A stretch of DNA of 64,000 nt from Actinomycetes bacterium (lineage in GTDB: Bacteria > Actinomycetota > Acidimicrobiia > Acidimicrobiales > Palsa-688). Of this stretch, positions 1 through 64,000 are shown piece after piece (positions within the stretch are counted from its first letter, which is position 1; each line of letters starts with the position of its first letter). The stretch covers positions 50,549 to 114,548 of the forward strand of contig JAJZIY010000006.1 of NCBI GenBank assembly GCA_021828475.1, given 5' to 3'. Made by a program: the position numbers and the translations under genes. The notes beneath the pieces are model-generated. The model was not told the DNA's origin and searched no databases. It worked only from the letters and a program-made list of their open reading frames with translations.

Positions 1-76
1 CATCGTCATCGTCCATGTCGTCGGGCATGGCCGGGCCTTCGTCGAGCTCGTCGTCGAAGTCGTCGTCGTCAGGCAT
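1..76 (-). CDS. N-terminus of an acidic protein, cut by the window edge
   Basis: An ATG on the minus strand opens a frame that runs off the left edge. Only about 25 residues are visible and they are almost all Asp and Glu (MPDDDDFDDELDEG...). AAGGA lies about 10 nt upstream as a plausible ribosome-binding site. The family cannot be named from this much sequence. It is downstream of, and co-directional with, the ThyX-like gene, but 414 nt away, so co-transcription is uncertain. Confidence 0.5.
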   Translation of the reverse strand, partial: MPDDDDFDDELDEGPAMPDDMDDDD

Positions 77-490
77 TGAGGTGGTTCCTTCAGCAGGCAT
101 TTCAAGCACACAGGATGGCACGCGCCGCGCTGTAGCGGCGGAGGCATGCTAAGCAACGCGGCACCCGCCCACCAGTCGGCAGGCCAAGCCGGGCCGAGCG
201 CGGGCCCGGGGAAGGCGGCGCCGCCTGGGGCCCGGGCGCGACCAGGCAGGTCGGCCCGGGGGCCTTTGGTGCCGCCAACGCACACTGAGGACATGCCTCA
301 GCAGTGCAGCTGTCGTTGTCTACTTGGCCCCCGGGCCATCCTGGCCAAGCACTACGGGTTGCACCCCGCAGGACCCGCCCCAATGATTGCCGACCACGAG
401 GGCCCGGGCAAGCGCCCTTCCGGTTCAGCGACCAGGGCTTTAACGCTGCGGCGCTGGTCAGGACGAAGGCGGAAAAAAAAATACTCCCCG
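77..490. other. 414-nt intergenic stretch, no gene recognised
   Basis: The ORFs crossing this stretch have low-complexity Arg/Ala/Pro/Gly translations and continue antisense into the ThyX-like gene, so I treat them as shadows. A short perfect inverted repeat, CTGAGG-ACATG-CCTCAG, lies at 285-301. A run of nine A's at about 474-482 is T-rich on the minus strand, just after the ThyX-like stop, but I see no clear stem before it. No tRNA or other RNA gene could be recognised. Confidence 0.5.
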
Positions 491-2146
491 TCAACCCACC
501 TGGCCGCGCCGGCGCATGTCGGCTCGGCGCTCGGCATCCAGGCGCCCGAGGCTGCGGTCGTCGTAGCCCTCGTGGTCGACGAACCCCATCATGTCGGCGA
601 TGGCCCGGTGGCCCGCCCGCTCGGCGATCAAGCGGTGCATCTGCTGGCATACCTGGCGGTACTCGGGGTGCCCCTGTGAGGTCGTGCGCAGCTCGAGCAT
701 GTGCATGGCTTCGCGTGCGTTCATGTGGATGCTGTAGCGCACGCGGTGAGCGAGGGTGACGGCGTAGCCGCCGACACTGGGCCCGAAACGCTCCTGCAGC
801 GCCTCGAACAGGGATGCCGAGCGCTCCATGGCCTCGGCGTAGACCGCCCCCTGGCCTGCGTCCTCGACAGCGGTAGGCATGGTGTAGCCGTGGTGGGGCG
901 TGAGCCCCTGCCATTCGACTGTGAGCAGCCGGTGCCGCTGCAGGTCGCGGAAAGCGCCGTAGTCCGACACGACGTCGAAGCGGTACGAGGCGAGCTCCAG
1001 GGCCCGGCCAGGCCGGTGCCGGCGGTTGACGCGCTCTCCCGCGTACCTCTCCATCACCTCGCTGCGCTGGTCCATGGACATCCCGGCGACCCGGTGCGCA
1101 AGCTCGGACTCCGACAGGTGGGTGTAGGGGTACAGCATCCCAGCGATCACCTTGTCCTCTGCCCGGGGGTCCCAGTCCACCAGGTCCACCCGGGGCGCCG
1201 CCGCCGGAGCGCCGCTCGTCTCCACCGCGCCGGCGAAGAGCGCCGAGGCCAGATCCTTCATGGCCGAACTGTTTTTCTCCATGTAGGACGACCAGGCGCT
1301 GCCCCGGTCGGCGACCTCGACGCGCCTCACCCAGGACGGGATCACCTTGCGCAGCTCGGTGAGCATCATGTCGGCGTAAGCCCTCGCCTCAGGCAGAGGG
1401 TGAGCCCGCATACGCAGCAGGAGGCCCTCATAGGCCTGGCCTGACCCGTACATGCCCAGGTTGGAGGTGGCTGCCGCCGGGAGGAGGCCCCGCAGTGTGT
1501 CGAAAGCCTTGGCCTTCAAGGCCTGCCGGTAGGCAAAGTCGCTGTCGTCGGGCAGGCGGGCCACGTTGCGGGCGAACCAGTCGTACAGGACTGGCAGCGA
1601 CGCGGCGTAAGCGTCGAACATTCGGTCCATGTCCCCCACGTACCGCGCGCCCAGCGGTGACGCCAGTACCTCGGGACTGCGGTAGTAGCGGTACCGGCCG
1701 CTCGGCAGGCGGGTGTCGTATGCCACGTAGCGGGTGGACTTCTCCATGTAGGACATCAGGCGGCCGCGCTCGAGCACCTTGGTGAGCAGGTTGGACGCCT
1801 GCTCGCAGGCAAGGTGCACCCCACCGAGCTGGGCGACGGAGTCGTCGCCGTACTCGAAGAAGACTTTCTCGTAGAGCTGCTCGGCCCTGGCCAGGCCGAC
1901 CGTGGCGTCGACGCTGTGGTCGCCGCTGACGTCCAGGTCGCCGACGAACTCGTCGAGGAAGAGCCTCCTCAGGCTCTTGGCCGAACGCGAGTACCGCGCG
2001 AACAGAGCGCCTTTGACGACCTCGGGGAGATTGACCAGGGCGAAGACGGGGCCGTCCAGGTTCGTGAAGTACCGCTTCAGCACCTCGGCCTCGTCCCGGC
2101 TCCAGGCCTCCGGGACGTAAGGCATGTCCGTGGAGTACGTGGTCAT
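491..2146 (-). CDS. Double-domain ThyX-family (FAD-dependent thymidylate synthase-like) protein
   Basis: At 551 residues this is about twice the length of a normal ThyX, and it appears to be two ThyX-like halves. ThyX methylates dUMP using FAD and methylene-THF and carries the signature RHRX7S. The N-terminal half has RGRLMSYMEKSTRYV, which is that signature with His replaced by Gly. The C-terminal half has RHRLLTVEWQG, where the Ser is replaced by Gly. A typical ThyX C-terminal segment follows (NAREAMHMLELR...). Neither half has an intact motif, so thymidylate synthase activity is doubtful. Membership of the ThyX superfamily is well supported, but the reaction is not. The start is ATG, with no strong Shine-Dalgarno sequence. 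Confidence 0.8.
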   Translation of the reverse strand: MTTYSTDMPYVPEAWSRDEAEVLKRYFTNLDGPVFALVNLPEVVKGALFARYSRSAKSLRRLFLDEFVGDLDVSGDHSVDATVGLARAEQLYEKVFFEYGDDSVAQLGGVHLACEQASNLLTKVLERGRLMSYMEKSTRYVAYDTRLPSGRYRYYRSPEVLASPLGARYVGDMDRMFDAYAASLPVLYDWFARNVARLPDDSDFAYRQALKAKAFDTLRGLLPAAATSNLGMYGSGQAYEGLLLRMRAHPLPEARAYADMMLTELRKVIPSWVRRVEVADRGSAWSSYMEKNSSAMKDLASALFAGAVETSGAPAAAPRVDLVDWDPRAEDKVIAGMLYPYTHLSESELAHRVAGMSMDQRSEVMERYAGERVNRRHRPGRALELASYRFDVVSDYGAFRDLQRHRLLTVEWQGLTPHHGYTMPTAVEDAGQGAVYAEAMERSASLFEALQERFGPSVGGYAVTLAHRVRYSIHMNAREAMHMLELRTTSQGHPEYRQVCQQMHRLIAERAGHRAIADMMGFVDHEGYDDRSLGRLDAERRADMRRRGQVG

Positions 2147-2271
2147 GCGACCAGTCAGCCTACGGGGCGGCCAAGTCCGGTTGTGGGATGCTTCCGGCGC
2201 CCGTTACCAGGGCAACCCGGGTGCAGCCCACGCCCCGGCACCGCCGCCCCTGCACATGGGCCGGCACCGCC

Positions 2272-3288
2272 TCAGGACCGGCCGGCGGCCAGGTCCGAGT
2301 GGCTGAGGACGACCTTGCCGAACTGCTCGGCGGCCTCGAGGCGGGCCAGCGCTTCCGGGTAGCGCGACCAGGCATGGACACTGTCGACCACGACGGGCAG
2401 CCCGTCAGCCACCATGGCCGTGAGCTCGGCGAACTGGCGGAAAGTCCCCATCGTCGAGCCGATCACCTCGTGCTGGGAGAAGAAGAGCCTCGGCAGGTTG
2501 AGCTCGACCCGGCCCCCGCCCGTAGCCCCGCACAGCACCAGCCGGCCGCCGGGTGCGAGGGCCCGCACGGAGCCCTGCCAGGTGGCCGAGCCTGCGCTGT
2601 CGACCACGACGTCGGCCTGGAGGCGCAGATCCTCGCCTGTTGGGAGAGCCTCCCGGGCGCCCAGCTCGAGGGCTCTCTGCCGCTTGCTGGCCGAACGGGA
2701 CGTGGCCAGGACCTCGGCCCCCATGCGGGCACCGAGCGCAACGGCCATGGCACCGACGCCCCCGCCTGCGCCGACGACGAGCAACCTCTCCCCGCTGCGC
2801 AACCGCGCCCGCTCGAGCATCCGGTAGGCCGTCAGGCCGCAGAGCCCGTAGGACGCCGCCTCCTCCCAGCTGAGCCCGGGCGGGCGCCTCACCAGGTTGG
2901 CGGCCGGCACCACGACGCTCTCAGCGTGGGCTCCCGGGTAGTGCTCGCCCATGATCCCCCACTCCGGGCAGTGCACCGACTTGTCCGCCAGGCACCGGGC
3001 GCACCCACCGCACGCGAAGGACGGGTTGACCACCACCTCGTCGCCGGGAGCCCACGAGCTCACGCCCGTACCGACCGCCTCCACGACACCGGCGGCGTCG
3101 CAGCCAGGCACCATGGGCAGTACCCGCGGCTTGGGCATCCCGAGCCTCAGCCACAGGTCCATGTGGTTGAGGGCGCTCGCCACGACGCGTACGGAGACCC
3201 GGCCCGGGCCCGGCGGGCCTGGGTCGATTTCACCCCGGGTGTAGTCGCCGGGCGAGCTCTGCAGCAGCCATGCCTGCACAGGGCCCAC
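2272..3288 (-). CDS. Zinc-type medium-chain dehydrogenase (alcohol dehydrogenase-like)
   Basis: This is a 338-residue MDR-family NAD(P)-dependent oxidoreductase. The N-terminal GroES-like part has ALNHMDLWLR, where the usual first catalytic-zinc Cys is Asn, so the catalytic zinc site is atypical. The four-Cys structural zinc lobe is intact (CGGCARCLADKSVHC). The Rossmann nucleotide-binding loop is GAGGGVGAMA at about residue 165. The substrate cannot be predicted. It begins 18 nt after helY in the same direction, so they are probably co-transcribed. The ORF starts with GTG; an in-frame GTG three codons later is an alternative. Confidence 0.85.
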   Translation of the reverse strand: MGPVQAWLLQSSPGDYTRGEIDPGPPGPGRVSVRVVASALNHMDLWLRLGMPKPRVLPMVPGCDAAGVVEAVGTGVSSWAPGDEVVVNPSFACGGCARCLADKSVHCPEWGIMGEHYPGAHAESVVVPAANLVRRPPGLSWEEAASYGLCGLTAYRMLERARLRSGERLLVVGAGGGVGAMAVALGARMGAEVLATSRSASKRQRALELGAREALPTGEDLRLQADVVVDSAGSATWQGSVRALAPGGRLVLCGATGGGRVELNLPRLFFSQHEVIGSTMGTFRQFAELTAMVADGLPVVVDSVHAWSRYPEALARLEAAEQFGKVVLSHSDLAAGRS

Positions 3289-3306
3289 GCTACGCAGCCG
3301 GCGCCT

Positions 3307-6045
3307 CTAGCTCAAACGGTCGACAGGCGTCGCGGTCCCCCCGGCCACGGGGCCTGGCAGAGCCGATGCGGCAACCACGCCGCGGAACAGCGCCCCGGCC
3401 CCATCGCGCGCCGCCTGGGCCGACGCCTGCAGCGGCAAAACCTCCCCCAGCTGCCTCAGCAGGTCGACCAGTTGCTTCACGTTGCGCACGAAATCACCCG
3501 CCGAGAACCCCGAGGGGCCATCCTGGCCGTCCTGCGCTCCGGCGAGCAGCCTCCCGATGGCCTGGCCCCTTGCCCACCCGTAGGCGACGGCAGCGAACCC
3601 GGCGTCCACCGCCCGGGTCGCCGGCAGGCCGGCGGCCTGCTCCGCAGCGGCGAGCTCCACCGCCACTGCCTGGACCTGCTCCCATCTCTCGCGCAGCCGC
3701 CGTGCCGGCCAGCGCGGCGGCGCCTCGGCTATGCCAGCGGGGCCACGCGGCTCGTAGGTGAACACCGAGACGAGCGCCGCCATCTCCGCCGGGCGCAGCC
3801 CGTCCAGGAGGCCACGCTCGGCACATTCGGCTACCAGCAGGTCCTGGGGGTGATAGATCCTGGCGAGGCGCTGCCCGGCCGCAGTCAGCGACCAACCCTC
3901 CACGTAGCGCCAGCTCCGAAGCAGGGCGAGGACGCGGTCGAGCTGCCGGGCCAGCGACTCAGCGCGGCCCTTGACCTGCTTGTCCAGGCGCTCGACCTGC
4001 CGGCGCGCCCGCTCGGCCCTGGCAGCGGCGCGCAGGTGCGCCTTCAGGTGCGGGCAGGCACTGACGGCGAGTTGTGCTGCCTCGTCCAGCGCGGCGTCAG
4101 CGGCGCTGGGGCGCCCGCTTCCGTGGAGGCCGGCACGCTCCTCGCCTGCCTGCAGGCGTTCCGCAACCCGGCGTTGGAACTCCCTGCTCTTGGGGGTGAA
4201 GGGCACCGGCAGCTCGACCCGGCCGACGGCGCGGGGCGGGTAGCGGAAGTCACGGGCAGCCAGGGTCACGAGCCGCCGGCCGGCTGTGATGCCCCGGAGG
4301 CTCACCTCGCCTCGCCGGCGCTGTGAAGTGGCCAGGACCGCCACCCGCTCGCCAGTGCGGGCCCCCCCCTTCGGGTGCCCGGGCAGGACGACGACGTCGC
4401 CGGGACGCAGCTCGGCCAGAGCCTCGAGCACCTCGGCCAGTTTGGGACGTGGGGCGCGCGCCTCCCCTGGTCCTCTCGCAGCCGTCACGAGCCGCCGGTA
4501 CTCGAAGACGTCGCCGAGCTCGCAGGAGGCATCCGCCGTAGCCGCGGCCAGCTCGTCCCGGGCCCTTCCGAGCTGGCGCTCCAGGCGGACCGTGTCGGCG
4601 TCGGAACGGTACTGCGCGAACGAGAGGTTGAGCAGGTGGTGGGCCTGTTGCGTAGAGCAGCGCCCGACAAGGTTGGTGGCCATGTTGTAGGTCGGGCGGA
4701 AGCTCGAGGTGAGGGTGTAGCTGCGGGCGCCGGCCAGCGACGCCAGCTGCTCGAAGCTCACGTTCGGCGCCCACAGGGCCACCGCATAGCCGACCTCGTC
4801 CGTGCCGCGCCTGCCCGCCCTCCCGGTGAGCTGCGTGTACTCCCCGGGCGTGAGCGGCTCGACGCGCTCCCCGCCGAACTTGGACAACTTCTCTATCACC
4901 ACGGACCTGGCCGGCATGTTGATCCCGAGCGCGAGCGTCTCGGTGGCGAACACCACTTTCACGAGACCGGCGGCGAAGCAACGCTCCACCGCCTCCTTGA
5001 AGGGCGGCACCATACCGGCGTGGTGGGCGGCGAAGCCGGCCTCCAGCCCGGCGAGCCAGCCGGCGTAGCCCAGGGCCTCCAGATCCGCTTCGCTCAGGTG
5101 ACGGGCCGCCTCCTCCGCGACGAGGCGCACCTCGGCCCGTTCGGCCGTGCTCGTGAGCCGCCGCGTCTCGCGCAGGCATTGGCGGACCGCCTCGTCGCAC
5201 CCGGCCCGGCTGAAGATGAAATAGATAGCCGGCAGCAGGCCGCGCTCGTCGAGCACCTCGACGGACTCGGCGCGTCTGGGTACGAACAGGCCGGCCCGCC
5301 GCTGCGCCCTCCAGCCGCTTTCGACCCGGGCCGTAACAGCTGTGCCCTGGGGGTTGGGACGGCCTTCGAGGAGGGTGGGCATGACCAGGATGTCGCCTCG
5401 CCTGCGGTCCCCGACCATGAAGAGGCTGTGGAGAGGGACGGGTCGCCGCTCCTCTATGACGGCCCTGGTCGAGCCACGCACGGTGCCCACCCAGTCCGCC
5501 AGCTCCTCGGCGTTCGAGACGGTGGCCGACAGACAGACCAGGTCCACCTCCGAGGGAAGGTGGATGATGACCTCCTCCCAAACCGGCCCCCGGTAGGCGT
5601 CCTGCAGGTAGTGGACCTCGTCCAACACGACATAGCGCAGGCCTTCGAGGCTGCGCGACCCGGCGTAGATCATGTTGCGCAAGACCTCGGTGGTCATGAC
5701 CACGAGGGGCGCATCACCGTTGACGGCGTTGTCCCCCGTCAGCAGCCCGACCCGGGCGGCCCCGTAGGTGCGGCTGAAGTCACCGAACTTCTGGTTGGAC
5801 AACGCCTTGAGGGGCGTGGTGTAGAAGGCCTTTCGGCCCTGCGACAGGGCCCGGGCCACGGCGTACTCGGCCACCAGGGTCTTGCCTGACCCGGTCGGGG
5901 CGGCGACGACGACACTGTGCCCCTCGTCGAGAGCGGCCATCGCCTCCAGCTGGAAGGGATCCGGGTCGAAGTCGAGGCCGTCCACGAAAACCGAGCGGAG
6001 CTGCCCGGCCATGACCCGGGCCGGCTCGGGCCCTTGTGCGCTCAC
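3307..6045 (-). CDS. helY: Ski2/Mtr4-like DEVH-box RNA helicase HelY
   Basis: This is a large superfamily-2 helicase of about 912 residues. Visible motifs are Walker A (APTGSGKT), the DEVH box (DEVHYLQD), motif III (SATVSN), a Ski2-type HHAGM segment and motif VI (QLTGRAGRRG). A long C-terminal DSHCT-like region follows. It probably remodels structured RNA in the cytoplasm. Its position after tatC repeats the mycobacterial order tatA-tatC-helY. The track ORF opens at 6189, but I prefer GTG at 6045: it has AAAGG just upstream and gives VSAQGPEPARV. An ATG at 6012 is another option. Confidence 0.9.
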   Translation of the reverse strand: MSAQGPEPARVMAGQLRSVFVDGLDFDPDPFQLEAMAALDEGHSVVVAAPTGSGKTLVAEYAVARALSQGRKAFYTTPLKALSNQKFGDFSRTYGAARVGLLTGDNAVNGDAPLVVMTTEVLRNMIYAGSRSLEGLRYVVLDEVHYLQDAYRGPVWEEVIIHLPSEVDLVCLSATVSNAEELADWVGTVRGSTRAVIEERRPVPLHSLFMVGDRRRGDILVMPTLLEGRPNPQGTAVTARVESGWRAQRRAGLFVPRRAESVEVLDERGLLPAIYFIFSRAGCDEAVRQCLRETRRLTSTAERAEVRLVAEEAARHLSEADLEALGYAGWLAGLEAGFAAHHAGMVPPFKEAVERCFAAGLVKVVFATETLALGINMPARSVVIEKLSKFGGERVEPLTPGEYTQLTGRAGRRGTDEVGYAVALWAPNVSFEQLASLAGARSYTLTSSFRPTYNMATNLVGRCSTQQAHHLLNLSFAQYRSDADTVRLERQLGRARDELAAATADASCELGDVFEYRRLVTAARGPGEARAPRPKLAEVLEALAELRPGDVVVLPGHPKGGARTGERVAVLATSQRRRGEVSLRGITAGRRLVTLAARDFRYPPRAVGRVELPVPFTPKSREFQRRVAERLQAGEERAGLHGSGRPSAADAALDEAAQLAVSACPHLKAHLRAAARAERARRQVERLDKQVKGRAESLARQLDRVLALLRSWRYVEGWSLTAAGQRLARIYHPQDLLVAECAERGLLDGLRPAEMAALVSVFTYEPRGPAGIAEAPPRWPARRLRERWEQVQAVAVELAAAEQAAGLPATRAVDAGFAAVAYGWARGQAIGRLLAGAQDGQDGPSGFSAGDFVRNVKQLVDLLRQLGEVLPLQASAQAARDGAGALFRGVVAASALPGPVAGGTATPVDRLS

Positions 6046-6202
6046 CCGACCTTTGTAGCGCACCTCGCCACCGCCATCCCGCACTACCCGGCCCGGCCTG
6101 CTGGCCTCCCTGTCCGCCTGAGGGCCCCCGTCCGGCCAGCACCCTGCAACTGGCGGCTCCCGGCGCGCCAAGCATGTCCCATCGGGCACACCGGGGCCCG
6201 GC

Positions 6203-7042
6203 TCACTTCCTCAGAAGGCGGCCGACCAGTATCGACAACTCGTAGAACACGATCATCGGTATTGCCATGGCCAGGAAGGTGAAGGGGTCGTTGCTGGGCG
6301 TGACTATCGCCGCCACTGCGCAGAGCACGACGATGGCCGGCCGCCGCCAGCGCCTCCATCTGGCACTGGGCACTACGCCCGAGATCATCAGGAACACCAC
6401 CACGATCGGGTAGAGGAAGACCAGCCCGAACACCAGGCATACCAGCACGTAGAGGCTCACATAAGAGCTGAGCGTGTAGGCGGCGGCGACACCTGAGCCG
6501 CTCACGCCTATGAGCCAGTTGAGCGCCTTCGGCCATACCAGTATCGCTATCCCAACGCCCATGCAGAACAGCACGATGGCGCTCAGCACGAACGGCACGG
6601 CGTAGCGCTTCTCGTTGCGCCTCAGTCCGGGCGTTATGAACCTCCACACCTGCCAGAGCCATACGGGCGTGGCCAGCGCAACCCCTATGTAGGAGGCGAG
6701 CTTCAAGCGGGTGAGAAAACCCTGTGCCGGCTCTTGGACCAGCAGGTTGCACGAGAGGACCCGCGAGCGGTGCAAGTGGCAGAAGTTCACGTAGCCCTCC
6801 TTCATGAACCCGAGCACCGGGTTGTAGAGGAACCAACCCGCCACGGCGGTCACCAGGATGGCGCCGGCGCACACGAGCACTCTGCGCCGCAGTTCGGCCA
6901 GGTGCTCGAACAGTGTCATGCGACCACCGTCGCCATCGCCCAGCCGCTGCTCGAGGTCGACCGAGCCGGTCGGCTCCCGACCCTCGTCCGGCTCTCCCGG
7001 TAGCGGCGCGGCGCTCCCGCCGCCCAAAACAGGCGCGGTCAT
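6203..7042 (-). CDS. tatC: Sec-independent protein translocase subunit TatC
   Basis: TatC is the multi-spanning membrane receptor that binds twin-arginine signal peptides with TatB. The 279-residue protein has a hydrophilic N-terminal tail of about 40 residues, then the hallmark FEHLAELRRR and six hydrophobic segments. Conserved loops include FITPGLRRNEK and a late TPSNDPFT segment. The first extracytoplasmic loop carries two Cys (FCHLHRSRVLSC), which could form a disulfide. Its ATG overlaps the tatB stop by one base (TGATG), so the two are translationally coupled. Confidence 0.95.
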   Translation of the reverse strand: MTAPVLGGGSAAPLPGEPDEGREPTGSVDLEQRLGDGDGGRMTLFEHLAELRRRVLVCAGAILVTAVAGWFLYNPVLGFMKEGYVNFCHLHRSRVLSCNLLVQEPAQGFLTRLKLASYIGVALATPVWLWQVWRFITPGLRRNEKRYAVPFVLSAIVLFCMGVGIAILVWPKALNWLIGVSGSGVAAAYTLSSYVSLYVLVCLVFGLVFLYPIVVVFLMISGVVPSARWRRWRRPAIVVLCAVAAIVTPSNDPFTFLAMAIPMIVFYELSILVGRLLRK

Positions 7043-7434
7043 CAGTTGAAGGAGGGGTCGTCGGGGGCGCCTGGTAGAGCGCCCGGCGTGCTCGTCAACG
7101 GTGCGACGGTGCCTGCCAGGCCGTCTATCTCCGGGGGCCCGCCGTAGTCGTAGGTGCCAGCCTGCTCCAAGGGGCTGCCGTCTGCACCCGCGGTGCCGGC
7201 GCCGTCCTGGTTGCCCAGGCCCACGTGCATCTCGGCGTCGTGCACCGCCGACTGGATGATGGCCCGGGGCTCGGCCAGCACCTGGTCCATCTCGACACGA
7301 AAGGCCGAGGTGTACTTACGCAACTCTGCCAGGCCTCTACCGAGCGAGCGGGCCGCATTGGGCAGGCGGCTCGGGCCGAGCACGATCAGAGCGATAACGA
7401 AGACCACGAAAAGCTTTTCCGGATCGATGCTCAC
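7042..7434 (-). CDS. tatB: Twin-arginine translocase TatA/TatB-family protein, TatB-like
   Basis: This is a 130-residue single-span protein: a short N-terminus (SIDPEKL), one membrane helix, the hinge VLGPSRLP, an amphipathic helix (AARSLGRGLAELRKY) and a long acidic tail. The GP-x-x-LP hinge and the polar Glu before the helix favour TatB over TatA. No separate TatA is present in the window. GTG at 7434 fits the family N-terminus better than the upstream track start and has a G-rich sequence before it. It is directly coupled to tatC. Confidence 0.85.
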   Translation of the reverse strand: MSIDPEKLFVVFVIALIVLGPSRLPNAARSLGRGLAELRKYTSAFRVEMDQVLAEPRAIIQSAVHDAEMHVGLGNQDGAGTAGADGSPLEQAGTYDYGGPPEIDGLAGTVAPLTSTPGALPGAPDDPSFN

Positions 7435-7517
7435 TGCCCCCGAGCCTATAGGCACCGGGGCGTGCGCAGCCCTCACCTCACCTCAGCGCCAAGCGTGCCT
7501 TGGAGGCCGGTCGGTCC

Positions 7518-7715
7518 TCAGCAGCGGCCGGGAGGGACCTTGTAGCCGTCTCCGGTAGCGCTGCTGGCCCCACGCACACGCTCACGTGCCCGCTCGACCT
7601 CCACACGTACTACCTGAAGACGCCTCGACTCGCGCTGTAGGGCCGCCACGAGCACTGCGAACAGCGCCGCTCCGGCACCACCGATGGCCAGCGGTCCGGC
7701 CCAGTACCAGTTCAC
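7518..7715 (-). CDS. Small single-span membrane protein, unknown function
   Basis: The 65-residue product has one membrane helix (about residues 5-25, AGPLAIGGAGAALFAVLVAAL) followed by a charged helix rich in Arg and Glu that could form a coiled coil. The GTG start follows GGTAGGG at suitable spacing. It lies between the zinc-ribbon gene and tatB, in the same direction. I recognise no family. Gene status rests on the strand, the spacing and the clean anchor-plus-helix architecture. Confidence 0.55.
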   Translation of the reverse strand: MNWYWAGPLAIGGAGAALFAVLVAALQRESRRLQVVRVEVERARERVRGASSATGDGYKVPPGRC

Positions 7716-7724
7716 GGGACCACC

Positions 7725-8066
7725 CTACCGGGAACCGAGCGGGCCGCCGCCGGCGATGACATGTTCGAACCAATTCTCAGATTCGAGCTCGAAGTGGAAG
7801 GCCAGCAGGTCGTCGTAGGTGATCGTGGGCCCGCACTTGGGCTCGGACAGCTCGGCCGGCATGTCCCAGTTGACGACCTTGACGCCCGCCGAGACCAGTA
7901 GCTCGACCACCCTCTGCTCAGCAGGCTTGTTGACCATGAGCCGGCAGTTCGGGCAGAGGAACGAGTAGGTCCCCTCTTCGGTGGCGGAGCACACCTGCAC
8001 CTGCACTTCACGAGTCGTCAGTTCGACGTCTCCACAAGTCGGGCAGCTCGCCCTCACTGTTGCCAC
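7725..8066 (-). CDS. Small zinc-ribbon protein, unknown function
   Basis: This is a 113-residue cytoplasmic protein with two knuckles, CPTCG near the N-terminus and CPNC about 30 residues later, which together would bind one zinc. The rest is a small alpha/beta region ending near a WFEHV segment. GTG at 8066 is favoured over the longer track start because GAAGGAG lies 7 nt upstream. It may act as a nucleic-acid or protein-binding adaptor, but the sequence alone does not show this. Confidence 0.8.
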   Translation of the reverse strand: MATVRASCPTCGDVELTTREVQVQVCSATEEGTYSFLCPNCRLMVNKPAEQRVVELLVSAGVKVVNWDMPAELSEPKCGPTITYDDLLAFHFELESENWFEHVIAGGGPLGSR

Positions 8067-8371
8067 CTTGGCACTCCTTCTCTCAACCCCCGGGCCGAGG
8101 CTCGGGCCACTGAAACCACTGATTGTGATATCGGCGTCCAGCCAGACCCCTTGAGCCTTGACCAACCCAAAGCCGGAACGAGGATGTCCAATTCTTGAAC
8201 TTCTTAGCGCATGCCGGGCACGGCTTGTTGGACCCCCGTCGCGTTTGGGAACGATGGCGCCGCCTTGGTGACCAACGGCCTACCCTGCAGTGTTGGGCTC
8301 ACCGAAGCACACCTGGTCAGGGGCACAAGCAGGCAGCGGTGGGAGATCGCCTCCCGGGAAGCGGCCGGCAC
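8067..8371. other. 305-nt gap between lepB and the zinc-ribbon gene
   Basis: No convincing coding sequence is present. The only signal I support is the Shine-Dalgarno sequence GAAGGAG at the left edge. A comparatively AT-rich patch (about 8190-8212) could hold a minus-strand promoter for the zinc-ribbon/tatBC/helY group, but I could not pick out a good -35/-10 pair. Confidence 0.4.
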
Positions 8372-9040
8372 CTAGATGAAGCCCGCCCTGCTCGGTGGCC
8401 AGACCCGCACGAACGCCCGCCCGACGATGTAGCTGGCGGGAAGCGGGCCCCAGTAGCGCGAATCGTAGGAGTCGGCGCGGTTGTCCCCCATCACGAAGTA
8501 GTAGCCCTGGGGCACCTTGTAGGGATCGGGCATGCAGCCCGGCGGGGCGCAGCCCGTCGTGGGCCATGTGGTGCAGTAGGGCGAGCTGGGCTGCTGCCAA
8601 CCGGCCGGGAGGTAGGGCTGGCGCATCTCGACCCCGTCGACGTACACGGCGCAGTTCGCCACCCTGACCGTCTGCCCGGGACCGGCCACCACCCGCTTGA
8701 TGAGGTCGGAGATGTCGAGGGTCTGGTCCCTGGGCGGCCGGCGGAAGACGATGATGTCGCCCTGGTGGACGGGGTGGAAGTCGTAGGCCAGCTTGTTGAC
8801 GAGGACCCTGTCCCCCACCTGGAGCGTGGGCACCATGGACGTGGAGGGGATGTAGAACGCCTGTACGGCGAAGGTCTTGATCAGCAGCGCTGCAACGACG
8901 GCCACGACGACGATGACCACCCACTCGACCAGCACCTGGTGGCGCGCCCGCTGCCCTCCCTCGGCCGGGACGGCGCTGCCCTCGGCCGGCCCGTCCCCAC
9001 CTGGCCCGAGCGGGCCTGCCTCGCGCTCCGTCAGGCTCAC
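8372..9040 (-). CDS. lepB: Signal peptidase I with a Cys-rich insertion
   Basis: This is a 222-residue membrane-anchored peptidase that removes signal peptides from exported proteins. An Ala/Gly/Pro-rich cytoplasmic tail precedes one transmembrane helix (WVVIVVVAVVAALLI). Box B has the nucleophile Ser in PSTSMVPTLQVGDRVLVNK. The general-base Lys is in LIKRVVAGPG. Box E is GDNRADSYDSRYWG. Between the catalytic Lys and box E is an insertion with three closely spaced Cys (CTTWPTTGCAPPGC). GTG at 9040 avoids overlap with pafC. Its place beside Tat genes groups export functions. Confidence 0.93.
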   Translation of the reverse strand: MSLTEREAGPLGPGGDGPAEGSAVPAEGGQRARHQVLVEWVVIVVVAVVAALLIKTFAVQAFYIPSTSMVPTLQVGDRVLVNKLAYDFHPVHQGDIIVFRRPPRDQTLDISDLIKRVVAGPGQTVRVANCAVYVDGVEMRQPYLPAGWQQPSSPYCTTWPTTGCAPPGCMPDPYKVPQGYYFVMGDNRADSYDSRYWGPLPASYIVGRAFVRVWPPSRAGFI

Positions 9041-9050
9041 CCCTGTGAGG

Positions 9051-10013
9051 TTACCGGTCGTAGAGGGCGAGGACCCGCCTGGCGGCAGCGGCCCCCACCC
9101 CCTCGGCGCCGGCGAGGACCGCCACTTCCGGCCCGGCACGCAGCAGCAACCTCTCCAGCCAGGCCGTCGAGCTCACCCTCAGGCGGACCTCCAGGTGCCC
9201 GTCGCCCGCAGCTGCCACGCCCTCGTTGGGGTAGTGATCGGCCACCCATGCCGCTCCCGGTGCGAGGTCGAGCACGACCAGGGGGTCTCCAGGACGTCCC
9301 TCGTAGAGGGTCAGCGGCCCGATGTCGGCCGGCGCCACGAAGCTGTCGTCCAGCATCCGGGCCGAGCGCACGCGGTCGACCCTGAACAGGCGCCGTCCCC
9401 TCACCCGCTCGCACCAGCCGAGCAGGTACCAGTGCCCCTCGGTGGCGAAGACCCGCCAGGGTTGCACGACCCTGTCGGTGTTGACGTCCCGGCCGAAGGA
9501 GTAGTACTCGATCCTGACCTTGCGGTGCTCGCCGGCCGCCTTCTCGACGATGGCCAGCACGTCGCCGGCGACCTCGCCCAGCTCCACCTGCAGCGTGCCT
9601 CCGGCCGAGGTCCCGAGGACGCCCGCCAGCTTGGCCACGGCGCTGGCCAGAGGGGCGCGGTCTGGCCCCTCGACGCCGGACGTACCGGCACCTGCCGCCG
9701 ACAGCTCCAACATGGCCTGGGCGGCCGCCAGCAGGGCAAGGCCCTCCTGGGGAGCCAGGCGCAGGGGGCGGCGGAACCACTCGGCGAAGCGGATCCAGAC
9801 CCGTCCATCGTCGACGTCCACCTCGATGAGAGAGTCCGGGGTGAATGGGTAAACCCCGCACATGAAGAGCAGGTTGAGGTCGGCGAGCAGCTCGCGTTCG
9901 GATACCCCGAAACGCACGCACACCTCCTCGACGCTCGGTCCGTCCTGGGCGACGACCCAGGGGACGATGGCCAGGAGGCGAGCCAGGCGCTCGGCAGCTG
10001 CAGGCCGGCTCAC
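9051..10013 (-). CDS. pafC: WYL-domain transcriptional regulator PafC
   Basis: PafC pairs with PafB as a heterodimeric activator of the LexA-independent DNA-damage response in actinobacteria. The 320-residue protein has an N-terminal winged-helix-like part (VCVRFGVSERELLADLN) and a WYL domain in the middle, with GHWYLLGWCERVRGRRLFRVDR as the recognisable segment. GTG at 10013 overlaps the pafB stop as GTGA, with GAGG 7 nt upstream. Genomic order pafA-pafB-pafC is as in mycobacteria. Confidence 0.92.
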   Translation of the reverse strand: MSRPAAAERLARLLAIVPWVVAQDGPSVEEVCVRFGVSERELLADLNLLFMCGVYPFTPDSLIEVDVDDGRVWIRFAEWFRRPLRLAPQEGLALLAAAQAMLELSAAGAGTSGVEGPDRAPLASAVAKLAGVLGTSAGGTLQVELGEVAGDVLAIVEKAAGEHRKVRIEYYSFGRDVNTDRVVQPWRVFATEGHWYLLGWCERVRGRRLFRVDRVRSARMLDDSFVAPADIGPLTLYEGRPGDPLVVLDLAPGAAWVADHYPNEGVAAAGDGHLEVRLRVSSTAWLERLLLRAGPEVAVLAGAEGVGAAAARRVLALYDR

Positions 10014-10990
10014 CTTGCCACCTCGACCCCACCGGCGCCGACCGCTCGAAGCCACTCGATCATCTCCTCGCGCAGTTCCGGAGGGCCGAGCACCTCGGCA
10101 TGGTCGAGGAAACCGAGCACGAACCCCCGGAACGCCTCACGGTTGGTCACCCGCAGCTCGAAGTAGGTACCGGAGTGGTCGCGGCCGGTGACCGACTCCG
10201 GCCCGGCGACGCGCTCCACCCAGGCGGCGTGGTCCGGCGCCACCCTGAGGCTGGCGACCACCTCCTCGTCACTGCCCATTCGCCACGGCGGTGGTGGGCC
10301 GGCGGGTGCACCGGCGGGGCGCTCGAACGCACCCGGCCCACCCTCCAGACCGACCGGGGCGGTCATGCGGTCCGAACGGAACAGCCTCTCGGCACACCTG
10401 GCGTGGTCGTAGCCCGAGAGGTACCAGTGGCCCTGCCGGTAGGACAGCCGGTACGGGTCGACCAGCCTGCGCTCGCCGTTGTAGCCGAACGAGAGCCTCT
10501 GGCGGGCCGCAACGCCGGAGAAGACGACCGCCACCGTGTCGTCGACGGGGACGTCGGCCAGCGGGCCTGCCCGTCGTGTGCCTGCGGCCAGGCTGGCGCC
10601 GGGCGCCGAGCTACCGCCCGCCAGCTTCCACAGCGCCGTCGTTACCGGGCCCGCTCCGGCGCCGTCCAGCGAGACGGCCGAGGCAGCGAGGCTCAGGGCC
10701 ATGAGCTCCTCCTCGTCGAGGCCGGGGTCAGGGAGCTCGTAGAGGTCCTTTGGCACCCGGTAGCCGACAGCCCCCTCGGGCACGAGCGGGTCGAGAGGTT
10801 CGGCGACGAGCGGAAGCCCCATGCCTCTCAACAGCTCCTTGTCGCGCTCGAAGTTCCGCCTGAAAGCCTCCTCGTCGTCGCTGTAGCCACCCACCCGCTC
10901 GCGCAGCTCGTCGCGCGTCAGCGGCCGACGGGTGTCGAGCAGCGCCACAACCAGGTTGACGAGGCGTTCGAGCCGGTCCACGCAGGCCAT
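10010..10990 (-). CDS. pafB: WYL-domain transcriptional regulator PafB
   Basis: PafB is the partner of PafC. It is 326 residues long, with an N-terminal winged HTH (ERLVNLVVALLDTRRPLT, then a FRRNFERDKELLRGMG segment) and a WYL domain containing GHWYLSGYDHARCAERLFR. The ATG start is 63 nt after pafA, so the two are probably co-transcribed. The family is thought to sense a product of DNA damage through WYL; no further regulatory detail can be read here. Confidence 0.93.
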   Translation of the reverse strand: MACVDRLERLVNLVVALLDTRRPLTRDELRERVGGYSDDEEAFRRNFERDKELLRGMGLPLVAEPLDPLVPEGAVGYRVPKDLYELPDPGLDEEELMALSLAASAVSLDGAGAGPVTTALWKLAGGSSAPGASLAAGTRRAGPLADVPVDDTVAVVFSGVAARQRLSFGYNGERRLVDPYRLSYRQGHWYLSGYDHARCAERLFRSDRMTAPVGLEGGPGAFERPAGAPAGPPPPWRMGSDEEVVASLRVAPDHAAWVERVAGPESVTGRDHSGTYFELRVTNREAFRGFVLGFLDHAEVLGPPELREEMIEWLRAVGAGGVEVAR

Positions 10991-11053
10991 GTTATTGACC
11001 GGCGCGCCGGGGCAGACCTTTCAGCGGCAGCACCCGGACCGCACGGCCCCCGC

Positions 11054-12412
11054 TCAGAGGGAGGCGATCAGCTTCTCCACCCGCTCGTCGCGCGCCTTGA
11101 AGGGATCCTTGCACAGCACGGTGCGCTGGGCCTGGTCGTTGAGCTTGAGGTGGACCCAGTCGACCGTGAAGTCGCGCCGGCGCTCCTTGGCCTTGCGTAT
11201 GAACTCCCCCCGCAGGCGTGCCCTGGTGGTCTGGGGGGGCTCGTCGATGGCCCGGTCTATCTCCTCGTCCGTGGCTGTCCGCTCGACCAGGCCGCGCTTC
11301 TCCATGCGGTAGTAGAGGCCCCGCTGGCGGTTGACGTCGTGGTACTGCAGGTCCATCAGCGCCACCTTGGGGTGGGTCAGGGGGATGCCCTCGCGCTCGC
11401 GGTACGCCTCGATCAGCTTGTGCTTGATCACCCAGTCGCACTCCCTGTCCAGCGACCAGGGGTCCTTCTCCAGGCCTTTCAGGCAGTGCTCCCACATCTG
11501 CAGCGCCCTGTCCTCGAGCGGAGAGAAGCCCTTGGCCTGCTGGTAGCGCTGTGCGCGTTCGAGGTACTCGGACTGGATGTCCAGCGCGCTCGCCTCACGC
11601 CCGTTTGCCAGGCGTACCTTGCGCCTGCAGGTGGTGTCGTGGCTGATCTCGCGTATGGCCCGGATCGGGTTCTCGAGGGTCATGTCCCGCATGACGACCG
11701 AACTGTCCTCGAGCATCCGCAGCATGATGCTGGTGGTGCCCACCTTGAGGAACGTGGCGTACTCGCTCATGTTGGAGTCGCCGACGATGACGTGCAGGCG
11801 CCGGTAGCGCTCGGCGTCGGCATGGGGCTCGTCCCTGGTGTTGATGATCGGCCGGCTGCGGGTCGTAGCGGACGACACGCTCTCCCAGATGTGCTCGGCG
11901 CGCTGGCTGATGCAGTACTGCGCACCGCGTGCGGTCTGCAGTACCTTGCCGGCGCCGGCGAATATCTGGCGGGAGATGAGGAAGGGGATGAGCACCTCGG
12001 CGTAGTGCGTGAAATCGTCACGGCGGGTGGTGAGGTAGTTCTCGTGGCAGCCGTACGAGTTGCCGGCCGAGTCGGTGTTGTTCTTGAACAGGAAGATCAC
12101 ACCGCGGATACCCTCCTCACGCAGGCGGGCCTCGGCCGAGACGACGAGGTGCTCGAGGATGCGCTCACCGGCCTTGTCGTGGACCACCAGGTCGCCTATC
12201 GAGTCGCACTCCGGGGTGGCGTACTCGGGATGGCTACCGACGTCCAGGTAGAGCCGAGCGCCGTTTTCCAGGAACACGTTCGACGAGCGGCCCCACGACA
12301 CGACGCGGCGGAACAGGTAGCGCGCCACCTCGTCCGGGCTGAGCCGGCGCTGGCCGCGCAGGGTGCAGGTCACGCCGTACTCGTTCTCCAGGCCGAAGAT
12401 GCGACGTTCCAA
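11054..12412 (-). CDS. pafA: Pup-protein ligase PafA
   Basis: PafA uses ATP to phosphorylate the C-terminal Glu of Pup and joins it to substrate lysines. The 452-residue protein has the family N-terminus ([14 protein letters not shown]), the catalytic loop [13 protein letters not shown] with Asp57, and the glutamine-synthetase-like ATP site ([18 protein letters not shown]). It starts with TTG, with an AGGTAGGG sequence before it. Dop, 2.6 kb away, is a paralogue; PafA is distinguished by its position upstream of pafB and its closer match to the PafA N-terminus. Confidence 0.97.
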
Positions 12413-12509
12413 GGTCCCTACCTTTTCTATCTCCAGATCGGCAGGCTACCCTGCCGGCAGTAGCCAAGTGCGCCACCACACCGCGGGCCGTCCGCAAGCC
12501 CCCCTCAGC

Positions 12510-12515
12510 TAGGGT
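12510..12515 (+). promoter_or_regulatory. Candidate leaderless -10 box
   Basis: TAGGGT is followed by 6 nt and then the ATG of the DUF2007-like gene. This matches the TANNNT spacing of leaderless actinobacterial transcripts. No good -35 is visible. Confidence 0.45.
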
Positions 12516-12521
12516 TGCCAC

Positions 12522-13052
12522 ATGGCTGCAGGCTTGCGGATGGTCCACCTACGGACCGTCCCGGACGCCTGGCATGCCAAAGTCCTAGCAGCCAGGCTGG
12601 GCTGCGAGGGTATCGTCACCCACCTGCAGGGCAACCTGGCCGGTCCTTACCCCTTCGGGGCCGTCACCGTGATGGTGGAGGCCGGGCAGGCCGAGCTGGC
12701 AGCCGCCCTGTTGCTGGCGGACGAGGTCGAGTCCGCCTTCGGCGGCCCTACCGGCTGCGCGCCTGCGACCCGTGGCCTGCCCGGCTCGCCTCCGCCCGCG
12801 CCCCGGTCTGCGACGCCGGGCGGGGCCTTGTACCCGGGTACCCCCAGCCAGCAGGAGCCGGCGGGAGGGCCGCCGGGCGACACCGCCGTGCCGGAGCTGT
12901 TCGCCGATGTCCCGTGGCTGGAGGGGACCGAGCCTCCCACCGTAGACTTCGGGCGCAGCAGGCTGTCTCCCGCTCGCTGGAGGCGGGCACTGGCGGCAGT
13001 GGCGGCGCTCATACTGGCCGGCGGCCCGCTGCTGGCCCACTTCTTCGCCTGA
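12522..13052 (+). CDS. DUF2007-like protein with C-terminal membrane anchor
   Basis: The first 65 residues of this 176-residue protein (MVHLRTVPDAWHAKVLAARL... to LLLADEVES) resemble the DUF2007 fold, a small domain proposed to have a signalling role. A Pro/Gly-rich linker follows, then one C-terminal membrane helix (ALAAVAALILAGGPLLAHFF). It sits on the opposite strand between pafA and prcA. A role with the proteasome is only suggested by position. The family assignment is moderate. Confidence 0.7.
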   Translation: MAAGLRMVHLRTVPDAWHAKVLAARLGCEGIVTHLQGNLAGPYPFGAVTVMVEAGQAELAAALLLADEVESAFGGPTGCAPATRGLPGSPPPAPRSATPGGALYPGTPSQQEPAGGPPGDTAVPELFADVPWLEGTEPPTVDFGRSRLSPARWRRALAAVAALILAGGPLLAHFFA

Positions 13053-13109
13053 ACGGCGCACCGCCGCCGGGCGTGGGCACCCGCGCACCAGGGCCACCGG
13101 CGCCGCCCG

Positions 13110-13883
13110 TCAGGCCTCCGCCGTACCGTCCCCTGCGGCGGTCTCGTCGGTGGCGGCCCCACCCGGACCGCCGGTGGCCCCATCTGGCGCCCCGGAGGCC
13201 TCGGGCCCTGCGAGCAGGACCTCGACCTCGGCCTCTAGCACCCGGCGAAAAGCGCGGCGCCCATTGGAGCGCTCGAGTACCGCCACCTCGAGCTCGTGCG
13301 CTCCCATCCTGCGCTCCTGGCCGCCCAGCGCCTCGACGGAAGCGACCAGCGCAGCTGAGAGATCCCACTCCGGCCGGAAGGCTTTGGCCATGCGCGAGCT
13401 GATGGCATCGGACTCTCCACCGAGGGCGGTGAACCTGTCCTCGTCCACGACAGTGCCGTCGTAGAGGATGTGGAACAGCTGGTCCTCTCCGGGCTGGGGG
13501 CCCACCTCGGCCACCAGGATCTCGACCTCCAGCGGCTTCATCTCGTGCGTGAAGACGTTGCCCATGTACCTGGCGTACAGGTTGGCCAACGAGCGGGCGT
13601 CGACATCCTCGCGGCTGAACTGGTAGCCCTTGAGGTCGGCGTGCTGCACGCCGGAGACGCGGAGCTGGTCGAACTCGTTGTACTTGCCGACACCGGCGAA
13701 CGCGATCCGGTCGTAGATCTCGCTCACCTTGTGCAGGGAGCGGGAGGGGTTCTCCGAGCAGATGAGGACTCCCCCGGTGTAAACGGTGGCGACGAGCGGG
13801 CGGCCGCGCGCGATGTTCTTGCGCGCGAAGTCCGCCTTGTCCTTCATGAACTGCTCGGGCGCCACGTAGAAGGGCATGGTCAT
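13110..13883 (-). CDS. prcA: 20S proteasome alpha subunit PrcA
   Basis: PrcA forms the outer gating rings of the bacterial 20S proteasome. The 257-residue protein has the alpha-type N-terminal segment (MPFYVAPEQFMKDKADFARKNIARG) and the proteasome fold core (GVLICSENPSRSLHKVSEIYDRIAFAGVGKYNEFD). The last 30 or so residues are a low-complexity Gly/Ala/Thr tail. It lacks a catalytic N-terminal Thr, as expected. The ATG overlaps the prcB stop as ATGA, so the two subunits are made in coupled fashion. Confidence 0.97.
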   Translation of the reverse strand: MTMPFYVAPEQFMKDKADFARKNIARGRPLVATVYTGGVLICSENPSRSLHKVSEIYDRIAFAGVGKYNEFDQLRVSGVQHADLKGYQFSREDVDARSLANLYARYMGNVFTHEMKPLEVEILVAEVGPQPGEDQLFHILYDGTVVDEDRFTALGGESDAISSRMAKAFRPEWDLSAALVASVEALGGQERRMGAHELEVAVLERSNGRRAFRRVLEAEVEVLLAGPEASGAPDGATGGPGGAATDETAAGDGTAEA

Positions 13884-14749
13884 GACCGGTCGCTCCCTGC
13901 GCTCTCAGGGGCGCCTTCGCCCTCGACTTGATGGACCTCGGCCGCGGTGAGGGTCTCGATGACCGACTGGAAGGCCTCGGACACCTCCGTCTCGGGCACG
14001 GGACGGAAACCCTCGGCGGTGATCGTGGCGACGGTCGGGTAGATGCGACGCACGACGTCGGGCCCGCCCGTGGCGGAGTCCTCGTCGGCGGCCTGCCAGA
14101 GAGCACGCACGCAGAGCTGTACCGCGTCCTCCCGGCTCATCTGCTCCCTGAACCCGAGCTTGATCGTGGTCCTGGCGTCGCGCCCGCCGGAGCCGTCGGC
14201 GTGGTAGTCCGTCTCCTCGTAGCGGCCGCCGGTCGGGTCGTATGTGTAGATCCGCCCACGGGCACGGCGCAGGTCGTACCCGGCGAAGAGGGGCACGACG
14301 ACGAAGCCCTGCATGGCCATGCCGAGGTTGCTGCGCACCATCTGCGACAGCTGGTTTGCCTTGCCTTCCAGGCTCAGGGCCTGGCCCTCCACCTTCTCGT
14401 AGTGCTCGAGCTGGAGCTGGAAGATCCGGACCATCTCCATGGCCGGACCGGCTGCTCCAGCTATGGCGACGCCGCTGTGGCTGTCGGCCGGGTGCACCTT
14501 CTCCATCGTGCGGTGGGCGATGGCAGAGCCGGCCGTCGCCCGTCGGTCACCGGCCATGACCACCCCGTCCCGGTAGCGCACTGCGCAGATCGTCGTGCCG
14601 TGGGCGAGCTCGAACGGCAGGGACGCCGTAGCGGGCGTGCCCGGGCGGCTCCCGGCAGGGGGCACGAGCGGTGAGATGCCGGCCCGCCTCAGCAGTTCGT
14701 GGAAGTCAGGGCCCGGATGGTCGTCCGGGGAGAACGTCGGGAGGCTCAT
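13880..14749 (-). CDS. prcB: 20S proteasome beta subunit PrcB (catalytic)
   Basis: PrcB is the N-terminal-nucleophile hydrolase of the inner rings. It has a propeptide of about 51 residues followed by HG|TTICAVRYRDGVVMAGDRRAT; Thr52 should become the N-terminal nucleophile after autocleavage. The Lys/Asp active-site region and the SHSGVAIAGAAGPAMEMVR loop are present. The 289-residue length is normal for actinobacterial pro-PrcB. Gene order pup-prcB-prcA is canonical. Confidence 0.97.
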   Translation of the reverse strand: MSLPTFSPDDHPGPDFHELLRRAGISPLVPPAGSRPGTPATASLPFELAHGTTICAVRYRDGVVMAGDRRATAGSAIAHRTMEKVHPADSHSGVAIAGAAGPAMEMVRIFQLQLEHYEKVEGQALSLEGKANQLSQMVRSNLGMAMQGFVVVPLFAGYDLRRARGRIYTYDPTGGRYEETDYHADGSGGRDARTTIKLGFREQMSREDAVQLCVRALWQAADEDSATGGPDVVRRIYPTVATITAEGFRPVPETEVSEAFQSVIETLTAAEVHQVEGEGAPESAGSDRS

Positions 14750-14820
14750 AGGTGCCTACCGACCCTAGTGGCTACGCGCCGGTGGCGGGACCGGCGCTCC
14801 AGGCGCGCACAGGCCCTGCC

Positions 14821-15018
14821 CTACTGCCCGCCCTTTTGCACGTAGGACTTGACGAACTCCTCCGCGTTGTCCTCCAGGACCTCGTCGATCTCGTCCAGCA
14901 GGTCGTCGAGCTCCGCCTTCAGCTCCTCTCCCCGCTTGGAACCAGCCGGTACCTCTTCGACCTGTTCCGGCTCCGAGCGCGAGGGCGCCTGCTTCTTGAT
15001 CTGCTCTCTCTCAGCCAC
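14821..15018 (-). CDS. pup: Prokaryotic ubiquitin-like protein Pup
   Basis: Pup is the intrinsically disordered 65-residue modifier attached to proteins destined for the proteasome. The helical Mpa-binding region ([33 protein letters not shown]) and the C-terminal GGQ are intact. Ending in Gln, it must be deamidated to Glu by Dop before ligation. GTG start with AGGAGGG at about 8 nt. It begins only 14 nt after dop, so dop and pup are co-transcribed. Confidence 0.98.
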
Positions 15019-15032
15019 TTACCCGTCCCTCC

Positions 15033-16526
15033 TCAAGAGCCCAGCATCTCCAGCAGCTGCGCCGGAGTCGAACACCTTGCCAACAACTCATCGACATGTG
15101 CCGCCGTGCCTCTGAGCGGCTCCATCATCGGGACCCTGCGCAGAGGGTCGCCACCCAGGTCGAACACCAGCGAGTCCCAGTTGGCGGCGGCAATGGCCTG
15201 GGGCCAGCGCTGCAGGCAGCGCCCACGGAAGTAAGCCCGGGTGGTGGTGGGCGGCTCCGTCACAGCCCGTTGGACCTCCTCGTCGGAGAGCAGCCGCTCC
15301 ATACCCGCCCTGGTGTACAGCGATCTCTCCGGCCGGACATCGTGGTACTGCAAATCCATGGCGAACAACCTAGGGTCCCGCCAGCCTAGGCCATGGCGCT
15401 CGCGGTAGCCGGTCACCATGCGGTGCTTGGCCACCCAGTCCAGCTTCGTCGCCATGCTCGCCGGGTCGGACTCCAGACCGGAGAGCACCTCCTCCCAGCA
15501 CCGCAGCACGTCGCGACCCACCTCGTCGCCTCCGACCGGGCCGAGGCCGATGTCGTCGGCGTACTTGGTGGCCAGCTCCAAGTGCTCCCACTGGACCGCC
15601 AGCGCCGTCATCTGGCGCCCGTCGGCCATGGCCAGCGGCCGGCGCAGGCTCAGGTCGTAGGAGACCTGCCGCATCGCCGCCACCGGGTGCGCCAGGCTGT
15701 AGTCCCGCCCGTGGACCGCGAACCAGTCGTCCTCGATCATGGCCAGCACCAGGGCGGTCGTGCCCACCTTGAGGAAGTTGGCGGTCTCCGAGAGGTTGGC
15801 GTCACCAAGGATGACGTGCAGGCGCCGGTACTTCTGGGCGTCGCAGTGCGGCTCGTCCCTGGTGTTGACGATGGGGCGCTTGAGGGTCGTCTCCAGCCCC
15901 ACCTCCTCCTCGAAGAAATCGGCACGCTGCGTGAGCTGGAACTCCACGCCCTCGGCGCCCGCTGCCTCGGCGCCGACCTTGCCGGCACCGGTGTAGATCT
16001 GGCGGGTGACGAAGTGCGGAATGGCATGCTGCACCACCCGGCTGAAGGGAACGGCCCGGTCCATCAGGTAGTTCTCGTGCGCCCCGTAGGAGTTGCCCTT
16101 GCCGTCGGAGTTGTTCTTGTAGACGCTTATCTGCTGGCCGGGGCCGAGAAGGCGGGCAGCCGCCTCGACCGAGCGGGCCAGTACCGCCTCGCCCGCCTTG
16201 TCGTAGAGGACCGCTTCACGGGCGTTCGAGCATTCCGGGCCCGAGTACTCGGGGTGTGCGTGGTCGACGTAGTAGCGGGCGCCGTTGGTGAGCACGGCGT
16301 TGACCAGATGGGTCTCGATCTCCGGGGCCATCTGCACCTCGCGCACGAAGCCACGGGCGTCGCGCGCCGGCGACTCGTCCTGGAAGTCCCACTCGATACG
16401 CCGGGCCAGGGAGGCGACGTAGGCGTTTATCAGCGCCGACGAGGCTGCGATGGGATTGGGCTCCCCGCCTCCGCGCACGATGATCCCGTACTCGGTCTCC
16501 ATGCCCAGAACCTTCGCTATGGCCAC
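15033..16526 (-). CDS. dop: Pup deamidase/depupylase Dop
   Basis: Dop converts the C-terminal Gln of Pup to Glu and removes Pup from substrates. The 497-residue protein has the N-terminal GMETEYGIIVRG, a catalytic Asp in YYVDHAHPEYSG (Asp88 here) and the ATP-site loop YKNNSDGKGNSYGAHENY. A Dop-loop-like insertion before that Asp (residues 40-75) distinguishes it from PafA. GTG at 16526 lies 6 nt after a TAACGT -10 box, suggesting leaderless transcription. Confidence 0.97.
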   Translation of the reverse strand: MAIAKVLGMETEYGIIVRGGGEPNPIAASSALINAYVASLARRIEWDFQDESPARDARGFVREVQMAPEIETHLVNAVLTNGARYYVDHAHPEYSGPECSNAREAVLYDKAGEAVLARSVEAAARLLGPGQQISVYKNNSDGKGNSYGAHENYLMDRAVPFSRVVQHAIPHFVTRQIYTGAGKVGAEAAGAEGVEFQLTQRADFFEEEVGLETTLKRPIVNTRDEPHCDAQKYRRLHVILGDANLSETANFLKVGTTALVLAMIEDDWFAVHGRDYSLAHPVAAMRQVSYDLSLRRPLAMADGRQMTALAVQWEHLELATKYADDIGLGPVGGDEVGRDVLRCWEEVLSGLESDPASMATKLDWVAKHRMVTGYRERHGLGWRDPRLFAMDLQYHDVRPERSLYTRAGMERLLSDEEVQRAVTEPPTTTRAYFRGRCLQRWPQAIAAANWDSLVFDLGGDPLRRVPMMEPLRGTAAHVDELLARCSTPAQLLEMLGS

Positions 16527-16532
16527 GGGCCG

Positions 16533-16538
16533 ACGTTA
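16533..16538 (-). promoter_or_regulatory. Candidate leaderless -10 box for dop-pup
   Basis: On the minus strand TAACGT is followed by CGGCCC and then the GTG of dop. This spacing fits a leaderless transcript that starts at the GTG. The -35 region is not recognisable. Confidence 0.45.
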
Positions 16539-16762
16539 CCCTGCCTACCATGTCTAGGCGGCGGTACCAGCAGACCGGGCCCCCCGGGCACCTGCCCGAG
16601 GCCGCAGCTACCCTTCGCCCGCCTGCGACCCGGACCGCTTCACCCGGGTGCTCCACGCGGTCCCGAGCCGCTGCTGACGTACGTGCTGCGGCCCGCACGT
16701 GGCGGTGCACAGGCGCACCCGGGGCACGCGTGCGCCGGCGTGCCCCGGGATGCTGAGCGAGC

Positions 16763-18535
16763 TCAGAGGTACTGGCCCGTGGCGACACGCTCGATCGAGC
16801 GGCCTCCCTTGGTCTGGTCGCCCTGCGATGTGATCGTCCGGATGTACACGATGCGCTCGCCCTTCTTGCCCGAGATCTTCGCCCAGTCGTCCGGGTTGGT
16901 CGTGTTCGGGAGATCCTCGTGCTCCTTGTACTCCTGCTTGATCGAGTCCAGCAGGTCCTGAGTCCTGATCCCCTTGCCGTCGCCGGCTATCTGCCGCTTG
17001 ATCGAGAGCTTCTTTGCCCGCCGGACGATGTTCTCGATCATGGCACCGGAGGCGAAGTCCTTGTAGTACATCGTCTCCTTGTCGCCGTTCTGGTAGGTCA
17101 CCTCCAGGAACTGGTTGGCCTCGTCGTCGCGGTACATCTCCTCGACCGTGCGCTCGATCATCAGGCGGACCGCCTTGTCCCTGTCGCCCCCGCCGAGGGC
17201 CCGCACCTCGTCCTCGTCGAGAGGCAGGTCCGCAGTCAGGTAGCGCGAGAAGATCTGCGCCGCCGACGTCTCGTCAGGGCGCTCGATCTTGATCTTCACG
17301 TCCAGGCGGCCGGGGCGCAGGATGGCGGGGTCGATCAGGTCCTCGCGGTTCGAGGCGCCGATGACGATGACGTTCTTCAGGGCCTCGACACCGTCTATCT
17401 CGGCCAGCAACTGCGGGACGATCGTCGACTCGACGTCCGAGGAGATGCCGCTGCCGCGGGTCCGGAACAGCGAGTCCATCTCGTCGAAGAAGACTATGAC
17501 GGGCACCCCCTCCTCGCTCTTCTCACGCGCCCGCTGGAACACGAGGCGGATCTGGCGCTCGGTCTCGCCCACGTACTTGTTGAGCAGCTCGGGGCCTTTG
17601 ATGTTGAGGAAGTAGCTGCGCCCCGCCCCCTCGCCCGTGGCCGCCACCTTCTTGGCCAGGGAGTTGGCCACCGCTTTGGCGATCAGGGTCTTCCCGCATC
17701 CCGGCGGGCCGTAGAGGAGGATGCCCTTGGGGGCGGGCAGGCGGTGGTCCAGGAACAGCTCCCGGTAGAGGAAGGGCAGCTCGACGGCGTCGGTGATCTG
17801 CTCGATCTGGGAGTCCAGGCCGCCGACGTCATCGTAGGAGATGTCCGGCACCTCCTCCAGGACCAGGTCCTCCACCTCGGGGCGCGGCAGCTTCTCGAGC
17901 AGGAGGCCGGACCGGGCGTCCATCAGCAGCGAGTCGCCGGAGCGCAGCTTCTCGCCGAGCAGGCTGTCCGCCAGCTCCACCACCCGCTCCTCGTCGGCCC
18001 GCGCCACCACGATCGCGCGGTGCTGGTCCTCCAGCAGCTCCTTCATCGTCACGACCTCACCCGAAAGGTCGCTGCCCCGGGCCAGGACGACGTTGAGGGA
18101 CTCGTTGAGCACGACCTCCTGGCCGCGGTGCAGCTCGGAGGACTCGAGGGCCGGGTGAAGCGAGACGCGCATCTTGCGGCCGCCGGAGAAGACGTCGGCC
18201 GTCCCGTCGTCGTTCAGGGCCAGGAACGTGCCGTAAGCCGACGGCGGCTGGGTGAGCTTGTCGACCTCCTCTCGCAGCGAGGCGATGTGCTCGCGCGCCT
18301 CGCGCAGGGTGTAGGTGAGCCGCTCGTTCTGCGACAGGGCCTGCTGGAGCTGGCCCTTGGTCTCGAGGAGGCGCTCCTCCAGGGTGCGCACCCGCTTGGG
18401 GGCGTCCGCCAGCCGTCGGCGCAGGACGGCCACCTCCTCCTCGAGTGCCGCCACCTGTTCCTCGAGCGAGCTGGTCTGGGCCCGCAGGTCCGCCATCTCC
18501 CGGTCGCGGGCCTGGCCCTGGTTGTTGTCGGGCAT
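16763..18535 (-). CDS. mpa: Proteasome-associated ATPase Mpa/ARC
   Basis: Mpa is the hexameric AAA ATPase that binds Pup, unfolds the substrate and feeds it to the 20S core. The 590-residue protein has an N-terminal coiled coil (about residues 12-85), OB-domain region, Walker A GPPGCGKT, Walker [11 protein letters not shown] and arginine-finger region RPGRLDVKI. It ends in QYL, the proteasome-docking tail. Start: ATG at 18535, preceded by AAGGAGGTGG, rather than the longer track ORF. It faces the ferredoxin gene across a divergent promoter region. Confidence 0.97.
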
Positions 18536-18624
18536 GCGGGACCACCTCCTTTGACTTGGCCGTCCTGGACGCCGCCAGTTCGACCGGGGCCGAGGTCCGG
18601 CCTTTGGCGCGACCATACTGCCGT

Positions 18625-18634
18625 TGTCGCGACA
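18625..18634. promoter_or_regulatory. Palindrome TGTCGCGACA upstream of mpa
   Basis: This is a perfect 10-bp palindrome 90 bp upstream of the mpa ATG, in the mpa/ferredoxin divergent region. It shares the TGTC/GACA ends with the longer palindrome 33 bp further on, so it may be a second site for the same regulator. Short palindromes occur by chance, so support is weak. Confidence 0.3.
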
Positions 18635-18666
18635 GCTGGCGTACGGGCGCGGCGTGCCTGGCCAGC

Positions 18667-18681
18667 AGTGTCATTGACACT
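18667..18681. promoter_or_regulatory. 15-bp perfect palindrome, candidate operator
   Basis: AGTGTCA-T-TGACACT is a perfect 7-1-7 palindrome. It covers the -35 hexamer TTGACA of the ferredoxin promoter, a place where a bound repressor would block RNA polymerase. The regulator is unknown. Confidence 0.5.
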
Positions 18682-18703
18682 TGCGCTTTGGCGCCGGTAG
18701 CTT
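18674..18703 (+). promoter_or_regulatory. Promoter of the ferredoxin gene
   Basis: TTGACA (18674-18679), an 18-nt spacer and TAGCTT (18698-18703) form a near-consensus vegetative promoter. Transcription would start near 18710, leaving about 43 nt of leader before the ATG at 18753. AGAGGGA lies in that leader. Confidence 0.6.
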
Positions 18704-18752
18704 GGAAGCACGCGCGACCAGCGGATCGACGACTAGAGGGAACTGACACCGA

Positions 18753-18986
18753 ATGAAGGTCTGGATCGACCAGGATCTGTGTACCGGCGACGGCCTGTGC
18801 GAGGAGATCGCCCCGGCCGTTTTCACGCTCCTCGACGATGGTCTGTCCTATGTCAAGGAGGGCGACAAGATCTTCGACGACCCGGGCGGCCACGCCGGGT
18901 TGGCTGTCGTTCCCGAGGACATGGAGGACGCCACCCGCGAGTCGGCCGAAGAGTGCCCAGGAGAGTGCATCTTCATCGAGGAGTGA
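18753..18986 (+). CDS. 3Fe-4S-type ferredoxin
   Basis: This is a 77-residue acidic ferredoxin. The Cys pattern is C10-x5-C16 and C68-P, as in 3Fe-4S ferredoxins that serve cytochromes P450 and other oxidoreductases. Asp13 occupies the place where a 4Fe-4S protein would have its extra Cys. An additional Cys72 (CPGEC) is present. It is divergent from mpa and convergent with hss, so it is transcribed alone. Its electron partner is unknown; TtuA, an iron-sulfur enzyme encoded 5 kb away, is one speculative candidate. Confidence 0.88.
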   Translation: MKVWIDQDLCTGDGLCEEIAPAVFTLLDDGLSYVKEGDKIFDDPGGHAGLAVVPEDMEDATRESAEECPGECIFIEE

Positions 18987-19073
18987 ACCAGGGCGGCGGG
19001 AGCGCAGAGCCTCGCGTCACCGCCGGACCAGCTCACCGTGCCCGACAGCGCGCCGAGACCTGGGCGAGCCCCG

Positions 19074-20504
19074 TCAGTGGACCAGCACGTTGCGGAACTG
19101 CCACGGGTCGTCCTCGTCCAGGTCCCGGGGGAAGAGGGGCGACTGCGTGCTGAGCGGCGTCCAGTCCGTGAAGTGGCCCTCCACCGGGCCGAGGTAGGCA
19201 AGCTGCACCTCGAGACAGCGCTCGAAGTCCATCTCGTCCGCCTCGACGATCCCTGCCTCGGGGTTCTCGACCGCCCACACCATGCCCGCCAGCACAGCCG
19301 AGGTGACCTGCAACCCGGTCGCGTTCTGGAAGGGCACGAGGGACCGGGTCTCCTCGACCGACAGGCGCGACCCGTACCAGTAGGCGTTGGCGCCGTGGCC
19401 GTAGAGCAGGACCCCGAGCTCGTCGATGCCGTCGAGGATCTCGGCCTCGTCGAGCACCACCTGACGTGAGGGCGTGGCACAACCCCGGCCCAGCAACTCG
19501 TGCCACGAGAGCATGGCGTCGTCGGCCGGGTGGTAGGCGTAGTGGCAGGTGGGCCGGTAGACGACATCGGCACCCTCGCCCAGGGTGAAGTAGTCGGCGA
19601 TCGAGATCGACTCGTTGTGGGTCACGCACAGCCCGTACTGCGGGCCGGCCGTGGGGCACCAGGTCCGCACCCTCGTGTCGGCCCCCGGCTGCACCATGTA
19701 GATCGACGGGGCACCCGGGTCGTCGTGGCGCCGGGCTGTCGGGGGGAACCATCGCTCGTGCGTGCCCCAGCCCAGCTCGGCGGGTTGGAGGCCCTCGGAC
19801 AGGAAGCCGTCGACGGACCAGGTGTTGACGAAGGTCCCGATGTCCCTTGGGGAGCGGGCCCGCTGCGTGTCGCGCTCGGCGATGTGGACACCCTTCACCC
19901 CGCACGCCTGCATGAGCCGGGCCCACTCGTCGCGGGTCGCGGGCCGCTCGTACGCGACGCCTGTGCGCCCGGCCACGTCGAGCAGGGCCTGCTTGACGAA
20001 CCAGGACACCATGCCGGGGTTGGCGCCGCATGCCGAGACGGCCGTGGGCCCGCCCGGGTTGGCCCGGCGCTCGGCGAGGAGGCTCTTGCGCAGCGCGTAG
20101 TTGGTCCTGGCGGCGAGCGGGGCCGACGCGTCGTCGTAGAAGCCCGGCCAGGGCTCGACGACCGTGTCGATGTAGAGGCAGCCGAGCCGGCGGCACAGGG
20201 CCATGATCTCGACCGAGGAGGTGTCGACCGACAGGTTGACGCAGAACGCCCGCCTGCTGCCCTGGGCGAGCAGAGGCGTGAGCAGCTCCCTGTAGTTGCC
20301 CGCCGTGAGCGCAGCAGCGACCGTGCGCACCCCGAGCTGTTGGAGCACCGGGTCGTCCTCGACCTCCGGGCCGAGCACGGTGATGTCGTCGGCACCGATG
20401 TCGAAGTGGCGCAGCACCAGGGGCAGGGTGCCGTGGGCGATCGAGCCCGAGCCGATCATGAGCACGGGGCCGTCGAAGGGCCCGTAGGTCGTGAAGCTGC
20501 TCAT
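19074..20504 (-). CDS. hss: Homospermidine synthase (saccharopine dehydrogenase-like)
   Basis: This 476-residue protein should make homospermidine from putrescine using NAD. The Rossmann loop GSGSIAHGTLPLVLRHF is at residues 18-34. Family segments include SACGANPGMVSWFVKQALLD and FGPFDGP/LIGSGSI-type N-terminus (here YGPFDGPVLMIGSGS). Its ATG overlaps the stop of the decarboxylase gene as ATGA. The two enzymes form a two-step route from ornithine to homospermidine. The assignment comes from recognition of family sequence plus context. Confidence 0.88.
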   Translation of the reverse strand: MSSFTTYGPFDGPVLMIGSGSIAHGTLPLVLRHFDIGADDITVLGPEVEDDPVLQQLGVRTVAAALTAGNYRELLTPLLAQGSRRAFCVNLSVDTSSVEIMALCRRLGCLYIDTVVEPWPGFYDDASAPLAARTNYALRKSLLAERRANPGGPTAVSACGANPGMVSWFVKQALLDVAGRTGVAYERPATRDEWARLMQACGVKGVHIAERDTQRARSPRDIGTFVNTWSVDGFLSEGLQPAELGWGTHERWFPPTARRHDDPGAPSIYMVQPGADTRVRTWCPTAGPQYGLCVTHNESISIADYFTLGEGADVVYRPTCHYAYHPADDAMLSWHELLGRGCATPSRQVVLDEAEILDGIDELGVLLYGHGANAYWYGSRLSVEETRSLVPFQNATGLQVTSAVLAGMVWAVENPEAGIVEADEMDFERCLEVQLAYLGPVEGHFTDWTPLSTQSPLFPRDLDEDDPWQFRNVLVH

Positions 20505-21703
20505 GCCGCCACGACCCTCTGGTCGTGGGAGGAGACGAAGAAGCAGCGCAGCGGCTCGAAGCCGTTGAACCAGACCGAGGAGTAGGAAGACGTGTACGCA
20601 CCCGTCGAGAGCAGCCTCACCCGGTCACCGATGCGCAGGTCGAGCGGTAGCTGGTAGCCCGCCTTCTCGTAGAGCACGTCGGCGCTGTCGCAGGACGGCC
20701 CGGCAAGCACGACCGGGCCCTGGTTGGCGCGGTCGCCCGGGGTGCCCACCCGGTAGCGGATGGACTCGTCGAGCGTCTCTGTCAGGCCGTTGAACATGCC
20801 TATGTCCAGGTAGACCCAGCGGGCCTCGTCGTTGTCCGGCCGGCGCGATATGAGCACGACCTCGGTCTCGATGACGCCCGCGTCCCCGACGAGGTAGCGA
20901 CCAGGCTCGACCAGGACCTCGCCTGCGAAGCCACCCAGGTTGGCGGCCAGGGCGGCCCGGATGGCCGTCCCGTAGGCACCGAGCTCGGGGACGGGGTCGA
21001 CGTAGTGGGAGGGGAAGCCCCCGCCGAGGTTGATGCCTGCCGCCTCCAGGCCTTCTGAGCGCAGCTGGTCCAGCAGGGCGCCGACATCGGCAAGAGGCCG
21101 GTCCCAGGCGCGCACGTCGCGCTGCTGGGAACCGACGTGGAACGAGGCCCCGAACTCGAGCCCGGCCCAGGCGGCCCGCCGGATGAGGGCGGCCGCCTCC
21201 GCCATGTCGCAGCCGAACTTGCGCGAGAGCGGCCAGTCGGCCCCGGTGCCGTCGGTGGCGATACGCACGTATACGGTGCTTCCCGGGGCCTGGCGGACGA
21301 CCTTTTCCAGCTCGGCCTCGGCGTCGACGGTGAAGGTACGCACGCCCACCTCGTAGGCGAAGGCGACGTCACGCTCCTTCTTGATCGTGTTGCCGTAGGC
21401 CAGGCGTTCCGGCTCGATCCCGATGCGCAGGCAGCGTTCGATCTCGCCCCTGCTGGCGACATCGAAACTCGAGCCCAGCTGCTCGAGGGCGGTGAGCACC
21501 TCCTCGGCCGGGTTGGCCTTCACGGCGTAGAACACCTTTGCCGCCGGAAGGGCCTCGCGTAGCTGCCGGTAGCGCAGGGCCACCACATCCAGGTCGAAGA
21601 CCAGGAACGGCGTCGGCATGTCCGTGTTGCCATCGAGGAACCGGGCGATCGGGGTAGTGAGCCCGCTTACCTCGTCCAGTCCCACGGCACCAATAGGTTG
21701 CAT
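20501..21703 (-). CDS. PLP-dependent ornithine/basic amino acid decarboxylase (fold III)
   Basis: This is a 400-residue alanine-racemase-fold decarboxylase. The PLP Lys is in FYAVKANP (Lys62), the phosphate loop region is GGGFPSHY, and the catalytic Cys/Asp loop is GPSCDSADVLYEK. It resembles eukaryotic-type ornithine decarboxylases more than DAP decarboxylase, and coupling to homospermidine synthase supports putrescine production. ATG at 21703 has GGGAG 6 nt upstream; the track start is a TTG further up. Specificity (ornithine versus lysine or arginine) is inferred from context. Confidence 0.87.
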   Translation of the reverse strand: MQPIGAVGLDEVSGLTTPIARFLDGNTDMPTPFLVFDLDVVALRYRQLREALPAAKVFYAVKANPAEEVLTALEQLGSSFDVASRGEIERCLRIGIEPERLAYGNTIKKERDVAFAYEVGVRTFTVDAEAELEKVVRQAPGSTVYVRIATDGTGADWPLSRKFGCDMAEAAALIRRAAWAGLEFGASFHVGSQQRDVRAWDRPLADVGALLDQLRSEGLEAAGINLGGGFPSHYVDPVPELGAYGTAIRAALAANLGGFAGEVLVEPGRYLVGDAGVIETEVVLISRRPDNDEARWVYLDIGMFNGLTETLDESIRYRVGTPGDRANQGPVVLAGPSCDSADVLYEKAGYQLPLDLRIGDRVRLLSTGAYTSSYSSVWFNGFEPLRCFFVSSHDQRVVAA

Positions 21704-21861
21704 GTGGCTCTCCCACCACCTTTCCAAGTCCCGTTGCCCTGGCGCGCTCCAGCCACGCCACCCAAAGAACTCATAAGGTTAGCGCAGCCCCGGACGCGTC
21801 CCGGCAGCCCGCAACGGTCGGCTTTGCCCTTGTCGGCGCCGGCGCCTCAGCCGGTAGCGCC

Positions 21862-23052
21862 TCAGCCGTTGACGCAGGCCTCGGTGCTCACCGCGTGCTG
21901 GTGCGGCGAGGCCAGCAGGGGCACCAGCTCGCTGGTGCTGAGCGCGTAGGCCGTCGTGGCCCGGTCAGGTGCGATGGCGAAGGCGATGCCCACGACATCG
22001 CCGTGACGGTCGACCAGCGGGGCCCCGGAATCGCCATAGGTGAGCCGCGCTGCCAGCACGAACACGTCACGGGTGGTCGTCCTGGTCGCGTACAGGTCCT
22101 CGCCGCGCGCCGTGACCTCGTCGGCGATCGCCGCCGGCTGCACCGCCAGCGGGTCCTGGCCGTTGGGATGGCCCAGTACGACCCCGGTCTGGCCGGCGCG
22201 CCCGGTAGCCAGCGGTAGTGCCGGTTCGCCCAGACCGGGTACCGACAGCAGGGCGAGGTCGACGTTGGGGTTGTAGAGCACCACGGAGGCGGGCTTGGGC
22301 AGCATGCTGCCCGGGAGCAGGACCTGGGTCGAGCCCGCCGGCTCTCCGGCCACGACGTGGGCGTTGGTGACCACGAGGTCCGGGGCCACAGTGAAACCGC
22401 TGCCTTCCTGCAGCCGCCCGCAGGCTTGGCCCTCCACCTTCACGGTCGATCCCTCGGCCCGGCTGAGTGCGGCACCGGCCAGGGGGCTGTGCAGCGGTGG
22501 CGCCCCGGTGTCCTGGCTGGGGCCGAAGGAGGTGAACACCTGAGGGAAGCCGTCCTGGCCCACCAGGCGCCTCAGTGCCTGCAGGGTGTTCGGCGGGTTG
22601 ATCCCGGCCGAGGCCGTTGCCTGGCTTACCCAGCGGGCGATCACCGAGCCGGTGGTCAGCTGCGACAGCGTGCCCGGCACGGCGGCCAGGGACGGTGCCA
22701 GCAGCCAGACGGCCGCCAGGACGCCGATGACGCCCAGCGCCGAGCCGACGGCCCTGTCGGCGGTGCGCACCCCCCCGAAGGGCAGCACCGAGTGCAGCCG
22801 CGCCCCGACCATGAGGCCGACGGCCTGGCCCAGGAAGGCACCCGCCAGCAGGACCACTATCGCCAGGGCGATGCGAGGCACCGAGCCCGACAGGTGCACG
22901 AGCTTGACGACGTCAGGCAGGAAGCGGACCGCGACGTAGAGCCCGGCTCCCAGCCCGAGCCAGGAGAACACCCGCGCCAGAAAGCCCATGCGCCAGCCGC
23001 CCAGGGCCGCGAGCCCGGCGGCAACAAGGATCCCTATGTCGAAGGCGTTCAC
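21862..23052 (-). CDS. marP: Membrane serine protease MarP-like (CvpA domain plus trypsin-like protease)
   Basis: MarP is a periplasmic protease needed for acid and oxidative stress resistance in mycobacteria. The 396-residue protein has four N-terminal membrane helices (about residues 5-120, CvpA-like) and a chymotrypsin-fold domain with His232 (TNAHVV), Asp265 (NVDLALL) and Ser342 (GDSGAP). Cys211 and Cys393 could form the disulfide known in mycobacterial MarP. The GTG at 23052 overlaps the trmI stop as GTGA, so the long track start is not used. Confidence 0.92.
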   Translation of the reverse strand: MNAFDIGILVAAGLAALGGWRMGFLARVFSWLGLGAGLYVAVRFLPDVVKLVHLSGSVPRIALAIVVLLAGAFLGQAVGLMVGARLHSVLPFGGVRTADRAVGSALGVIGVLAAVWLLAPSLAAVPGTLSQLTTGSVIARWVSQATASAGINPPNTLQALRRLVGQDGFPQVFTSFGPSQDTGAPPLHSPLAGAALSRAEGSTVKVEGQACGRLQEGSGFTVAPDLVVTNAHVVAGEPAGSTQVLLPGSMLPKPASVVLYNPNVDLALLSVPGLGEPALPLATGRAGQTGVVLGHPNGQDPLAVQPAAIADEVTARGEDLYATRTTTRDVFVLAARLTYGDSGAPLVDRHGDVVGIAFAIAPDRATTAYALSTSELVPLLASPHQHAVSTEACVNG

Positions 23053-23849
23053 GAGCCGACCGAGAGCAGCCTCGCAGAGGTGAGGAAGCCCGTGTGACCC
23101 ACCATCCTGTGGTCCGGACGCACCGACTGGCCGTCGATGTGCCATCCCCGCTGCATGACCTCGATCGTCTCCGCAAGGGCGAACCCGGCCCCGTTGAGCG
23201 CCTCCCGCAGCGCCGTCACCTGGGGAACCGTCGGCAGGTAGGAGACGAGTATGCCCCCAGGCCTCAGCGCGGTTGCGGCGTGGCCGACCACCCGCCACGG
23301 CTCGGGCAGGTCGAGGACCACCCGGTCCAGGCCCTCCGGCCCGATGCCCTCGTACACGTCGCGTACCTCGACGTGGTAGCGCTCCATCACGGCCGCGCCG
23401 AGGAAGCCGGTGACGTTCGCGGCGGCCCGGTCGGCGAAGTCCTGGCGCAACTCGTAGCCGGTCACGTCGGCGCCAGCCCTCAGCAGGGCCATGGACAGCG
23501 CCCCGGAGCCGAGCCCGGACTCGAGCACCCGGGCACCGGGGAAGATGTCCGCCAGCATCAGTATCGGGCCGAGGTCCTTCGGGTAGATGACCTGGGCGCC
23601 GCGTGGCATCTTGAGCACGACCTCGGCCAGTGTCGGGCGAACGGCGATGTAACGCGAGCCGCGGTTCGAGTGCACGGTGAGGCCCTCGTCGCGCCCTATC
23701 AGGTCGTCGTGCGCCACGAAGCCGGCGTGAGTGTGGAACTCGGCTCCCGCCGCGAGCGACACCAGATAGCGGCGTCCCTTGGAGTCGAAGAGCAGCACCC
23801 GCTCCCCCACCTCGAAGGGGCGCCTCGGAGCCATCTCCCCGGCGCTCAC
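23049..23849 (-). CDS. trmI: tRNA (adenine-58-N1)-methyltransferase TrmI
   Basis: TrmI makes m1A58 in the T-loop of tRNAs. The 266-residue protein has an N-terminal beta domain (FEVGERVLLFDSKGRRYLV) and an SAM-binding Rossmann domain with the loop VLESGLGSGALSMALLRAG and the catalytic-site motif LDLPEPW. GTG at 23849 overlaps the ttuA stop as GTGA; the longer track ORF would lie inside ttuA. In mycobacteria trmI is also close to mpa. Confidence 0.94.
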   Translation of the reverse strand: MSAGEMAPRRPFEVGERVLLFDSKGRRYLVSLAAGAEFHTHAGFVAHDDLIGRDEGLTVHSNRGSRYIAVRPTLAEVVLKMPRGAQVIYPKDLGPILMLADIFPGARVLESGLGSGALSMALLRAGADVTGYELRQDFADRAAANVTGFLGAAVMERYHVEVRDVYEGIGPEGLDRVVLDLPEPWRVVGHAATALRPGGILVSYLPTVPQVTALREALNGAGFALAETIEVMQRGWHIDGQSVRPDHRMVGHTGFLTSARLLSVGS

Positions 23850-24781
23850 AGCGCCGTTACCGGGATCCGCCGCCGCGGGTCGCCGCCGGCCCGCTCGACC
23901 AGTTTGCAGAACGCGCACACGGCTGCCGTCGTCGGCGCCGCGCAGCTCGGGCAGGGGTGCAGGCCCTCCCGCTCGTCCTGACAGAGCTCGGCGCCGAGCG
24001 CCGACCCGCGGTCGAGGAAGCCGTTGTAGAACGCGGCCTTGGTCCCGGGCGAGCGCTCCTCGATGGCGTTCAGGGCCTCCTTGTAGCCGAGATGGCGGTT
24101 GCCCGCCGACATCGGGCATTCCTCGACCTGGTAGTCGAGCCCTTTCAGCACGCAGTAGGCGGCCGTCTCCCTCTCACCCAACTTCACCAGCGGCTTGACC
24201 TTGCGGGGGAAACCCTCGCCTCCGGGGAGCACGGGCCTCTGGCGGGCCAGGTAGGCGACATCCCAGCGCAGGACGTTGCCGAGAAGGACGGCAGCCTCGT
24301 CGTCAAGGTTGTGCCCCGTCGCCACCACGTCGTAGCCGCCGTCCAGAGCGGCGCGGTCGAAGACGTGGCGTTTGGACAGGCCACAGGCCGAGCACGGTAC
24401 CCGCCGGTCGGCTGCCGCCCCGGTCTTCACGTCGTAACCGAAGTCCGAGGGGAGGTCGACCTCGACCAGGTGCGCCTGACGGGCCGCTGCGAACGCCCTC
24501 GCGTGCTCGCCCGAGGGCTGGCTGTAACCGGCGATCCCGAGCCCTATGTAGAGGCCGTCGGCCTGGTACCCGATGTCGAGCAGGATGTCCCAGAGCGCCA
24601 GCGAGTCCTTGCCGCCCGAGACCGCGACCAGCACACGCTCGTCCGGGCCCATCATGCGGTGCTCCTTGACCGCCCGTTCGACCTGTGCGCGGCAGTGCCC
24701 GAGGAAGCAGTCGGAGCAGAAGGCGGCGTTGTGCCTGCGGACGTCCACGACGGCGGGCCGGCGGCAGACCTTGCACTTCAC
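23846..24781 (-). CDS. ttuA: TtuA-family tRNA 2-thiolation enzyme (iron-sulfur, PP-loop)
   Basis: TtuA adenylates m5U54 of tRNA and inserts sulfur donated by the ubiquitin-like carrier TtuB. In this 311-residue protein the N-terminal zinc finger is C3xxC6...C22xxC25, the PP-loop is SGGKDS (residues 55-60), and Cys130, Cys133 and Cys222 sit exactly where the [4Fe-4S] ligands of Thermus TtuA are numbered. A C-terminal zinc finger uses Cys277, 280, 289 and 292. GTG start in a GTGA overlap with the carrier gene. Related Ncs6 enzymes act at U34, so target position is inferred. Confidence 0.88.
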   Translation of the reverse strand: MKCKVCRRPAVVDVRRHNAAFCSDCFLGHCRAQVERAVKEHRMMGPDERVLVAVSGGKDSLALWDILLDIGYQADGLYIGLGIAGYSQPSGEHARAFAAARQAHLVEVDLPSDFGYDVKTGAAADRRVPCSACGLSKRHVFDRAALDGGYDVVATGHNLDDEAAVLLGNVLRWDVAYLARQRPVLPGGEGFPRKVKPLVKLGERETAAYCVLKGLDYQVEECPMSAGNRHLGYKEALNAIEERSPGTKAAFYNGFLDRGSALGAELCQDEREGLHPCPSCAAPTTAAVCAFCKLVERAGGDPRRRIPVTAL

Positions 24782-25014
24782 CTGGGGCTCCCCGTCGGCG
24801 CCGGCCCGGTCGCCCCGCCCGACACGACCGGGCGGATTTCGACACCCGAACCGTCGGCGATGGTGGCGTCACCTGTCACCAGGGTGCCGTCCACGATGAC
24901 GAGGACCGCCTCCCTTATGTAACCGAGCTGTTCGAGCAGCGCCAGGACGCCGAGCGGTCCCGGCACCTCCAGCTCACGCTTCGGGTTCCGCAGCAGGACT
25001 TTCACGCCGCCCAT
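24778..25014 (-). CDS. TtuB/MoaD/ThiS-like sulfur carrier with C-terminal extension
   Basis: This is a 78-residue beta-grasp-like protein (KVLLRNPKRELEVPG, LLEQLGY, AVLVIVDGTLV, GSGVEIRPVVSGG). Carriers of this family end in Gly-Gly, where the thiocarboxylate forms. Here GG (66-67) is followed by an 11-residue tail, ATGPAPTGSPR, so it would need trimming before activation. Overlap of its stop with the ttuA start strongly supports a partner role. No strong Shine-Dalgarno sequence precedes ATG 25014; a GTG three codons in is possible. No E1-like activator or JAMM protease is in the window. Confidence 0.8.
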   Translation of the reverse strand: MGGVKVLLRNPKRELEVPGPLGVLALLEQLGYIREAVLVIVDGTLVTGDATIADGSGVEIRPVVSGGATGPAPTGSPR

Positions 25015-25228
25015 TGTTGCCGCTGCGGGACCGGTGCGTGATGACGAGCCGCCGCCCGGGCTCCAGCTTCTCGGTGAAGACGACTTCCGGACGGCGCCTG
25101 AGCACCCTCAGCGCCAACCGCCCGGCGAGCGCCAGGGCGCCAAGCACGAGCCAGGTCTGCTCACCCCCGAGCAGGCCCCGGCGCAGGCCGCGCCGGACCA
25201 ACAGGTCAGAGAGCCTCTTCAGCACCAC
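24974..25228 (-). CDS. Small membrane-anchored basic protein, unknown function
   Basis: The 84-residue product has a basic N-terminus, one membrane helix (about residues 25-42, WLVLGALALAGRLALRVL) and a basic C-terminal tail. GTG at 25228 has a strong GGAGG 5 nt upstream. Its last 41 nt overlap the start of the sulfur carrier gene, in another frame. No family is recognised. The RBS and tight packing in the operon are the evidence that it is real. Confidence 0.7.
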   Translation of the reverse strand: MVLKRLSDLLVRRGLRRGLLGGEQTWLVLGALALAGRLALRVLRRRPEVVFTEKLEPGRRLVITHRSRSGNNGRRESPAAEPEA

Positions 25229-25242
25229 GTCACCTCCGGGGG

Positions 25243-25485
25243 CTAGCCCCGACGGATCTCCACGATCGTCGAGCGCCGCCTGCCACTACGCCTACCCAGA
25301 AAAAAGGCGGCCACCAACACCAGTGCCCCGCCGGCGATGGCGACGTAGTTGAGGACCGGGCGCGCCGCGTCGACCTGCTGCTGCACTCCCCCGGCGAGCT
25401 CGTCGGCCTTGCGCCGGACGTCCTCGGGCGTGATGCGCCCGCCGGGGCCGGTGCCCGTGACCTTGGCCTCCGTCCGCGGGCTCAC
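25243..25485 (-). CDS. Small membrane protein with a lipoyl-E3-binding-like motif
   Basis: The 80-residue product opens with TGTGPGGRITPEDVRRKADEL, close to the core of the peripheral subunit-binding domain of 2-oxoacid dehydrogenase E2 proteins. A short helix, a membrane segment (about residues 46-62, YVAIAGGALVLVAAFFLG) and a basic tail follow. GTG at 25485 overlaps the previous stop as GTGA, which rejects the longer track start. Function is unknown; the motif similarity may be convergence. Confidence 0.65.
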   Translation of the reverse strand: MSPRTEAKVTGTGPGGRITPEDVRRKADELAGGVQQQVDAARPVLNYVAIAGGALVLVAAFFLGRRSGRRRSTIVEIRRG

Positions 25486-25919
25486 GGCCGCCTGCCCTTC
25501 AGCGCGCGTGCCAGGCTGAACGCGGCCACGAGGACGCACAGCAGTGCACCGCCCATGTACGGCACCCAGGACCAGCTGCCCGAGAGGTGACCTCCGACCC
25601 CGTACGGAGCGGCCTTGACCAGGACCGTCGGGCCGACCTCCTTGGCCAAGGGCGCATAGGCGGACAAGCCGCTCAGCGGGTGCACCCCCCCGAACTCGCT
25701 CTGCAGCGCCCGCACGAAGCCGACGGCCAGGAGCACGGTGCCCATGGCCATCACCAGGGCGCCGGCAACCCCGACCACCACCAGCTTGAGCTGCGCCAGG
25801 ACCGGGTCGAGGGTCTCCTGCTTGACGTAGGCGAGGACGGTCTGGAAGAAATCCGCCGCTCCCTCCTTGGCGCTCGCCCGCTGCCGCCCAGATCTCTCAG
25901 TCCCACTGCTACCAGGCAT
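25482..25919 (-). CDS. Holin-X-like / actinobacterial integral membrane protein
   Basis: This is a 145-residue protein with a charged N-terminal 35 residues and then membrane segments at about 45-70 (LKLVVVGVAGALVMAMGTVLLAVGFV) and 118-140. The layout resembles the putative actinobacterial holin-X / phage holin superfamily, though a lytic role is unlikely in this chromosomal setting. It is the first gene of the seven-gene unit ending in marP. Its function is not known. Confidence 0.7.
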   Translation of the reverse strand: MPGSSGTERSGRQRASAKEGAADFFQTVLAYVKQETLDPVLAQLKLVVVGVAGALVMAMGTVLLAVGFVRALQSEFGGVHPLSGLSAYAPLAKEVGPTVLVKAAPYGVGGHLSGSWSWVPYMGGALLCVLVAAFSLARALKGRRP

Positions 25920-26100
25920 CGACCAAAGCTAACCGTTCGGGGCCCGTTCCCGCACCATCGCCCCGACTCCCGGGTGCCCGTTGCACCGGTCCGGGCCGCC
26001 GAGAGCCGGGCACGACCCCGTACCGGTGCAGCGGTGGCGGTCGGGGCTCGGCCGACGCGTCCTCCCAGGTCGCCTCCGGCTGATAGCTGCCACCGTGGAG

Positions 26101-26106
26101 TATGGT
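26101..26106 (+). promoter_or_regulatory. Candidate leaderless -10 box for the desaturase
   Basis: TATGGT is followed by TGGCCG and a GTG in the desaturase frame. The spacing of 6 nt suggests a leaderless transcript and was used to choose the start. Confidence 0.45.
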
Positions 26107-26112
26107 TGGCCG

Positions 26113-26901
26113 GTGCCCGTAGCTTTGGTTGCCGTAATAGCCGGCCTTCTGACCTGCCAACTCGCCCTCCTGCTCACCACGGTGTACCTGCACCGGGCCC
26201 TGGCCCACCGGGCCGTGACCATGAAGCCGGGTGCAGCGTTCGCCGTCCGCCTCCTGCTGTGGCTGTCCACCGGGATCAAACCTCGGGAGTGGGCCGCTGT
26301 CCACCGCCGGCACCACGCCTACACCGACATACCGGGGGACCCGCATTCGCCGGTACTGGAGGGGTACTGGCGGGTCCAGCTGTGGAACGTCGGGCTCTAC
26401 AAGAAGGCCACCCACGACCCCGAGACACTGCGCAAGTACAGCCGGGACATCAAGGTCGACGCCTGGGACCGTTACGTTTTCGACCGCGGGTACATCGGCC
26501 TGCTCCTCGGCTTCGGGCTCTTCGTGGCCCTGCTCGGCTGGCAGTGGGCACTGGTGGCGGCAGCCGCGCACGTTGTCAGCTACCTGCTGCTCAACGCCGC
26601 CGTCAACGCCATCGGGCACAAGTGGGGCAAGCGTCCCTACGCCGGGATCGCCACCAACAACCAGTGGCTTGCGCTGTTGACCTGGGGTGAGGGCCTGCAT
26701 TCCAACCACCACGCGGCTCCGACCTCCGCCCGTTTCGCCTTGGCCAAGAGACAGCTCGACCATGGGTGGTGGGCCCTCGCCTTTTTGCGCACGCTGCACC
26801 TGGCCACGGTCCGTCACGACGGGATCCACCTGACTGCTCTCGCCCAGCACGGCCTGGGCCTGTCCGGGGCCAACCTGGAGCCCGAGCCCGAGCTCGTATA
26901 G
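26113..26901 (+). CDS. Membrane fatty acid desaturase (acyl-CoA/acyl-lipid Delta9 type)
   Basis: This is a diiron membrane desaturase of about 262 residues that introduces a cis double bond into acyl chains. All three histidine boxes are present: HRALAH, HRRHH and HSNHH. Hydrophobic pairs flank them. The third box lies in EGLHSNHHAAPTSARF, as in the Delta9 family. The frame is open to 25981 and a GTG at 26095 is possible; I prefer GTG 26113 because of the -10 box. It is divergent from the holin-like gene, sharing a short promoter region. Confidence 0.9.
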   Translation: MPVALVAVIAGLLTCQLALLLTTVYLHRALAHRAVTMKPGAAFAVRLLLWLSTGIKPREWAAVHRRHHAYTDIPGDPHSPVLEGYWRVQLWNVGLYKKATHDPETLRKYSRDIKVDAWDRYVFDRGYIGLLLGFGLFVALLGWQWALVAAAAHVVSYLLLNAAVNAIGHKWGKRPYAGIATNNQWLALLTWGEGLHSNHHAAPTSARFALAKRQLDHGWWALAFLRTLHLATVRHDGIHLTALAQHGLGLSGANLEPEPELV

Positions 26902-26964
26902 CGGGTTCGCCACGCGGCCGTACTGTGACCAGCCGGTGGGAGCAGGGCATACTGGGTGGCAACC

Positions 26965-27360
26965 ATGGACATCGTTTCTGCCCTCTTCATTGAGAACTTC
27001 CAGCTCCGGCCCGTGCCCGGCCCGTCGACCCGGGTGGACATCACCGGCGCGATGTTCTCGCTCCCGGCCCCCGGCCAGCCGCCCGTCACCCTCACGCCCC
27101 ACCTCATCGTCCTGGTGCGGTCACGGCGTTCGGACCCCTCCAATGGCGTGCTCGAGGTCGTGTTCCGGGACGAGGAAGGCGAGCAGGTTGCCCGCAACGT
27201 GTCCCCTTTCAACATCGAGCCAGGCAAGTTCACCTACCGGCTCGTGAGGGCCGAGCTCGAGTTCGCCGGGTTCGGCACGATCGAGGCCCACTGCCGCCTG
27301 GTGCCATCGCAGCAGACCACCGTGGTCCCGCTCACGCTGCTGCCCCCTGTGGCCGGCTGA
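26965..27360 (+). CDS. Conserved hypothetical beta-rich protein
   Basis: The 131-residue product starts MDIVSALFIENFQLRP and is predicted to be mostly beta strands, with no signal peptide or membrane segment. The general pattern resembles DUF6941-type proteins, but I hold this loosely. ATG at 26965 has GGGTGG 5 nt upstream and is preferred to the GTG three codons before it. It is 63 nt downstream of the desaturase and could share its transcript. Confidence 0.7.
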   Translation: MDIVSALFIENFQLRPVPGPSTRVDITGAMFSLPAPGQPPVTLTPHLIVLVRSRRSDPSNGVLEVVFRDEEGEQVARNVSPFNIEPGKFTYRLVRAELEFAGFGTIEAHCRLVPSQQTTVVPLTLLPPVAG

Positions 27361-27414
27361 CACGGTCGCCGGCTCTCCACAGGCCCGTCGCCGGGTTCGC
27401 GCCCGGGAGCCGTC

Positions 27415-27450
27415 GGCCGGAGCACCGGCTCAGCCGGCCGGAGCACCGGC
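27415..27450. repeat. Two direct copies of a 15-bp sequence
   Basis: GGCCGGAGCACCGGC occurs at 27415-27429 and again at 27436-27450. Each copy is internally palindrome-like (GCCGG/CCGGC), so it could fold. It lies in the gap between the hypothetical gene and tkt; a terminator role for the upstream unit is possible. Confidence 0.45.
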
Positions 27451-27575
27451 GTAGCAGGCAGGCCGAGCGCTGGGACGCAGCTGTTCGGACCGGCGAGGCG
27501 CGTGCCTCCACCGTTGCAACACAGGAGCTTCGTCTGCCCTGGCGGCGACCAGGCTGCGTCGGCACGTGGACCGTG

Positions 27576-27581
27576 TAGGTT
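27576..27581 (+). promoter_or_regulatory. Candidate leaderless -10 box for tkt
   Basis: TAGGTT is followed by 7 nt and then the tkt ATG. This would start the pentose phosphate operon as a leaderless transcript. No clear -35. Confidence 0.45.
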
Positions 27582-27588
27582 GGCGCTC

Positions 27589-29619
27589 ATGACCGAAACC
27601 ACGCAGCCGCAGGTCAGTGGGCGCCAAGAGCTGGAGCAGCTGGGCATCAACGTGATCAGGGGCCTGGCGATGGACGCGCCCCGTAAAGCCAATGCCGGTC
27701 ACCCGGGGACGGCCATGGCGCTGGCGCCGCTGGCGCACGTGCTGTGGTCGCGCGTGATGAACTACGACGCGTCCGACCCGGACTGGCCCGACCGTGACCG
27801 TTTCGTGCTCTCGTGCGGTCACGCCTCGGTGCTCCTGTACTCCATGTTGTACCTGACCGGTTACGACCTGTCGCTCGAGGACCTCCAGCAGTTCCGCCAG
27901 TTCGGCTCCCGGACTCCCGGGCACCCCGAGTCCCACGAGCTCAAAGGTGTGGAGGTCACGACCGGCCCCCTCGGTCAGGGTGTCGCGAACGCAGTGGGCC
28001 TGGCCACCGCCGAACGCATCCTGCGGGCCCGCTACGGCTCCGACCTCGTGGACCACTACACCTTCGTGCTGTGCTCGGACGGCGACCTGATGGAGGGCAT
28101 AAGCCACGAGGCCGCGTCGCTCGCCGGCCACCTCGGCCTGGGCCGGCTCGTCTGCGTCTACGACGACAACCACATCACCATCGACGGGCCGACCGAGATA
28201 GCCCTCGGCGACGACGCGGTCGAGCGCTTCGACGCATACGGGTGGCACACCGAGGATCTCGGCGAGGTCGCCAACGACACGGACGCCCTCGAGGCAGCGC
28301 TCAGACGGGCCATGGCTGTCGAGGACCGGCCGAGCTTCCTCCAGCTTCGCTCCCATATCGGCTGGCCTTCGCCCAAGCTGACCGACAGCCCCAAGGCCCA
28401 CGGATCCCCCTTCCCCCCGGAGGAGATCAAGGTCACCAAGGAGATCCTCGGCCTGCCTGCCGAGGAGAGCTTCTGGGTCCCGCAGGACGTGCTGTCGATG
28501 TACCGCGAGGCCGGTAGCCGTGGCCGCTCGCGCCGCGACGCCTGGGCCGGACGCCTCGATAGCGAACTGCCTGCCGGCTCGCCCGAGCGTGAACGCTGGG
28601 ACTCGCAGTGGCGGGTGCAGGGCCTCGCCGGCTTCGACAAGAAGCTCCCGGTGTGGGGCGCCGGCGACAAGATCGCCACCCGCGAGGCGATGAAGGAGTG
28701 CCTCAACGCGGTCGCCTCGGAGGTCCCGGCCATCGTGTCCGGCGGCGCTGACCTCACCGGCAACACCGGCACCATGCTCGACGGGGAGCCACTCCAGTCC
28801 CGGGACGAGCCGGGTGGGCGGCTGATCGCCTACGGGGTGCGCGAGCACGCCATGGGTGGAGCTGCGGTCGGCATGGCCCGCCACGGCGGCATCCTGCCGG
28901 TGATCGGTACGTTCTTCGTCTTCAGCGACTACATGCGCGGCGCCGTCCGCCTGTCCGCCCTGTCCGAGGCCAAGGTCGTCTATTCCTGGACCCACGACTC
29001 GGTCGGCCTGGGCGAGGACGGGCCCACCCACCAGCCGGTCGAGCAGCTGGCCGCCATGCGCGCCATGCCCAACCTGTGGGTGGTCAGGCCAGCCGACGCC
29101 AACGAGACCGGCCAGGCCTTGAGGGTGGCCATCGAGCACGACGGCCCCACCGCCCTCATCCTGTCCCGCCAGAGCCTGCCCGTGCTGCAGGGCACGGCCG
29201 AGAAGGCGCAGATGCTGGCACGCGGCGCCTACGTATTGGTGGGCGAGGAGGACGGCCCTGACGTCGTCCTGGTGGGCACCGGCTCGGAGGTGCAGCTGTG
29301 CGTGGCGGCCGCCGAGCTTCTCGGCACCGAGGGCATCAGGGCGCGGGTTGTCTCGATGCCCTGCTGGGAACTGTTCGAGCAGCAGGACGAGGCATATCGC
29401 CGCCAGGTGATGGGCGCCGGTGCCCCGGTGCTCGCGGTCGAGGCGGCATCCAGTTTCGGCTGGGCCCGCTGGGCCGACGCCACAGTGTCCATCGACCACT
29501 TCGGCGCCTCCGGGCCTGGTGCCGAGGTCCTGGCACGCTTCGGCTTCACCGCCGACAACGTGGCCGGCAAGGCCCGCGCACTGCTGCGCAAGACCGATCC
29601 CCAGGAGGAAAACAGATGA
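27589..29619 (+). CDS. tkt: Transketolase
   Basis: This is a 676-residue TPP enzyme that moves two-carbon units between sugar phosphates. The N-terminal TPP domain has [18 protein letters not shown], the GDG...N Mg/TPP site is [19 protein letters not shown], and the Pyr domain has [15 protein letters not shown] and [21 protein letters not shown] at 27589 begins MTETTQP, as typical; the track ORF runs further upstream. It is the first gene of a pentose phosphate operon and its stop overlaps tal (ATGA). Confidence 0.97.
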
Positions 29620-30734
29620 CGTTGCTGCACCAGCTCTACAGCGAGGGCGGGCAGAGCCCGTGGATCGACAACCTTTCGCGCGACGCCATCCGTAGCGGGC
29701 GCCTGGCGAACATGGTCGACGAGGGCGTCCGCGGCGTGACCTCCAACCCGACAATCTTCCAGAAAGCCATGACGGGCACCGACATCTACGCTGCCGACTT
29801 CGCCCGCCTCCTCGAGGGCGGGACGGTGGAGCAGGCCTTCTGGGAGATGGCAGCCGCCGACGTCACGGCGGCACTCGAGATCCTCCACCCCTTGTACGAG
29901 CAGAACGACGGCGGTGACGGGTTCGTGTCGCTGGAGGTCTCGCCGAGGCTGGCCTACGACACCGACGGCACGGTGCGCGACGCGAGGCGCTTCCACGAGA
30001 CCATCGACATGCCCAACCTGATGGTGAAAATCCCGGCCACGGAGGCGGGTGTCCCGGCGGTCCGCCAGATGATCTCAGAGGGCCGCAACATAAACGTCAC
30101 CCTCATCTTCAGTCTCGAGCGCTATGAGGCCGTCATCGAGGCTTACATCTCCGGGCTCGAGGCACTGGCCCGCTCGGGTGGCGACCTCGGCCGCACCCGC
30201 AGCGTCGCTTCGTTCTTCGTGAGCAGGGTCGACACCGAAGTGGACAGGCGGCTCGACAAGACAGGCAGGCCCGGCACCGAGGACCTGAGGGGCAAGGCGG
30301 CCGTCGCCCAGGCCAAGCTGGCGTACCACCTCTTCGAGGAGAAGTTCTCGGGGCCCCGCTGGCAGGCTCTGTCCGACCAGGGTGCGCACCCCCAGCGCCC
30401 GCTGTGGGCGTCGACCTCGACCAAGAACCCCGCCTATCCCGACCTGCTCTACGTCGACACGCTGATCGGCCCCCACACCGTCAACACGATGCCCGACGCG
30501 ACCCTCGACGCCTTCGCCGACCACGGCACCGTGGCCCGCACCGTCGACCAGGGCGTCGACGAGGCCCGGGCCGATCTCGACGCCCTGGCGGAGTTCGGTA
30601 TCGACATGCACGACGTGTCCCGCCAACTCGAGGAGGAAGGCGTCGCCTCCTTCTCCAAGAGCTTCGACGAGCTGCTGCAGGCGCTCGAAGACAAGGCCAA
30701 CGAGCTGCGGTCGCGCGAAAACCCTGCCGGGTAG
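29616..30734 (+). CDS. tal: Transaldolase
   Basis: This is a 372-residue actinobacterial-type transaldolase that transfers the dihydroxyacetone unit from sedoheptulose-7-P. The N-terminal GVTSNPTIFQKAM is the family signature, and the Schiff-base Lys is in NLMVKIPATEAG. ATG at 29616 has GGAGG upstream and overlaps the tkt stop; the 478-residue track ORF extends into tkt and is not used. Order tkt-tal-zwf-opcA-pgl is the standard actinobacterial arrangement. Confidence 0.97.
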   Translation: MTLLHQLYSEGGQSPWIDNLSRDAIRSGRLANMVDEGVRGVTSNPTIFQKAMTGTDIYAADFARLLEGGTVEQAFWEMAAADVTAALEILHPLYEQNDGGDGFVSLEVSPRLAYDTDGTVRDARRFHETIDMPNLMVKIPATEAGVPAVRQMISEGRNINVTLIFSLERYEAVIEAYISGLEALARSGGDLGRTRSVASFFVSRVDTEVDRRLDKTGRPGTEDLRGKAAVAQAKLAYHLFEEKFSGPRWQALSDQGAHPQRPLWASTSTKNPAYPDLLYVDTLIGPHTVNTMPDATLDAFADHGTVARTVDQGVDEARADLDALAEFGIDMHDVSRQLEEEGVASFSKSFDELLQALEDKANELRSRENPAG

Positions 30735-30738
30735 GGCC

Positions 30739-32259
30739 GTGAGCACCGTCGAACTGCCTGTCAACGTACTGGCGGAGGGGCTGGACACCGTCAGGCGTGC
30801 GCCGCCAGGGGTGCTCGTCGTGTTCGGTGCGTCCGGGGACCTGACGCACCGCAAGCTGCTGCCGGCCCTGGAGCGGTTGTCACGGCGGCGGTTGCTGCCT
30901 GCCGCATTCGCCGTGGTCGGCGTGGCCAGGACGGAGATGTCCGACGACGATTTCCGTGACCTCATGGCCGACGCAGTCGCCGACGCAGGACCGGGCTGGG
31001 CCGAGATAATCAAGAACAGCGTCTACATCGCCGGCGAGTACGCGCACCCCGACACCTTCAGCACGCTGCGTGACAGGCTGGCCGAGATCGAGGCCAGCCT
31101 CGGCACCGGCGCCAATCGCACCTACTACCTGGCGACGATACCGGAGGTCTTCGGCGACGTCGCCCGAGCCCTCGGACGTGTGGGCCTCAACGCGCCGGGC
31201 CGGGGCGGCGCGGCCCGCCTGGTCATCGAAAAGCCGTTCGGGCACGACCGCGCGACGGCCCGTGACCTCGACGCCGCCCTGCACGAAGTCTTCGAAGAGG
31301 ACCAGATCTACAGGATCGACCATTACCTGGGCAAGGAGACCGTCCAGAACGTCCTGGCCCTGCGCTTCGCTAACGCCATATTCGAGCCGCTGTGGTCACG
31401 CAACTACATCGACCACGTCCAGGTGACGGTGGCCGAGACGGTGGGGGTCGAAAAGCGCGGCAACTTCTACGAGACCGCCGGTGCCCTGCGCGACATCGTC
31501 CAGAACCACGTGATGCAGGTCCTGTCGCTGACGCTCATGGAACCGCCGGGATCGATCGACGCCCAGGGCATACGCGACGAGAAGGTCAAGGCGTTGCGCT
31601 CCGTCGTGGTCCCAAATGCGACCGAGGTGCCCAACATCGCCGTGCGTGCGCAGTACGACAGCGGGTGGGTCGAGGGCAACGCCGTTCCCGGTTACCGCCA
31701 AGAGGACGGCGTCAGCCCCCAGAGCCAGACCGAGACCTATGTGGCCCTCAAGCTGGCAGTGGACAACTGGCGCTGGGCCGGCGTGCCCATCTACGTACGC
31801 ACAGGCAAGCGGCTGCCCAAGCGGGTGACCGAGGTGGCGCTGCAGTTCAAGGACGTCCCGCACCTCGCCTTTCCCCGCGAGGCGTCGCGCGGGCTCAACC
31901 CCAACGCCCTGGTGCTGCGCATACAGCCCGACGAGGGCGTCACTTTGCGCTTCGGGGCCAAGGTGCCCGGCCAGGCCTTCATGGTGCGCGACGTGCTGAT
32001 GGACTTCTCCTACGGCGCCGCCTTCCTGGAGGAGCCGCCAGACGCCTACGAGCGCCTGCTGCTCGACGCCATGGTCGGTGACCCGACCCTCTTCATCCGC
32101 AGCGACGAGGTGGACACCGCCTGGGGCATCGTCCAACCCCTGCTCGACACGTGGGGCGGCGGCGGGGCGCCGCTGTCGGGGTACGCCTCCGGGTCCTGGG
32201 GGCCCAGGCAGGCCGACACCCTCATCGGGCGCGACGGGCACAAGTGGAGGACACCGTGA
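30739..32259 (+). CDS. zwf: Glucose-6-phosphate 1-dehydrogenase
   Basis: Zwf oxidises glucose-6-P to 6-phosphogluconolactone, yielding NADPH. The 506-residue protein has the dinucleotide loop FGASGDLTHRKLLPAL near residue 28 and the substrate signature RIDHYLGKETVQN, including the catalytic His. GTG start with GGGTAGGG nearby, 4 nt after tal. Its stop overlaps opcA as GTGA. In actinobacteria full activity depends on OpcA, encoded next. Confidence 0.97.
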   Translation: MSTVELPVNVLAEGLDTVRRAPPGVLVVFGASGDLTHRKLLPALERLSRRRLLPAAFAVVGVARTEMSDDDFRDLMADAVADAGPGWAEIIKNSVYIAGEYAHPDTFSTLRDRLAEIEASLGTGANRTYYLATIPEVFGDVARALGRVGLNAPGRGGAARLVIEKPFGHDRATARDLDAALHEVFEEDQIYRIDHYLGKETVQNVLALRFANAIFEPLWSRNYIDHVQVTVAETVGVEKRGNFYETAGALRDIVQNHVMQVLSLTLMEPPGSIDAQGIRDEKVKALRSVVVPNATEVPNIAVRAQYDSGWVEGNAVPGYRQEDGVSPQSQTETYVALKLAVDNWRWAGVPIYVRTGKRLPKRVTEVALQFKDVPHLAFPREASRGLNPNALVLRIQPDEGVTLRFGAKVPGQAFMVRDVLMDFSYGAAFLEEPPDAYERLLLDAMVGDPTLFIRSDEVDTAWGIVQPLLDTWGGGGAPLSGYASGSWGPRQADTLIGRDGHKWRTP

Positions 32260-33350
32260 GCTCGGAGGACCAGGCCTCCCCCCCAGGCGGGCCGCGCCCC
32301 GTGCGGGGCCCGGAGCCGGGCGGCCACGTCCCGGGCGGCGGCCCCGGGTCGCCTCAGGCCGTGCGGACATGGGAGAAGCCGCGAGCCAGCCTCAGCGAGG
32401 TGGTGGAAGCCCTGCCCGAGCTGCGCCGCCAGGCGGCCGGCCAGGAGTCAGCCACCAGGACCGCCGTCATGACCCTGGTCATGGTCACCTCGACCGAGGA
32501 CGACTACGAGGGCTGTGCTGCTTCGGTCCGCTCTCTCGGCGCCCACCACCCGTGCCGCGTCCTGCTTCTGCGCCCGGAGCCCGACAGCACCCCCGCCATA
32601 GACGCCACGGCGTCGCTGTGGCGGGCCGACCCGCCTGCGGGCGATGGGCACCCGGTGTTCTTCGAGGAGGTACGGCTCCGCGTCGGGGGCCAGGGTGCGT
32701 CGCACCTGGCATCCATCGCCGGTCCATTCGTGCTGGCGGACCTGCCGGTCGTGATGTGGTTCCCGGGCCACGCCCCGGACCCGGCCGACCCCCTCTTGAG
32801 GCTGGCGACGGCCGTGGTGGTCGACACGCGCAACGTCGGGCCGTCGCCCTCCGACATCGCCCACTCCTACCGCGCCCTGCTGGAGCTGGCCAACAACCAG
32901 CCCGTTGTCGACCTGTCGTGGGTGCGGCTGCAACCATGGCGCGAGCTGCTTGCAGGCCTGTTCGAGCCGGAGCACAACCGCAGGTTCCTGGCCGGGGTCG
33001 GCAAGGCCGGCGTCCGCGGCAAGCCTGGACCGCGGCACATGCTCGGCGGTTGGCTCATGGCACAACTCGACCTGAGGGCGCGCGAGCTCTCCCTCGAGGA
33101 CTCCAAGCACGTCGACATCACATTGGTGGCAACTCTCGACGGCGAACAGGGCCGGTTCCAGGTCAGTCGGGACGACGGCACCCGGGCGGTCTGGGCCGAG
33201 GCCGTGCTCTCGGGAGGCGTCTCGCACAGGCAGGCCCTGCCCCTTCCGGACGACTCTCTCGCCTCGGCGCTCGCCTCGGCGGTGTCCGATCTGCGAGCCG
33301 ACCGCGTCTGGGAGCGCGCCCTGGCAGCGGCCGCGGCGTTGGCATCGTGA
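32256..33350 (+). CDS. opcA: Glucose-6-phosphate dehydrogenase assembly protein OpcA
   Basis: OpcA is needed for assembly or activation of Zwf in actinobacteria and cyanobacteria. The 364-residue protein opens with a Pro/Gly-rich segment and then the family core (RTAVMTLVMVTSTEDDYEGC, GPFVLADLPVVMWFPGHAP, LSWVRLQPWRELLAGLFE). GTG at 32256 in a GTGA overlap with zwf is preferred; the track start lies inside zwf. It is co-transcribed with zwf and pgl. Confidence 0.95.
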   Translation: MSSEDQASPPGGPRPVRGPEPGGHVPGGGPGSPQAVRTWEKPRASLSEVVEALPELRRQAAGQESATRTAVMTLVMVTSTEDDYEGCAASVRSLGAHHPCRVLLLRPEPDSTPAIDATASLWRADPPAGDGHPVFFEEVRLRVGGQGASHLASIAGPFVLADLPVVMWFPGHAPDPADPLLRLATAVVVDTRNVGPSPSDIAHSYRALLELANNQPVVDLSWVRLQPWRELLAGLFEPEHNRRFLAGVGKAGVRGKPGPRHMLGGWLMAQLDLRARELSLEDSKHVDITLVATLDGEQGRFQVSRDDGTRAVWAEAVLSGGVSHRQALPLPDDSLASALASAVSDLRADRVWERALAAAAALAS

Positions 33351-33355
33351 GCCTG

Positions 33356-33361
33356 TAGGGT
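33356..33361 (+). promoter_or_regulatory. Possible internal -10 box before pgl
   Basis: TAGGGT lies 7 nt before the pgl GTG, the same geometry as the leaderless candidates elsewhere in the window. It could equally serve as a ribosome-binding sequence (AGGGT), so this is tentative. Confidence 0.3.
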
Positions 33362-33368
33362 CTAGGCC

Positions 33369-34040
33369 GTGAACGGAGACCTCCAAGTCGTCGACGACGT
33401 ACCAGGGGCCTTCGCCCGAGAGTTCATCACCGCGTTCGAACAACGTCCCGGGGAGGAGTTCGACATCGCCCTGTCGGGCGGCGAGACGGCCCGAGCGTGC
33501 TACGAGCGCCTCGCCTCCGAGGGCACTGCGTCCGTCGACTGGCTGGTGGTCAACTTCTTCTGGGGCGACGAGCGCTGTGTGCCGCCCGACCACCAGGACT
33601 CCAACGAGCGCATGGGCCGCGAAGCACTGCTCGAGCGGGTCGGCGCGGCCAACGCCGTGTACCCGATGCGATGCGACGAGAGCCTGGACGCGTACCAGTT
33701 GCGCCTCGGCGAGGTGGGCCAGCTCGACCTGGTGCACCTTGGCATGGGAGCTGACGGCCACACTGCGAGCCTCTTCCCGGGTTCCGCAGCGCTGTCGGCT
33801 GACCCGGGCCAGCTGGTTGCCTTCAACGAGGACCCGAGCGGGCGCAACAAGCACCCTCGCATGACGCTCACGTACACCGGTATCGCCCGCGCCCGACTGG
33901 TCGTGTTCACCGTGTCGGGCGAGGAGAAGCGTGAGGCGATGGAAGCGGTGTACGCCGGTGAGGACCTACCGGCCGCACGGGTCAATGCCGGTCGGGTCCT
34001 CTGGCTCGTCGACCGGGCTGCGGCCCCGCGCCCGCGTTGA
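33369..34040 (+). CDS. pgl: 6-phosphogluconolactonase
   Basis: Pgl hydrolyses 6-phosphogluconolactone to 6-phosphogluconate. The 223-residue protein has the DevB/NagB-family signatures: SGGETARACYERL, FFWGDERCVPPDHQDSN and HLGMGADGHTASLFPG. GTG start. Its stop overlaps the following LOG-family gene as TTGA. It completes the oxidative branch begun by zwf and opcA; no 6-phosphogluconate dehydrogenase is in the window. Confidence 0.95.
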   Translation: MNGDLQVVDDVPGAFAREFITAFEQRPGEEFDIALSGGETARACYERLASEGTASVDWLVVNFFWGDERCVPPDHQDSNERMGREALLERVGAANAVYPMRCDESLDAYQLRLGEVGQLDLVHLGMGADGHTASLFPGSAALSADPGQLVAFNEDPSGRNKHPRMTLTYTGIARARLVVFTVSGEEKREAMEAVYAGEDLPAARVNAGRVLWLVDRAAAPRPR

Positions 34041-35179
34041 GCGACGGCCAGGCGCTGCGTCCGGGGCCGGGCCACGCCAACCACGGCAGAGCCCCGACGA
34101 CCGGTGACCCCGAGGCCGACCGCCTCGTCGCCGCCCTTCTCGACGAGCTCGAGGTGGTCGCCAACCGTGACCAGATCCAGGAGATGCTGGTGACGGTCGC
34201 CCGCCTGGCCAAGGGCCAACCCGACCGGCTGGACCTGAAGATCGCCAACGCCGCCCTGCGCGAGATGCGCGACGGGTTCGAAGTCTTCGCTCCTTATCGC
34301 AGCACCCGCAAGGTGACCATGTTCGGTTCGGCGCGGACGCTGCCCACCGACCCCCTCTACGCCCAAGCCAGGGACCTCGCTTCCCGCCTGGCCGGGATGG
34401 ACTGGTCGACGGTGACGGGTGCCGGTCCGGGCATCATGGCAGCCGGACTGGAGGGTGCGGGGCCCGAGCACAGTTTCGGCATCAACATCCGCTTGCCCTT
34501 CGAGCAGGTCGCCAACCAGTTCATCGTCTCGGACCCCAAGCTCGTGTCGATGAAGTACTTCTTCACCCGCAAGCTGCTCCTGGTGAAGGAGTCCGACGGC
34601 TACGCCGTGCTGCCCGGAGGCTTCGGCACCCTGGACGAGTCCTTCGAGTTGCTCACCCTCCTGCAGACGGGCAAGGCTCTGCCTGCGCCGGTGGTGCTGC
34701 TCGAAGTCCCCGGAGGCAGCTACTGGCAGGCCTGGGAGCGTTTCGTCACTCAGGAGGTGGGTGGGCGTGGTCTGGTCTCCGCCGACGACCACAGCCTGTA
34801 CCTCATCACCGACGACGTCCAGGAGGCCGCGTCGGAGCTGCTCGGCTTCTACCGCAACTACCACTCGCTGCGCTGGGTCGGCGAGCGCCTGGTCGTGCGC
34901 CTGCAGGCGGCGCCCTCGGCCGAGGAGCTGGCCGGGCTGTCCGAGGAGTTCGCCCCCATCTGCACCCGGGGCGGGATCGAGGCCCTCCCCGGGCCCCTGC
35001 CGAGCGAACTGCGAGAGGACGACCATGTCGACCTGGCCCGGGTCGCGCTCAGCTTCGACCGCTTCTCCTACGCCCGCCTGCGCCAGCTCATAGACGCCTT
35101 CAACGCCCTTGCGAGCGCGCCGCCAATGCCGGCGGGCCTGCCCGCACCCGCCTGCCAGACGTCAAGGCAGTCCGGCTGA
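34037..35179 (+). CDS. LOG-family (TIGR00730-like) nucleotide-processing protein
   Basis: This 380-residue protein carries the LOG signature PGGFGTLDE and the associated SMKYFFTRKLLLVKESDG segment. The family hydrolyses nucleoside monophosphates to free base and ribose-5-phosphate. Extended N- and C-terminal regions (about 90 and 120 residues) make it longer than plant-type LOG. TTG start coupled to the pgl stop. Ribose-5-P release would feed the pentose phosphate enzymes encoded upstream, a plausible but unproven link. The coding sequence ends within a tandem repeat. Confidence 0.88.
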   Translation: MSDGQALRPGPGHANHGRAPTTGDPEADRLVAALLDELEVVANRDQIQEMLVTVARLAKGQPDRLDLKIANAALREMRDGFEVFAPYRSTRKVTMFGSARTLPTDPLYAQARDLASRLAGMDWSTVTGAGPGIMAAGLEGAGPEHSFGINIRLPFEQVANQFIVSDPKLVSMKYFFTRKLLLVKESDGYAVLPGGFGTLDESFELLTLLQTGKALPAPVVLLEVPGGSYWQAWERFVTQEVGGRGLVSADDHSLYLITDDVQEAASELLGFYRNYHSLRWVGERLVVRLQAAPSAEELAGLSEEFAPICTRGGIEALPGPLPSELREDDHVDLARVALSFDRFSYARLRQLIDAFNALASAPPMPAGLPAPACQTSRQSG

Positions 35180-35211
35180 AAGGCAGTCCGGCTGAAAGGC
35201 AGTCCGGCTGA
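35164..35211. repeat. Three perfect tandem copies of a 16-bp unit
   Basis: AAGGCAGTCCGGCTGA is repeated three times without mismatch. The first copy holds the last codons and the TGA stop of the LOG-family gene. Because 16 is not a multiple of 3, the TGA falls in a different frame in each copy. It looks like replication slippage or a small intergenic repeat family. Confidence 0.9.
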
Positions 35212-35293
35212 ACCCGGCCGACCACGGGGCACTCGGGCCATGGACCACCCGCCCCGGGCATCCGGGCACCGAGGTGCGGCTCCGGGCGCGCCG

Positions 35294-35776
35294 TCATCGC
35301 CCGGGCGGGCAGCAGCCCTCGTCCTCGCTGAGCGCCCGCAGCACGGTGGCCGAAATCTCGGCAAGGCACTCCAACTCCGCCGCGGAGAGCCGGTCGACGA
35401 ACAGGCGTCGGACTGCGTCCACGTGGCTCGGGGCGGCCGCCTCTATCCGGGCACGCCCGAGAGCGCTGACGCAGACGGTGGCCCCTCGGCGGTCCGCTCC
35501 ACAGCGCACTTTCTGCACCAGGCCCCTTTGCGTCATGCGGGCGACCTGATGCGAGATGCGGCTCTTCTCCCAGCCGAGATCCCGTGCCAGCTCGAACACC
35601 CGCATCCTGCCGTCCGGCTGGTCGGTGAGGGCCACCAGCACGAGATAGTCCTGGTAGCTGAGCTCCGAGTGCGAGGACATGTCGTTGGCCAGGCGCGCCC
35701 CCAGGCGGACCTGCATCACCTGGAACAGCCGCCACGTCCGCTGCTGCTCGTCGTCCAACCACCTTGGCCCACTCAA
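35294..35776 (-). CDS. MarR-family transcriptional regulator
   Basis: This is a 160-residue winged-helix regulator. The DNA-binding core is FELARDLGWEKSRISHQVARMTQRGLVQK, followed by the wing CGADRRGATVCVSALG. N- and C-terminal helices would form the dimer interface. TTG start with AGGAGG 6 nt upstream. It is divergent from the yceI-like gene across about 110 nt, an arrangement that often means the regulator controls both. The ligand is unknown. Confidence 0.92.
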   Translation of the reverse strand: MSGPRWLDDEQQRTWRLFQVMQVRLGARLANDMSSHSELSYQDYLVLVALTDQPDGRMRVFELARDLGWEKSRISHQVARMTQRGLVQKVRCGADRRGATVCVSALGRARIEAAAPSHVDAVRRLFVDRLSAAELECLAEISATVLRALSEDEGCCPPGR

Positions 35777-35818
35777 GCGGAGCCTCCTGTCACCTCACGC
35801 CACGACCTGTGCCCATGG

Positions 35819-35844
35819 TAGCGGAATAGGTGACGTATCCTCTA
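35819..35844. promoter_or_regulatory. Inverted repeat between marR and yceI genes
   Basis: TAGCGGA (35819-35825) and TCCTCTA (35838-35844) match as TAGNGGA-N12-TCCNCTA, one turn-and-a-half apart. It is a candidate operator for the divergent MarR protein and lies in the only intergenic space between the two genes. Confidence 0.35.
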
Positions 35845-35887
35845 TGTTGGAAGTGACAAGTTCGCCAACCCAAAGGAGCACCCTCAG

Positions 35888-36457
35888 ATGTCGACCCCGG
35901 ACCCAGCCACCACACCCGCGAGCCTCACCGGCAACTACACCATCGACAAGAGCCATTCGCGCATCGGCTTCTCGGCCCGTCACGCCATGGTCACCAAGGT
36001 GCGAGGCGCCTTCAACGAGTTCAGCGCCACCGGTTACCTCGACGAGGCCAACCCGTCCAACTCCCGCGTGGAGGTCGTCATCGACGTCGCCAGCATCGAC
36101 ACCCGCAACGCGGACCGCGACACCCACCTGCGCACAAACGACTTCCTGTCCGTAGACGAGTACCCGAACATCACCTTCCGCTCCACCTCGGTCCAAAAGC
36201 AGGGCGCCGACCACTACCAGGTCACGGGGGATCTCACCATCCGCGGCGTCACCAAGCCCGTCACCATCGACTTCGAGTACACGGGCAGTGCCGTCGACCC
36301 CTGGGGCAACCAGCGGCTCGGCTTCGAGGGCGAGACCACGATCAACCGCAAGGACTGGGGGGTCAACTGGAACGCCGCCCTCGAGGCCGGTGGCGTGCTC
36401 GTCAGCGAGAAGGTCAACCTGGAGTTCGAGATCGCGGCCGTCAAAGCCGCCGAGTGA
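35888..36457 (+). CDS. YceI-family lipocalin-like protein
   Basis: This is a 189-residue YceI-domain protein. The family forms a beta-barrel that binds long polyisoprenoids. Characteristic segments are YTIDKSHSRIGFSARHAMVTKVRGAF, DTHLRTNDFLSVDEYPNITF and the C-terminal FEGETTINRKDWGVNWN. There is no signal peptide, so this copy should be cytoplasmic. ATG start with AAAGGAG at about 9 nt. Divergent MarR regulator next door. Confidence 0.94.
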   Translation: MSTPDPATTPASLTGNYTIDKSHSRIGFSARHAMVTKVRGAFNEFSATGYLDEANPSNSRVEVVIDVASIDTRNADRDTHLRTNDFLSVDEYPNITFRSTSVQKQGADHYQVTGDLTIRGVTKPVTIDFEYTGSAVDPWGNQRLGFEGETTINRKDWGVNWNAALEAGGVLVSEKVNLEFEIAAVKAAE

Positions 36458-36499
36458 CGCAGTGCCCCCGGCCCGGCGGTGGGCTGGGCCGGGGTGCCG

Positions 36500-36712
36500 C
36501 TAATCGCCCTCCTGATCAGCGTTCGCACCGCCGAGCAGGCCGGCTGCCTTCAGCACAGCCCGCCTCGCGCGCCCGATGAGGCGCTCGTCAGCAGCAGCTG
36601 GAGCGCTCTGCCGGCTTATCGCCTCTCGCAGGCAGGCCTGCCCGATGTCGTCGAGCTCCTCGGCGATCTCTTCCAACCTCGACCTGATGGCAGCGGTGCG
36701 CTCGGTGTCCAT
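36500..36712 (-). CDS. Small helical hypothetical protein
   Basis: The 70-residue product (MDTERTAAIRSRLEEIAEELDDIG...) is mainly a charged helix followed by a short Gly-rich tail. ATG at 36712 has GGAGGAG about 10 nt upstream. It is convergent with yceI and divergent from the M20 peptidase gene. No function is recognised. Confidence 0.65.
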   Translation of the reverse strand: MDTERTAAIRSRLEEIAEELDDIGQACLREAISRQSAPAAADERLIGRARRAVLKAAGLLGGANADQEGD

Positions 36713-36743
36713 GGGGTAATTCTCCTCCGCCGCCGGCCCGCAG

Positions 36744-36749
36744 TAGCGT
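36744..36749 (+). promoter_or_regulatory. Candidate leaderless -10 box for the M20 peptidase
   Basis: TAGCGT precedes the GTG start by 8 nt. No Shine-Dalgarno sequence is present, which supports a leaderless start. Confidence 0.35.
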
Positions 36750-36757
36750 CGTGCACC

Positions 36758-38173
36758 GTGCAAGAGCTACTGCTGGCCGGTTACGTAGACGAACGCCGGG
36801 AGGAGCTCCTGGCGACCCTCACCGAATGGCTGCGCATCCCGTCCATATCGGCCGATCCCGGCCACGCCCCCGACGTGGCCCGTTCCGCCGAGTTCTGTGC
36901 CGTCCTCATGCGCGACGCCGGGCTCGACAACGTCGAGGTGTTGCCCACCGGGCCGGACGGGGACGGCTCCGGCGGCCCGGCCGTGTACGGTGATTGGCTC
37001 CACGCCGGGCCGGAGGCCCTGACGGTGCTCGTGTACGGCCACCACGACGTGCAGCCCGTGGACCCTCTGGAGGAGTGGGCTTCGCCGCCTTTCGACCCCG
37101 AGGTGCGCGGCGGCGTGCTGCACGCCCGGGGTTGCTCGGACGACAAGGGCCAGGTCCTCATGCAGCTGGCCGCGGCACGGGGTGTGCTGAGCCGGCTCGG
37201 CCGGCTTCCCGTCAACCTCAAGGTCCTTGTCGAGGGCGAGGAGGAGCGCGGCAGCCCCCACTTCGAGGACCTGCTGCGCCGGGGTGGGGACAAGTTCGCA
37301 TGTGACGTCGTAGTCGTCTCCGACACCACCATGGTCGCTGCGGACGTCCCCTCCACCACCGTCGGGATGCGTGGCCTCGTTGCCTTCGACGTCACCGTGC
37401 GTACTGCACGGTCCGACCTGCACAGCGGCATCTGGGGTGGCACGGTGCCCAACGCTGCCCTGGTGGCGGCGCAGATGGCCGCCGCCCTCCACGACGGGGC
37501 CGGCAGGGTCACCCTGCCGGGCTTCTACGACGACGTGCGCGAGCTGAGCCCACAGGAGGCCCGGTCGCAGGCCGAGCTCCCCTTCGACGAGCAGGAGCTC
37601 ATGGACAAGGCCGGCGTAGGAGAGCTGAGCGGCGAGGCAGGCCGGACGCCGTACGAGCGCACCGGCACGAGGCCCACGGCCGAAGTGGTCGGCATCCACT
37701 CGGGCTACGGCGGCCCCGGCATCAAGACGATCGTGCCGGCCACCGCCAACTTCAAGGTCGCTCTCCGCTTGGTGCCCGACCAGGGACCAGCCTGCGTGGT
37801 CGAGCAGTTCAGGGCATGGGCGGCCGCCCACACCCCCCGCGGGGCCGAGGTCGAAGTCGTACCCGTGGGAGGTGTCTCGCCCCTGGTCACGCCCGTCGAC
37901 CACCCCGCTGTCGCAGCACTGTCGCGTGCTGTCGAGCGGGTGTGGGGCAAGGCCCCCCTCTTCGAGCGCTCCGGCGGCAGTGGACCGGAGGAGGCCCTGC
38001 ACAGGGTGCTCGGCGCCCCCGTCACGTTCCTCGGGGTGGCACTGCCCGAGGACAACTTCCATGCTCCAAACGAGCGCTTCGACCTGGCGCAGTTCTGGAG
38101 GGGCGTGCTGGCCGCCGGTGAGCTGCTGGTGGAGCTCGGGCGCCTGCCCCGCGCTGCGGGGCGGGCCAGGTGA
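36758..38173 (+). CDS. M20-family dipeptidase/metallopeptidase
   Basis: This is a 471-residue zinc aminoacyl-peptidase of the M20 family. Metal and catalytic motifs are visible: YGHHDVQP (metal His and catalytic Asp), GCSDDKGQ, EGEEERGS (catalytic Glu pair), VVSDT (metal Asp) and a late ERSGGSGPE region. A dimerisation lid lies between about residues 200 and 310. GTG 36758 fits the family N-terminus; the track ORF extends upstream without support. It overlaps the next gene as GTGA. Substrate unknown. Confidence 0.93.
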   Translation: MQELLLAGYVDERREELLATLTEWLRIPSISADPGHAPDVARSAEFCAVLMRDAGLDNVEVLPTGPDGDGSGGPAVYGDWLHAGPEALTVLVYGHHDVQPVDPLEEWASPPFDPEVRGGVLHARGCSDDKGQVLMQLAAARGVLSRLGRLPVNLKVLVEGEEERGSPHFEDLLRRGGDKFACDVVVVSDTTMVAADVPSTTVGMRGLVAFDVTVRTARSDLHSGIWGGTVPNAALVAAQMAAALHDGAGRVTLPGFYDDVRELSPQEARSQAELPFDEQELMDKAGVGELSGEAGRTPYERTGTRPTAEVVGIHSGYGGPGIKTIVPATANFKVALRLVPDQGPACVVEQFRAWAAAHTPRGAEVEVVPVGGVSPLVTPVDHPAVAALSRAVERVWGKAPLFERSGGSGPEEALHRVLGAPVTFLGVALPEDNFHAPNERFDLAQFWRGVLAAGELLVELGRLPRAAGRAR

Positions 38174-39006
38174 CGGTCGCCCGGCCTGCCGGCAAGGCGC
38201 CTGCCCGGTCCCGCACCGTCTCGCCCACCCCCATCGTCCGCGCCGAGACTTGGGCCGGCTCGCCGGCCGACGCCCACGAATGGGTCAGCTTCGAGGACCC
38301 GGTCGAGCTGCGTACCTGGCGCTTCGACGTGACTTTCCTACTGTCCAAGTGGCAATGCCTCTTCGGGCGAGGCTGCCAGGGCGTACTGACAGTGCCTACA
38401 CCGGAGCGGTCCGAGGGGTGCTGCTCCTACGGCGCCCACTTCGTCGACGAGGAGGACGTGGAGCGGGTGCGGGCCGCCGCTCGCGAGCTCACGCCCGAGC
38501 AGTGGCAGTGGAAGGAACGCGCCAGGCACGGTGGGGTGGTGACGAGGCGGCGGGGCAAGCCGACGGTGACCCGCCAGGTGGAGGACGCCTGCATCTTCCT
38601 CAACCGCCCGGGCTTCCCGGGCGGTGCGGGTTGCGCGCTGCACCGGGCCGCCCTCGATGCGGGCGGGCGGCCCATGGACTGGAAGCCCGAGGTGTGCTGG
38701 CAACTGCCGTTGCGACGCGAGGACTCCGAGCCGGACGGAGGCCGGGTGGTCTCTACGCTGCGCCAGTGGGACCGGGCGGACTGGGGCCCGGGCGGCGACG
38801 AGTTCGCATGGTGGTGCACCGAGGCGCCTGAAGCCTTCACCGCCGCCGAGCCGGTGTGGCGCCACATGCGCGACGAGCTGGCGGGTCTCGTCGGGCCTGA
38901 TGTCATGGCCATGCTCGGCGAGTTCCTCACCGCACGCGAGTCTGCCGGCTCGGTGCTCCCCCACCCCACCGTGAGACGCCGCGCCCGGGACGCCCGAGCC
39001 GGCTGA
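38170..39006 (+). CDS. Cys-cluster (YkgJ-like, zinc/iron-chelating) conserved protein
   Basis: This 278-residue cytoplasmic protein has an N-terminal cysteine cluster (WQCLFGRGCQGV..., then CCSYGAHF) and further conserved Cys in ACIFLN, GCALHRAAL and VCWQLPLRR. The layout resembles the YkgJ/DUF3109 group thought to bind zinc or iron-sulfur. Its reaction is unknown. GTG start overlaps the M20 peptidase stop (GTGA), so the pair is co-translated. Confidence 0.75.
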   Translation: MTVARPAGKAPARSRTVSPTPIVRAETWAGSPADAHEWVSFEDPVELRTWRFDVTFLLSKWQCLFGRGCQGVLTVPTPERSEGCCSYGAHFVDEEDVERVRAAARELTPEQWQWKERARHGGVVTRRRGKPTVTRQVEDACIFLNRPGFPGGAGCALHRAALDAGGRPMDWKPEVCWQLPLRREDSEPDGGRVVSTLRQWDRADWGPGGDEFAWWCTEAPEAFTAAEPVWRHMRDELAGLVGPDVMAMLGEFLTARESAGSVLPHPTVRRRARDARAG

Positions 39007-39085
39007 GAGCCCCCGCCGCCGTCCGGTCGGTACCGGTCAGAAAAAACGATTGCCCAACCGTCACCGGTCGGCGCTACCCTTGAGG

Positions 39086-40957
39086 GTGGCGTCGAGCTGG
39101 CAAAGAGGGTGGGTTGACGCGATAGCTCCAAAGGACCACAGAGAGGCGCGTCCGCACCCGCGAGGCGGTCCCACGGCGGACCTGGCTCGTCAACGATCAA
39201 GGCAGGGCCGGGCCTACATGCGCGACGCCATGCGCGGGCACTGGCATGTCCTGCTCACCTCCATCGCCGCCGCGCTCGTTTCGTCCGCGGCCGTCGCCAG
39301 CGTGCCGCTCCTCGTCGGCGACGCCGTCAACCAGGGCCTGCTCGACGGCCACTGGGGCCGGTTCGGCACCTACGTGGCCGTCATCGCCGCTCTCGGCCTG
39401 GTGCAGGCCCTGGCTTCGGGAGGCCGCCGCTGGTGGAACGGTGTGGCCTCGCGCCGGGTCGAGTCGCAGCTGCGGCGCAGGTTCCACGACCACCTGCTCT
39501 ACCTCGACATCGGCTACCACTCCGACGTCAACCGGGGCCAGCTGCTTTCACGGGTCACCAGCGACCTGTTCCAGATACAGGCGGTGGTGTCCTCCGCCCC
39601 CTACTGGGTCGGAAGCGCAGCCCTGGCGCTAGGTGTAGCCGTCGTGCTGGTCGTGACCAGCCCCGCCCTGGCCGGCGTGGCCCTGGTCGGGCTGCCTCTT
39701 GTGGCGGTCACCTCGCAGCGCTTCTCCAAGCGCGTACGCGAAGCCATCGCCGACCTGCAGCGCCAGCGCGGCGCGCTGGCCGGCGTGGTAGAGGAGACCG
39801 TGTCCGGTGTTCGGGCGGTCAAGGGTTTCGGCGCCGAGCCGGTCATGCAGGACCGCCTCGACGGCTCTGCCGACCGGGTGCTCGCCGAGGCCATGCGGGT
39901 GGTCCGCTCCCGGGCGCGTTACCTCCCGCTGCTCAACACCGTCCCCCTGCTCGAGCTGGCCGCCGTCAACTGGTTCGGTGCGTACCTGGTCCTGCACCAC
40001 GAACTGACCGTGGGCATGCTCGTCGCCTTCAACGCCTACCTGGCCGCACTCACCGGCCCCCTGCAATCCATCGGCGCCTACGTCGTCATGCTGCAAAGGG
40101 CCATCGTCTCCGCCTACCGCCTCAGCGTCATCGCCGAGCAGCAGAGCGCCGTGCCCGAACCGGACCGGCCTGTCGAGCTGCCACCGGGTCCGGGAGCGGT
40201 GCACTTCGAGGATGTGAGCTTCGCCTATCCCTCGGGGCGTCGGTCGAGCATGCCCCGTGTGCTCGAGCACATGGACGCCACCATTGCGGGAGGCGAGGTC
40301 GTGGCCGTCGTGGGCGCCACCGGCTCGGGTAAGACCACGATCCTGTCCCTCCTCGCCCGCCTCTACGACCCGGAGGAGGGCACCGTGCGCCTCGACGGAG
40401 CCGACCTGCGCCGCCTGCCGCTGTCCAGCGTGCGCCAGGCCGTGGCCGTCGTCTTCGAGGAGAGCTTCCTCTTCGACGACACGATCGCCGCCAACCTGCG
40501 TGTGGGCCGTCCGGAGGCCGACGAGGGCGAGATGGCGGCGGCGATCGCGCTGGCGCAGGCGGACGAGGTGGTCGCCGCACTCCCCGAGGGCCTCTCGACC
40601 CGTGTGGGCGAGCGCGGCATGTCGCTCTCTGGGGGCCAGCGCCAGCGCCTTGCCCTGGCGAGGGCACTGCTGGCCGAGCCCCGCGTGCTCATCCTCGACG
40701 ATGCCACCTCGGCGGTGGACGCCCCCCGCGAGCTGCAGATGGTCAGAGCACTGGCGGAGGCTCGTTCCGACCGCACCACCATCATCATCTCGCACCGTCC
40801 GGCGACGATCGCCGTGGCCGACAGGGTCCTGCTCGTGGAGGGTGGCCGGATCGTCGACCAGGGCACCCACAGCTCGCTGTGCGCCACCAATCCCACCTAC
40901 CGCCACGTGCTCGGTCTCGACGACCCCGACCGCAGGGGGCCCGTGTGCGTCGCCTGA
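39086..40957 (+). CDS. ABC exporter half-transporter, first subunit
   Basis: This protein of about 623 residues combines six membrane helices with a C-terminal ATPase. The ATPase has Walker A GATGSGKT, Q-loop region VFEESFLFDDTI, signature LSGGQRQRLALARALL and Walker B VLILDDATSAVD. The catalytic Glu after Walker B is Asp (LDDATS), a degenerate site common in heterodimeric exporters. Start is uncertain: the frame opens at TTG 39050, GTG 39086 follows a TACCCT box, and ATG 39218 is closer to the first helix. Substrate unknown; multidrug or lipid export is typical. Confidence 0.92.
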   Translation: MASSWQRGWVDAIAPKDHREARPHPRGGPTADLARQRSRQGRAYMRDAMRGHWHVLLTSIAAALVSSAAVASVPLLVGDAVNQGLLDGHWGRFGTYVAVIAALGLVQALASGGRRWWNGVASRRVESQLRRRFHDHLLYLDIGYHSDVNRGQLLSRVTSDLFQIQAVVSSAPYWVGSAALALGVAVVLVVTSPALAGVALVGLPLVAVTSQRFSKRVREAIADLQRQRGALAGVVEETVSGVRAVKGFGAEPVMQDRLDGSADRVLAEAMRVVRSRARYLPLLNTVPLLELAAVNWFGAYLVLHHELTVGMLVAFNAYLAALTGPLQSIGAYVVMLQRAIVSAYRLSVIAEQQSAVPEPDRPVELPPGPGAVHFEDVSFAYPSGRRSSMPRVLEHMDATIAGGEVVAVVGATGSGKTTILSLLARLYDPEEGTVRLDGADLRRLPLSSVRQAVAVVFEESFLFDDTIAANLRVGRPEADEGEMAAAIALAQADEVVAALPEGLSTRVGERGMSLSGGQRQRLALARALLAEPRVLILDDATSAVDAPRELQMVRALAEARSDRTTIIISHRPATIAVADRVLLVEGGRIVDQGTHSSLCATNPTYRHVLGLDDPDRRGPVCVA

Positions 40958-42864
40958 GCCGCTCGGGCCACTCCACCGGGGGGGCCACCGGGCGCCCGGT
41001 GCCGCCCCGGCACGCAGCCCGCACCGGGGGCCCGGGAGACCGGGCCCGCAGAGGCCGGGACGGCGCCGCCACGTCCGCCCGCCCCGAGCCGCCACCTCCC
41101 CAGCGCCTCCTGCGCCCGTTGATCAGCTCCCTGCGCCCTTACCGGCGTCGGCTCGCCGTTGCCGTCGCAGTCCTGCTCGGCGCCCTCGGCGCCACCCTGG
41201 CCGGGCCGGCGCTCGTCGGCTACGCCATAAACGACGGCCTCGTACACCACCACTCGGTCCGCACGGTCGACATCGCCGGCGGCGCCTACGTCCTGGTGAG
41301 CCTTGCCTACTTCTTCCTGACCCGGTGGCAGACGCTCCTCGTCTCAGGCACCGGCGAGGCGTACCTCAACGGCCTGCGCAAGCAGGTCTTCAGCCACCTG
41401 CTGACCCAACCCCTCGCCTTCTTCGAGTCGGAGAGCTCGGGCCAGCTGCTGGCGCGCATGACGGCCGACATCGACGTGCTCGAGAGCCTGGTGCAGAGCG
41501 GCCTCTCGAGCTTCGTCACCAGCATCGGGCTGTTCGTGTCGGTCATGGTGGTCCTGGTCGTCATGTCACCGCTGCTCTGGCTCGTGGTGGTGGCGTCCCT
41601 GGTCCCGGCCGTGATAGCCGCTGCGCGCTACCGTACCCGCTCGACCAGGGCCTACGGCCGGGTCCGGGAGCTGATCGGTGACGCACTCGCAGCGCTGGAC
41701 GAAAACCTGGCCGGCGTGCGGGTCGTCCAGGCCTTTCGCCAGGAGAGGGCCACCATCGAGCGCTTCGAGGCCGTCAACGCGACCCAGCTCGAGGGCGAGC
41801 TCGACACCGTCCGCCTGGCATCGCGGTTCTTCCCCAAGGTGGAGTGGTCGGGCGTCATGTCGACCGTCGTCGTACTGGTGGCCGGGGCGCTGATGGTCAG
41901 GGCCCACATGGTCAGCGTCGGCACCGTCGCGGCGTTCGTGCTGTACCTGGCCAACCTGTTCAACGCCATCACCAGCCTCTCGTCGCTGTTCGACCTCCTC
42001 CAGTCCTCGGGTGCCGCCCTGGCCACGGTGTACGCCCTGCTCGAGGTGGAACCGACCATGACGAGCCCGCCCCGGCCCCGCTCCCTGCCGGGCGCCGGCG
42101 TCCTGGAGCTGGACGGGGTCCATTTTGCCTACCACCCGGCCGGAGACGGCCGTCCTGGCCCGGGCGCCCGGCTCGTCCTCGAAGGGGTCGACCTGAGGGT
42201 GGAGGTCGGCGAGCGCCTGGCACTGGTCGGGCCCACCGGTGGCGGCAAGTCGACGCTCGCCAAGCTGGCCGGGCGCCTCTACGACCCGATCTCCGGCGCA
42301 GTGCGTTTCGGTGGGGTCGACCTGCGCGAGGCACTCGTGGCCCACGTGCGCGAGCGCATCGTCGTCCTGCCCCAAGAGGGGTTCCTCTTTCGCGGCACGG
42401 TCCTCGACAACGTGGCCCTCGGCAGGCCGGGCGCCACGCCGGAGGACGCCCGTAGGGCACTGTCGCAGGTAGGCCTGGACGATTGGGTGGCCAGCCTTCC
42501 CCGGGGGGAGGACACCGACGTGGGCGAGCGAGGCGCCCATCTGTCGGCGGGAGAGCGCCAGCTCGTGAGCCTGGCCCGCGCCGCCCTCACCGACCCGGCC
42601 GTCATCATCATGGACGAGGCCACGTCCAGCATCGACCCCGGGACGGAGCGGCGCACCGAGCGAGCGCTGGCCCGGCTGACCGAGGGGCGGACGGTGATCG
42701 TCGTGGCCCACCGCCTGGACGCGGCAGAGAAGGCAGACCGGGTGGCCGTCGTGCGCGACCGGGGACTGGCCGAGCTCGGCACGCACGACGAGCTGGTGGA
42801 CGCAGGCGGGCACTACGCCCGGCTCTACCGGGCCTGGACCGGGCACCTGACCGGCGAAGACTGA
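40945..42864 (+). CDS. ABC exporter half-transporter, second subunit
   Basis: This is the partner half-transporter, 639 residues. It has a Pro/Arg-rich N-terminus of about 55 residues, six membrane helices, Walker A GPTGGGKST, signature LSAGERQLVSLARAAL and Walker B VIIMDEATSSID with the catalytic Glu intact. GTG at 40945 has AGGGGG upstream and overlaps the first subunit by 13 nt. A degenerate site in one half and an intact site in the other suggest an asymmetric heterodimer. Confidence 0.94.
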   Translation: MRRLSRSGHSTGGATGRPVPPRHAARTGGPGDRARRGRDGAATSARPEPPPPQRLLRPLISSLRPYRRRLAVAVAVLLGALGATLAGPALVGYAINDGLVHHHSVRTVDIAGGAYVLVSLAYFFLTRWQTLLVSGTGEAYLNGLRKQVFSHLLTQPLAFFESESSGQLLARMTADIDVLESLVQSGLSSFVTSIGLFVSVMVVLVVMSPLLWLVVVASLVPAVIAAARYRTRSTRAYGRVRELIGDALAALDENLAGVRVVQAFRQERATIERFEAVNATQLEGELDTVRLASRFFPKVEWSGVMSTVVVLVAGALMVRAHMVSVGTVAAFVLYLANLFNAITSLSSLFDLLQSSGAALATVYALLEVEPTMTSPPRPRSLPGAGVLELDGVHFAYHPAGDGRPGPGARLVLEGVDLRVEVGERLALVGPTGGGKSTLAKLAGRLYDPISGAVRFGGVDLREALVAHVRERIVVLPQEGFLFRGTVLDNVALGRPGATPEDARRALSQVGLDDWVASLPRGEDTDVGERGAHLSAGERQLVSLARAALTDPAVIIMDEATSSIDPGTERRTERALARLTEGRTVIVVAHRLDAAEKADRVAVVRDRGLAELGTHDELVDAGGHYARLYRAWTGHLTGED

Positions 42865-42968
42865 GCCTTGCCTGCGTGGGCCCCCGGGACCGGCTCTCTC
42901 GGCCGTGACAGCCCGGCATGGCAGGCCGCGCCCGGCGGGGACGTCCAGAGGCCGTCGCAGCGTTGTGC

Positions 42969-44816
42969 TCAGAGGCGGGGTGGGCCGACCTCCACCCGCA
43001 CCCGCTCGGCCGGGCGACCGGCCCCAGCCAGCGCGTCGGCCAGGGCCGCAGGGCCCGGTGCCCGCACGAGCCACGTGCCTGGCGCGGTGGCCACCACTTC
43101 GACGCGTCGGGCGCCGACCGCCAGACCGGCACCGGCAAGACCTTCGGTGGCCACGGCTCCGGCCTGTGTCAGCCGCTCCACCAGCTCGGCCGCTCCAGGC
43201 CCGCTGAGCAGGGCCAGGGAGCCGAAAGGAGGCAGGCGGAGGTCCCGGCGCAGCGGCTCCTCGAAGGCCGCCAGCCGCCCGGGATCCCCCGAGGCCGCAG
43301 CCAGGATGACCGGGTGCTCAGGCAGCCGCGTCTGGACCACGATGCGGCCGCCCCGGCTGCGGCCACCGAGCAACCGGCTGGCCCGGGCCAGCAGGGCCAG
43401 AGCCTGCTCGCCGGCCCGGTAGCGAGGGGCCAGGAGCTCCTGGTCGAAATCGAGGAACACCACGGCCGCAACCCCGCCTGCGTGCGCCAGCTCCCCGGCC
43501 CGGTGCAGCACCGCCTCGGTACCGACCAGGACGGGCGCTGCGGGCAGCGGTCCCGACCCTGCCGAGACCTCGCCGACCTCGCTGCCGGCAAGAGCCTGCA
43601 ACTGCTCCCGGGCCCTGCCGATACCCACCTTCAGCACGCGCAAAGCCGTCGAGCCGCACGAAGCGCACACCTGAGGGCGCGAAGCACCGCAACGCCGGCA
43701 GACAAGGAGCTCGCCGTCGAGGACGACCGCGTTCGCGCACTGCTCGCACCGAGCCACCTCCCGGCAGGCCCCGCAGTCGAGGAGCTGCGCACGGCCCTTT
43801 CGATTGAGGACACACACCACCCGGCCCGCTCCCCTGCGCAAGCGCGTGACCAGGGCTTGGGGGAACAGCCCTGAACGAGGGTCCTCCAGGCGCAGGTCCA
43901 GCACGTCTAGCGGAGCCCAACCCGAGCGCTCCCGCACCTCTCCCCCGGTGTGGACCTCGTCGGCGGCCACCAGCAGGTCGAGCGTGGGGCACGCCGAGAC
44001 CCAGAAGCAGGGGACGCCTGCATCGGCAGCCCGGCGGGCCGCCACCGTGGGTGCGTCCCAGGTAGGTGCCTGCTCCTGGTAGTGGGCCTCGTCGTGCGCG
44101 TCGAGCACGACGATGGAAGCCATGCCCGGGCACGGGGCCCAGGCAGCGGCCCTGGCTCCTATCACCACCGCCGACCCCGCTCGGGCCTGGGGCCAGTCCC
44201 CCGGGACCAGCGCCACCGGGAGGCCGCGCGCCCCCAGCGCGGCGGCGCCGGCCTCGGCCCGGCCCGTGCTGGGGGCAACCACGAGCACGGGGCCCCGCCG
44301 GGCCGCTGCCTCCACCAGCCCCGTCGCCCCCTCCGCCGGCCCGCACCGCAGCAGGTGGGTACCGGCTGGAGCGCGGGCCACGACGGCCGGCCACGGGCCC
44401 TCGCCCTGCACTGCGTGTGAAGCGGGCCGGGGCGTCCCCGCCCGCCACTCGAGGCGGGGAGGGGGCAGGGCCTTGACAAGCGTCGCGCTTCCGGCCGTGG
44501 CCAGCATCGACCTGCGTCGCCCCGCCCAGCGCCAAGCCGCCCAGCGGGCCAGGTCGAGCACACTGGGCTCCGGGCCCCACCCGAGCACTCCGGCCATCGG
44601 TCGCAGCGCGAGGCCTTCCGGTGGCTGGACCGGGTAGGCGAGCACCCAAGCCCGTGCCCGCCGGGCCTGCAGCGGCACCCGCACGACGCAGCCCGGTCGC
44701 AGCGCTGGTGCCATGGCCTCGGGGACGACGTAGTCGAGCTCGCGCTCGAACCCGGCGACATCGGGCAGGACGCGGACGGCCTGTCCGCCGCCGGCAGCGC
44801 CGCCCCCGTCGAGCAT
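42969..44816 (-). CDS. priA: PriA-like primosomal protein without helicase motifs
   Basis: PriA restarts stalled replication forks. This 615-residue protein has the DNA-binding N-terminus (VRVLPDVAGFERELDYVVPE) and the zinc-binding Cys array (CGACREVARCEQC...CRRCG...CASCG). The ATPase motifs are eroded: Walker A is RCGPAEGATG with no GKT, and the DEAH box is replaced by DAHDEAHY. This matches the actinobacterial PriA-like group that keeps only a structural role. Its ATG overlaps the metK stop by one base. Confidence 0.9.
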   Translation of the reverse strand: MLDGGGAAGGGQAVRVLPDVAGFERELDYVVPEAMAPALRPGCVVRVPLQARRARAWVLAYPVQPPEGLALRPMAGVLGWGPEPSVLDLARWAAWRWAGRRRSMLATAGSATLVKALPPPRLEWRAGTPRPASHAVQGEGPWPAVVARAPAGTHLLRCGPAEGATGLVEAAARRGPVLVVAPSTGRAEAGAAALGARGLPVALVPGDWPQARAGSAVVIGARAAAWAPCPGMASIVVLDAHDEAHYQEQAPTWDAPTVAARRAADAGVPCFWVSACPTLDLLVAADEVHTGGEVRERSGWAPLDVLDLRLEDPRSGLFPQALVTRLRRGAGRVVCVLNRKGRAQLLDCGACREVARCEQCANAVVLDGELLVCRRCGASRPQVCASCGSTALRVLKVGIGRAREQLQALAGSEVGEVSAGSGPLPAAPVLVGTEAVLHRAGELAHAGGVAAVVFLDFDQELLAPRYRAGEQALALLARASRLLGGRSRGGRIVVQTRLPEHPVILAAASGDPGRLAAFEEPLRRDLRLPPFGSLALLSGPGAAELVERLTQAGAVATEGLAGAGLAVGARRVEVVATAPGTWLVRAPGPAALADALAGAGRPAERVRVEVGPPRL

Positions 44817-46009
44817 CAGAGGCCGACGGCGCGCTTGAACTCGGCCAAGCGGCTGGTGACCTCCCAGGTGAGCTCCTTGTCGGCCCGCCCGAAGTGCCCG
44901 TAGGTCGCGGTGCGCCGGTAGATCGGGCGGCGCAGGTCGAGGTCCCGGATGATGGCGGCAGGGCGCAGGTCGAAAACCTCCTCCACCGCCTTGACAACCC
45001 TGGCAGGGTCCACGGTCTCGGTGCCGAAGAGCTCCACCATCAGCGACACGGGCCGGGCAACGCCGATGGCGTAGGCGATCTGCACCTCGCAGCGAGCCGC
45101 TGCCCCGGAGGCGACGACGTGCTTGGCCACCCAGCGGGCGGCGTAGGCGCCCGACCGGTCGACCTTGGAGGGATCCTTGCCCGAGAAGGCGCCGCCGCCG
45201 TGCCGGGCGGCCCCGCCGTAGGTGTCGACGATGATCTTGCGCCCGGTCAGGCCGGCGTCGGCGCTCGGGCCCCCGTGCTCGAACCGGCCGGTCGGGTTGG
45301 CCAGGATCTCGTAGCCGTCGTCGGCGAACTCCGCCGGCACGATCGGCGCCACGACGTGGTCGCGGAGGTCAGGTTTGAGCAGGGTCTCGAGGTCCACCGT
45401 GGGCTTGTGCTGCGTCGAGACGAGCACCGTCTCGAGCCTTACCGGTCGACCGTCCTCGTACCCGAAAGTGACCTGGGTCTTGCCGTCGGGGCGCAGGTAA
45501 GGCAGCACACCGGCCTTGCGCACCTGTGCCAGGCGCTGAGCGAGGCGGTGGGCCAGCCAGATCGGCGCCGGCATGAAGTCGTCCGTCTCGTCGCAGGCGT
45601 AGCCGAACATCATGCCCTGGTCCCCCGCCCCCTGGCTGAACAGGACGTCCTCGCCGCTCACGCCCTGGCGGACCTCGTAGGCATTGTCGACGCCTATGGC
45701 GATGTCGGGCGACTGCTGGCCGATGGACACGGCCACGCCGCACGTATGGCCGTCGAAGCCCATCTCCGAGCTCGTGTAGCCGATGGAGGTCACCACCTCG
45801 CGCACGATCTGGGGGATCTCCACATACGCCTCGGTGGTGATCTCGCCGGCCACGACGACCAGGCCGGTGGTGAGCAGCGTCTCGCAGGCAACCCGCGACC
45901 TCGGATCCTGGTCGAGGATGGCGTCGAGGATGGCATCCGATATCTGGTCGGCCATCTTGTCGGGGTGGCCCTCGGTCACCGACTCGGACGTGAACACCCA
46001 GCGCCTCAT
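44816..46009 (-). CDS. metK: S-adenosylmethionine synthetase
   Basis: MetK makes SAM from methionine and ATP. The 397-residue protein has the signatures [40 protein letters not shown] and [19 protein letters not shown] at 46009 has AAGGAG 7 nt upstream, so the longer track ORF is rejected. It lies 84 nt after coaBC; that gap holds a small hairpin but no recognisable SAM riboswitch. Confidence 0.98.
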
Positions 46010-46043
46010 CTGTTGGCTCCTTGTCTCGCTCTCAACTCCGGCA

Positions 46044-46060
46044 GGCAGCCTCACGCTGCC
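46044..46060 (-). repeat. Hairpin in the coaBC-metK gap
   Basis: GGCAGC-GTGAG-GCTGCC forms a 6-bp stem with a 5-nt loop in the leader of metK. It has no U-tract after it, so it is not a standard terminator. A regulatory role is possible but not shown. Confidence 0.35.
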
Positions 46061-46093
46061 GACGGCACGGCCCCGTCGTCGCGGTGAGGGCCC

Positions 46094-47410
46094 TCAGGGC
46101 CGACCGCGCGCCGGCAGCAGCTGGGCGGCCATGTCCACCAGCTGGGCAGCCAGTGCCCGCTTGTCGACCAGTCCCAGCTCCCGGACCTGTCCGCGAGACA
46201 CGATAACAGCGCTGCTGAGATCCTGGCCGAACCCGGCACCGGCGCCGCCGACGTCGTTGGCGACGACCAGGTCGGCTCCCTTGGCCTCCAGCTTCGCTCG
46301 GCCCAGGGTCACCAGCCGGTCCCCGGAGGCGGTCTCGGCCGCGAAGCCGACGAGCACCTGACCGGGTCGCCGCCGCCGGCCCAGCTCGGCCAGGATGTCC
46401 TCGGTGGGCACAAGGGTGAGCACCAGGGCCCCGGGCGACTTCTTGATCTTCGTACCCGCCGGGCTCTCCACCCTGTAGTCGGCCACGGCCGCCGCCATGA
46501 CCACTATGTCGGAGGCGTCACCGGCCGCATGCACCGCTGCCGCCATCTCCGATGCCGTCGCCACGCGCTGCACGCTCGCCATCCCTACGGGTGGAGCGGA
46601 CTCGCTGGCAGTTACGAGGGTGACCTGGGCACCCCGGGCGGCCAGCTCTGCGGCGATGGCGTAACCCTGCTTGCCCGAACTGCGGTTCGCGATGTAGCGC
46701 ACCGGGTCCACCGGCTCGCGGGTGCCGCCCGCCGTAACCAGGGCCTTGACGCCCGCCAGGGACTGCGCCGCAGCGCCCTGGTGGGCCAGGCCCGCCCCGT
46801 CGGCTCCGGCTCGCCCCCCGCCCTGCCCGGGCACCGGCTCAGCGCTCGCGAGCAGCCTGGCCAGCTCCGCCACGACCGCTTCGGGCTCGGGCAGGCGGCC
46901 CTTGCCTCTGTCGCCGCCGGCGAGGCGGCCTTCCTCGGGCTCCATCACCCATGTGCCGCGCCGGCGCAGGGTGGCTACGTTGTCCCGCACGGCAGGGTGC
47001 TCCCACATCTCCGTGTGCATGGCTGGGCACACCAGAACCGGTGCCCTGGTGGCCAGCAGGGTGGCGATCAACAGGTCGGCCGCGAGGCCGGCGACGTAGC
47101 CAGCGAGGAAGTGGGCAGTGGCGGGGGCGACCAGCACCGCGTCAGCGCGGCGGGCCAGGCTGATGTGGGGAGAGGGCTCCGGCGAGCCCGGCCCGAACAG
47201 CGACGTCCGCGCCGGCTCGTCCGCCAGGGCGCTGAAGGTGAGCTCACCGACGAAGCGCATCGCGTCCCGGGTGAGCACCGGGCTGACGAGGGCTCCGGCG
47301 TCCGCAAGCCGGCGGCATATCTCCACGGCCTTGTACGCGGCGATACCGCCGCACACGCCGAGCACCACCCGTTTGCCGGAGAGCTCGCCGGCGCGGCCCG
47401 GCGCGCTCAC
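46094..47410 (-). CDS. coaBC: Bifunctional phosphopantothenoylcysteine synthetase/decarboxylase
   Basis: This enzyme converts 4'-phosphopantothenate to phosphopantetheine for coenzyme A. The 438-residue fusion has an FMN-binding CoaC domain (VVLGVCGGIAAYKAVEICRRL; PAMHTEMW) and a CTP-dependent CoaB domain (VTAGGTREPVDPVRYIANRSSGKQG; AAAVADYRV). A Gly/Ala-rich linker joins them at about residues 195-225. GTG start in a GTGA overlap with rpoZ. Confidence 0.97.
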   Translation of the reverse strand: MSAPGRAGELSGKRVVLGVCGGIAAYKAVEICRRLADAGALVSPVLTRDAMRFVGELTFSALADEPARTSLFGPGSPEPSPHISLARRADAVLVAPATAHFLAGYVAGLAADLLIATLLATRAPVLVCPAMHTEMWEHPAVRDNVATLRRRGTWVMEPEEGRLAGGDRGKGRLPEPEAVVAELARLLASAEPVPGQGGGRAGADGAGLAHQGAAAQSLAGVKALVTAGGTREPVDPVRYIANRSSGKQGYAIAAELAARGAQVTLVTASESAPPVGMASVQRVATASEMAAAVHAAGDASDIVVMAAAVADYRVESPAGTKIKKSPGALVLTLVPTEDILAELGRRRRPGQVLVGFAAETASGDRLVTLGRAKLEAKGADLVVANDVGGAGAGFGQDLSSAVIVSRGQVRELGLVDKRALAAQLVDMAAQLLPARGRP

Positions 47411-47700
47411 AGCTGGACTTCGGGTGCCTCCCCGCCGTCCTGCTCCTCTTCGACCTCGACCCGGTGGTAGGTGATCTTGCCTGCGGATATCTCGTCCAGG
47501 GCGATGGAGAGGGGCTTGCGGGAGATGGACGTGACCTGGGGTGGCACGATGGAGCCGAGGCCCTCCCCCAGTTGGTTGAAGTAGGAGTTGACCTCACGGC
47601 CACGCTTGGCTGAGAGGCTCACCAGGGTGTACTTGGAGTCCACCCGCTCCAGCAGGGTCTCGATCGGCGGGTCCATCATCGTCGGCCGTCGCTCTGCCAT
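47407..47700 (-). CDS. rpoZ: RNA polymerase omega subunit
   Basis: Omega helps assemble the RNA polymerase beta' subunit. The 97-residue protein has the conserved helix region LLERVDSKYTLVSLSAKRGREVNSYFNQ and a C-terminal part (RKPLSIALDEISAGKITY). An acidic tail follows. ATG at 47700 overlaps the gmk stop by one base and has AGGAG upstream; the 258-residue track ORF covering gmk is a shadow. Confidence 0.96.
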   Translation of the reverse strand: MAERRPTMMDPPIETLLERVDSKYTLVSLSAKRGREVNSYFNQLGEGLGSIVPPQVTSISRKPLSIALDEISAGKITYHRVEVEEEQDGGEAPEVQL

Positions 47701-48326
47701 CAAACTGCGCTCCTGTCGTTGGTGCCGCGCGCCTGGCGGCAGGTGTCGACTATACCGGCAAGCTGGTCCGATGCCCGCTCCAAGTCGTCGTTGACCACGA
47801 CGTGGCGAGCCATGGAGCGGCCCACGGCCTCCTCCTGTGCCCCGACGGACAGCCGGCGCCGGACGCTCTCCTCGTCGTCGCCGCGCGCCCGCAGGCGTTG
47901 CTCCTGCACCTCGGGAGAGGGGGCAGCCACAAGGACCAGAACCGCGTCCGGGTAGAGCGCCGAGATCTGCCTGGCGCCGTGGGTCTCGATCTCGAGGACG
48001 ATGTCGTCGCGCTCGTGACCCGGCGGCAGGTCGAGCGTGGGTGTGCCGTAGAGCCGGCCGTTGCCGGGGAACCGCGTCCACTCGACGAAGCCCCCCGCCC
48101 GCAACCGGGCCTCGAACTGCTCGGTCGTGGCGAAGACGTAGGCATCCTCGGGTTCGCCCGGCCGGCGGGGCCTGGTGGTCCACGAACGTGACAACCAGAG
48201 ACCGTCGCGCATGGCCATTAGGCGGGAGACCAGGGTCCCCTTGCCCACCCCACCGGGGCCGAAGACCACGAACACCAAGCGGCGCTGCACGCCGGGCCCC
48301 GTCACCGCATCCGCGTCCTGAGCCAT
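47700..48326 (-). CDS. gmk: Guanylate kinase
   Basis: Gmk phosphorylates GMP to GDP. The 208-residue protein has the P-loop FGPGGVGKGTLVSRLM, the GMP-binding region SRSWTTRPRRPGEPEDAYVF and a LEIETHGARQI segment, where the common D-x-QGA is His-Gly-Ala. Order mihF-gmk-rpoZ-coaBC is conserved in actinobacteria. Confidence 0.96.
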   Translation of the reverse strand: MAQDADAVTGPGVQRRLVFVVFGPGGVGKGTLVSRLMAMRDGLWLSRSWTTRPRRPGEPEDAYVFATTEQFEARLRAGGFVEWTRFPGNGRLYGTPTLDLPPGHERDDIVLEIETHGARQISALYPDAVLVLVAAPSPEVQEQRLRARGDDEESVRRRLSVGAQEEAVGRSMARHVVVNDDLERASDQLAGIVDTCRQARGTNDRSAV

Positions 48327-48393
48327 CCTCGAGGTACCCCTGTCAGCCTTGGCGCACCGGCGCGGGCCACCTCGCCCAGTCGCAGCAACCGCC

Positions 48394-48449
48394 GCCTGCG
48401 GGCCGGGATATCCCGATGCCCGTGCGCCCGGACCTCCGGGCCCGCAGGC
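48394..48449 (-). repeat. Nested inverted repeats between mihF and gmk
   Basis: GCCTGCGGGCC (48394-48404) and GGCCCGCAGGC (48439-48449) are perfect 11-bp arms around a 34-nt loop. The loop begins with a perfect palindrome, GGGATATCCC. No T-tract follows on either strand, so it could be a Rho-independent-like attenuator, an RNA processing site or a protein-binding site. Confidence 0.6.
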
Positions 48450-48476
48450 ACGGGCCGCCAGCAGTGCTTGGCAGTG

Positions 48477-48791
48477 TCAGCCGAGCTTCTCCAGCAGCTT
48501 GCGACGCTGCTGCTCACCGAGGCCCTGGACCCGTCGCGTCTCGCTGATACCGACTTCGTCCATGGCCCGACGCGCCTTGACCTTTCCGAGGCCGGGGAGG
48601 CTCTCGAGCACGTTGATGACCTTCATCTTGCCGATCACTTCGTCGCTCTGGCCCTGGTCGAGAAGCTCCTTGAGGGACACAGAGCCCATCTTGAGACGGT
48701 CCTTCAGCTCCGCGCGCTGCTTGCGCACGGCGGCTGCCTTCTCTAGGGCAGCCTGTCGTTGGTCCTGCGAAAGGGTGGGCGGCAAAGGCAT
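48477..48791 (-). CDS. mihF: Integration host factor-like nucleoid protein mIHF
   Basis: This is the actinobacterial mIHF, a small DNA-binding protein with an S13-like helix-two-turn-helix. The 104-residue protein (MPLPPTLSQDQRQAALEKAA...) contains GSVSLKELLDQGQSDEVIGKMKVINVLESLPG and GLGKVKARRAMDEVGI. ATG at 48791 is preferred to a GTG three codons before. Length matches the known mycobacterial protein. Confidence 0.95.
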   Translation of the reverse strand: MPLPPTLSQDQRQAALEKAAAVRKQRAELKDRLKMGSVSLKELLDQGQSDEVIGKMKVINVLESLPGLGKVKARRAMDEVGISETRRVQGLGEQQRRKLLEKLG

Positions 48792-48875
48792 GGTGCGCAC
48801 CCTAGCGCGTCCTGTACCGACCGTGCAGGATCCGGGCCAAATTCCGCGAAGGCTTTACCGGCCGTGGCCTGCCCG

Positions 48876-49664
48876 TTAGCGTCCAGGGCCCTCCGTGGCG
48901 GCGGCCACCTCCTCCAGTACCTCGGCCGCGGCGGTCTCGGGGTCTGCGGCCTCGGTGACCGTGCGGCCCACCACCAGCAGGTCGGCTCCGCGGGCCAAGG
49001 CCTCCGCAGGAGTGGAAGCCCGGGCCTGGTCGTGACGGCCGGCGCCGGCTCGGCGGATGCCCGGTACCACCGTGAGCAGCTCCGGGGCCACCCCGCGCGC
49101 CAGGGGCAGGTCCGGTGCGGCGCACACTATGCCCCGGCAACCGGCATCCCGGGCCAGGGCGACACGGGCCGCAAGCACGTCGGCCGGGGCGTCGGCCTCG
49201 CTTGTCAGCACCGTCACGCCGAGCGGCACCGGCGCAGGCAGGCCCGCCCGCGCCGCACCCTGGAGCAGGCCCTCGACACCGGCGGCCAGGGTGGCCGGTC
49301 CGGTGCAGGTGTGGACCGTCAGGTAGGAGGCACCGATGGCGCCCAGCACGCGCGCCGCCTTTCGGGTGGTCGTGGGGATGTCGGCCAGCTTCAGGTCGAC
49401 GAAGACCTTGAAGCCGGCTTCGACCAGCTCGGTCACGACTGGCGGCCCAGCAGCAGAGAACAGTTCCAAGCCGACCTTCGCTACGCCGAAGTACCCTTTC
49501 AGGCGCAGCGCCCACCGCATCGCCTCCACGGAATCGTCGAAGTCCAGCGCCAGGGCCAGCCGCGCCCTGGCATCCCCGCCGCGCGACCGGCGCACCATGT
49601 TGCCGTCGCCCGGCTCGGCGCCCGTCCCGCCGCTCCCGTGCCCCAACTGCTCGCTGCCGCTCAT
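48876..49664 (-). CDS. pyrF: Orotidine-5'-phosphate decarboxylase (type 1)
   Basis: PyrF makes UMP from OMP. The 262-residue protein has LALALDFDDS, KVGLELFSAAGP and the catalytic loop DLKLADIPTTTRKAA (D-x-K-x-x-DIP). These are type-1 features, unlike the longer type found in Mycobacterium. ATG at 49664 has CGAGGAG upstream; the track ORF start is further up. It is the last pyr gene of the operon. Confidence 0.95.
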   Translation of the reverse strand: MSGSEQLGHGSGGTGAEPGDGNMVRRSRGGDARARLALALDFDDSVEAMRWALRLKGYFGVAKVGLELFSAAGPPVVTELVEAGFKVFVDLKLADIPTTTRKAARVLGAIGASYLTVHTCTGPATLAAGVEGLLQGAARAGLPAPVPLGVTVLTSEADAPADVLAARVALARDAGCRGIVCAAPDLPLARGVAPELLTVVPGIRRAGAGRHDQARASTPAEALARGADLLVVGRTVTEAADPETAAAEVLEEVAAATEGPGR

Positions 49665-49708
49665 CGGTCTCCTCGGTACGTGCCCGGCCTGGTTCTCCCC
49701 GGCTGACG

Positions 49709-50728
49709 CTACCTGCCTCCGCCGGCGCAGAGCCACCGCTGCAGGCGGGCCACGGCGGTCACGTCGTTGGCGGCGCACCACGCCTGCAGGTCCTCCAGCA
49801 CCCTGAGCGGGGCCCTGGGGTCGGCGAAGGTCGCCGTGCCCACCTGGACGGCGTCAGCGCCGGCGGCCAGCAACTCGGCGGCGTCGAAGCCGCTGCTCAC
49901 ACCGCCCACGCCGACGATGGCGGTCTGGGGGAAGGCCTGACGGCAGTCGTGCACGGCCCGCACCGCCACCGGGTGCAGAGCCGCCCCCGACAGGCCGCCC
50001 CCGCCGCCGCCGAGCACCGGGGCACCCGTCCGTGGGTCCACGGCCATGCCCATGAGGGTGTTGACCAGGGTCAGGCCGCCTGCCCCCGCCGAAAGCGCTG
50101 CACCGGCGATGTCGACGATGTCGGTGACGTTGGGGCTCAGCTTGGCCCAAACAGGCAGGCCCGTCCCCACCAGCACCCCGACAGCGGCCCCCACCGCCTC
50201 CGCAGCGGCCCCGGGCGAGTGGGCGAACATCCGATTGCGGTCCTCCACGTTCGGGCAGCTGATGTTGGCCTCGACGGCCACCACCGTGCCACCGGGCCCC
50301 GAGCTCCCACGGCTCGCTGCCACCGCCTCCAGCCCGGCCGCCAGCCGGGCCGCCACCTCGGCGTAGTCCCCGGCGCTGCGGCCCCAGATGCTGACGACCA
50401 CCCTGGCCCCGGTGGCCAGCAGCGGGGGAAGGTCCCGCTCGAGCCAGGCGTCCACGCCCGGGTTCTCCAGGCCGACACTGTTGAGCATCCCGGCGCGCAC
50501 CGGGTGCAGGCGCGGGGCCGGGTTGCCGGGCCAGGGCCGGGCCGAGAGGGACTTGACCACCACCGCTCCCAGTCTCGACAGGTCGAAGTACGCCGCCAGC
50601 TCGGCACCGTGGCCTGCCGTGCCGGAGGCAGTCATGACCGGGTTGGGCAAGCGCACGGCCCCGACCTGCACGTCCATGTCCACAGGGCGCGCTGGCGAGC
50701 CTCCGGGGCGGCTGCGCCTCGACGTCAA
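49709..50728 (-). CDS. pyrD: Dihydroorotate dehydrogenase, class 1
   Basis: This 339-residue FMN enzyme oxidises dihydroorotate to orotate. The N-terminal [22 protein letters not shown] and the active-site loop [12 protein letters not shown] identify class 1, with Cys as base, rather than the membrane class 2 with Ser. Class 1B enzymes need the PyrK electron-transfer subunit, which is absent here. TTG start overlaps the carB stop as TTGA; ATG 50677 is also possible and would give the usual family N-terminus. Confidence 0.93.
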
Positions 50729-53700
50729 GGCCGCCCGTGGTGCTCTTGTAGCGACTTGACCGTGAAGGGCCGGCCCGACCGCTCCTGTATGCCCGCTGCC
50801 GCGGCCCGTGCAGCGGCCACCGTGGTGAGCAACGGCACCTTGTACTGGCGGGCGGCACGGCGGATGCGGGCGCCGTCGGCACGCGGTCCGCGGCCCCTGG
50901 GGGTGTTGACCACCAGCTGCACCTTGCCCGAGCGGATCAGCTCGACGGCGTCCACCCCGCTCGTCACCTCGCCCCTTCCGTCGGCGGCGCCGGGGCCGGT
51001 CACCTTGGCGACCACGGTGCCCACCGGTACACCGGCGGCCTCGAGGTACGCCGCTGTGCCCTCGGTGGCGGCGATGGTGAACCCGGCGGCGACGAAACGG
51101 GTGGCCGCCTCGAGGCCGGCCTTCTTGTCCCGGTCGGCCACCGAGAAGAAGACGGTGCCACCGTCGGCCAGGACGTCCCCGGCCGCCAGCTGGCTCTTGG
51201 AGAAAGCCAGGCCGAAGGTGGCGTCGATCCCCATGACCTCGCCTGTTGAGCGCATCTCCGGCCCGAGGAGGCTGTCGGCGTCCGGGAAGCGGTCGAAGGG
51301 CAGCACCGCCTCCTTGACGCTCACGTAGCCGGACACGGGCGGTACGAGCAGGCCCTCGACCCGCAGTTCCTCCAGCGTCGAGCCGGTCATCGCCCGGGCG
51401 GCGACCTTGGCCAGGGGCACGCCGGTCGCCTTGGAGACGAAGGGGACCGTCCGGCTGGCCCGCGGGTTGGCCTCGATCACGTACACCTGGGCCTGACCAC
51501 GGCTGTCGCGTTGGACGGCGTACTGGACGTTGAGCGGGCCCAGCACGTCCAGCGCCTCGGCTATGGCCCTGGTGTGGGCTTCGATCAGCTCCACAACGGC
51601 CGGCTCCAGGGTGGGGGGTGGTACGACGCAGGCGCTGTCGCCCGAGTGCACCCCGGCCTCCTCGACGTGCTCCATGACGGCGCCGATGAGGGTCTCCCCC
51701 GTCCTGTCGCGAACGGCGTCCACGTCGACCTCGGTGGCGTCCTCGAGGAACTTGTCCACGAGCACCGGCCGCTCAGCCGAGAGCCCGCCCTCGCGCCCGA
51801 GCGAGCCGGAGGCGGCCATCGCGCCCATGGCCCTCACCAGGTCCTCCTCGCCGTAGGCGATCTCCATGGCGCGGCCGCCGAGCACGTAGCTCGGCCGCAC
51901 CAGGACCGGGTAGCCGACCCTGGAGGCGATGGCCAGCGCCTCGTCGAGAGCGGTGGCCGTCCCGCCTGCCGCCTGAGGGACGCCGAGGCGCTCACAGGTG
52001 GCGTTCCAGCGCTCGCGGTCCTCGGCCAGGTCGATGCAGGCCGGCGAAGTGCCGAGCACGAGCCCCGGCGGTATGGACGATGCCAGCTTGAGCGGCGTCT
52101 GGCCGCCAAGGGCCACCACCACACCGGCCACGTGCCCGGTCGCCAACTCGACGTCGAGGACGTTTTGCACGTCCTCCCTGGTGACCGGCTCGAAGTAGAG
52201 CCGGTCGCTGGTGTCGTAGTCCGTTGACACCGTCTCGGGGTTGCAGTTGACCATCACGGTCTCGTAGCCGGCGTCACGCAGGGCGAAGCTGGCCTGCACA
52301 CAGCAGTAGTCGAACTCGACGCCCTGCCCGATACGGTTGGGCCCCGACCCCAGGATCACGACCTTCGGCCGGCTCGAGGGCTGCACCTCGTCGGTGTCCT
52401 CGTAGGTCGAGTAGTGGTACGGGGTGCGGGCGGCGAACTCGGCGGCACAGGTGTCGACGGTCTTGAAGGTGGCGCGCGCACCCGAGGCCAGGCGGGCGGA
52501 GCGCACCTGCGCCTCCTGCACCCCCCACAGGTAGGCCAGCTGCGCGTCCGAGAAGCCGAGCCTCTTGGCCCGCCGCCAGGCAGCGCGGCCGAGGGCCCCC
52601 GGCGAGCCGAGCGCCGCCAGCCGGGAGCGTTCGTCGCAGATGCGCCCGATCTGGTCGAGGAACCACGGGTCCACGCCGCTCTCGTCGTGCAGGCGCTCCG
52701 GGCTCACGCCGCGACGCAGCGCCGCCTCGAGGTGGAACGGCCGGTCAGGGGTGGCAACGGACGCCCTGGCCACCAGCTCGTCGTCCGTCAGCCCGTCGAG
52801 CAGCTTCTCGGCGGGGTCGCAGTTGAGGCCAGCGCGGCCGGTCTCGAGGGAGCGCAGCGCCTTCTGCAGCGACTCGGGGAAGCTGCGGCCGATGGCCATG
52901 GCCTCCCCGACCGACTGCATGCGCGTCCCGAGCACCTCGGGGGTGCCCGGGAACTTCTCGAATGCCCAGCGCGGGACCTTTGTCACGACGTAGTCGATGG
53001 TCGGCTCGAAGCTCGCCGGCGTCTCGCCTGTGATGTCGTTGCGGATCTCGTCGAGGGTGTAGCCGACGGCGAGGCGGGCCGCGATCTTGGCAATGGGGAA
53101 GCCGGTCGCCTTGGAGGCGAGGGCGCTGGAACGCGAGACCCTGGGGTTCATCTCGATGACGACCATGTCCCCGTTGGCCGGGTTGATGGCGAACTGGATG
53201 TTGGAACCACCCGTCTCCACCCCGATCCGGCGTATGCAGGCGAACGCCGCGTCCCGCATGCGCTGGTACTCGACGTCTGACAGCGTCTGGGCGGGAGCGA
53301 CCGTCACCGAGTCGCCGGTGTGCACCCCCATCGGGTCGAAGTTCTCGATCGAGCAGACGATCACGCAGTTGTCGGCCCGGTCGCGCATGACCTCGAGCTC
53401 GTACTCCTTCCAGCCTGCGATGGACCGCTCGATCAGGATCTCGCTGATCGGGCTGGCGGCCAGGCCCTCCGAGGCGGTCCTCTCCAGGGCCGCGCGGTCG
53501 TGGGCGATGCCCGTGCCGCCCCCGCCCAGGATGTAGGAGGGGCGCACTATGACCGGGAAGCCGATCCGCTCGCCGATGGCGACGGCCTCCTCCAGGTTGT
53601 TTGCGAAGCCCGAGTCGGGTACGGCCAGGCCGATCTCGTTCATGGCGGCGCGAAAGAGGCCCCTGTCCTCAGCCGTTGCGATCGCCACGGCGTTGGCACC

Positions 53701-54048
53701 GATCAGCTCCACCCCGAAGCGTTCGAGGCTGCCCCGCTCGTGCAGCTTCATCGCCAGGTTGAGGCCGGTCTGGCCGCCGAGGGTGGGCAGCAGGGCGTCC
53801 GGGCGCTCGCGCTCGATGACTGCCTCGAGCACCTCGGGCACCAGCGGCTCTATGTAGGTGCGGTCGGCCACCTCGGGGTCGGTCATTATGGTGGCGGGGT
53901 TGGAATTGACCAGCACGACCCGGTAGCCCTCGGCTTTCAGGGCGCGGCACGCCTGCGTGCCCGAGTAGTCGAACTCGCACGCCTGGCCGATGACGATCGG
54001 CCCCGAGCCGATCACCAGCACCGACGTGATGTCCTGCCTCCTAGGCAC
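50725..54048 (-). CDS. carB: Carbamoyl-phosphate synthase large subunit
   Basis: CarB uses ammonia from CarA, bicarbonate and two ATP to make carbamoyl phosphate for pyrimidines and arginine. The 1107-residue protein has the duplicated ATP-grasp halves, each opening with an IGSGP-like loop ([19 protein letters not shown] and [18 protein letters not shown]). A C-terminal MGS-like regulatory domain contains [11 protein letters not shown] start; its first codons overlap the carA stop by 8 nt. Confidence 0.98.
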
Positions 54049-55177
54049 GGGCAGCGTCTCCTTTCGCTCCGCAACGCTCCATCAGGTCGGCGAACTCCGC
54101 GAAGAGGTACTTGGCGTCGTGCGGCCCGGGCCCGGCCTCGGGGTGGTACTGGACCGAGAACGCCGGCACGTCCCGGCAGGCCAGACCCTCGATCACCCCG
54201 TCGTTGAGGTTGACATGGGTGACCTCGACACCCTCGCCAAGGGTCCCGGCGGCGACGGCGTAGTTGTGGTTCTGGCTTGTGATCTCGACCCTCCCGGTGG
54301 CCAACCGCCTAACGGGGTGGTTGCCCCCGTGGTGGCCGAAGGGCAACTTGTAGGTCCGGGCTCCGAGCGCCTGGGCCAGGATCTGGTGCCCGAGGCAGAT
54401 GCCGAACACCGGTACCTGCCCCAGCAGGGCCCTCACGGTCTCGACGGCCCCGGTGACCGCGGCGGGATCGCCGGGACCGTTGGAGAGGAACACGCCGTCG
54501 GGGGCCATGGCCAGCACGTCCTGCGCCGGGGTGGTGGCCGGCACGACGGTCACGGCGGCCAACTCCCCCAGGTTGCGCAGTATGTTGCGCTTGATCCCGA
54601 AGTCGTAGGCGACGACGGAGAACGGCCCAGCGCCGGCGCGGTAGCTCTCGGTGCAGCTGACCTCGCTCACCAGGTTGCGGCCCTGCGTCGGCGGCTCGGC
54701 CCGGGCGGCGGCCAGCAGGGCGACCTCGTCGAGCGAGCCCGGCCCCCCGTCGACGGGGCCGTAGGCGCCCGGCATCGAACCCTCGTCGCGCAGGCAGCGG
54801 GTGAGGCGCCTGGTGTCGACACCGCTCAGAGCCCGCAGACCGTGGCGGGCCATGAACCCACCGAGCGTCTCGACGGCCCGCCAGTTGCTCGGGCGGCCGG
54901 TCAGTTCGCGGACCACGACACCGCGGCAGAAGGGCCGGCGGCTCTCGTCGTCCTCGGGGACGACGCCATAGTTGCCGATGTGGGGGTAGGTGAAGGTCAC
55001 TATCTGGCCGGCGTAGGAAGGATCGGTCATGACCTCCTGGTAGCCGGCCATCACGGTGTTGAAGACCACCTCGCCCGTCACCGGGCCCGTCGCGCCAGCG
55101 CCGAAACCGAGCACCTCTCCCTCGAAAACCGACCCGTCGGCCAGCACCAGCAGCCCCTCGCGCCAGGGCTGTGTCAT
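54041..55177 (-). CDS. carA: Carbamoyl-phosphate synthase small subunit
   Basis: CarA is the glutaminase subunit. The 378-residue protein has an N-terminal domain ([29 protein letters not shown]) and a class-I glutamine amidotransferase domain with the nucleophile in FGICLGHQ and the His/Glu pair in [14 protein letters not shown] at 55177 is right, as it overlaps the pyrC stop (ATGA); the 689-residue track ORF is mostly antisense or off-frame to pyrC. Confidence 0.98.
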
Positions 55178-56472
55178 CTCTGCGCCTCCTCTGCTACGAC
55201 AACGGGCTCCCCGGCCAGCACGGTGTGCCGGGCGCGGCCGACCAGCTGCCGGCCGGCGAAAGGGGTATTGCGACTGCGGCTGGCCAGGGCCGAGGGGACG
55301 ACCGTCCACCGGCGCGCCGGATCGAGCACGCACAGGTTGGCGGCCGCCCCGGGGACGACCGGGCCCCCTTGGGTACCGGTCAGCCCGGCGATGGCCGCCG
55401 GTTGCCAGGACATCAGGGCGAGGACCCTGTCGATGGGCAGCCCGAGGCAGGTGGAGGCGACGCCGAACGCCGTCTCCAGTCCCAGCATCCCGGGGGCGGC
55501 CTCGCAGAACGACACCTGCTTGGCCTCCGGCGGGTGGGGAGCATGGTCCGTGGCTATTGCGTCGACGACGCCCTGCGCCAGGGCCTCCAACAGGGCCGAG
55601 CGGTCGTCGTGGGAGCGCAGCGGCGGGTTCACCTTGTACGAGGTGTCGTAGCCGGCGACGCAGTCCTCCTCCAGGGCCAGATGGTGCGGCGTCGCCTCGG
55701 CTGTCACGGCCACTCCCACGGCCTTGGCTGCGCGGACGGCGGCGACCGCGCCGGCCGTCGAAACGTGCAGCAGGTGCAGGCGGGCGCCCGTCGCCCGGGC
55801 CAGCGCCAGGTCCCGCAGTACCATCACCTCCTCCGCCACGCCAGGACGGCCGGGCAGGCCGAGCAGGCTGGAGACGGCGCCCTCGTTCATGCACCCGTCC
55901 CCTGTGAGCGCCGGGTCCTCGCAGTGGTCGGCGATCACAGCCCCGAGCGAGCGTGAGTACTCCATGGCCCGGCGCATCAGGGCCGGGTCCGCCACGGCGT
56001 TGCCGTCGTCGGTGAAGATGCGCACACCCTCGGCCGCCATCTCCGCCAAGTTGGCGAGAGAGCGCCCGAGACGGCCGTCGGTGATCGTGCCGGCCGGGTG
56101 GACCTCGCACAGAGCGCCCCGGGACAGTTGCAGCACGTGGCGCACGACGGCCGCCGAGCTGGCGGCCGGCTCGGTGTTGGGCATCGCCACCACGGCGGTG
56201 TAGCCGCCCAGGGCCGCAGCCCGCGAGCCCGTCTCGATCGTCTCGGCCTCCTCGCCGCCGGGCTCGCGCAGGTGGCAGTGCAGGTCGACCAGGCCCGGGG
56301 CCACGACGCAGCCCTCCGCATCGAGCACGAGGGCGCCGGCCGGCCGGCCGAGCTCGCCCGGCAATGCCACTTCACTGACGACGTCGCCCTTGACGAGGAC
56401 GTCGGCGCGCCGGGCCCCCGTCTGGTCGAGCACGGTCCCCCCGATCAACAACAACTGCCGTTCACGCGCCAA
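55174..56472 (-). CDS. pyrC: Dihydroorotase
   Basis: PyrC closes carbamoyl aspartate to dihydroorotate. The 432-residue amidohydrolase has the metal-binding [12 protein letters not shown], the substrate-site AMPNTEPA and a later [10 protein letters not shown]. The start is unclear: the pyrB stop is at 56462, and TTG at 56472 or one of the three TTG codons near 56451 are the only candidates. No ATG fits. Confidence 0.94.
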
Positions 56473-57436
56473 CCGGGGCCCCCGATCCGAGCAGGTGGTA
56501 CAGGACGGCCATGCGCACCGCAACCCCGTTGGCAACCTGGGTCGTGATCACCGACCTCGGGCTGTCGGCGACCTCGGCGGCGATCTCGATGCCCCGCCGC
56601 ACCGGGCCGGGGTGCATCACCAGCGTCTCGGGGCCGAGCAGGCGCGCCCGCGACGCCGTGAGCCCGTAAGTTGCGGTGTACTCGTGCAGGGAGGGCACGA
56701 ACTGCTCGGTCATGCGCTCGTTCTGCAGCCGCAACAGGTAGGCGACGTCGCACTTGGGCAGCACGGCCTCGAGGTCGTGGCTCAGAGCGACCGGCCATCC
56801 CTCGAGCGACGGGGGAAGCAACGTGGGCGGGGCCACCAGGGTCACCTCCGCTCCCAGCGCGTTGAAGGCCAGCACGTCCGAGCGCGCAACGCGGCTGTGG
56901 CGGATGTCGCCGACGATGGCGATGTGCAGGCCCTCCAGAGCACGCGGCCTCGTGGCGGCGCTGGCGAAACGGGCCCGGCGCTCCCTGGTGATCGTGAAGC
57001 AGTCCAGCAGGGCCTGGGTGGGGTGCTCGTGCGCCCCGTCCCCGGCGTTGACAACGACAGCCTCGCCGACCTCGCCCAACCACCCGGCGACCTGGGAGGG
57101 CACCCCTGCGCAGGAGTGCCGCACGACGAAGGCGTCCGCCCCCATGGCCTCGATGGTCAGCACCGTGTCGCGCAGCGACTCCCCCTTGTTGAGCGAGCTC
57201 GACGAGCTGGTGAAGGTCATCACGTCAGCCGACAGCCGCTTGGCGGCCGTCTCGAACGACAGGCGAGTCCTGGTCGAGCTCTCGAAGAAGGCCGACACCA
57301 CCGTCTTGCCCCGCAGGGCGGCCACCCGGGGGATGGGCCGGCGGCCCACCTCCACGAAGGTGTCCGCCAGGCGCAGCAACTCGTCGATGCCCTCGGTACC
57401 GAGGTCTGCCACCCCGAGGAGGTGCCGCCCGCTCAC
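56462..57436 (-). CDS. pyrB: Aspartate carbamoyltransferase catalytic subunit
   Basis: PyrB makes N-carbamoyl aspartate. The 324-residue protein has the carbamoyl-phosphate motif FFESSTRTRLSFE, HPTQALLD and a GDIRHSRVARSD segment, with HPGPVRRGIEI near the C-terminus. GTG at 57436 overlaps the pyrR stop as GTGA; the track start is inside pyrR. No regulatory subunit PyrI is present. Confidence 0.97.
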   Translation of the reverse strand: MSGRHLLGVADLGTEGIDELLRLADTFVEVGRRPIPRVAALRGKTVVSAFFESSTRTRLSFETAAKRLSADVMTFTSSSSSLNKGESLRDTVLTIEAMGADAFVVRHSCAGVPSQVAGWLGEVGEAVVVNAGDGAHEHPTQALLDCFTITRERRARFASAATRPRALEGLHIAIVGDIRHSRVARSDVLAFNALGAEVTLVAPPTLLPPSLEGWPVALSHDLEAVLPKCDVAYLLRLQNERMTEQFVPSLHEYTATYGLTASRARLLGPETLVMHPGPVRRGIEIAAEVADSPRSVITTQVANGVAVRMAVLYHLLGSGAPVGA

Positions 57437-58074
57437 GGCCGGCCCCCTTCGGGCCAGCCGCCCGGCGCAGGCACGTCCTCCACCGCCGCCGGGGCCACCT
57501 GCGCAACGGCGGCGAGGAGGTCCCCGAGCACGACGCCCCGGTCGCTCACGTCCACCATCTCCGTACGGCGCGTCGGAAGGTTCTTGCCGACGAAGTCCGG
57601 GCGCACAGGCAGCTCGCGGTGGCCACGGTCCACCATCACGGCCAGCTGGACACACGAGGGCCGGCCAAGGTCGCACAGCGCGTTGAGGGCCGCTCTCACC
57701 GTCCGGCCCGTGAACAGCACGTCGTCACATAGGACGACCACCGCACCGTCGACGGGGACAGGCATCTCGGTGGCGGCGAAGGGGACCACCGGGCGCAACC
57801 CGATGTCGTCGCGGTAGTAGGCCACGTCCAGGCTGCCAACAGGGACCGCGGCCCCTCCCACCTCGGCGATGACCCCGGCCAGGGCCTCGGCGAACCAGAC
57901 GCCCCCGGTCTGCAGGCCGACGAGCACCAGGTCGGCAGTCCCCCGGTTGTGCTCGATCACCTCGTGTGCGATCCGCCAGATCGCCCTGCGGACGTCGCCG
58001 GCGTCCATCACAACGGCACGGCCCTGGAATGCTCCGCCGGGCGGGGCCACCAGAGCGCGCTCACGCTCACCCAA
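57433..58074 (-). CDS. pyrR: Pyrimidine operon regulator PyrR / uracil phosphoribosyltransferase
   Basis: PyrR binds UMP and pyr mRNA, and many members also have uracil phosphoribosyltransferase activity. The 213-residue protein has the PRPP loop VVVLCDDVLFTGRTVRAAL and the family segments LVGLQTGGVWFAEAL and VDRGHRELPVRPDFVGKNLPT. TTG start with GAGAGGAG 7 nt upstream. The gap before it carries a PyrR-binding loop, so it probably represses its own operon at translation, as in mycobacteria. Confidence 0.97.
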   Translation of the reverse strand: MGERERALVAPPGGAFQGRAVVMDAGDVRRAIWRIAHEVIEHNRGTADLVLVGLQTGGVWFAEALAGVIAEVGGAAVPVGSLDVAYYRDDIGLRPVVPFAATEMPVPVDGAVVVLCDDVLFTGRTVRAALNALCDLGRPSCVQLAVMVDRGHRELPVRPDFVGKNLPTRRTEMVDVSDRGVVLGDLLAAVAQVAPAAVEDVPAPGGWPEGGRP

Positions 58075-58089
58075 CAGGGTTCTCCTCTC

Positions 58090-58122
58090 TCCCGTGCCAG
58101 CCTCGCTGGACCGGCTTCACGG
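58090..58122 (-). promoter_or_regulatory. PyrR-binding RNA loop before pyrR
   Basis: On the minus strand, GTCCAGCGAGGCT matches the PyrR-binding-loop core known from Bacillus (GUCCAGAGAGGCU). It is flanked by pairing segments (CCGTG and CACGG, and AGCC and GGCT). It lies in the 42-nt gap between nusB and pyrR, just before the pyrR Shine-Dalgarno GAGAGGAG. PyrR binding here would hinder ribosome entry. Confidence 0.75.
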
Positions 58123-58542
58123 TCGAGCTGAAATCTTATCCCCGTCCGGACGGACCTCGTGGGCTATCGCCGCCAGCAGACCGTTGACGAAGCCGCTCGA
58201 CTCGTCGGTCGAGTAGGCCTTGGCCAATTCCACTGCCTCGGAGATGACGACGCTGGTAGGCACGTCGGGCCGCCAACCGAGCTCGTAGGTGGCCATGCGC
58301 AGCAGGGCCCGGTCCACCACAGGCATGCGCTCGAGCGCCCAGTCGATGGCGTGCCCGGTAATGAGCTCGTCGATGCGGGCGCGGTGGCCGGCGACGCCCG
58401 AGGCCAGGGCCACGGCGTACGGCTGGGGAGCGACCGGCAGCTCCCCGAGTACGTCGTCGACAGCGACGTCCTTCAGCTCCGCCTCGTAGAGGAGCTCGAG
58501 GGCGCGCTCCCTGGCGCTGCGCCGCCCGCCGACCGCTGACAG
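58117..58542 (-). CDS. nusB: Transcription antitermination factor NusB, with a CTG start
   Basis: NusB joins NusE/S10 in ribosomal RNA antitermination. The track ORF starts at an internal GTG and is too short (98 residues). The same frame is open upstream and gives SAVGGRRSARERALELLYEAELK, the normal NusB N-terminus. No ATG, GTG or TTG lies between the upstream in-frame stop and that GTG. The best start is CTG at 58542, with GGGAG 6 nt upstream; CTG at 58548 overlaps the efp stop as CTGA. Length is then about 141 residues, as expected. Confidence 0.88.
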   Translation of the reverse strand: MSAVGGRRSARERALELLYEAELKDVAVDDVLGELPVAPQPYAVALASGVAGHRARIDELITGHAIDWALERMPVVDRALLRMATYELGWRPDVPTSVVISEAVELAKAYSTDESSGFVNGLLAAIAHEVRPDGDKISARP

Positions 58543-58544
58543 GG

Positions 58545-59114
58545 TCAGCTCCCGACGCGGGTCAGGTACTCACCGCTACGGGTGTCCACCTTGACCTTGT
58601 CCCCCGAGTTCACGAACAACGGGACCTGTACGGTGAGCCCCGTCTCCAGGGTCGCCGGCTTGCGGGCCCCCGACACCCGGTCCCCCTGCACGCCGGGCTC
58701 GGTCTGGGTGACCGTGAGCTCGACGGCGGCAGGCAGGTCAACCCCGATGATCTCGCCCTCGAAGAACTGAAGGAGAGCGGAGTCACCCTCCTTCAGGAAG
58801 TTGGCGGCGCTGCCGAGCGCCTCGCGGGGCGAGGTCATCTGCTCGTAGTCGCTGTTGTCCATGAAGACGTACGCCCCGCCGTCGGTGTAGAGGAACTGCA
58901 TCTCGCGCTTGTCGACGATGGCCTGGTCGAGCTTCTCGTCGGCACGGTAGGTGCGGTCGATGACGGCGCCGGTGCGCACGTTTTTCAGCTTGGTACGCAC
59001 GAACGCTCCGCCCTTGCCCGGCTTGACGTGCTGGAACTCGACTACGGAGAACAGGCCCTCCGGCAGGTTGAGGGTCATTCCGTTCTTCAGGTCGTTAGTC
59101 GACACAGCGGCCAT
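58545..59114 (-). CDS. efp: Translation elongation factor P
   Basis: EF-P helps ribosomes pass polyproline stretches. The 189-residue protein has the three beta-barrel domains, with [33 protein letters not shown] at the start; the Lys of PGKGG is at the tip position that is post-translationally modified in some bacteria. ATG at 59114 has GGAGAAGAGG upstream. It lies between pepQ and nusB, an actinobacterial arrangement. Confidence 0.97.
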
Positions 59115-59155
59115 GGTGGCGCCTCTTCTCCAGTCTCGGGTTTTCCGTCTGCGCT

Positions 59156-60337
59156 CTAGGGCGTCGGTTGGTACTTCGGTGCCAGGGTGAGGAGCTCGCA
59201 GCCGTCCTCGGTCACCACGACCGTGTCCTCCGTACGGGCGCCACCGAGCCCAGGGATGTACACGCCCGGCTCGACGGTCACCACCTGACCAGGCGAGAGT
59301 ATATCCTCCGACGACGCTCCCAGCGAGGGGGCCTCGTGCACTTCGAGGCCCACCCCGTGGCCCGTGCCGTGGACGAAGCGTTCCGCCCATCCGGCTGCAC
59401 CCACCACCTCCCTGCAGGCGCGGTCGACCTCGGCTGCCGGCACACCGGCCCGGACGGCGCTCAGGCCGGCGTCCTGGCTGGCCTGCACCACCGAGACCAT
59501 GCGCCTCAGCTCCCCGGTCAGCGCAACACCCGCGCCACCCGGGCCCTCTCCCGCCCTCACGGTCCGGGTCATGTCGGAGCAGTAGCCCTCGACGCGGGCG
59601 CCGAAGTCGAGCACCACCAGGTCACCGGGCGCAACCGTGTGCCGGCCCGGACGGTGGTGGGGCTCGGCCGCTGCAGCGCCCGCTGCCACGATCGTCTCGA
59701 AGGCGGGCGCCTCCGCCCCGAGGCGACGCATCTCCCCGTCGAGTGCCGCTGCCACCTCCGCCTCGGTGGGGTGCTCTCGCAGCATGGCCAGGCAACCCTC
59801 CAGGGCGGCGTCCGCCACCGCCGCCGCCGCCCTGATGCGGGTCACCTCCGCCGGCTCCTTGCGCTCGCGCAACCGCTCGACCACACCGGTCGTGGGGACG
59901 AGGGTGCACCGGGGGCCCCAGGCGTCGCCGTAGGAACGCCTGCGGGCCCAGCTGACGTGCTCGGCCTCCAGGCCGACGCGGCCGGCGCCCCCGGACGTGG
60001 CCGCCACCACCAGTTCGGCCAGCACGCCCGCCTGTGCCGGCCCCGGCACGGCCTCCACCCTCACCGGCGAGCCCGAGCGCTCCACCTCCGCCGGCGCCTG
60101 TGTGGCGTAGCGGCCGTCCGTGAGCAGTACGGCGCCGTCCTCCGACAGCACGAGCAGGCCGGCCGACCCGCTGAAACCGGTCAGGTAACGTACGTTGACC
60201 AGGCAGGTCACCACGAGGGCAGCGCAGCCGAGCCGGCTCGTCGCCTCCCGGGCCTTGTCCATGCGGGAGGCGAACGCCATTGGCGGGAAGCTGCCGGTGG
60301 GGGCGGCGGCAACAGGATGGGCGGGCACGGCGCTCAT
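59156..60337 (-). CDS. pepQ: M24B Xaa-Pro peptidase (PepQ/PepP-like)
   Basis: This is a dimetal peptidase that cleaves peptides next to proline. The creatinase-like N-terminal domain has [16 protein letters not shown], and the pita-bread catalytic domain has the metal-ligand segments [34 protein letters not shown] and [14 protein letters not shown] at 60337 gives 393 residues; a later ATG (60262) would give 368, nearer the family norm. It is divergent from purU, with only 20 nt between the starts. Confidence 0.93.
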
Positions 60338-60357
60338 CGTGGCACGCTTGAGCACTC

Positions 60358-61230
60358 ATGAGCGATCCCCAGCACAGCGCGGGCGCACGCGCCCGGCTCC
60401 TGCTGTCCGCCCCCGACCGGCCCGGACTGGTGGCGGCAGTGGCCGAGTTCGTCTACCGCCACGGGGGTGACGTCACCCAGGCCGACCAGCACAACGACGA
60501 AGAAGAGGGCATGTTCTTCCAGCGCGTCGAGTTCCGCCTGGAGGGTTTCCGGCTGTCACGCGCCCAGCTGGCAGATGCCTTCGCAGAGCTGGCGGGGCCG
60601 ATGCGCATGACGTGGTCACTGCGTTACTCGGACGAGGACAGGCGCGTGGCCGTCCTCGTTTCGCGCCAGGCCCACTGCCTGGTCGACCTGCTGGGGCGCT
60701 GGCACTCCCACGAGCTGCCGGGCAGGGCGGTGCTGGTCGCCTCCAACCACCCCGACCACGAGGCACTGGTCGGGCACTTCGGCCTTCCGTACCACCATCT
60801 CCCTGTCAGTGCCGCCGACCGCCCCGAGCAGGAGTCCGCCCTACTGTCCGTGCTGGAACAGGCCGGGGTGGAGCTGGTCGTCATGGCGCGCTACATGCAG
60901 ATCCTCTCCGGGCGTGTCATCGACCGGTACCCGAGCCGCATAATAAACATCCACCACTCGTTCCTGCCCGCCTTCCAGGGTGGCCAGCCCTACCGCCAGG
61001 CCTTCTCCAGGGGCGTCAAGCTCATCGGTGCCACCGCCCACTACGCCACGGCCGACCTGGACGAGGGGCCGATCATCGACCAGGACACGGCGCGCGTGAC
61101 CCACCGGGACGGGGTCGCCGACCTGGCCAGGACCGGCCGGGACCTGGAGACAGTCGTGCTCGCCCGGGCGGTCCGGCTCCACCTGACCGACCGGGTGCTC
61201 GTCCACGGCCACAAGACGATCGTGTTCTGA
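60358..61230 (+). CDS. purU: Formyltetrahydrofolate deformylase
   Basis: PurU hydrolyses 10-formyl-THF to formate and THF. The 290-residue protein has an N-terminal ACT domain (LLLSAPDRPGLVAAVAEFVYRHGGDV) and a formyltransferase-like domain with INIHHSFLPAFQGGQPYRQA and a GATAHYATADLDEGPIIDQD segment. ATG start 20 nt from the divergent pepQ start. It is the only plus-strand gene in the last 20 kb. Confidence 0.96.
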   Translation: MSDPQHSAGARARLLLSAPDRPGLVAAVAEFVYRHGGDVTQADQHNDEEEGMFFQRVEFRLEGFRLSRAQLADAFAELAGPMRMTWSLRYSDEDRRVAVLVSRQAHCLVDLLGRWHSHELPGRAVLVASNHPDHEALVGHFGLPYHHLPVSAADRPEQESALLSVLEQAGVELVVMARYMQILSGRVIDRYPSRIINIHHSFLPAFQGGQPYRQAFSRGVKLIGATAHYATADLDEGPIIDQDTARVTHRDGVADLARTGRDLETVVLARAVRLHLTDRVLVHGHKTIVF

Positions 61231-61323
61231 CAGCCGGCGCCGTCTGCGCACCGCTCGACGCCGACCCACCCACCGCCGGGCCCCCAGCGGCCCGAGCGGG
61301 GCGGGCGTCGGCGCGGGGGCGTC

Positions 61324-62328
61324 TCACCGCTTCCAGCGCGCCGCCCTGTAGGTGTCGAGCACGAGGCTGAGGGCGCGGTAGCCGTCCTCCCCGCTGACAG
61401 GCGGCGCGCTGCCGTCCTGGAGGCTGGTGACGATGTCGGCCAACTGGGCCCGGTGGCCGTCCGGCATGCCGAGCCTCCCCAGGTCGGCCGGGGTGGGGAC
61501 GTCTGCCCCCTGTAGCTGCACGTCGACCAGGGCGCCGTCCACCAGGCGCAGGCTGCCGCCGGTGCCGTGGACGTTGAGCTCCGCCGGGAAACCCGGGTAG
61601 CACAGGGTGCTGGCCACCAGGGCGCCGGCGGCGCCGGAGGGGAAGCGCAGCAACGCCAGTGCCAGGTCCTCGGCCTCCATCTCGTGGTCCAGCCGGGCGC
61701 AGTGCGCCGCCAGTACCGAGGGCTGGCCGAAGAGCCAGCACAGCAGGTCGGCGTAGTGGACACCCTGGTTCATGAACGCGCCGCCGCCGTCCATGGCCCA
61801 GGTGCCCCGCCAGGCGGCGCTGTCGTAGTAGGCCTGAGAGCGGTACCACGGGACGCGGGCCTCGACGAAAACGACGTCGCCGAGGCGGCCGGCGCGCAGC
61901 AGCGCCCGGGCGTGCAGAACGCCGGGGTTGTAGCGCTGCTGGGATACGACGTTGAGCGCCACAGCGTTGCGCGCTGCCGCCTCGATGAGGTGCCTGGCCG
62001 CCGCCTGGTCGACCTCGATCGGCTTCTCGACGACCAAGTGCTTGCCGGCCTCGGCCGCCACGACGGCCACCTGAGCGTGGAGGCCGCTCGGCACGCAGAC
62101 GCACACGGCGTCGACGTCGGGCCGGCTCACGAGCTCCTCCAGCGAGGCGGACTGCGCTGTCCTGTGGCGCCGGCAGAAGGCGGCTGCCCTGTCCTGGTCG
62201 GCATCGTGGACGGCCACCAGCTCGGCGGAAGCCAGCCCGGCCAGGGCGGCCGCATAGGTGTCGGAGATGACGCCGCAACCGGCAAGGCCGAAGCGGACGC
62301 GGCGGTCCCCCAGGGCCGGGACCGTCAT
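61324..62328 (-). CDS. Gfo/Idh/MocA-family oxidoreductase
   Basis: This is a 334-residue NAD(P)-dependent sugar or inositol dehydrogenase. The Rossmann loop is FGLAGCGVISDTYAAAL, the catalytic Lys is in VEKPIEVDQAAA (EKP motif), and a substrate-site Asp/His is in NQGVHYADLLCWLFG. ATG overlaps the stop of the isomerase gene as ATGA. The pair is likely a sugar-alcohol catabolic or salvage module; the substrate is unknown. Confidence 0.9.
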   Translation of the reverse strand: MTVPALGDRRVRFGLAGCGVISDTYAAALAGLASAELVAVHDADQDRAAAFCRRHRTAQSASLEELVSRPDVDAVCVCVPSGLHAQVAVVAAEAGKHLVVEKPIEVDQAAARHLIEAAARNAVALNVVSQQRYNPGVLHARALLRAGRLGDVVFVEARVPWYRSQAYYDSAAWRGTWAMDGGGAFMNQGVHYADLLCWLFGQPSVLAAHCARLDHEMEAEDLALALLRFPSGAAGALVASTLCYPGFPAELNVHGTGGSLRLVDGALVDVQLQGADVPTPADLGRLGMPDGHRAQLADIVTSLQDGSAPPVSGEDGYRALSLVLDTYRAARWKR

Positions 62329-63128
62329 CGCCCGGCCACCCAGGCACGCAGCAGCTCGGCCTGCGGGCGCAGGGCCACGTCCGGAGGAGCAAGCTCAGGG
62401 TGCCACTTCTTCTCGAACTCGAGCGACAACCAGCCTTGGTAGCCCCGGGCCGAGAGCAGGCCGACCATCTCGCGCACCGGCACCTCCCCTTCCCCGAGGG
62501 GCACGAGCTGCCAGCTGTCCTCGCCGGGCAGGCGGCGGGCATCCTTGGCGTGCACGTGCCACACGTGCGGGCCGAGCACGTCCAGGACCTCCGATGGCGG
62601 CTCGCCCATGCGATGGGGGTGGTGGGAGTCGTACACCGCACCCACCGCTCCGCCTGCCATCTGCATCACACGGGCCACGAGGTGAGCGCTGGAGAAGTCG
62701 TCGTGGGTCTCGAGGGCGATGGCCACGCCATGGCGGGAGGCAACGGGCGCTGCCTGCACGAGGACGGCCCCCGCCTCCTCCAGGGCCGCCTCACGCTCCA
62801 GGTGGGCCGCAGGCAGGGGCCCGCCGAACACCCGCATGAGAGGCGCCCCCCACTGCGCTGCGATCTCCGCCATGGCTGCCACACCCTCCAGGAAAGGACG
62901 CCTCCCCTCGCTGAGGCGAAGAGAGGTGTCCAGGGCTGCGACGGCCACCCCGCTCGAGCGCAGGGCCGCCTCCGCCCTCCTGCGGGCCGGGGCGCTGATT
63001 GCGGGGGTGACCACCTCTCCGTCGAACAGGCGGATCTCCAGGCCGTCGAAGCCGTACGCCGCCACGGCCTCCACGGTGCGCTCGAAGCTCCAGTCCGGGC
63101 AGGCAAGGTTGCTGTAGCAGAGCCTCAT
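62325..63128 (-). CDS. Sugar phosphate isomerase/epimerase (xylose isomerase-like TIM barrel)
   Basis: This is a 267-residue AP-endonuclease-2-fold protein. Metal-ligand segments are GLEIRLFDGE, ALETHDDFSSAH, AVYDSHHPHRMG, WHVHAKDARR and a late SLEFEKKWHPE. These proteins act on inositol or keto-sugar intermediates, often with a Gfo/Idh/MocA dehydrogenase as here. ATG start. The exact sugar cannot be predicted. Confidence 0.9.
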   Translation of the reverse strand: MRLCYSNLACPDWSFERTVEAVAAYGFDGLEIRLFDGEVVTPAISAPARRRAEAALRSSGVAVAALDTSLRLSEGRRPFLEGVAAMAEIAAQWGAPLMRVFGGPLPAAHLEREAALEEAGAVLVQAAPVASRHGVAIALETHDDFSSAHLVARVMQMAGGAVGAVYDSHHPHRMGEPPSEVLDVLGPHVWHVHAKDARRLPGEDSWQLVPLGEGEVPVREMVGLLSARGYQGWLSLEFEKKWHPELAPPDVALRPQAELLRAWVAGR

Positions 63129-63246
63129 ACCGGCCGAACCTTAGCCCTGCAGCCACACAGCGGGGGGCGCGCCCGGCCAGCACCGCCGTGCGCAGCACGC
63201 ATTTCTCCGCCCGGTCTTCGGCCGGCCCGTGCGGGGCCGTCCCGGC

Positions 63247-63789
63247 TCAGGCGTGCCGCGCCCGCAGGAGCGAGGCCACGGCCTCGATGGCCAGCCGGTA
63301 GCCCTCGCCTCCGAAGCCGGCGATCACCCCGGTCGCAACCGGCGTCACGACGGAGAGGTGACGCCATGGTTCGCGCCGGCCCGGGTGGGACAGGTGCAGC
63401 TCGACGACCGGCCCTTCGAAGGCGGCCAGTGCGTCGTGCAGCGCCCAGGAGTAGTGGGTGAGAGCCCCGGCGTTGACCACGATGGCGGCGGCCCTCCGGC
63501 GCGCTCCGTGCACGGCCTCCACGAGGGCGCCCTCGTACTCTGACTGCACGTGCTCCAGCGACAGCCCGTGCTCGGCCGCCGCCCGCGTGGCCGTGGCCAC
63601 GTGGTCGTCGAGGCTCTGGTACCCGTAGACCTCGGGCTGGCGCTCCCCGAGCAGGGACAGGTTGGGCCCGGACAGGAGCAGGACGGTACCCGCGAGCGGC
63701 TCGGCGTCGTTGCGCAACACCGAGGCCTCACCCGGGCCGGTGGGGACGACGCTGAGCCCTGGCCTGCCTGGTGAGTGCTCCTGTCCCAC
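63247..63789 (-). CDS. aroQ: 3-dehydroquinate dehydratase type II
   Basis: AroQ dehydrates 3-dehydroquinate in the shikimate pathway. The 180-residue protein has the lid/active-site loop LSGPNLSLLGERQPEVYG (Arg and catalytic Tyr), VVNAGALTHYSWALHDAL and ELHLSHPGRREPWRHLS. The usual H-I-S-N is H-L-S-H here, a small deviation. A 40-residue N-terminal extension precedes the core. GTG at 63789 has GAGGAG 6 nt upstream. Proximity to pepQ-efp-nusB is as in other actinobacteria. Confidence 0.92.
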   Translation of the reverse strand: MGQEHSPGRPGLSVVPTGPGEASVLRNDAEPLAGTVLLLSGPNLSLLGERQPEVYGYQSLDDHVATATRAAAEHGLSLEHVQSEYEGALVEAVHGARRRAAAIVVNAGALTHYSWALHDALAAFEGPVVELHLSHPGRREPWRHLSVVTPVATGVIAGFGGEGYRLAIEAVASLLRARHA

Positions 63790-63931
63790 GTCGTCCTCCT
63801 CTGGCCTGCGCATCGCGCGGCCGATCATGCTACTGCGGCTCCGGGAACGCCCTGCCCCAGGCCGCGCCGGTGCCCCGTCAGCAGGCTGCGCGCTTTTCCT
63901 CATCGCGCAACGCGGCGTGCCGGAAATCAGG

Positions 63932-63972
63932 GAAGGCGAATGACCTGCGGCTTCGTTCTCAAGTTCGCCTTC
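63932..63972. repeat. 9-bp inverted repeat upstream of aroQ
   Basis: GAAGGCGAA (63932-63940) and TTCGCCTTC (63964-63972) are perfect arms around a 23-nt loop. It lies in the roughly 210-nt stretch upstream of aroQ that otherwise holds nothing I can name. It may be a regulatory hairpin or the end of the next operon. Confidence 0.4.
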
Positions 63973-64000
63973 TTCCGGGCCGACTCTAAGCACGGAGAAC

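Follow-up and report, generated by a model that had tools for sequence, protein, structure and literature searches.

The window analysed here, a stretch of 64,000 nt from an actinobacterial genome of the order Acidimicrobiales, carries a gene that very probably encodes a working flavin-dependent thymidylate synthase (ThyX) whose active site is shared between two fused halves. The gene is a minus-strand open reading frame (2146..491) of 551 codons that begins with ATG and encodes a protein of 551 aa. Its features are as follows:

491..2146, minus strand, stop codon included: the two-domain ThyX-like gene, an open frame from ATG with two Thy1 stretches
1196..2146, minus strand: N-terminal ThyX-like domain, residues 1-317 (canonical ThyX profile match, probability 97.6%)
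494..1195, minus strand: C-terminal ThyX-like domain, residues 318-551 (canonical ThyX profile match, probability 98.1%)
1727..1768, minus strand: N-half motif RGRLMSYMEKSTRY, residues 127-140; the His of RHR is lost, the Ser88/Arg90/Tyr91 equivalents are retained
1829..1849, minus strand: N-half GDDSVAQ, residues 100-106, equivalent of canonical GHxSxxEH (T. maritima His53, Thr55, Glu58)
1478..1492, minus strand: N-half RGLLP, residues 219-223, equivalent of T. maritima Arg147 (dUMP phosphate) to Pro151
905..937, minus strand: C-half motif RHRLLTVEWQG, residues 404-414; RHR is retained, the Ser88/Arg90/Tyr91 equivalents are lost
686..721, minus strand: C-half NAREAMHMLELR, residues 476-487, with the equivalents of T. 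maritima Asn163, Arg165 and Arg174

The sole Pfam domain in the protein is Thy1 (PF02511), matched in two stretches (E = 6e-37; 127.7 bits vs a gathering cut-off of 24.8) and found in 55/55 relatives scanned; the ThyA domain PF00303 is not present. The NCBIfam ThyX equivalog TIGR02170 scored 49.3 bits, below its threshold of 87.9. An AlphaFold2 model of the single chain (pLDDT 91.5, pTM 0.90) was compared with the PDB using Foldseek, where the 50 best matches listed were all ThyX, with T. maritima ThyX accounting for every top match (TM-score 0.58-0.72, by target; E = 2e-6 to 8e-6). Secondary-structure elements recur in register in the two halves of the model, with a helix before RGR (119-125) matched by one before RHR (396-403), and a strand-helix unit at 226-247 repeated as 467-487. 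While phmmer, run with the single protein against the PDB, returned nothing relevant, the profile and fold searches did find ThyX. Similarity was not detectable in a direct profile comparison of the N-half with the C-half, and the duplication is therefore deduced from the match of each half to canonical ThyX.

A sequence-only reading of this DNA had described an RGRX7S motif in the N-half and an RHRX7G motif in the C-half, and both are found, as R127-G128-R129-X7-S137 (RGRLMSYMEKS, residues 127-137) and R404-H405-R406-X7-G414 (residues 404-414). We aligned 64 actinobacterial proteins and 10 others (from Bacillus/Paenibacillus plasmids, two phages and more; 74 two-domain sequences in all) with 22 canonical ThyX, and compared key positions in T. 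maritima numbering. An intact RHRX7S within one domain occurs in 0/74 sequences, in neither half. The C-half retains R78, H79, R80 and R174 in 74/74, while position 79 of the N-half is Gly, Asn, Pro or another residue (His in 0/74) and its position 174 is never Arg (0/74). The N-half retains S88, R90, Y91 and R147 in 74/74, all of which the C-halves have lost, as well as the E86 equivalent (74/74). For each of R78, H79, R80, S88, R90, Y91, R147 and R174, at least one half has the residue at the homologous position. In the window protein's own numbering, Arg219 (with no Arg147 equivalent in the C-half), Leu222 and Pro223 of the N-half are invariant, C-half Arg487 occurs in 74/74, and Asn476 and Arg478 are near-invariant in the actinobacterial family, in which GDDSVAQ is also strongly conserved (GHSSVAE in the Bacillus/Paenibacillus forms). 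Pseudogene decay was ruled out by the open frames and by the invariant residues recurring across the 64 relatives, in which position 128 is never His, position 137 always Ser, position 405 always His and position 414 variable (Pro, Arg, Asp, Ala and others). By these sequence criteria, the two-domain gene represents a conserved family and not a decaying one.

In one site of the M. tuberculosis and H. pylori ThyX enzymes, RHR and Arg174 come from subunit A, T55 and R165 from subunit B, and subunit C supplies Ser88, Arg90 and the lid residue Tyr91 (PMC6514825; M. tuberculosis positions were put into T. maritima numbering with an alignment). PBCV-1 ThyX is consistent with this, with Gln75 and Arg182 supplied by monomer A and Ser88 by monomer B (PMC3498832), and a kinetic study of T. 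maritima ThyX points to S88, R90 and Y91 as important (PMC8316439). As judged from the alignment, the residues kept in each half sort by published subunit role, with the C-half corresponding to the FAD side (subunit A) and the N-half to the dUMP side (subunit C). This match to contributions made by different subunits in solved ThyX tetramers strongly supports the proposal of the sequence-only reading that the two half-motifs complete one another across an interface. The subunit B residues sort less cleanly: the Thr55 position is Ser in the N-half of all forms, suggesting that the N-half also plays subunit B, but Arg165 lies in different halves in different forms (see below). An arrangement in which the A and B roles both fall to the C-halves was dropped, as distant homologues have T55 and R165 in the N-half.

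We propose that a ThyX gene was duplicated and fused long ago, and that the two halves of the product then lost complementary parts of the active site. Two chains would pair as a homodimer with pseudo-222 symmetry, that is, a pseudo-heterotetramer shaped like the ThyX homotetramer; this assembly, with its putative pairing axis, is predicted from the pattern of kept residues and the subunit roles in published structures. Two live sites would each combine a C-half with N-halves, so that both chains would be required, and the remaining two sites of the pair would be dead. FAD would be reduced by NAD(P)H, and dUMP would be converted to dTMP with a one-carbon unit from methylene-tetrahydrofolate. 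The two-domain protein would be the housekeeping, and sole, thymidylate synthase of the bacteria that carry it.

The genomic distribution of the gene was examined by family searches on the whole genomes of 297 members of the phylum. A homologue, nearly always full length, is encoded by 88 of these, including 22/22 genomes sampled from the same order (source genome counted) and 4/5 other class members. The sequence-only reading had called for a check of whether a thyA or a normal thyX accompanies the gene; no other PF02511 or PF00303 match is present in 84/88 carriers, and in the source genome the answer is qualified by a divergent ThyA-like gene. A match to one of these two domains occurs in 190/209 non-carriers (Fisher p about 1e-49 for mutual exclusivity, not corrected for kinship). 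The four carriers with a PF00303 match are the source genome (G000), with its divergent gene, G231 (a 51-bit match), G130 (a thyA piece) and G200 (a split thyA). ThyX users lack dihydrofolate reductase (DHFR). Here, DHFR scored above cut-off in 31/31 genomes with a ThyA match of >200 bits and in 2/88 carriers, G200 and G130, each of which also has a thyA piece; in G178, a genome of the same class without the two-domain gene, thyA and folA are adjacent. In excluding ThyA and DHFR almost throughout, the two-domain gene is distributed among genomes as a ThyX-type synthase would be.

Further genes of thymidylate metabolism were sought in the source genome and in two closed genomes (G016 and G081; one contig each, ~99% complete). 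Thymidylate kinase and dUTPase were found in all three, and neither thymidine kinase nor dNK was found in any of them. G016 and G081 would have no visible route to dTMP without the two-domain protein. In the source genome, the only other dTMP candidate is the divergent ThyA-like gene (contig C87; 1330-2274 of locus L004), whose 314 aa product scores under all NCBIfam cut-offs for thymidylate synthase and reads GLPHD where ThyA has GVPFN, with Asp replacing the uracil-recognising Asn. We rejected it as the genome's real synthase given these scores, the GLPHD motif and the lack of a PF00303 match in nearly all carriers. The same Asn-to-Asp change is seen in dCMP-type enzymes, and an ORF with a helicase match adjoins the gene; the locus is possibly a mobile or base-modification one. 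In G200, the thyA that stands alongside the two-domain ThyX (contig C39, locus L195) is split by ~1 kb (profile positions 1-176 and 172-266) and followed by folA; Rfam found no intron in this split gene.

The sequence-only reading had alternatively suggested a new flavin- or nucleotide-dependent role, by which the protein would be a ThyX paralogue acting, for example, on a modified base or as a sensor, with thymidylate coming from another enzyme. Such a role would accord with a canonical signature broken in both halves, an equivalog score under cut-off, the ThyA-like gene of the source genome and the replacement of His53 by Asp. However, 84/88 carriers have no other thymidylate synthase candidate, the ThyA-like gene is a divergent one with the Asn-to-Asp change, nearly all relatives having nothing comparable, and the residues with subunit A and C roles are all retained in one half or the other. 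With the two-domain protein as the sole recognisable thymidylate synthase in nearly every carrier, DHFR missing from carriers and G178 using thyA-folA instead, the evidence disfavours a new role, which we regard as quite improbable. We scarcely credit the idea of a single functional ThyX half joined to a structural or regulatory relic: each half does have a recognisable Thy1 domain, but RHR/Arg174 and Ser88/Arg90/Tyr91/Arg147 never occur together in one half, and both residue sets are invariant in 74 sequences from several phyla.

A further alternative is that the enzymes of the actinobacterial branch are active thymidylate synthases with rearranged chemistry, such as another one-carbon donor or flavin gate. 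ThyX His53 stacks on folate or flavin (PMC11940539); the N-halves of the Bacillus/Paenibacillus and phage forms retain it, and those of the actinobacterial forms have Asp instead. The FAD-phosphate residue Arg165 belongs to the N-half in the Bacillus/Paenibacillus and Tunturi forms; in the actinobacterial form it belongs to the C-half, and the N-half has an invariant Gln at this position. Asp101, Ser103, Gln106 and Gln237 are invariant in 64/64 actinobacterial proteins, and His377 of the C-half is His in 53/64; this residue may or may not replace the missing N-half His53. These changes could point to altered chemistry, but residue moves between the halves could just rebuild the same site, and we assign rearranged chemistry a very low probability. 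A composite picture, in which the protein is a natural pseudo-heterotetrameric ThyX with half its sites silenced and, in actinobacteria, a flavin/folate gate rewired by the change of His53 to Asp and the move of Arg165, seems to us unlikely; such an enzyme would have an altered donor or gating, and its dead position might bind a ligand.

A scan of the entire collection yielded at least 572 relatives, and the best 80 of these are almost all from Acidimicrobiia or unplaced Actinomycetota. Two records among the best 80 (L125 and L149), with close relatives at 65-67%, are titled Bifidobacterium breve and look mislabelled. Distant relatives occur on plasmids of Bacillus, Paenibacillus, Euzebya and Miltoncostaea, in a 278 kb Parabacteroides record, in the acidobacterial phage Tunturi_5 and in Microcystis phages. 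These are named 'FAD-dependent thymidylate synthase' on plasmid records and mostly 'thymidylate synthase' on phage records, so that the name itself is already in databases and is not new; for a fused, tandem or two-domain ThyX architecture, or for ThyX in Acidimicrobiia, we found no description in the open-access papers searched. In a tree with canonical ThyX, the N-halves form one group (100/100) and the C-halves another with weak support (79/36). Both groups branch in the same order (Bacillus/Paenibacillus, phages, actinobacteria), which fits a single fusion before these lineages parted.

The locus context is partly conserved in the class. A large DEAD/DEAH-type helicase gene (window 3307..6189, minus strand) lies two genes upstream of the ThyX gene, and a homologue of it is found near the ThyX gene in 47/80 related loci, in an upstream position; an acetyltransferase-like gene is located downstream in 56/80. 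The homologue in phage Tunturi_5 is near the dUMP-supply genes for dCMP deaminase and dUTPase, and that of Euzebya near one for dCTP deaminase. Bacillus and Paenibacillus plasmids of ~200-230 kb (L201, L203, L207-L209) carry the two-domain ThyX close to a helicase gene, in some cases together with AAA ATPase, DUF1257 and DUF2997 genes, and may be phage-plasmids. Parabacteroides distasonis 'plasmid 45' (NZ_OY725790.1, L206) encodes a 539 aa two-domain ThyX (46% identity to the window protein) that branches within the actinobacterial forms though the record is of Bacteroidota, probably through horizontal transfer. Copy number varies as well: G040 has two full two-domain copies (contigs C71 and C5; 57% and 52% identity to the window protein), and G293 (C6 and C49) has one two-domain copy plus a 153 aa frame holding a C-half fragment.

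Canonical ThyX (T. maritima TM0449, M. tuberculosis Rv2754c and that of PBCV-1) shares with the two-domain protein the Thy1 domain, the ThyX fold and the catalytic set from R78 to R174 listed above, and for both the presence of the gene tracks the absence of ThyA and DHFR. In contrast to the canonical enzyme, a single-domain homotetramer of ~220-270 aa chains with four like sites, the 551 aa chain divides its site between two halves and is predicted to leave two sites dead. As it is ThyX-like but departs from canonical ThyX both in equivalog score and in the intact RHRX7S, we class it as a two-domain variant within the Thy1 superfamily. Already labelled two-domain relatives are WP_162645902.1, WP_080623771.1, WP_009276148.1, phage Tunturi_5 gp50 and Microcystis phage MaMV-DC ORF20L, for which a search for a structure or assay found none. 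The plasmid and Tunturi_5 proteins are colinear with the window protein over most of its length, whereas in the homology search the MaMV proteins gave matches to just the C-half; in the labelled plasmid and phage relatives, RHR and S88/R90/Y91 are split as in the window protein. The Bacillus/Paenibacillus and Tunturi_5 forms, at 23-25% identity, differ from the actinobacterial form in having His53 and Arg165 in the N-half. ThyA (PF00303) with DHFR has the same proposed product and replaces the two-domain gene in G178, but its fold is unrelated and it requires DHFR, which carriers lack.

The whole of one bacterial class and parts of other classes appear to depend on an enzyme in which neither half holds a complete active site. 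A curated ThyX model scores this enzyme under its cut-off, and the two-domain reading would account for thymidylate synthase seeming to be missing from these genomes. In this family an essential enzyme would offer a clear example of duplication and fusion with complementary loss. With the FAD side and the dUMP side of ThyX separated on one gene, mutations confined to a single role would become possible, which they are not in a homotetramer.

Another departure from the usual ThyX layout was seen in five genomes (G009, G052, G076, G039 and G163; loci L107-L111) that encode single Thy1 proteins of ~270-300 aa. In these, the signature region (THRxFSRNSASSRAIP) comes first and the ARVSY...HWSPxEH region is at the C-terminus, so that they are apparently circularly permuted ThyX, to judge by motif order. 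They are the only ThyX-like genes of their genomes, four of which have no ThyA match and the fifth (G163) a weak one. By tblastn, 1,024 phage records match, the best with ~46% identity.

What the first reader, a model, noticed from the sequence alone, without database searches (positions are those of the whole stretch)
24778..25014. Ubiquitin-like sulfur carrier whose Gly-Gly is followed by an 11-residue tail
The protein coupled to ttuA is 78 residues, shows the TtuB/MoaD/ThiS pattern and has Gly-Gly at 66-67, but ends ATGPAPTGSPR. Known carriers must end in Gly-Gly to form a thiocarboxylate. This one would need a protease step, like eukaryotic ubiquitin precursors or JAMM-processed carriers. 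It lies in the same neighbourhood as Pup, so the window encodes two different ubiquitin-like modifiers.
Basis: partly seen in the sequence, partly recalled or inferred. Interest (0 to 1): 0.75.

Follow-up and report, generated by a model that had tools for sequence, protein, structure and literature searches.

The report
Tail-capped tRNA sulfur carrier precursor
A small ubiquitin-like protein that probably carries sulfur to tRNA is encoded with extra residues after its working Gly-Gly end; relatives carry anything from none to 55 extra residues, or the whole partner enzyme TtuA fused on, so the real end is most likely made by a protease cut.

Summary
The minus-strand gene at 24778-25014 encodes a 78-residue TtuB-type beta-grasp sulfur carrier with Gly-Gly at 66-67 and an 11-residue tail, and it overlaps ttuA by four bases (GTGA). 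It is not a sequencing error: a same-genus genome also has an 11-residue tail. The tail itself is not conserved: 0 synonymous and 6 non-synonymous codon changes between the two, against 12 and 5 in the body. SGG is invariant in relatives, but what follows varies from nothing to 55 residues (most often two). In 24 genomes of seven families elsewhere in the phylum, SGG is followed in frame by TtuA itself, with a 4-11-residue linker. The best reading is a precursor cut after Gly67, then thiocarboxylated by the genome's single MoeB/MoeZ-like E1 and used by TtuA. The likely protease is the genome's only JAMM peptidase, encoded beside a second capped carrier (CysO, ending GGAD); JAMM co-occurrence does not prove this. 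Capped carriers and JAMM-cut carrier fusions are known (QbsE, PtmS2, MoaD-MoaE), so this is a new variant of a known kind. I found no description of TtuB-TtuA fusions in the held papers. The common two-residue stub is explained by the Gly-Gly codons doubling as ttuA's ribosome-binding site.

The parts
24778..25014 (-). TtuB-type sulfur carrier precursor gene, 78 codons plus TGA
   Evidence: ThiS Pfam match residues 12-67; AlphaFold2 model closest to Thermus TtuB 5gha, rmsd 1.5 A
24814..24819 (-). codons for Gly66-Gly67, the predicted mature C-terminus (cut after Gly67)
   Evidence: S65, G66, G67 invariant in 25 aligned relatives; SGG invariant in 23 TtuB-TtuA fusions
24781..24813 (-). 11-codon C-terminal tail ATGPAPTGSPR, predicted to be removed
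   Evidence: not conserved: 0 synonymous / 6 non-synonymous codon changes against the same-genus relative, body 12 / 5; low model confidence
24788..24793 (-). GGGGAG, candidate Shine-Dalgarno of ttuA lying inside the tail, 6 nt before the GTG start
   Evidence: sequence; in short-tail relatives this role falls to the Gly-Gly codons
24778..24781 (-). GTGA overlap of carrier stop and ttuA start
23846..24781 (-). ttuA, tRNA U54 2-sulfurtransferase, 311 aa
   Evidence: TtuA_LIM_N above cut-off; Thermus TtuA 5gha_A E = 2.7e-84
23049..23834 (-). trmI, tRNA m1A58 methyltransferase, next gene of the unit
   Evidence: GCD14 and TrmI-like_N Pfam; found in 125 of 130 related loci

Best explanation
The gene encodes an inactive precursor of a TtuB-type sulfur carrier. 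A peptidase cuts after Gly67 and removes the non-conserved 11-residue tail. The genome's only JAMM metallopeptidase, encoded in a mec-cysO-cysM operon on another contig, is the likely enzyme. The freed glycine is adenylated and thiocarboxylated by the single MoeB/MoeZ-like E1, and TtuA transfers the sulfur to U54 of tRNA. The tail is not a functional element. Its existence reflects how tightly the carrier and ttuA genes are coupled: in most relatives the Gly-Gly codons act as ttuA's ribosome-binding site, which forces about two extra codons before the overlapping start. With a peptidase on hand the stop can drift further, giving long tails or full fusion to TtuA. Shown here: sequence, fold, SGG invariance, tail variability, fusions, codon bias, and presence of one JAMM and one E1. 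Inferred: the cut, the identity of the protease, and the tRNA target.
For: SGG is invariant while what follows is free. 24 genomes in 7 families encode SGG plus a 4-11-residue linker plus TtuA in one frame, without a start codon in the linker in nearly all; SGG is invariant there, and the model is disordered exactly at 62-66. A Gly-Gly buried in a chain cannot form a thiocarboxylate, so its conservation implies cutting. The tail lacks protein-level constraint. Own genome: MoaD and ThiS end at GG, whereas CysO (GGAD), a second CysO-like carrier (GGQ) and this protein are capped; one JAMM with an intact E/HxH/SxxD motif stands beside CysO; one full E1 with a rhodanese domain. Closest solved complexes include SAMP2 with JAMM1 and TtuB with TtuA. 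Precedents: capped carriers (PMC6006322); DR0402 cuts MoaD-MoaE (PMC8832034); loss of the Thermus JAMM gives aberrant TtuB conjugates and about half the thiouridine (PMC3980101). Ribosome-binding-site reading: the ttuA start lies exactly 5 nt after Gly-Gly in 50 loci; the first Gly codon is GGA/GGG in 38 of 59 near-start genes against 7 of 24 fusions (p = 0.007) and 8 of 33 distant starts (p = 0.0004).
Against: No cleavage was observed. JAMM co-occurrence does not discriminate: it is in 67 of 72 genomes of the phylum sample whether or not they have the carrier, including all five phylum-sample genomes whose carrier ends exactly at GG. Some capped or fused genomes show no JAMM even with a sensitive profile: G383 (fused, 98% complete), G120 (only a weak hit), and several Acidimicrobiia MAGs, so assembly gaps or another peptidase must be assumed. 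The codon-bias test does not correct for relatedness of the genes.
Confidence: 0.75

Rival explanations
1. The tail is cut after Gly67, but by a peptidase other than the JAMM (another protease or general C-terminal trimming); the JAMM serves only CysO and deconjugation.
For: Capped or fused carriers occur in genomes with no detectable JAMM, including a 98% complete one; the JAMM is linked to cysO-cysM, not to ttuB.
Against: 22 of 24 fused genomes and 36 of 45 capped Acidimicrobiia genomes have the JAMM; every characterised case named in the papers read uses a JAMM (PMC6006322, PMC8832034).
Confidence: 0.2
2. The tail stays on and the protein is no longer a thiocarboxylate carrier; it is a structural or regulatory partner of TtuA.
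For: The tail varies freely and in some lineages the carrier is covalently fused to TtuA, as a permanent subunit would be.
Against: SGG is invariant everywhere although no structure would need it; genomes with exact SGG ends are interspersed with capped ones on the TtuA tree.
Confidence: 0.05
3. Sequencing or assembly artefact: a frameshift or misread stop creates the tail.
For: The window comes from a draft genome in 147 contigs.
Against: A separate same-genus genome has the same tail length and the same GTGA junction with a diverged sequence; about 90 related loci from many projects also have residues after SGG.
Confidence: 0.01

Closest known systems
TtuB of Thermus thermophilus
   Same: Beta-grasp fold (5gha, rmsd 1.5 A), SGG motif, TtuA partner, E1 in the genome
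   Different: The precursor here has 11 residues after Gly-Gly; the Thermus carrier chains end at Gly-Gly
Capped sulfur carriers PtmS2/PtmS3 (Streptomyces) and QbsE (processed by QbsD)
   Same: Residues after GG that must be removed; a JAMM in the genome, beside one capped carrier
MoaD-MoaE linear fusions (Deinococcus DR2607, mycobacterial MoaX)
   Same: A carrier fused at its Gly-Gly to its partner enzyme, cut by a JAMM; the TtuB-TtuA fusions of relatives are laid out alike
   Different: Molybdopterin rather than tRNA thiolation; the window gene itself is not fused
SAMP2 with JAMM1 (Pyrococcus, 5lda)
   Same: Best sequence-profile match of the carrier family in the PDB; a JAMM that accepts it
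   Different: Archaeal; encoded to end at Gly-Gly

Membership tests
TtuB sulfur carriers | Beta-grasp ThiS/MoaD fold | tested here: met
   Pfam ThiS 32.2 bits; AlphaFold2 pLDDT 80 and Foldseek best hit TtuB 5gha
TtuB sulfur carriers | Conserved Gly-Gly motif | tested here: met
   S65-G66-G67 invariant
TtuB sulfur carriers | Gly-Gly is the C-terminus of the working protein | not testable with these tools
   The encoded protein does not end there; the mature end needs mass spectrometry
TtuB sulfur carriers | Encoded with or acting with TtuA | tested here: met
   GTGA overlap with ttuA; TtuA E = 2.7e-84 to Thermus TtuA
TtuB sulfur carriers | E1-like activating enzyme in the genome | tested here: met
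   One full MoeB-type protein with a rhodanese domain on contig C40
TtuB sulfur carriers | Donates sulfur to tRNA position 54 | not testable with these tools
   Inferred from TtuA and the linked trmI
Capped sulfur-carrier precursors (QbsE/PtmS2 type) | Extra residues after Gly-Gly in the encoded protein | tested here: met
Capped sulfur-carrier precursors (QbsE/PtmS2 type) | JAMM peptidase with intact metal motif in the genome | tested here: met
   PF14464 85.9 bits, contig C128; E, HxH, SxxD residues conserved
Capped sulfur-carrier precursors (QbsE/PtmS2 type) | Peptidase removes the cap | not testable with these tools
   needs an enzyme assay
Carrier-enzyme linear fusions (MoaD-MoaE type) | Carrier and partner in one reading frame | tested here: not met
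   Not met in the window (separate frames, own stop); met in 24 genomes of the same phylum

The most novel reading that the evidence does not exclude
Across Actinomycetota, tRNA thiolation by TtuA depends on proteolytic maturation of its ubiquitin-like donor. TtuB is made as a capped precursor or as a TtuB-TtuA polyprotein that a JAMM-type peptidase cuts at Gly-Gly, as eukaryotic ubiquitin is freed from its fusions; and the Gly-Gly codons double as the ribosome-binding site of ttuA, which created and keeps the cap.
Probability: 0.5. Interest if true: 0.65.

Novelty: new variant of a known kind. Interest (0 to 1): 0.5.

Why it matters
It extends protease-dependent maturation of ubiquitin-like carriers to tRNA thiolation and offers natural TtuB-TtuA fusions in which the cut, its enzyme and its order relative to sulfur loading can be tested directly. 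It also gives a simple reason, gene coupling, why a bacterial ubiquitin-like protein gains a C-terminal cap at all, which bears on how ubiquitin precursors and their proteases arose.

Tried and rejected
1) JAMM presence against cap presence: not informative, because JAMM is near-universal in the sampled genomes (67 of 72). In Acidimicrobiia, 2 of 5 exact-GG genomes against 36 of 45 capped ones pass the cut-off, too few and with MAG gaps; a sensitive profile and Pfam JAB did not change this. 2) Conserved function of the tail: rejected. 3) Sequencing error: rejected. 5) A first regex for the codon test failed and was repeated. 6) A wrong-frame trmI query was repeated with the right protein. 7) Literature: searches for TtuA/TtuB fusion and TtuB/JAMM turned up no description of TtuB-TtuA fusion; the 2006 survey passages read list ThiS-ThiG, MoaD-MoaE and sulfite reductase fusions and predict JAB cutting, without TtuA. 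The library is open-access only, so absence is not proof.

Full report
WHAT IS THERE. The ORF is on the minus strand, 25014 down to 24778, 78 codons, and its TGA overlaps the GTG start of ttuA as GTGA. Pfam ThiS covers residues 12-67 and stops at the Gly-Gly. A profile of the family finds SAMP2 (5lda), PF1061 and TtuB (5ztb, 5gha) in the PDB. The AlphaFold2 model (pLDDT 80) has the beta-grasp order, low confidence after residue 68, and TtuB of Thermus as best structural match, rmsd 1.5 A. TtuA is closest to Thermus TtuA (E = 2.7e-84). The next gene is trmI (tRNA m1A58 methyltransferase), present beside ttuA in 125 of 130 related loci, which fits a T-loop modification unit.

THE TAIL. In 80 Acidimicrobiia loci (organism names) the sequence after the SGG is 2 residues in 46, none in 5, and 1 to 55 in the rest. 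Within the window's genus the tail is 11, 11 or 2 residues. Between the window and its same-genus relative the body has 12 synonymous and 5 non-synonymous changed codons; the tail has 0 and 6. So the tail is real, but nothing conserved is in it.

FUSION IN RELATIVES. A phylum-wide profile search found the carrier in 55 of 297 genomes at least 90% complete. In 24 of 50 loci read, SGG runs on through a 4-11-residue linker into TtuA in one frame. All 24 fused ORFs run to a stop codon, 369 to 415 aa (the start of one, L173, was not placed), and the linkers have no start codon except in L224. They come from seven families, some from single-contig genomes. Pfam places ThiS at 10-65 and the TtuA LIM domain from 70 in L176. 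SGG is invariant in the alignment of 23, and the predicted model is disordered at 62-66. In one genus (g178) one genome is fused and two are split with a three-residue tail. On a TtuA tree the fused state needs at least four changes. Since only a free C-terminal glycine can be thiocarboxylated, keeping SGG inside a chain makes sense only if the chain is cut there.

WHO CUTS. The own genome has one JAMM above the Pfam cut-off, in a mec-cysO-cysM operon, and one full E1, a MoeB-like protein with an N-terminal rhodanese domain. Its five carriers form an internal comparison: MoaD-like and ThiS-like end at GG, CysO ends GGAD, a second CysO-like one ends GGQ, and this one has 11 residues (the MoaD and ThiS names are from sequence and context only). 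Streptomyces platensis has the same pattern, with two capped and two exposed carriers, one JAMM beside a capped one, and the statement that capped carriers need a protease (PMC6006322). JAMM enzymes cut linear MoaD-MoaE and SAMP fusions (PMC8832034), and a 2006 survey predicted this for fused ThiS/MoaD (PMC1779556). However, JAMM is in 67 of 72 genomes tested whether or not they have the carrier, and some capped or fused genomes lack a detectable one, so the assignment is inference.

WHY TWO RESIDUES. In 50 of the 94 split loci with a located ttuA start, the start codon begins exactly 5 nt after the Gly-Gly codons. GGNGGN is a purine-rich ribosome-binding core, and with the GTGA/ATGA overlap this spacing means two extra codons. 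Where the start is 3-8 nt away, the first Gly codon is GGC in only 15 of 59, against 119 of 211 other glycines in the same genes (p = 3e-5), and is GGA/GGG in 38 of 59 against 7 of 24 in fusions and 8 of 33 where the start is further off. These are contingency tests without correction for relatedness. In the window a separate GGGGAG lies in the tail 6 nt before GTG, as expected if the site moved into the tail.

VERDICT. This is a TtuB-type member of the known class of capped carriers, with unusually free cap length and, in relatives, fusion to TtuA that I found described nowhere in the held papers.

Noticed in passing
L031:1936-2262 and L044 (own genome, contigs C128 and C110): Two more capped carriers in the same genome: CysO ending AVAGGAD beside the JAMM, and a second CysO/SAMP1-like protein ending AVAGGQ.
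   Followed up: partly
L169, L171, L173-L176, L181, L183, L185, L216-L222, L224-L226, L228, L229, L232, L233, L235: TtuB-TtuA single-frame fusions in seven families of the phylum.
   Followed up: yes
L110 (after SGG): A 55-residue tail made mostly of a tandem-duplicated 27-28-residue unit that includes the Gly-Gly codons.
   Followed up: no
L224 and L238 (genome G149): One genome holds a carrier fused to TtuA (with an in-frame ATG in the linker) and a second standalone carrier ending SGGSV.
   Followed up: no
window 14821-18670, minus strand: Pup (ending GGQ), a Pup-ligase family protein and a proteasomal ATPase lie about 6-10 kb from the carrier on the same strand.
   Followed up: partly
window 24974-25919, minus strand: Three small ORFs upstream of the carrier, the first overlapping its start; at least two look membrane-bound by eye, and the first has no Pfam match.
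   Followed up: no
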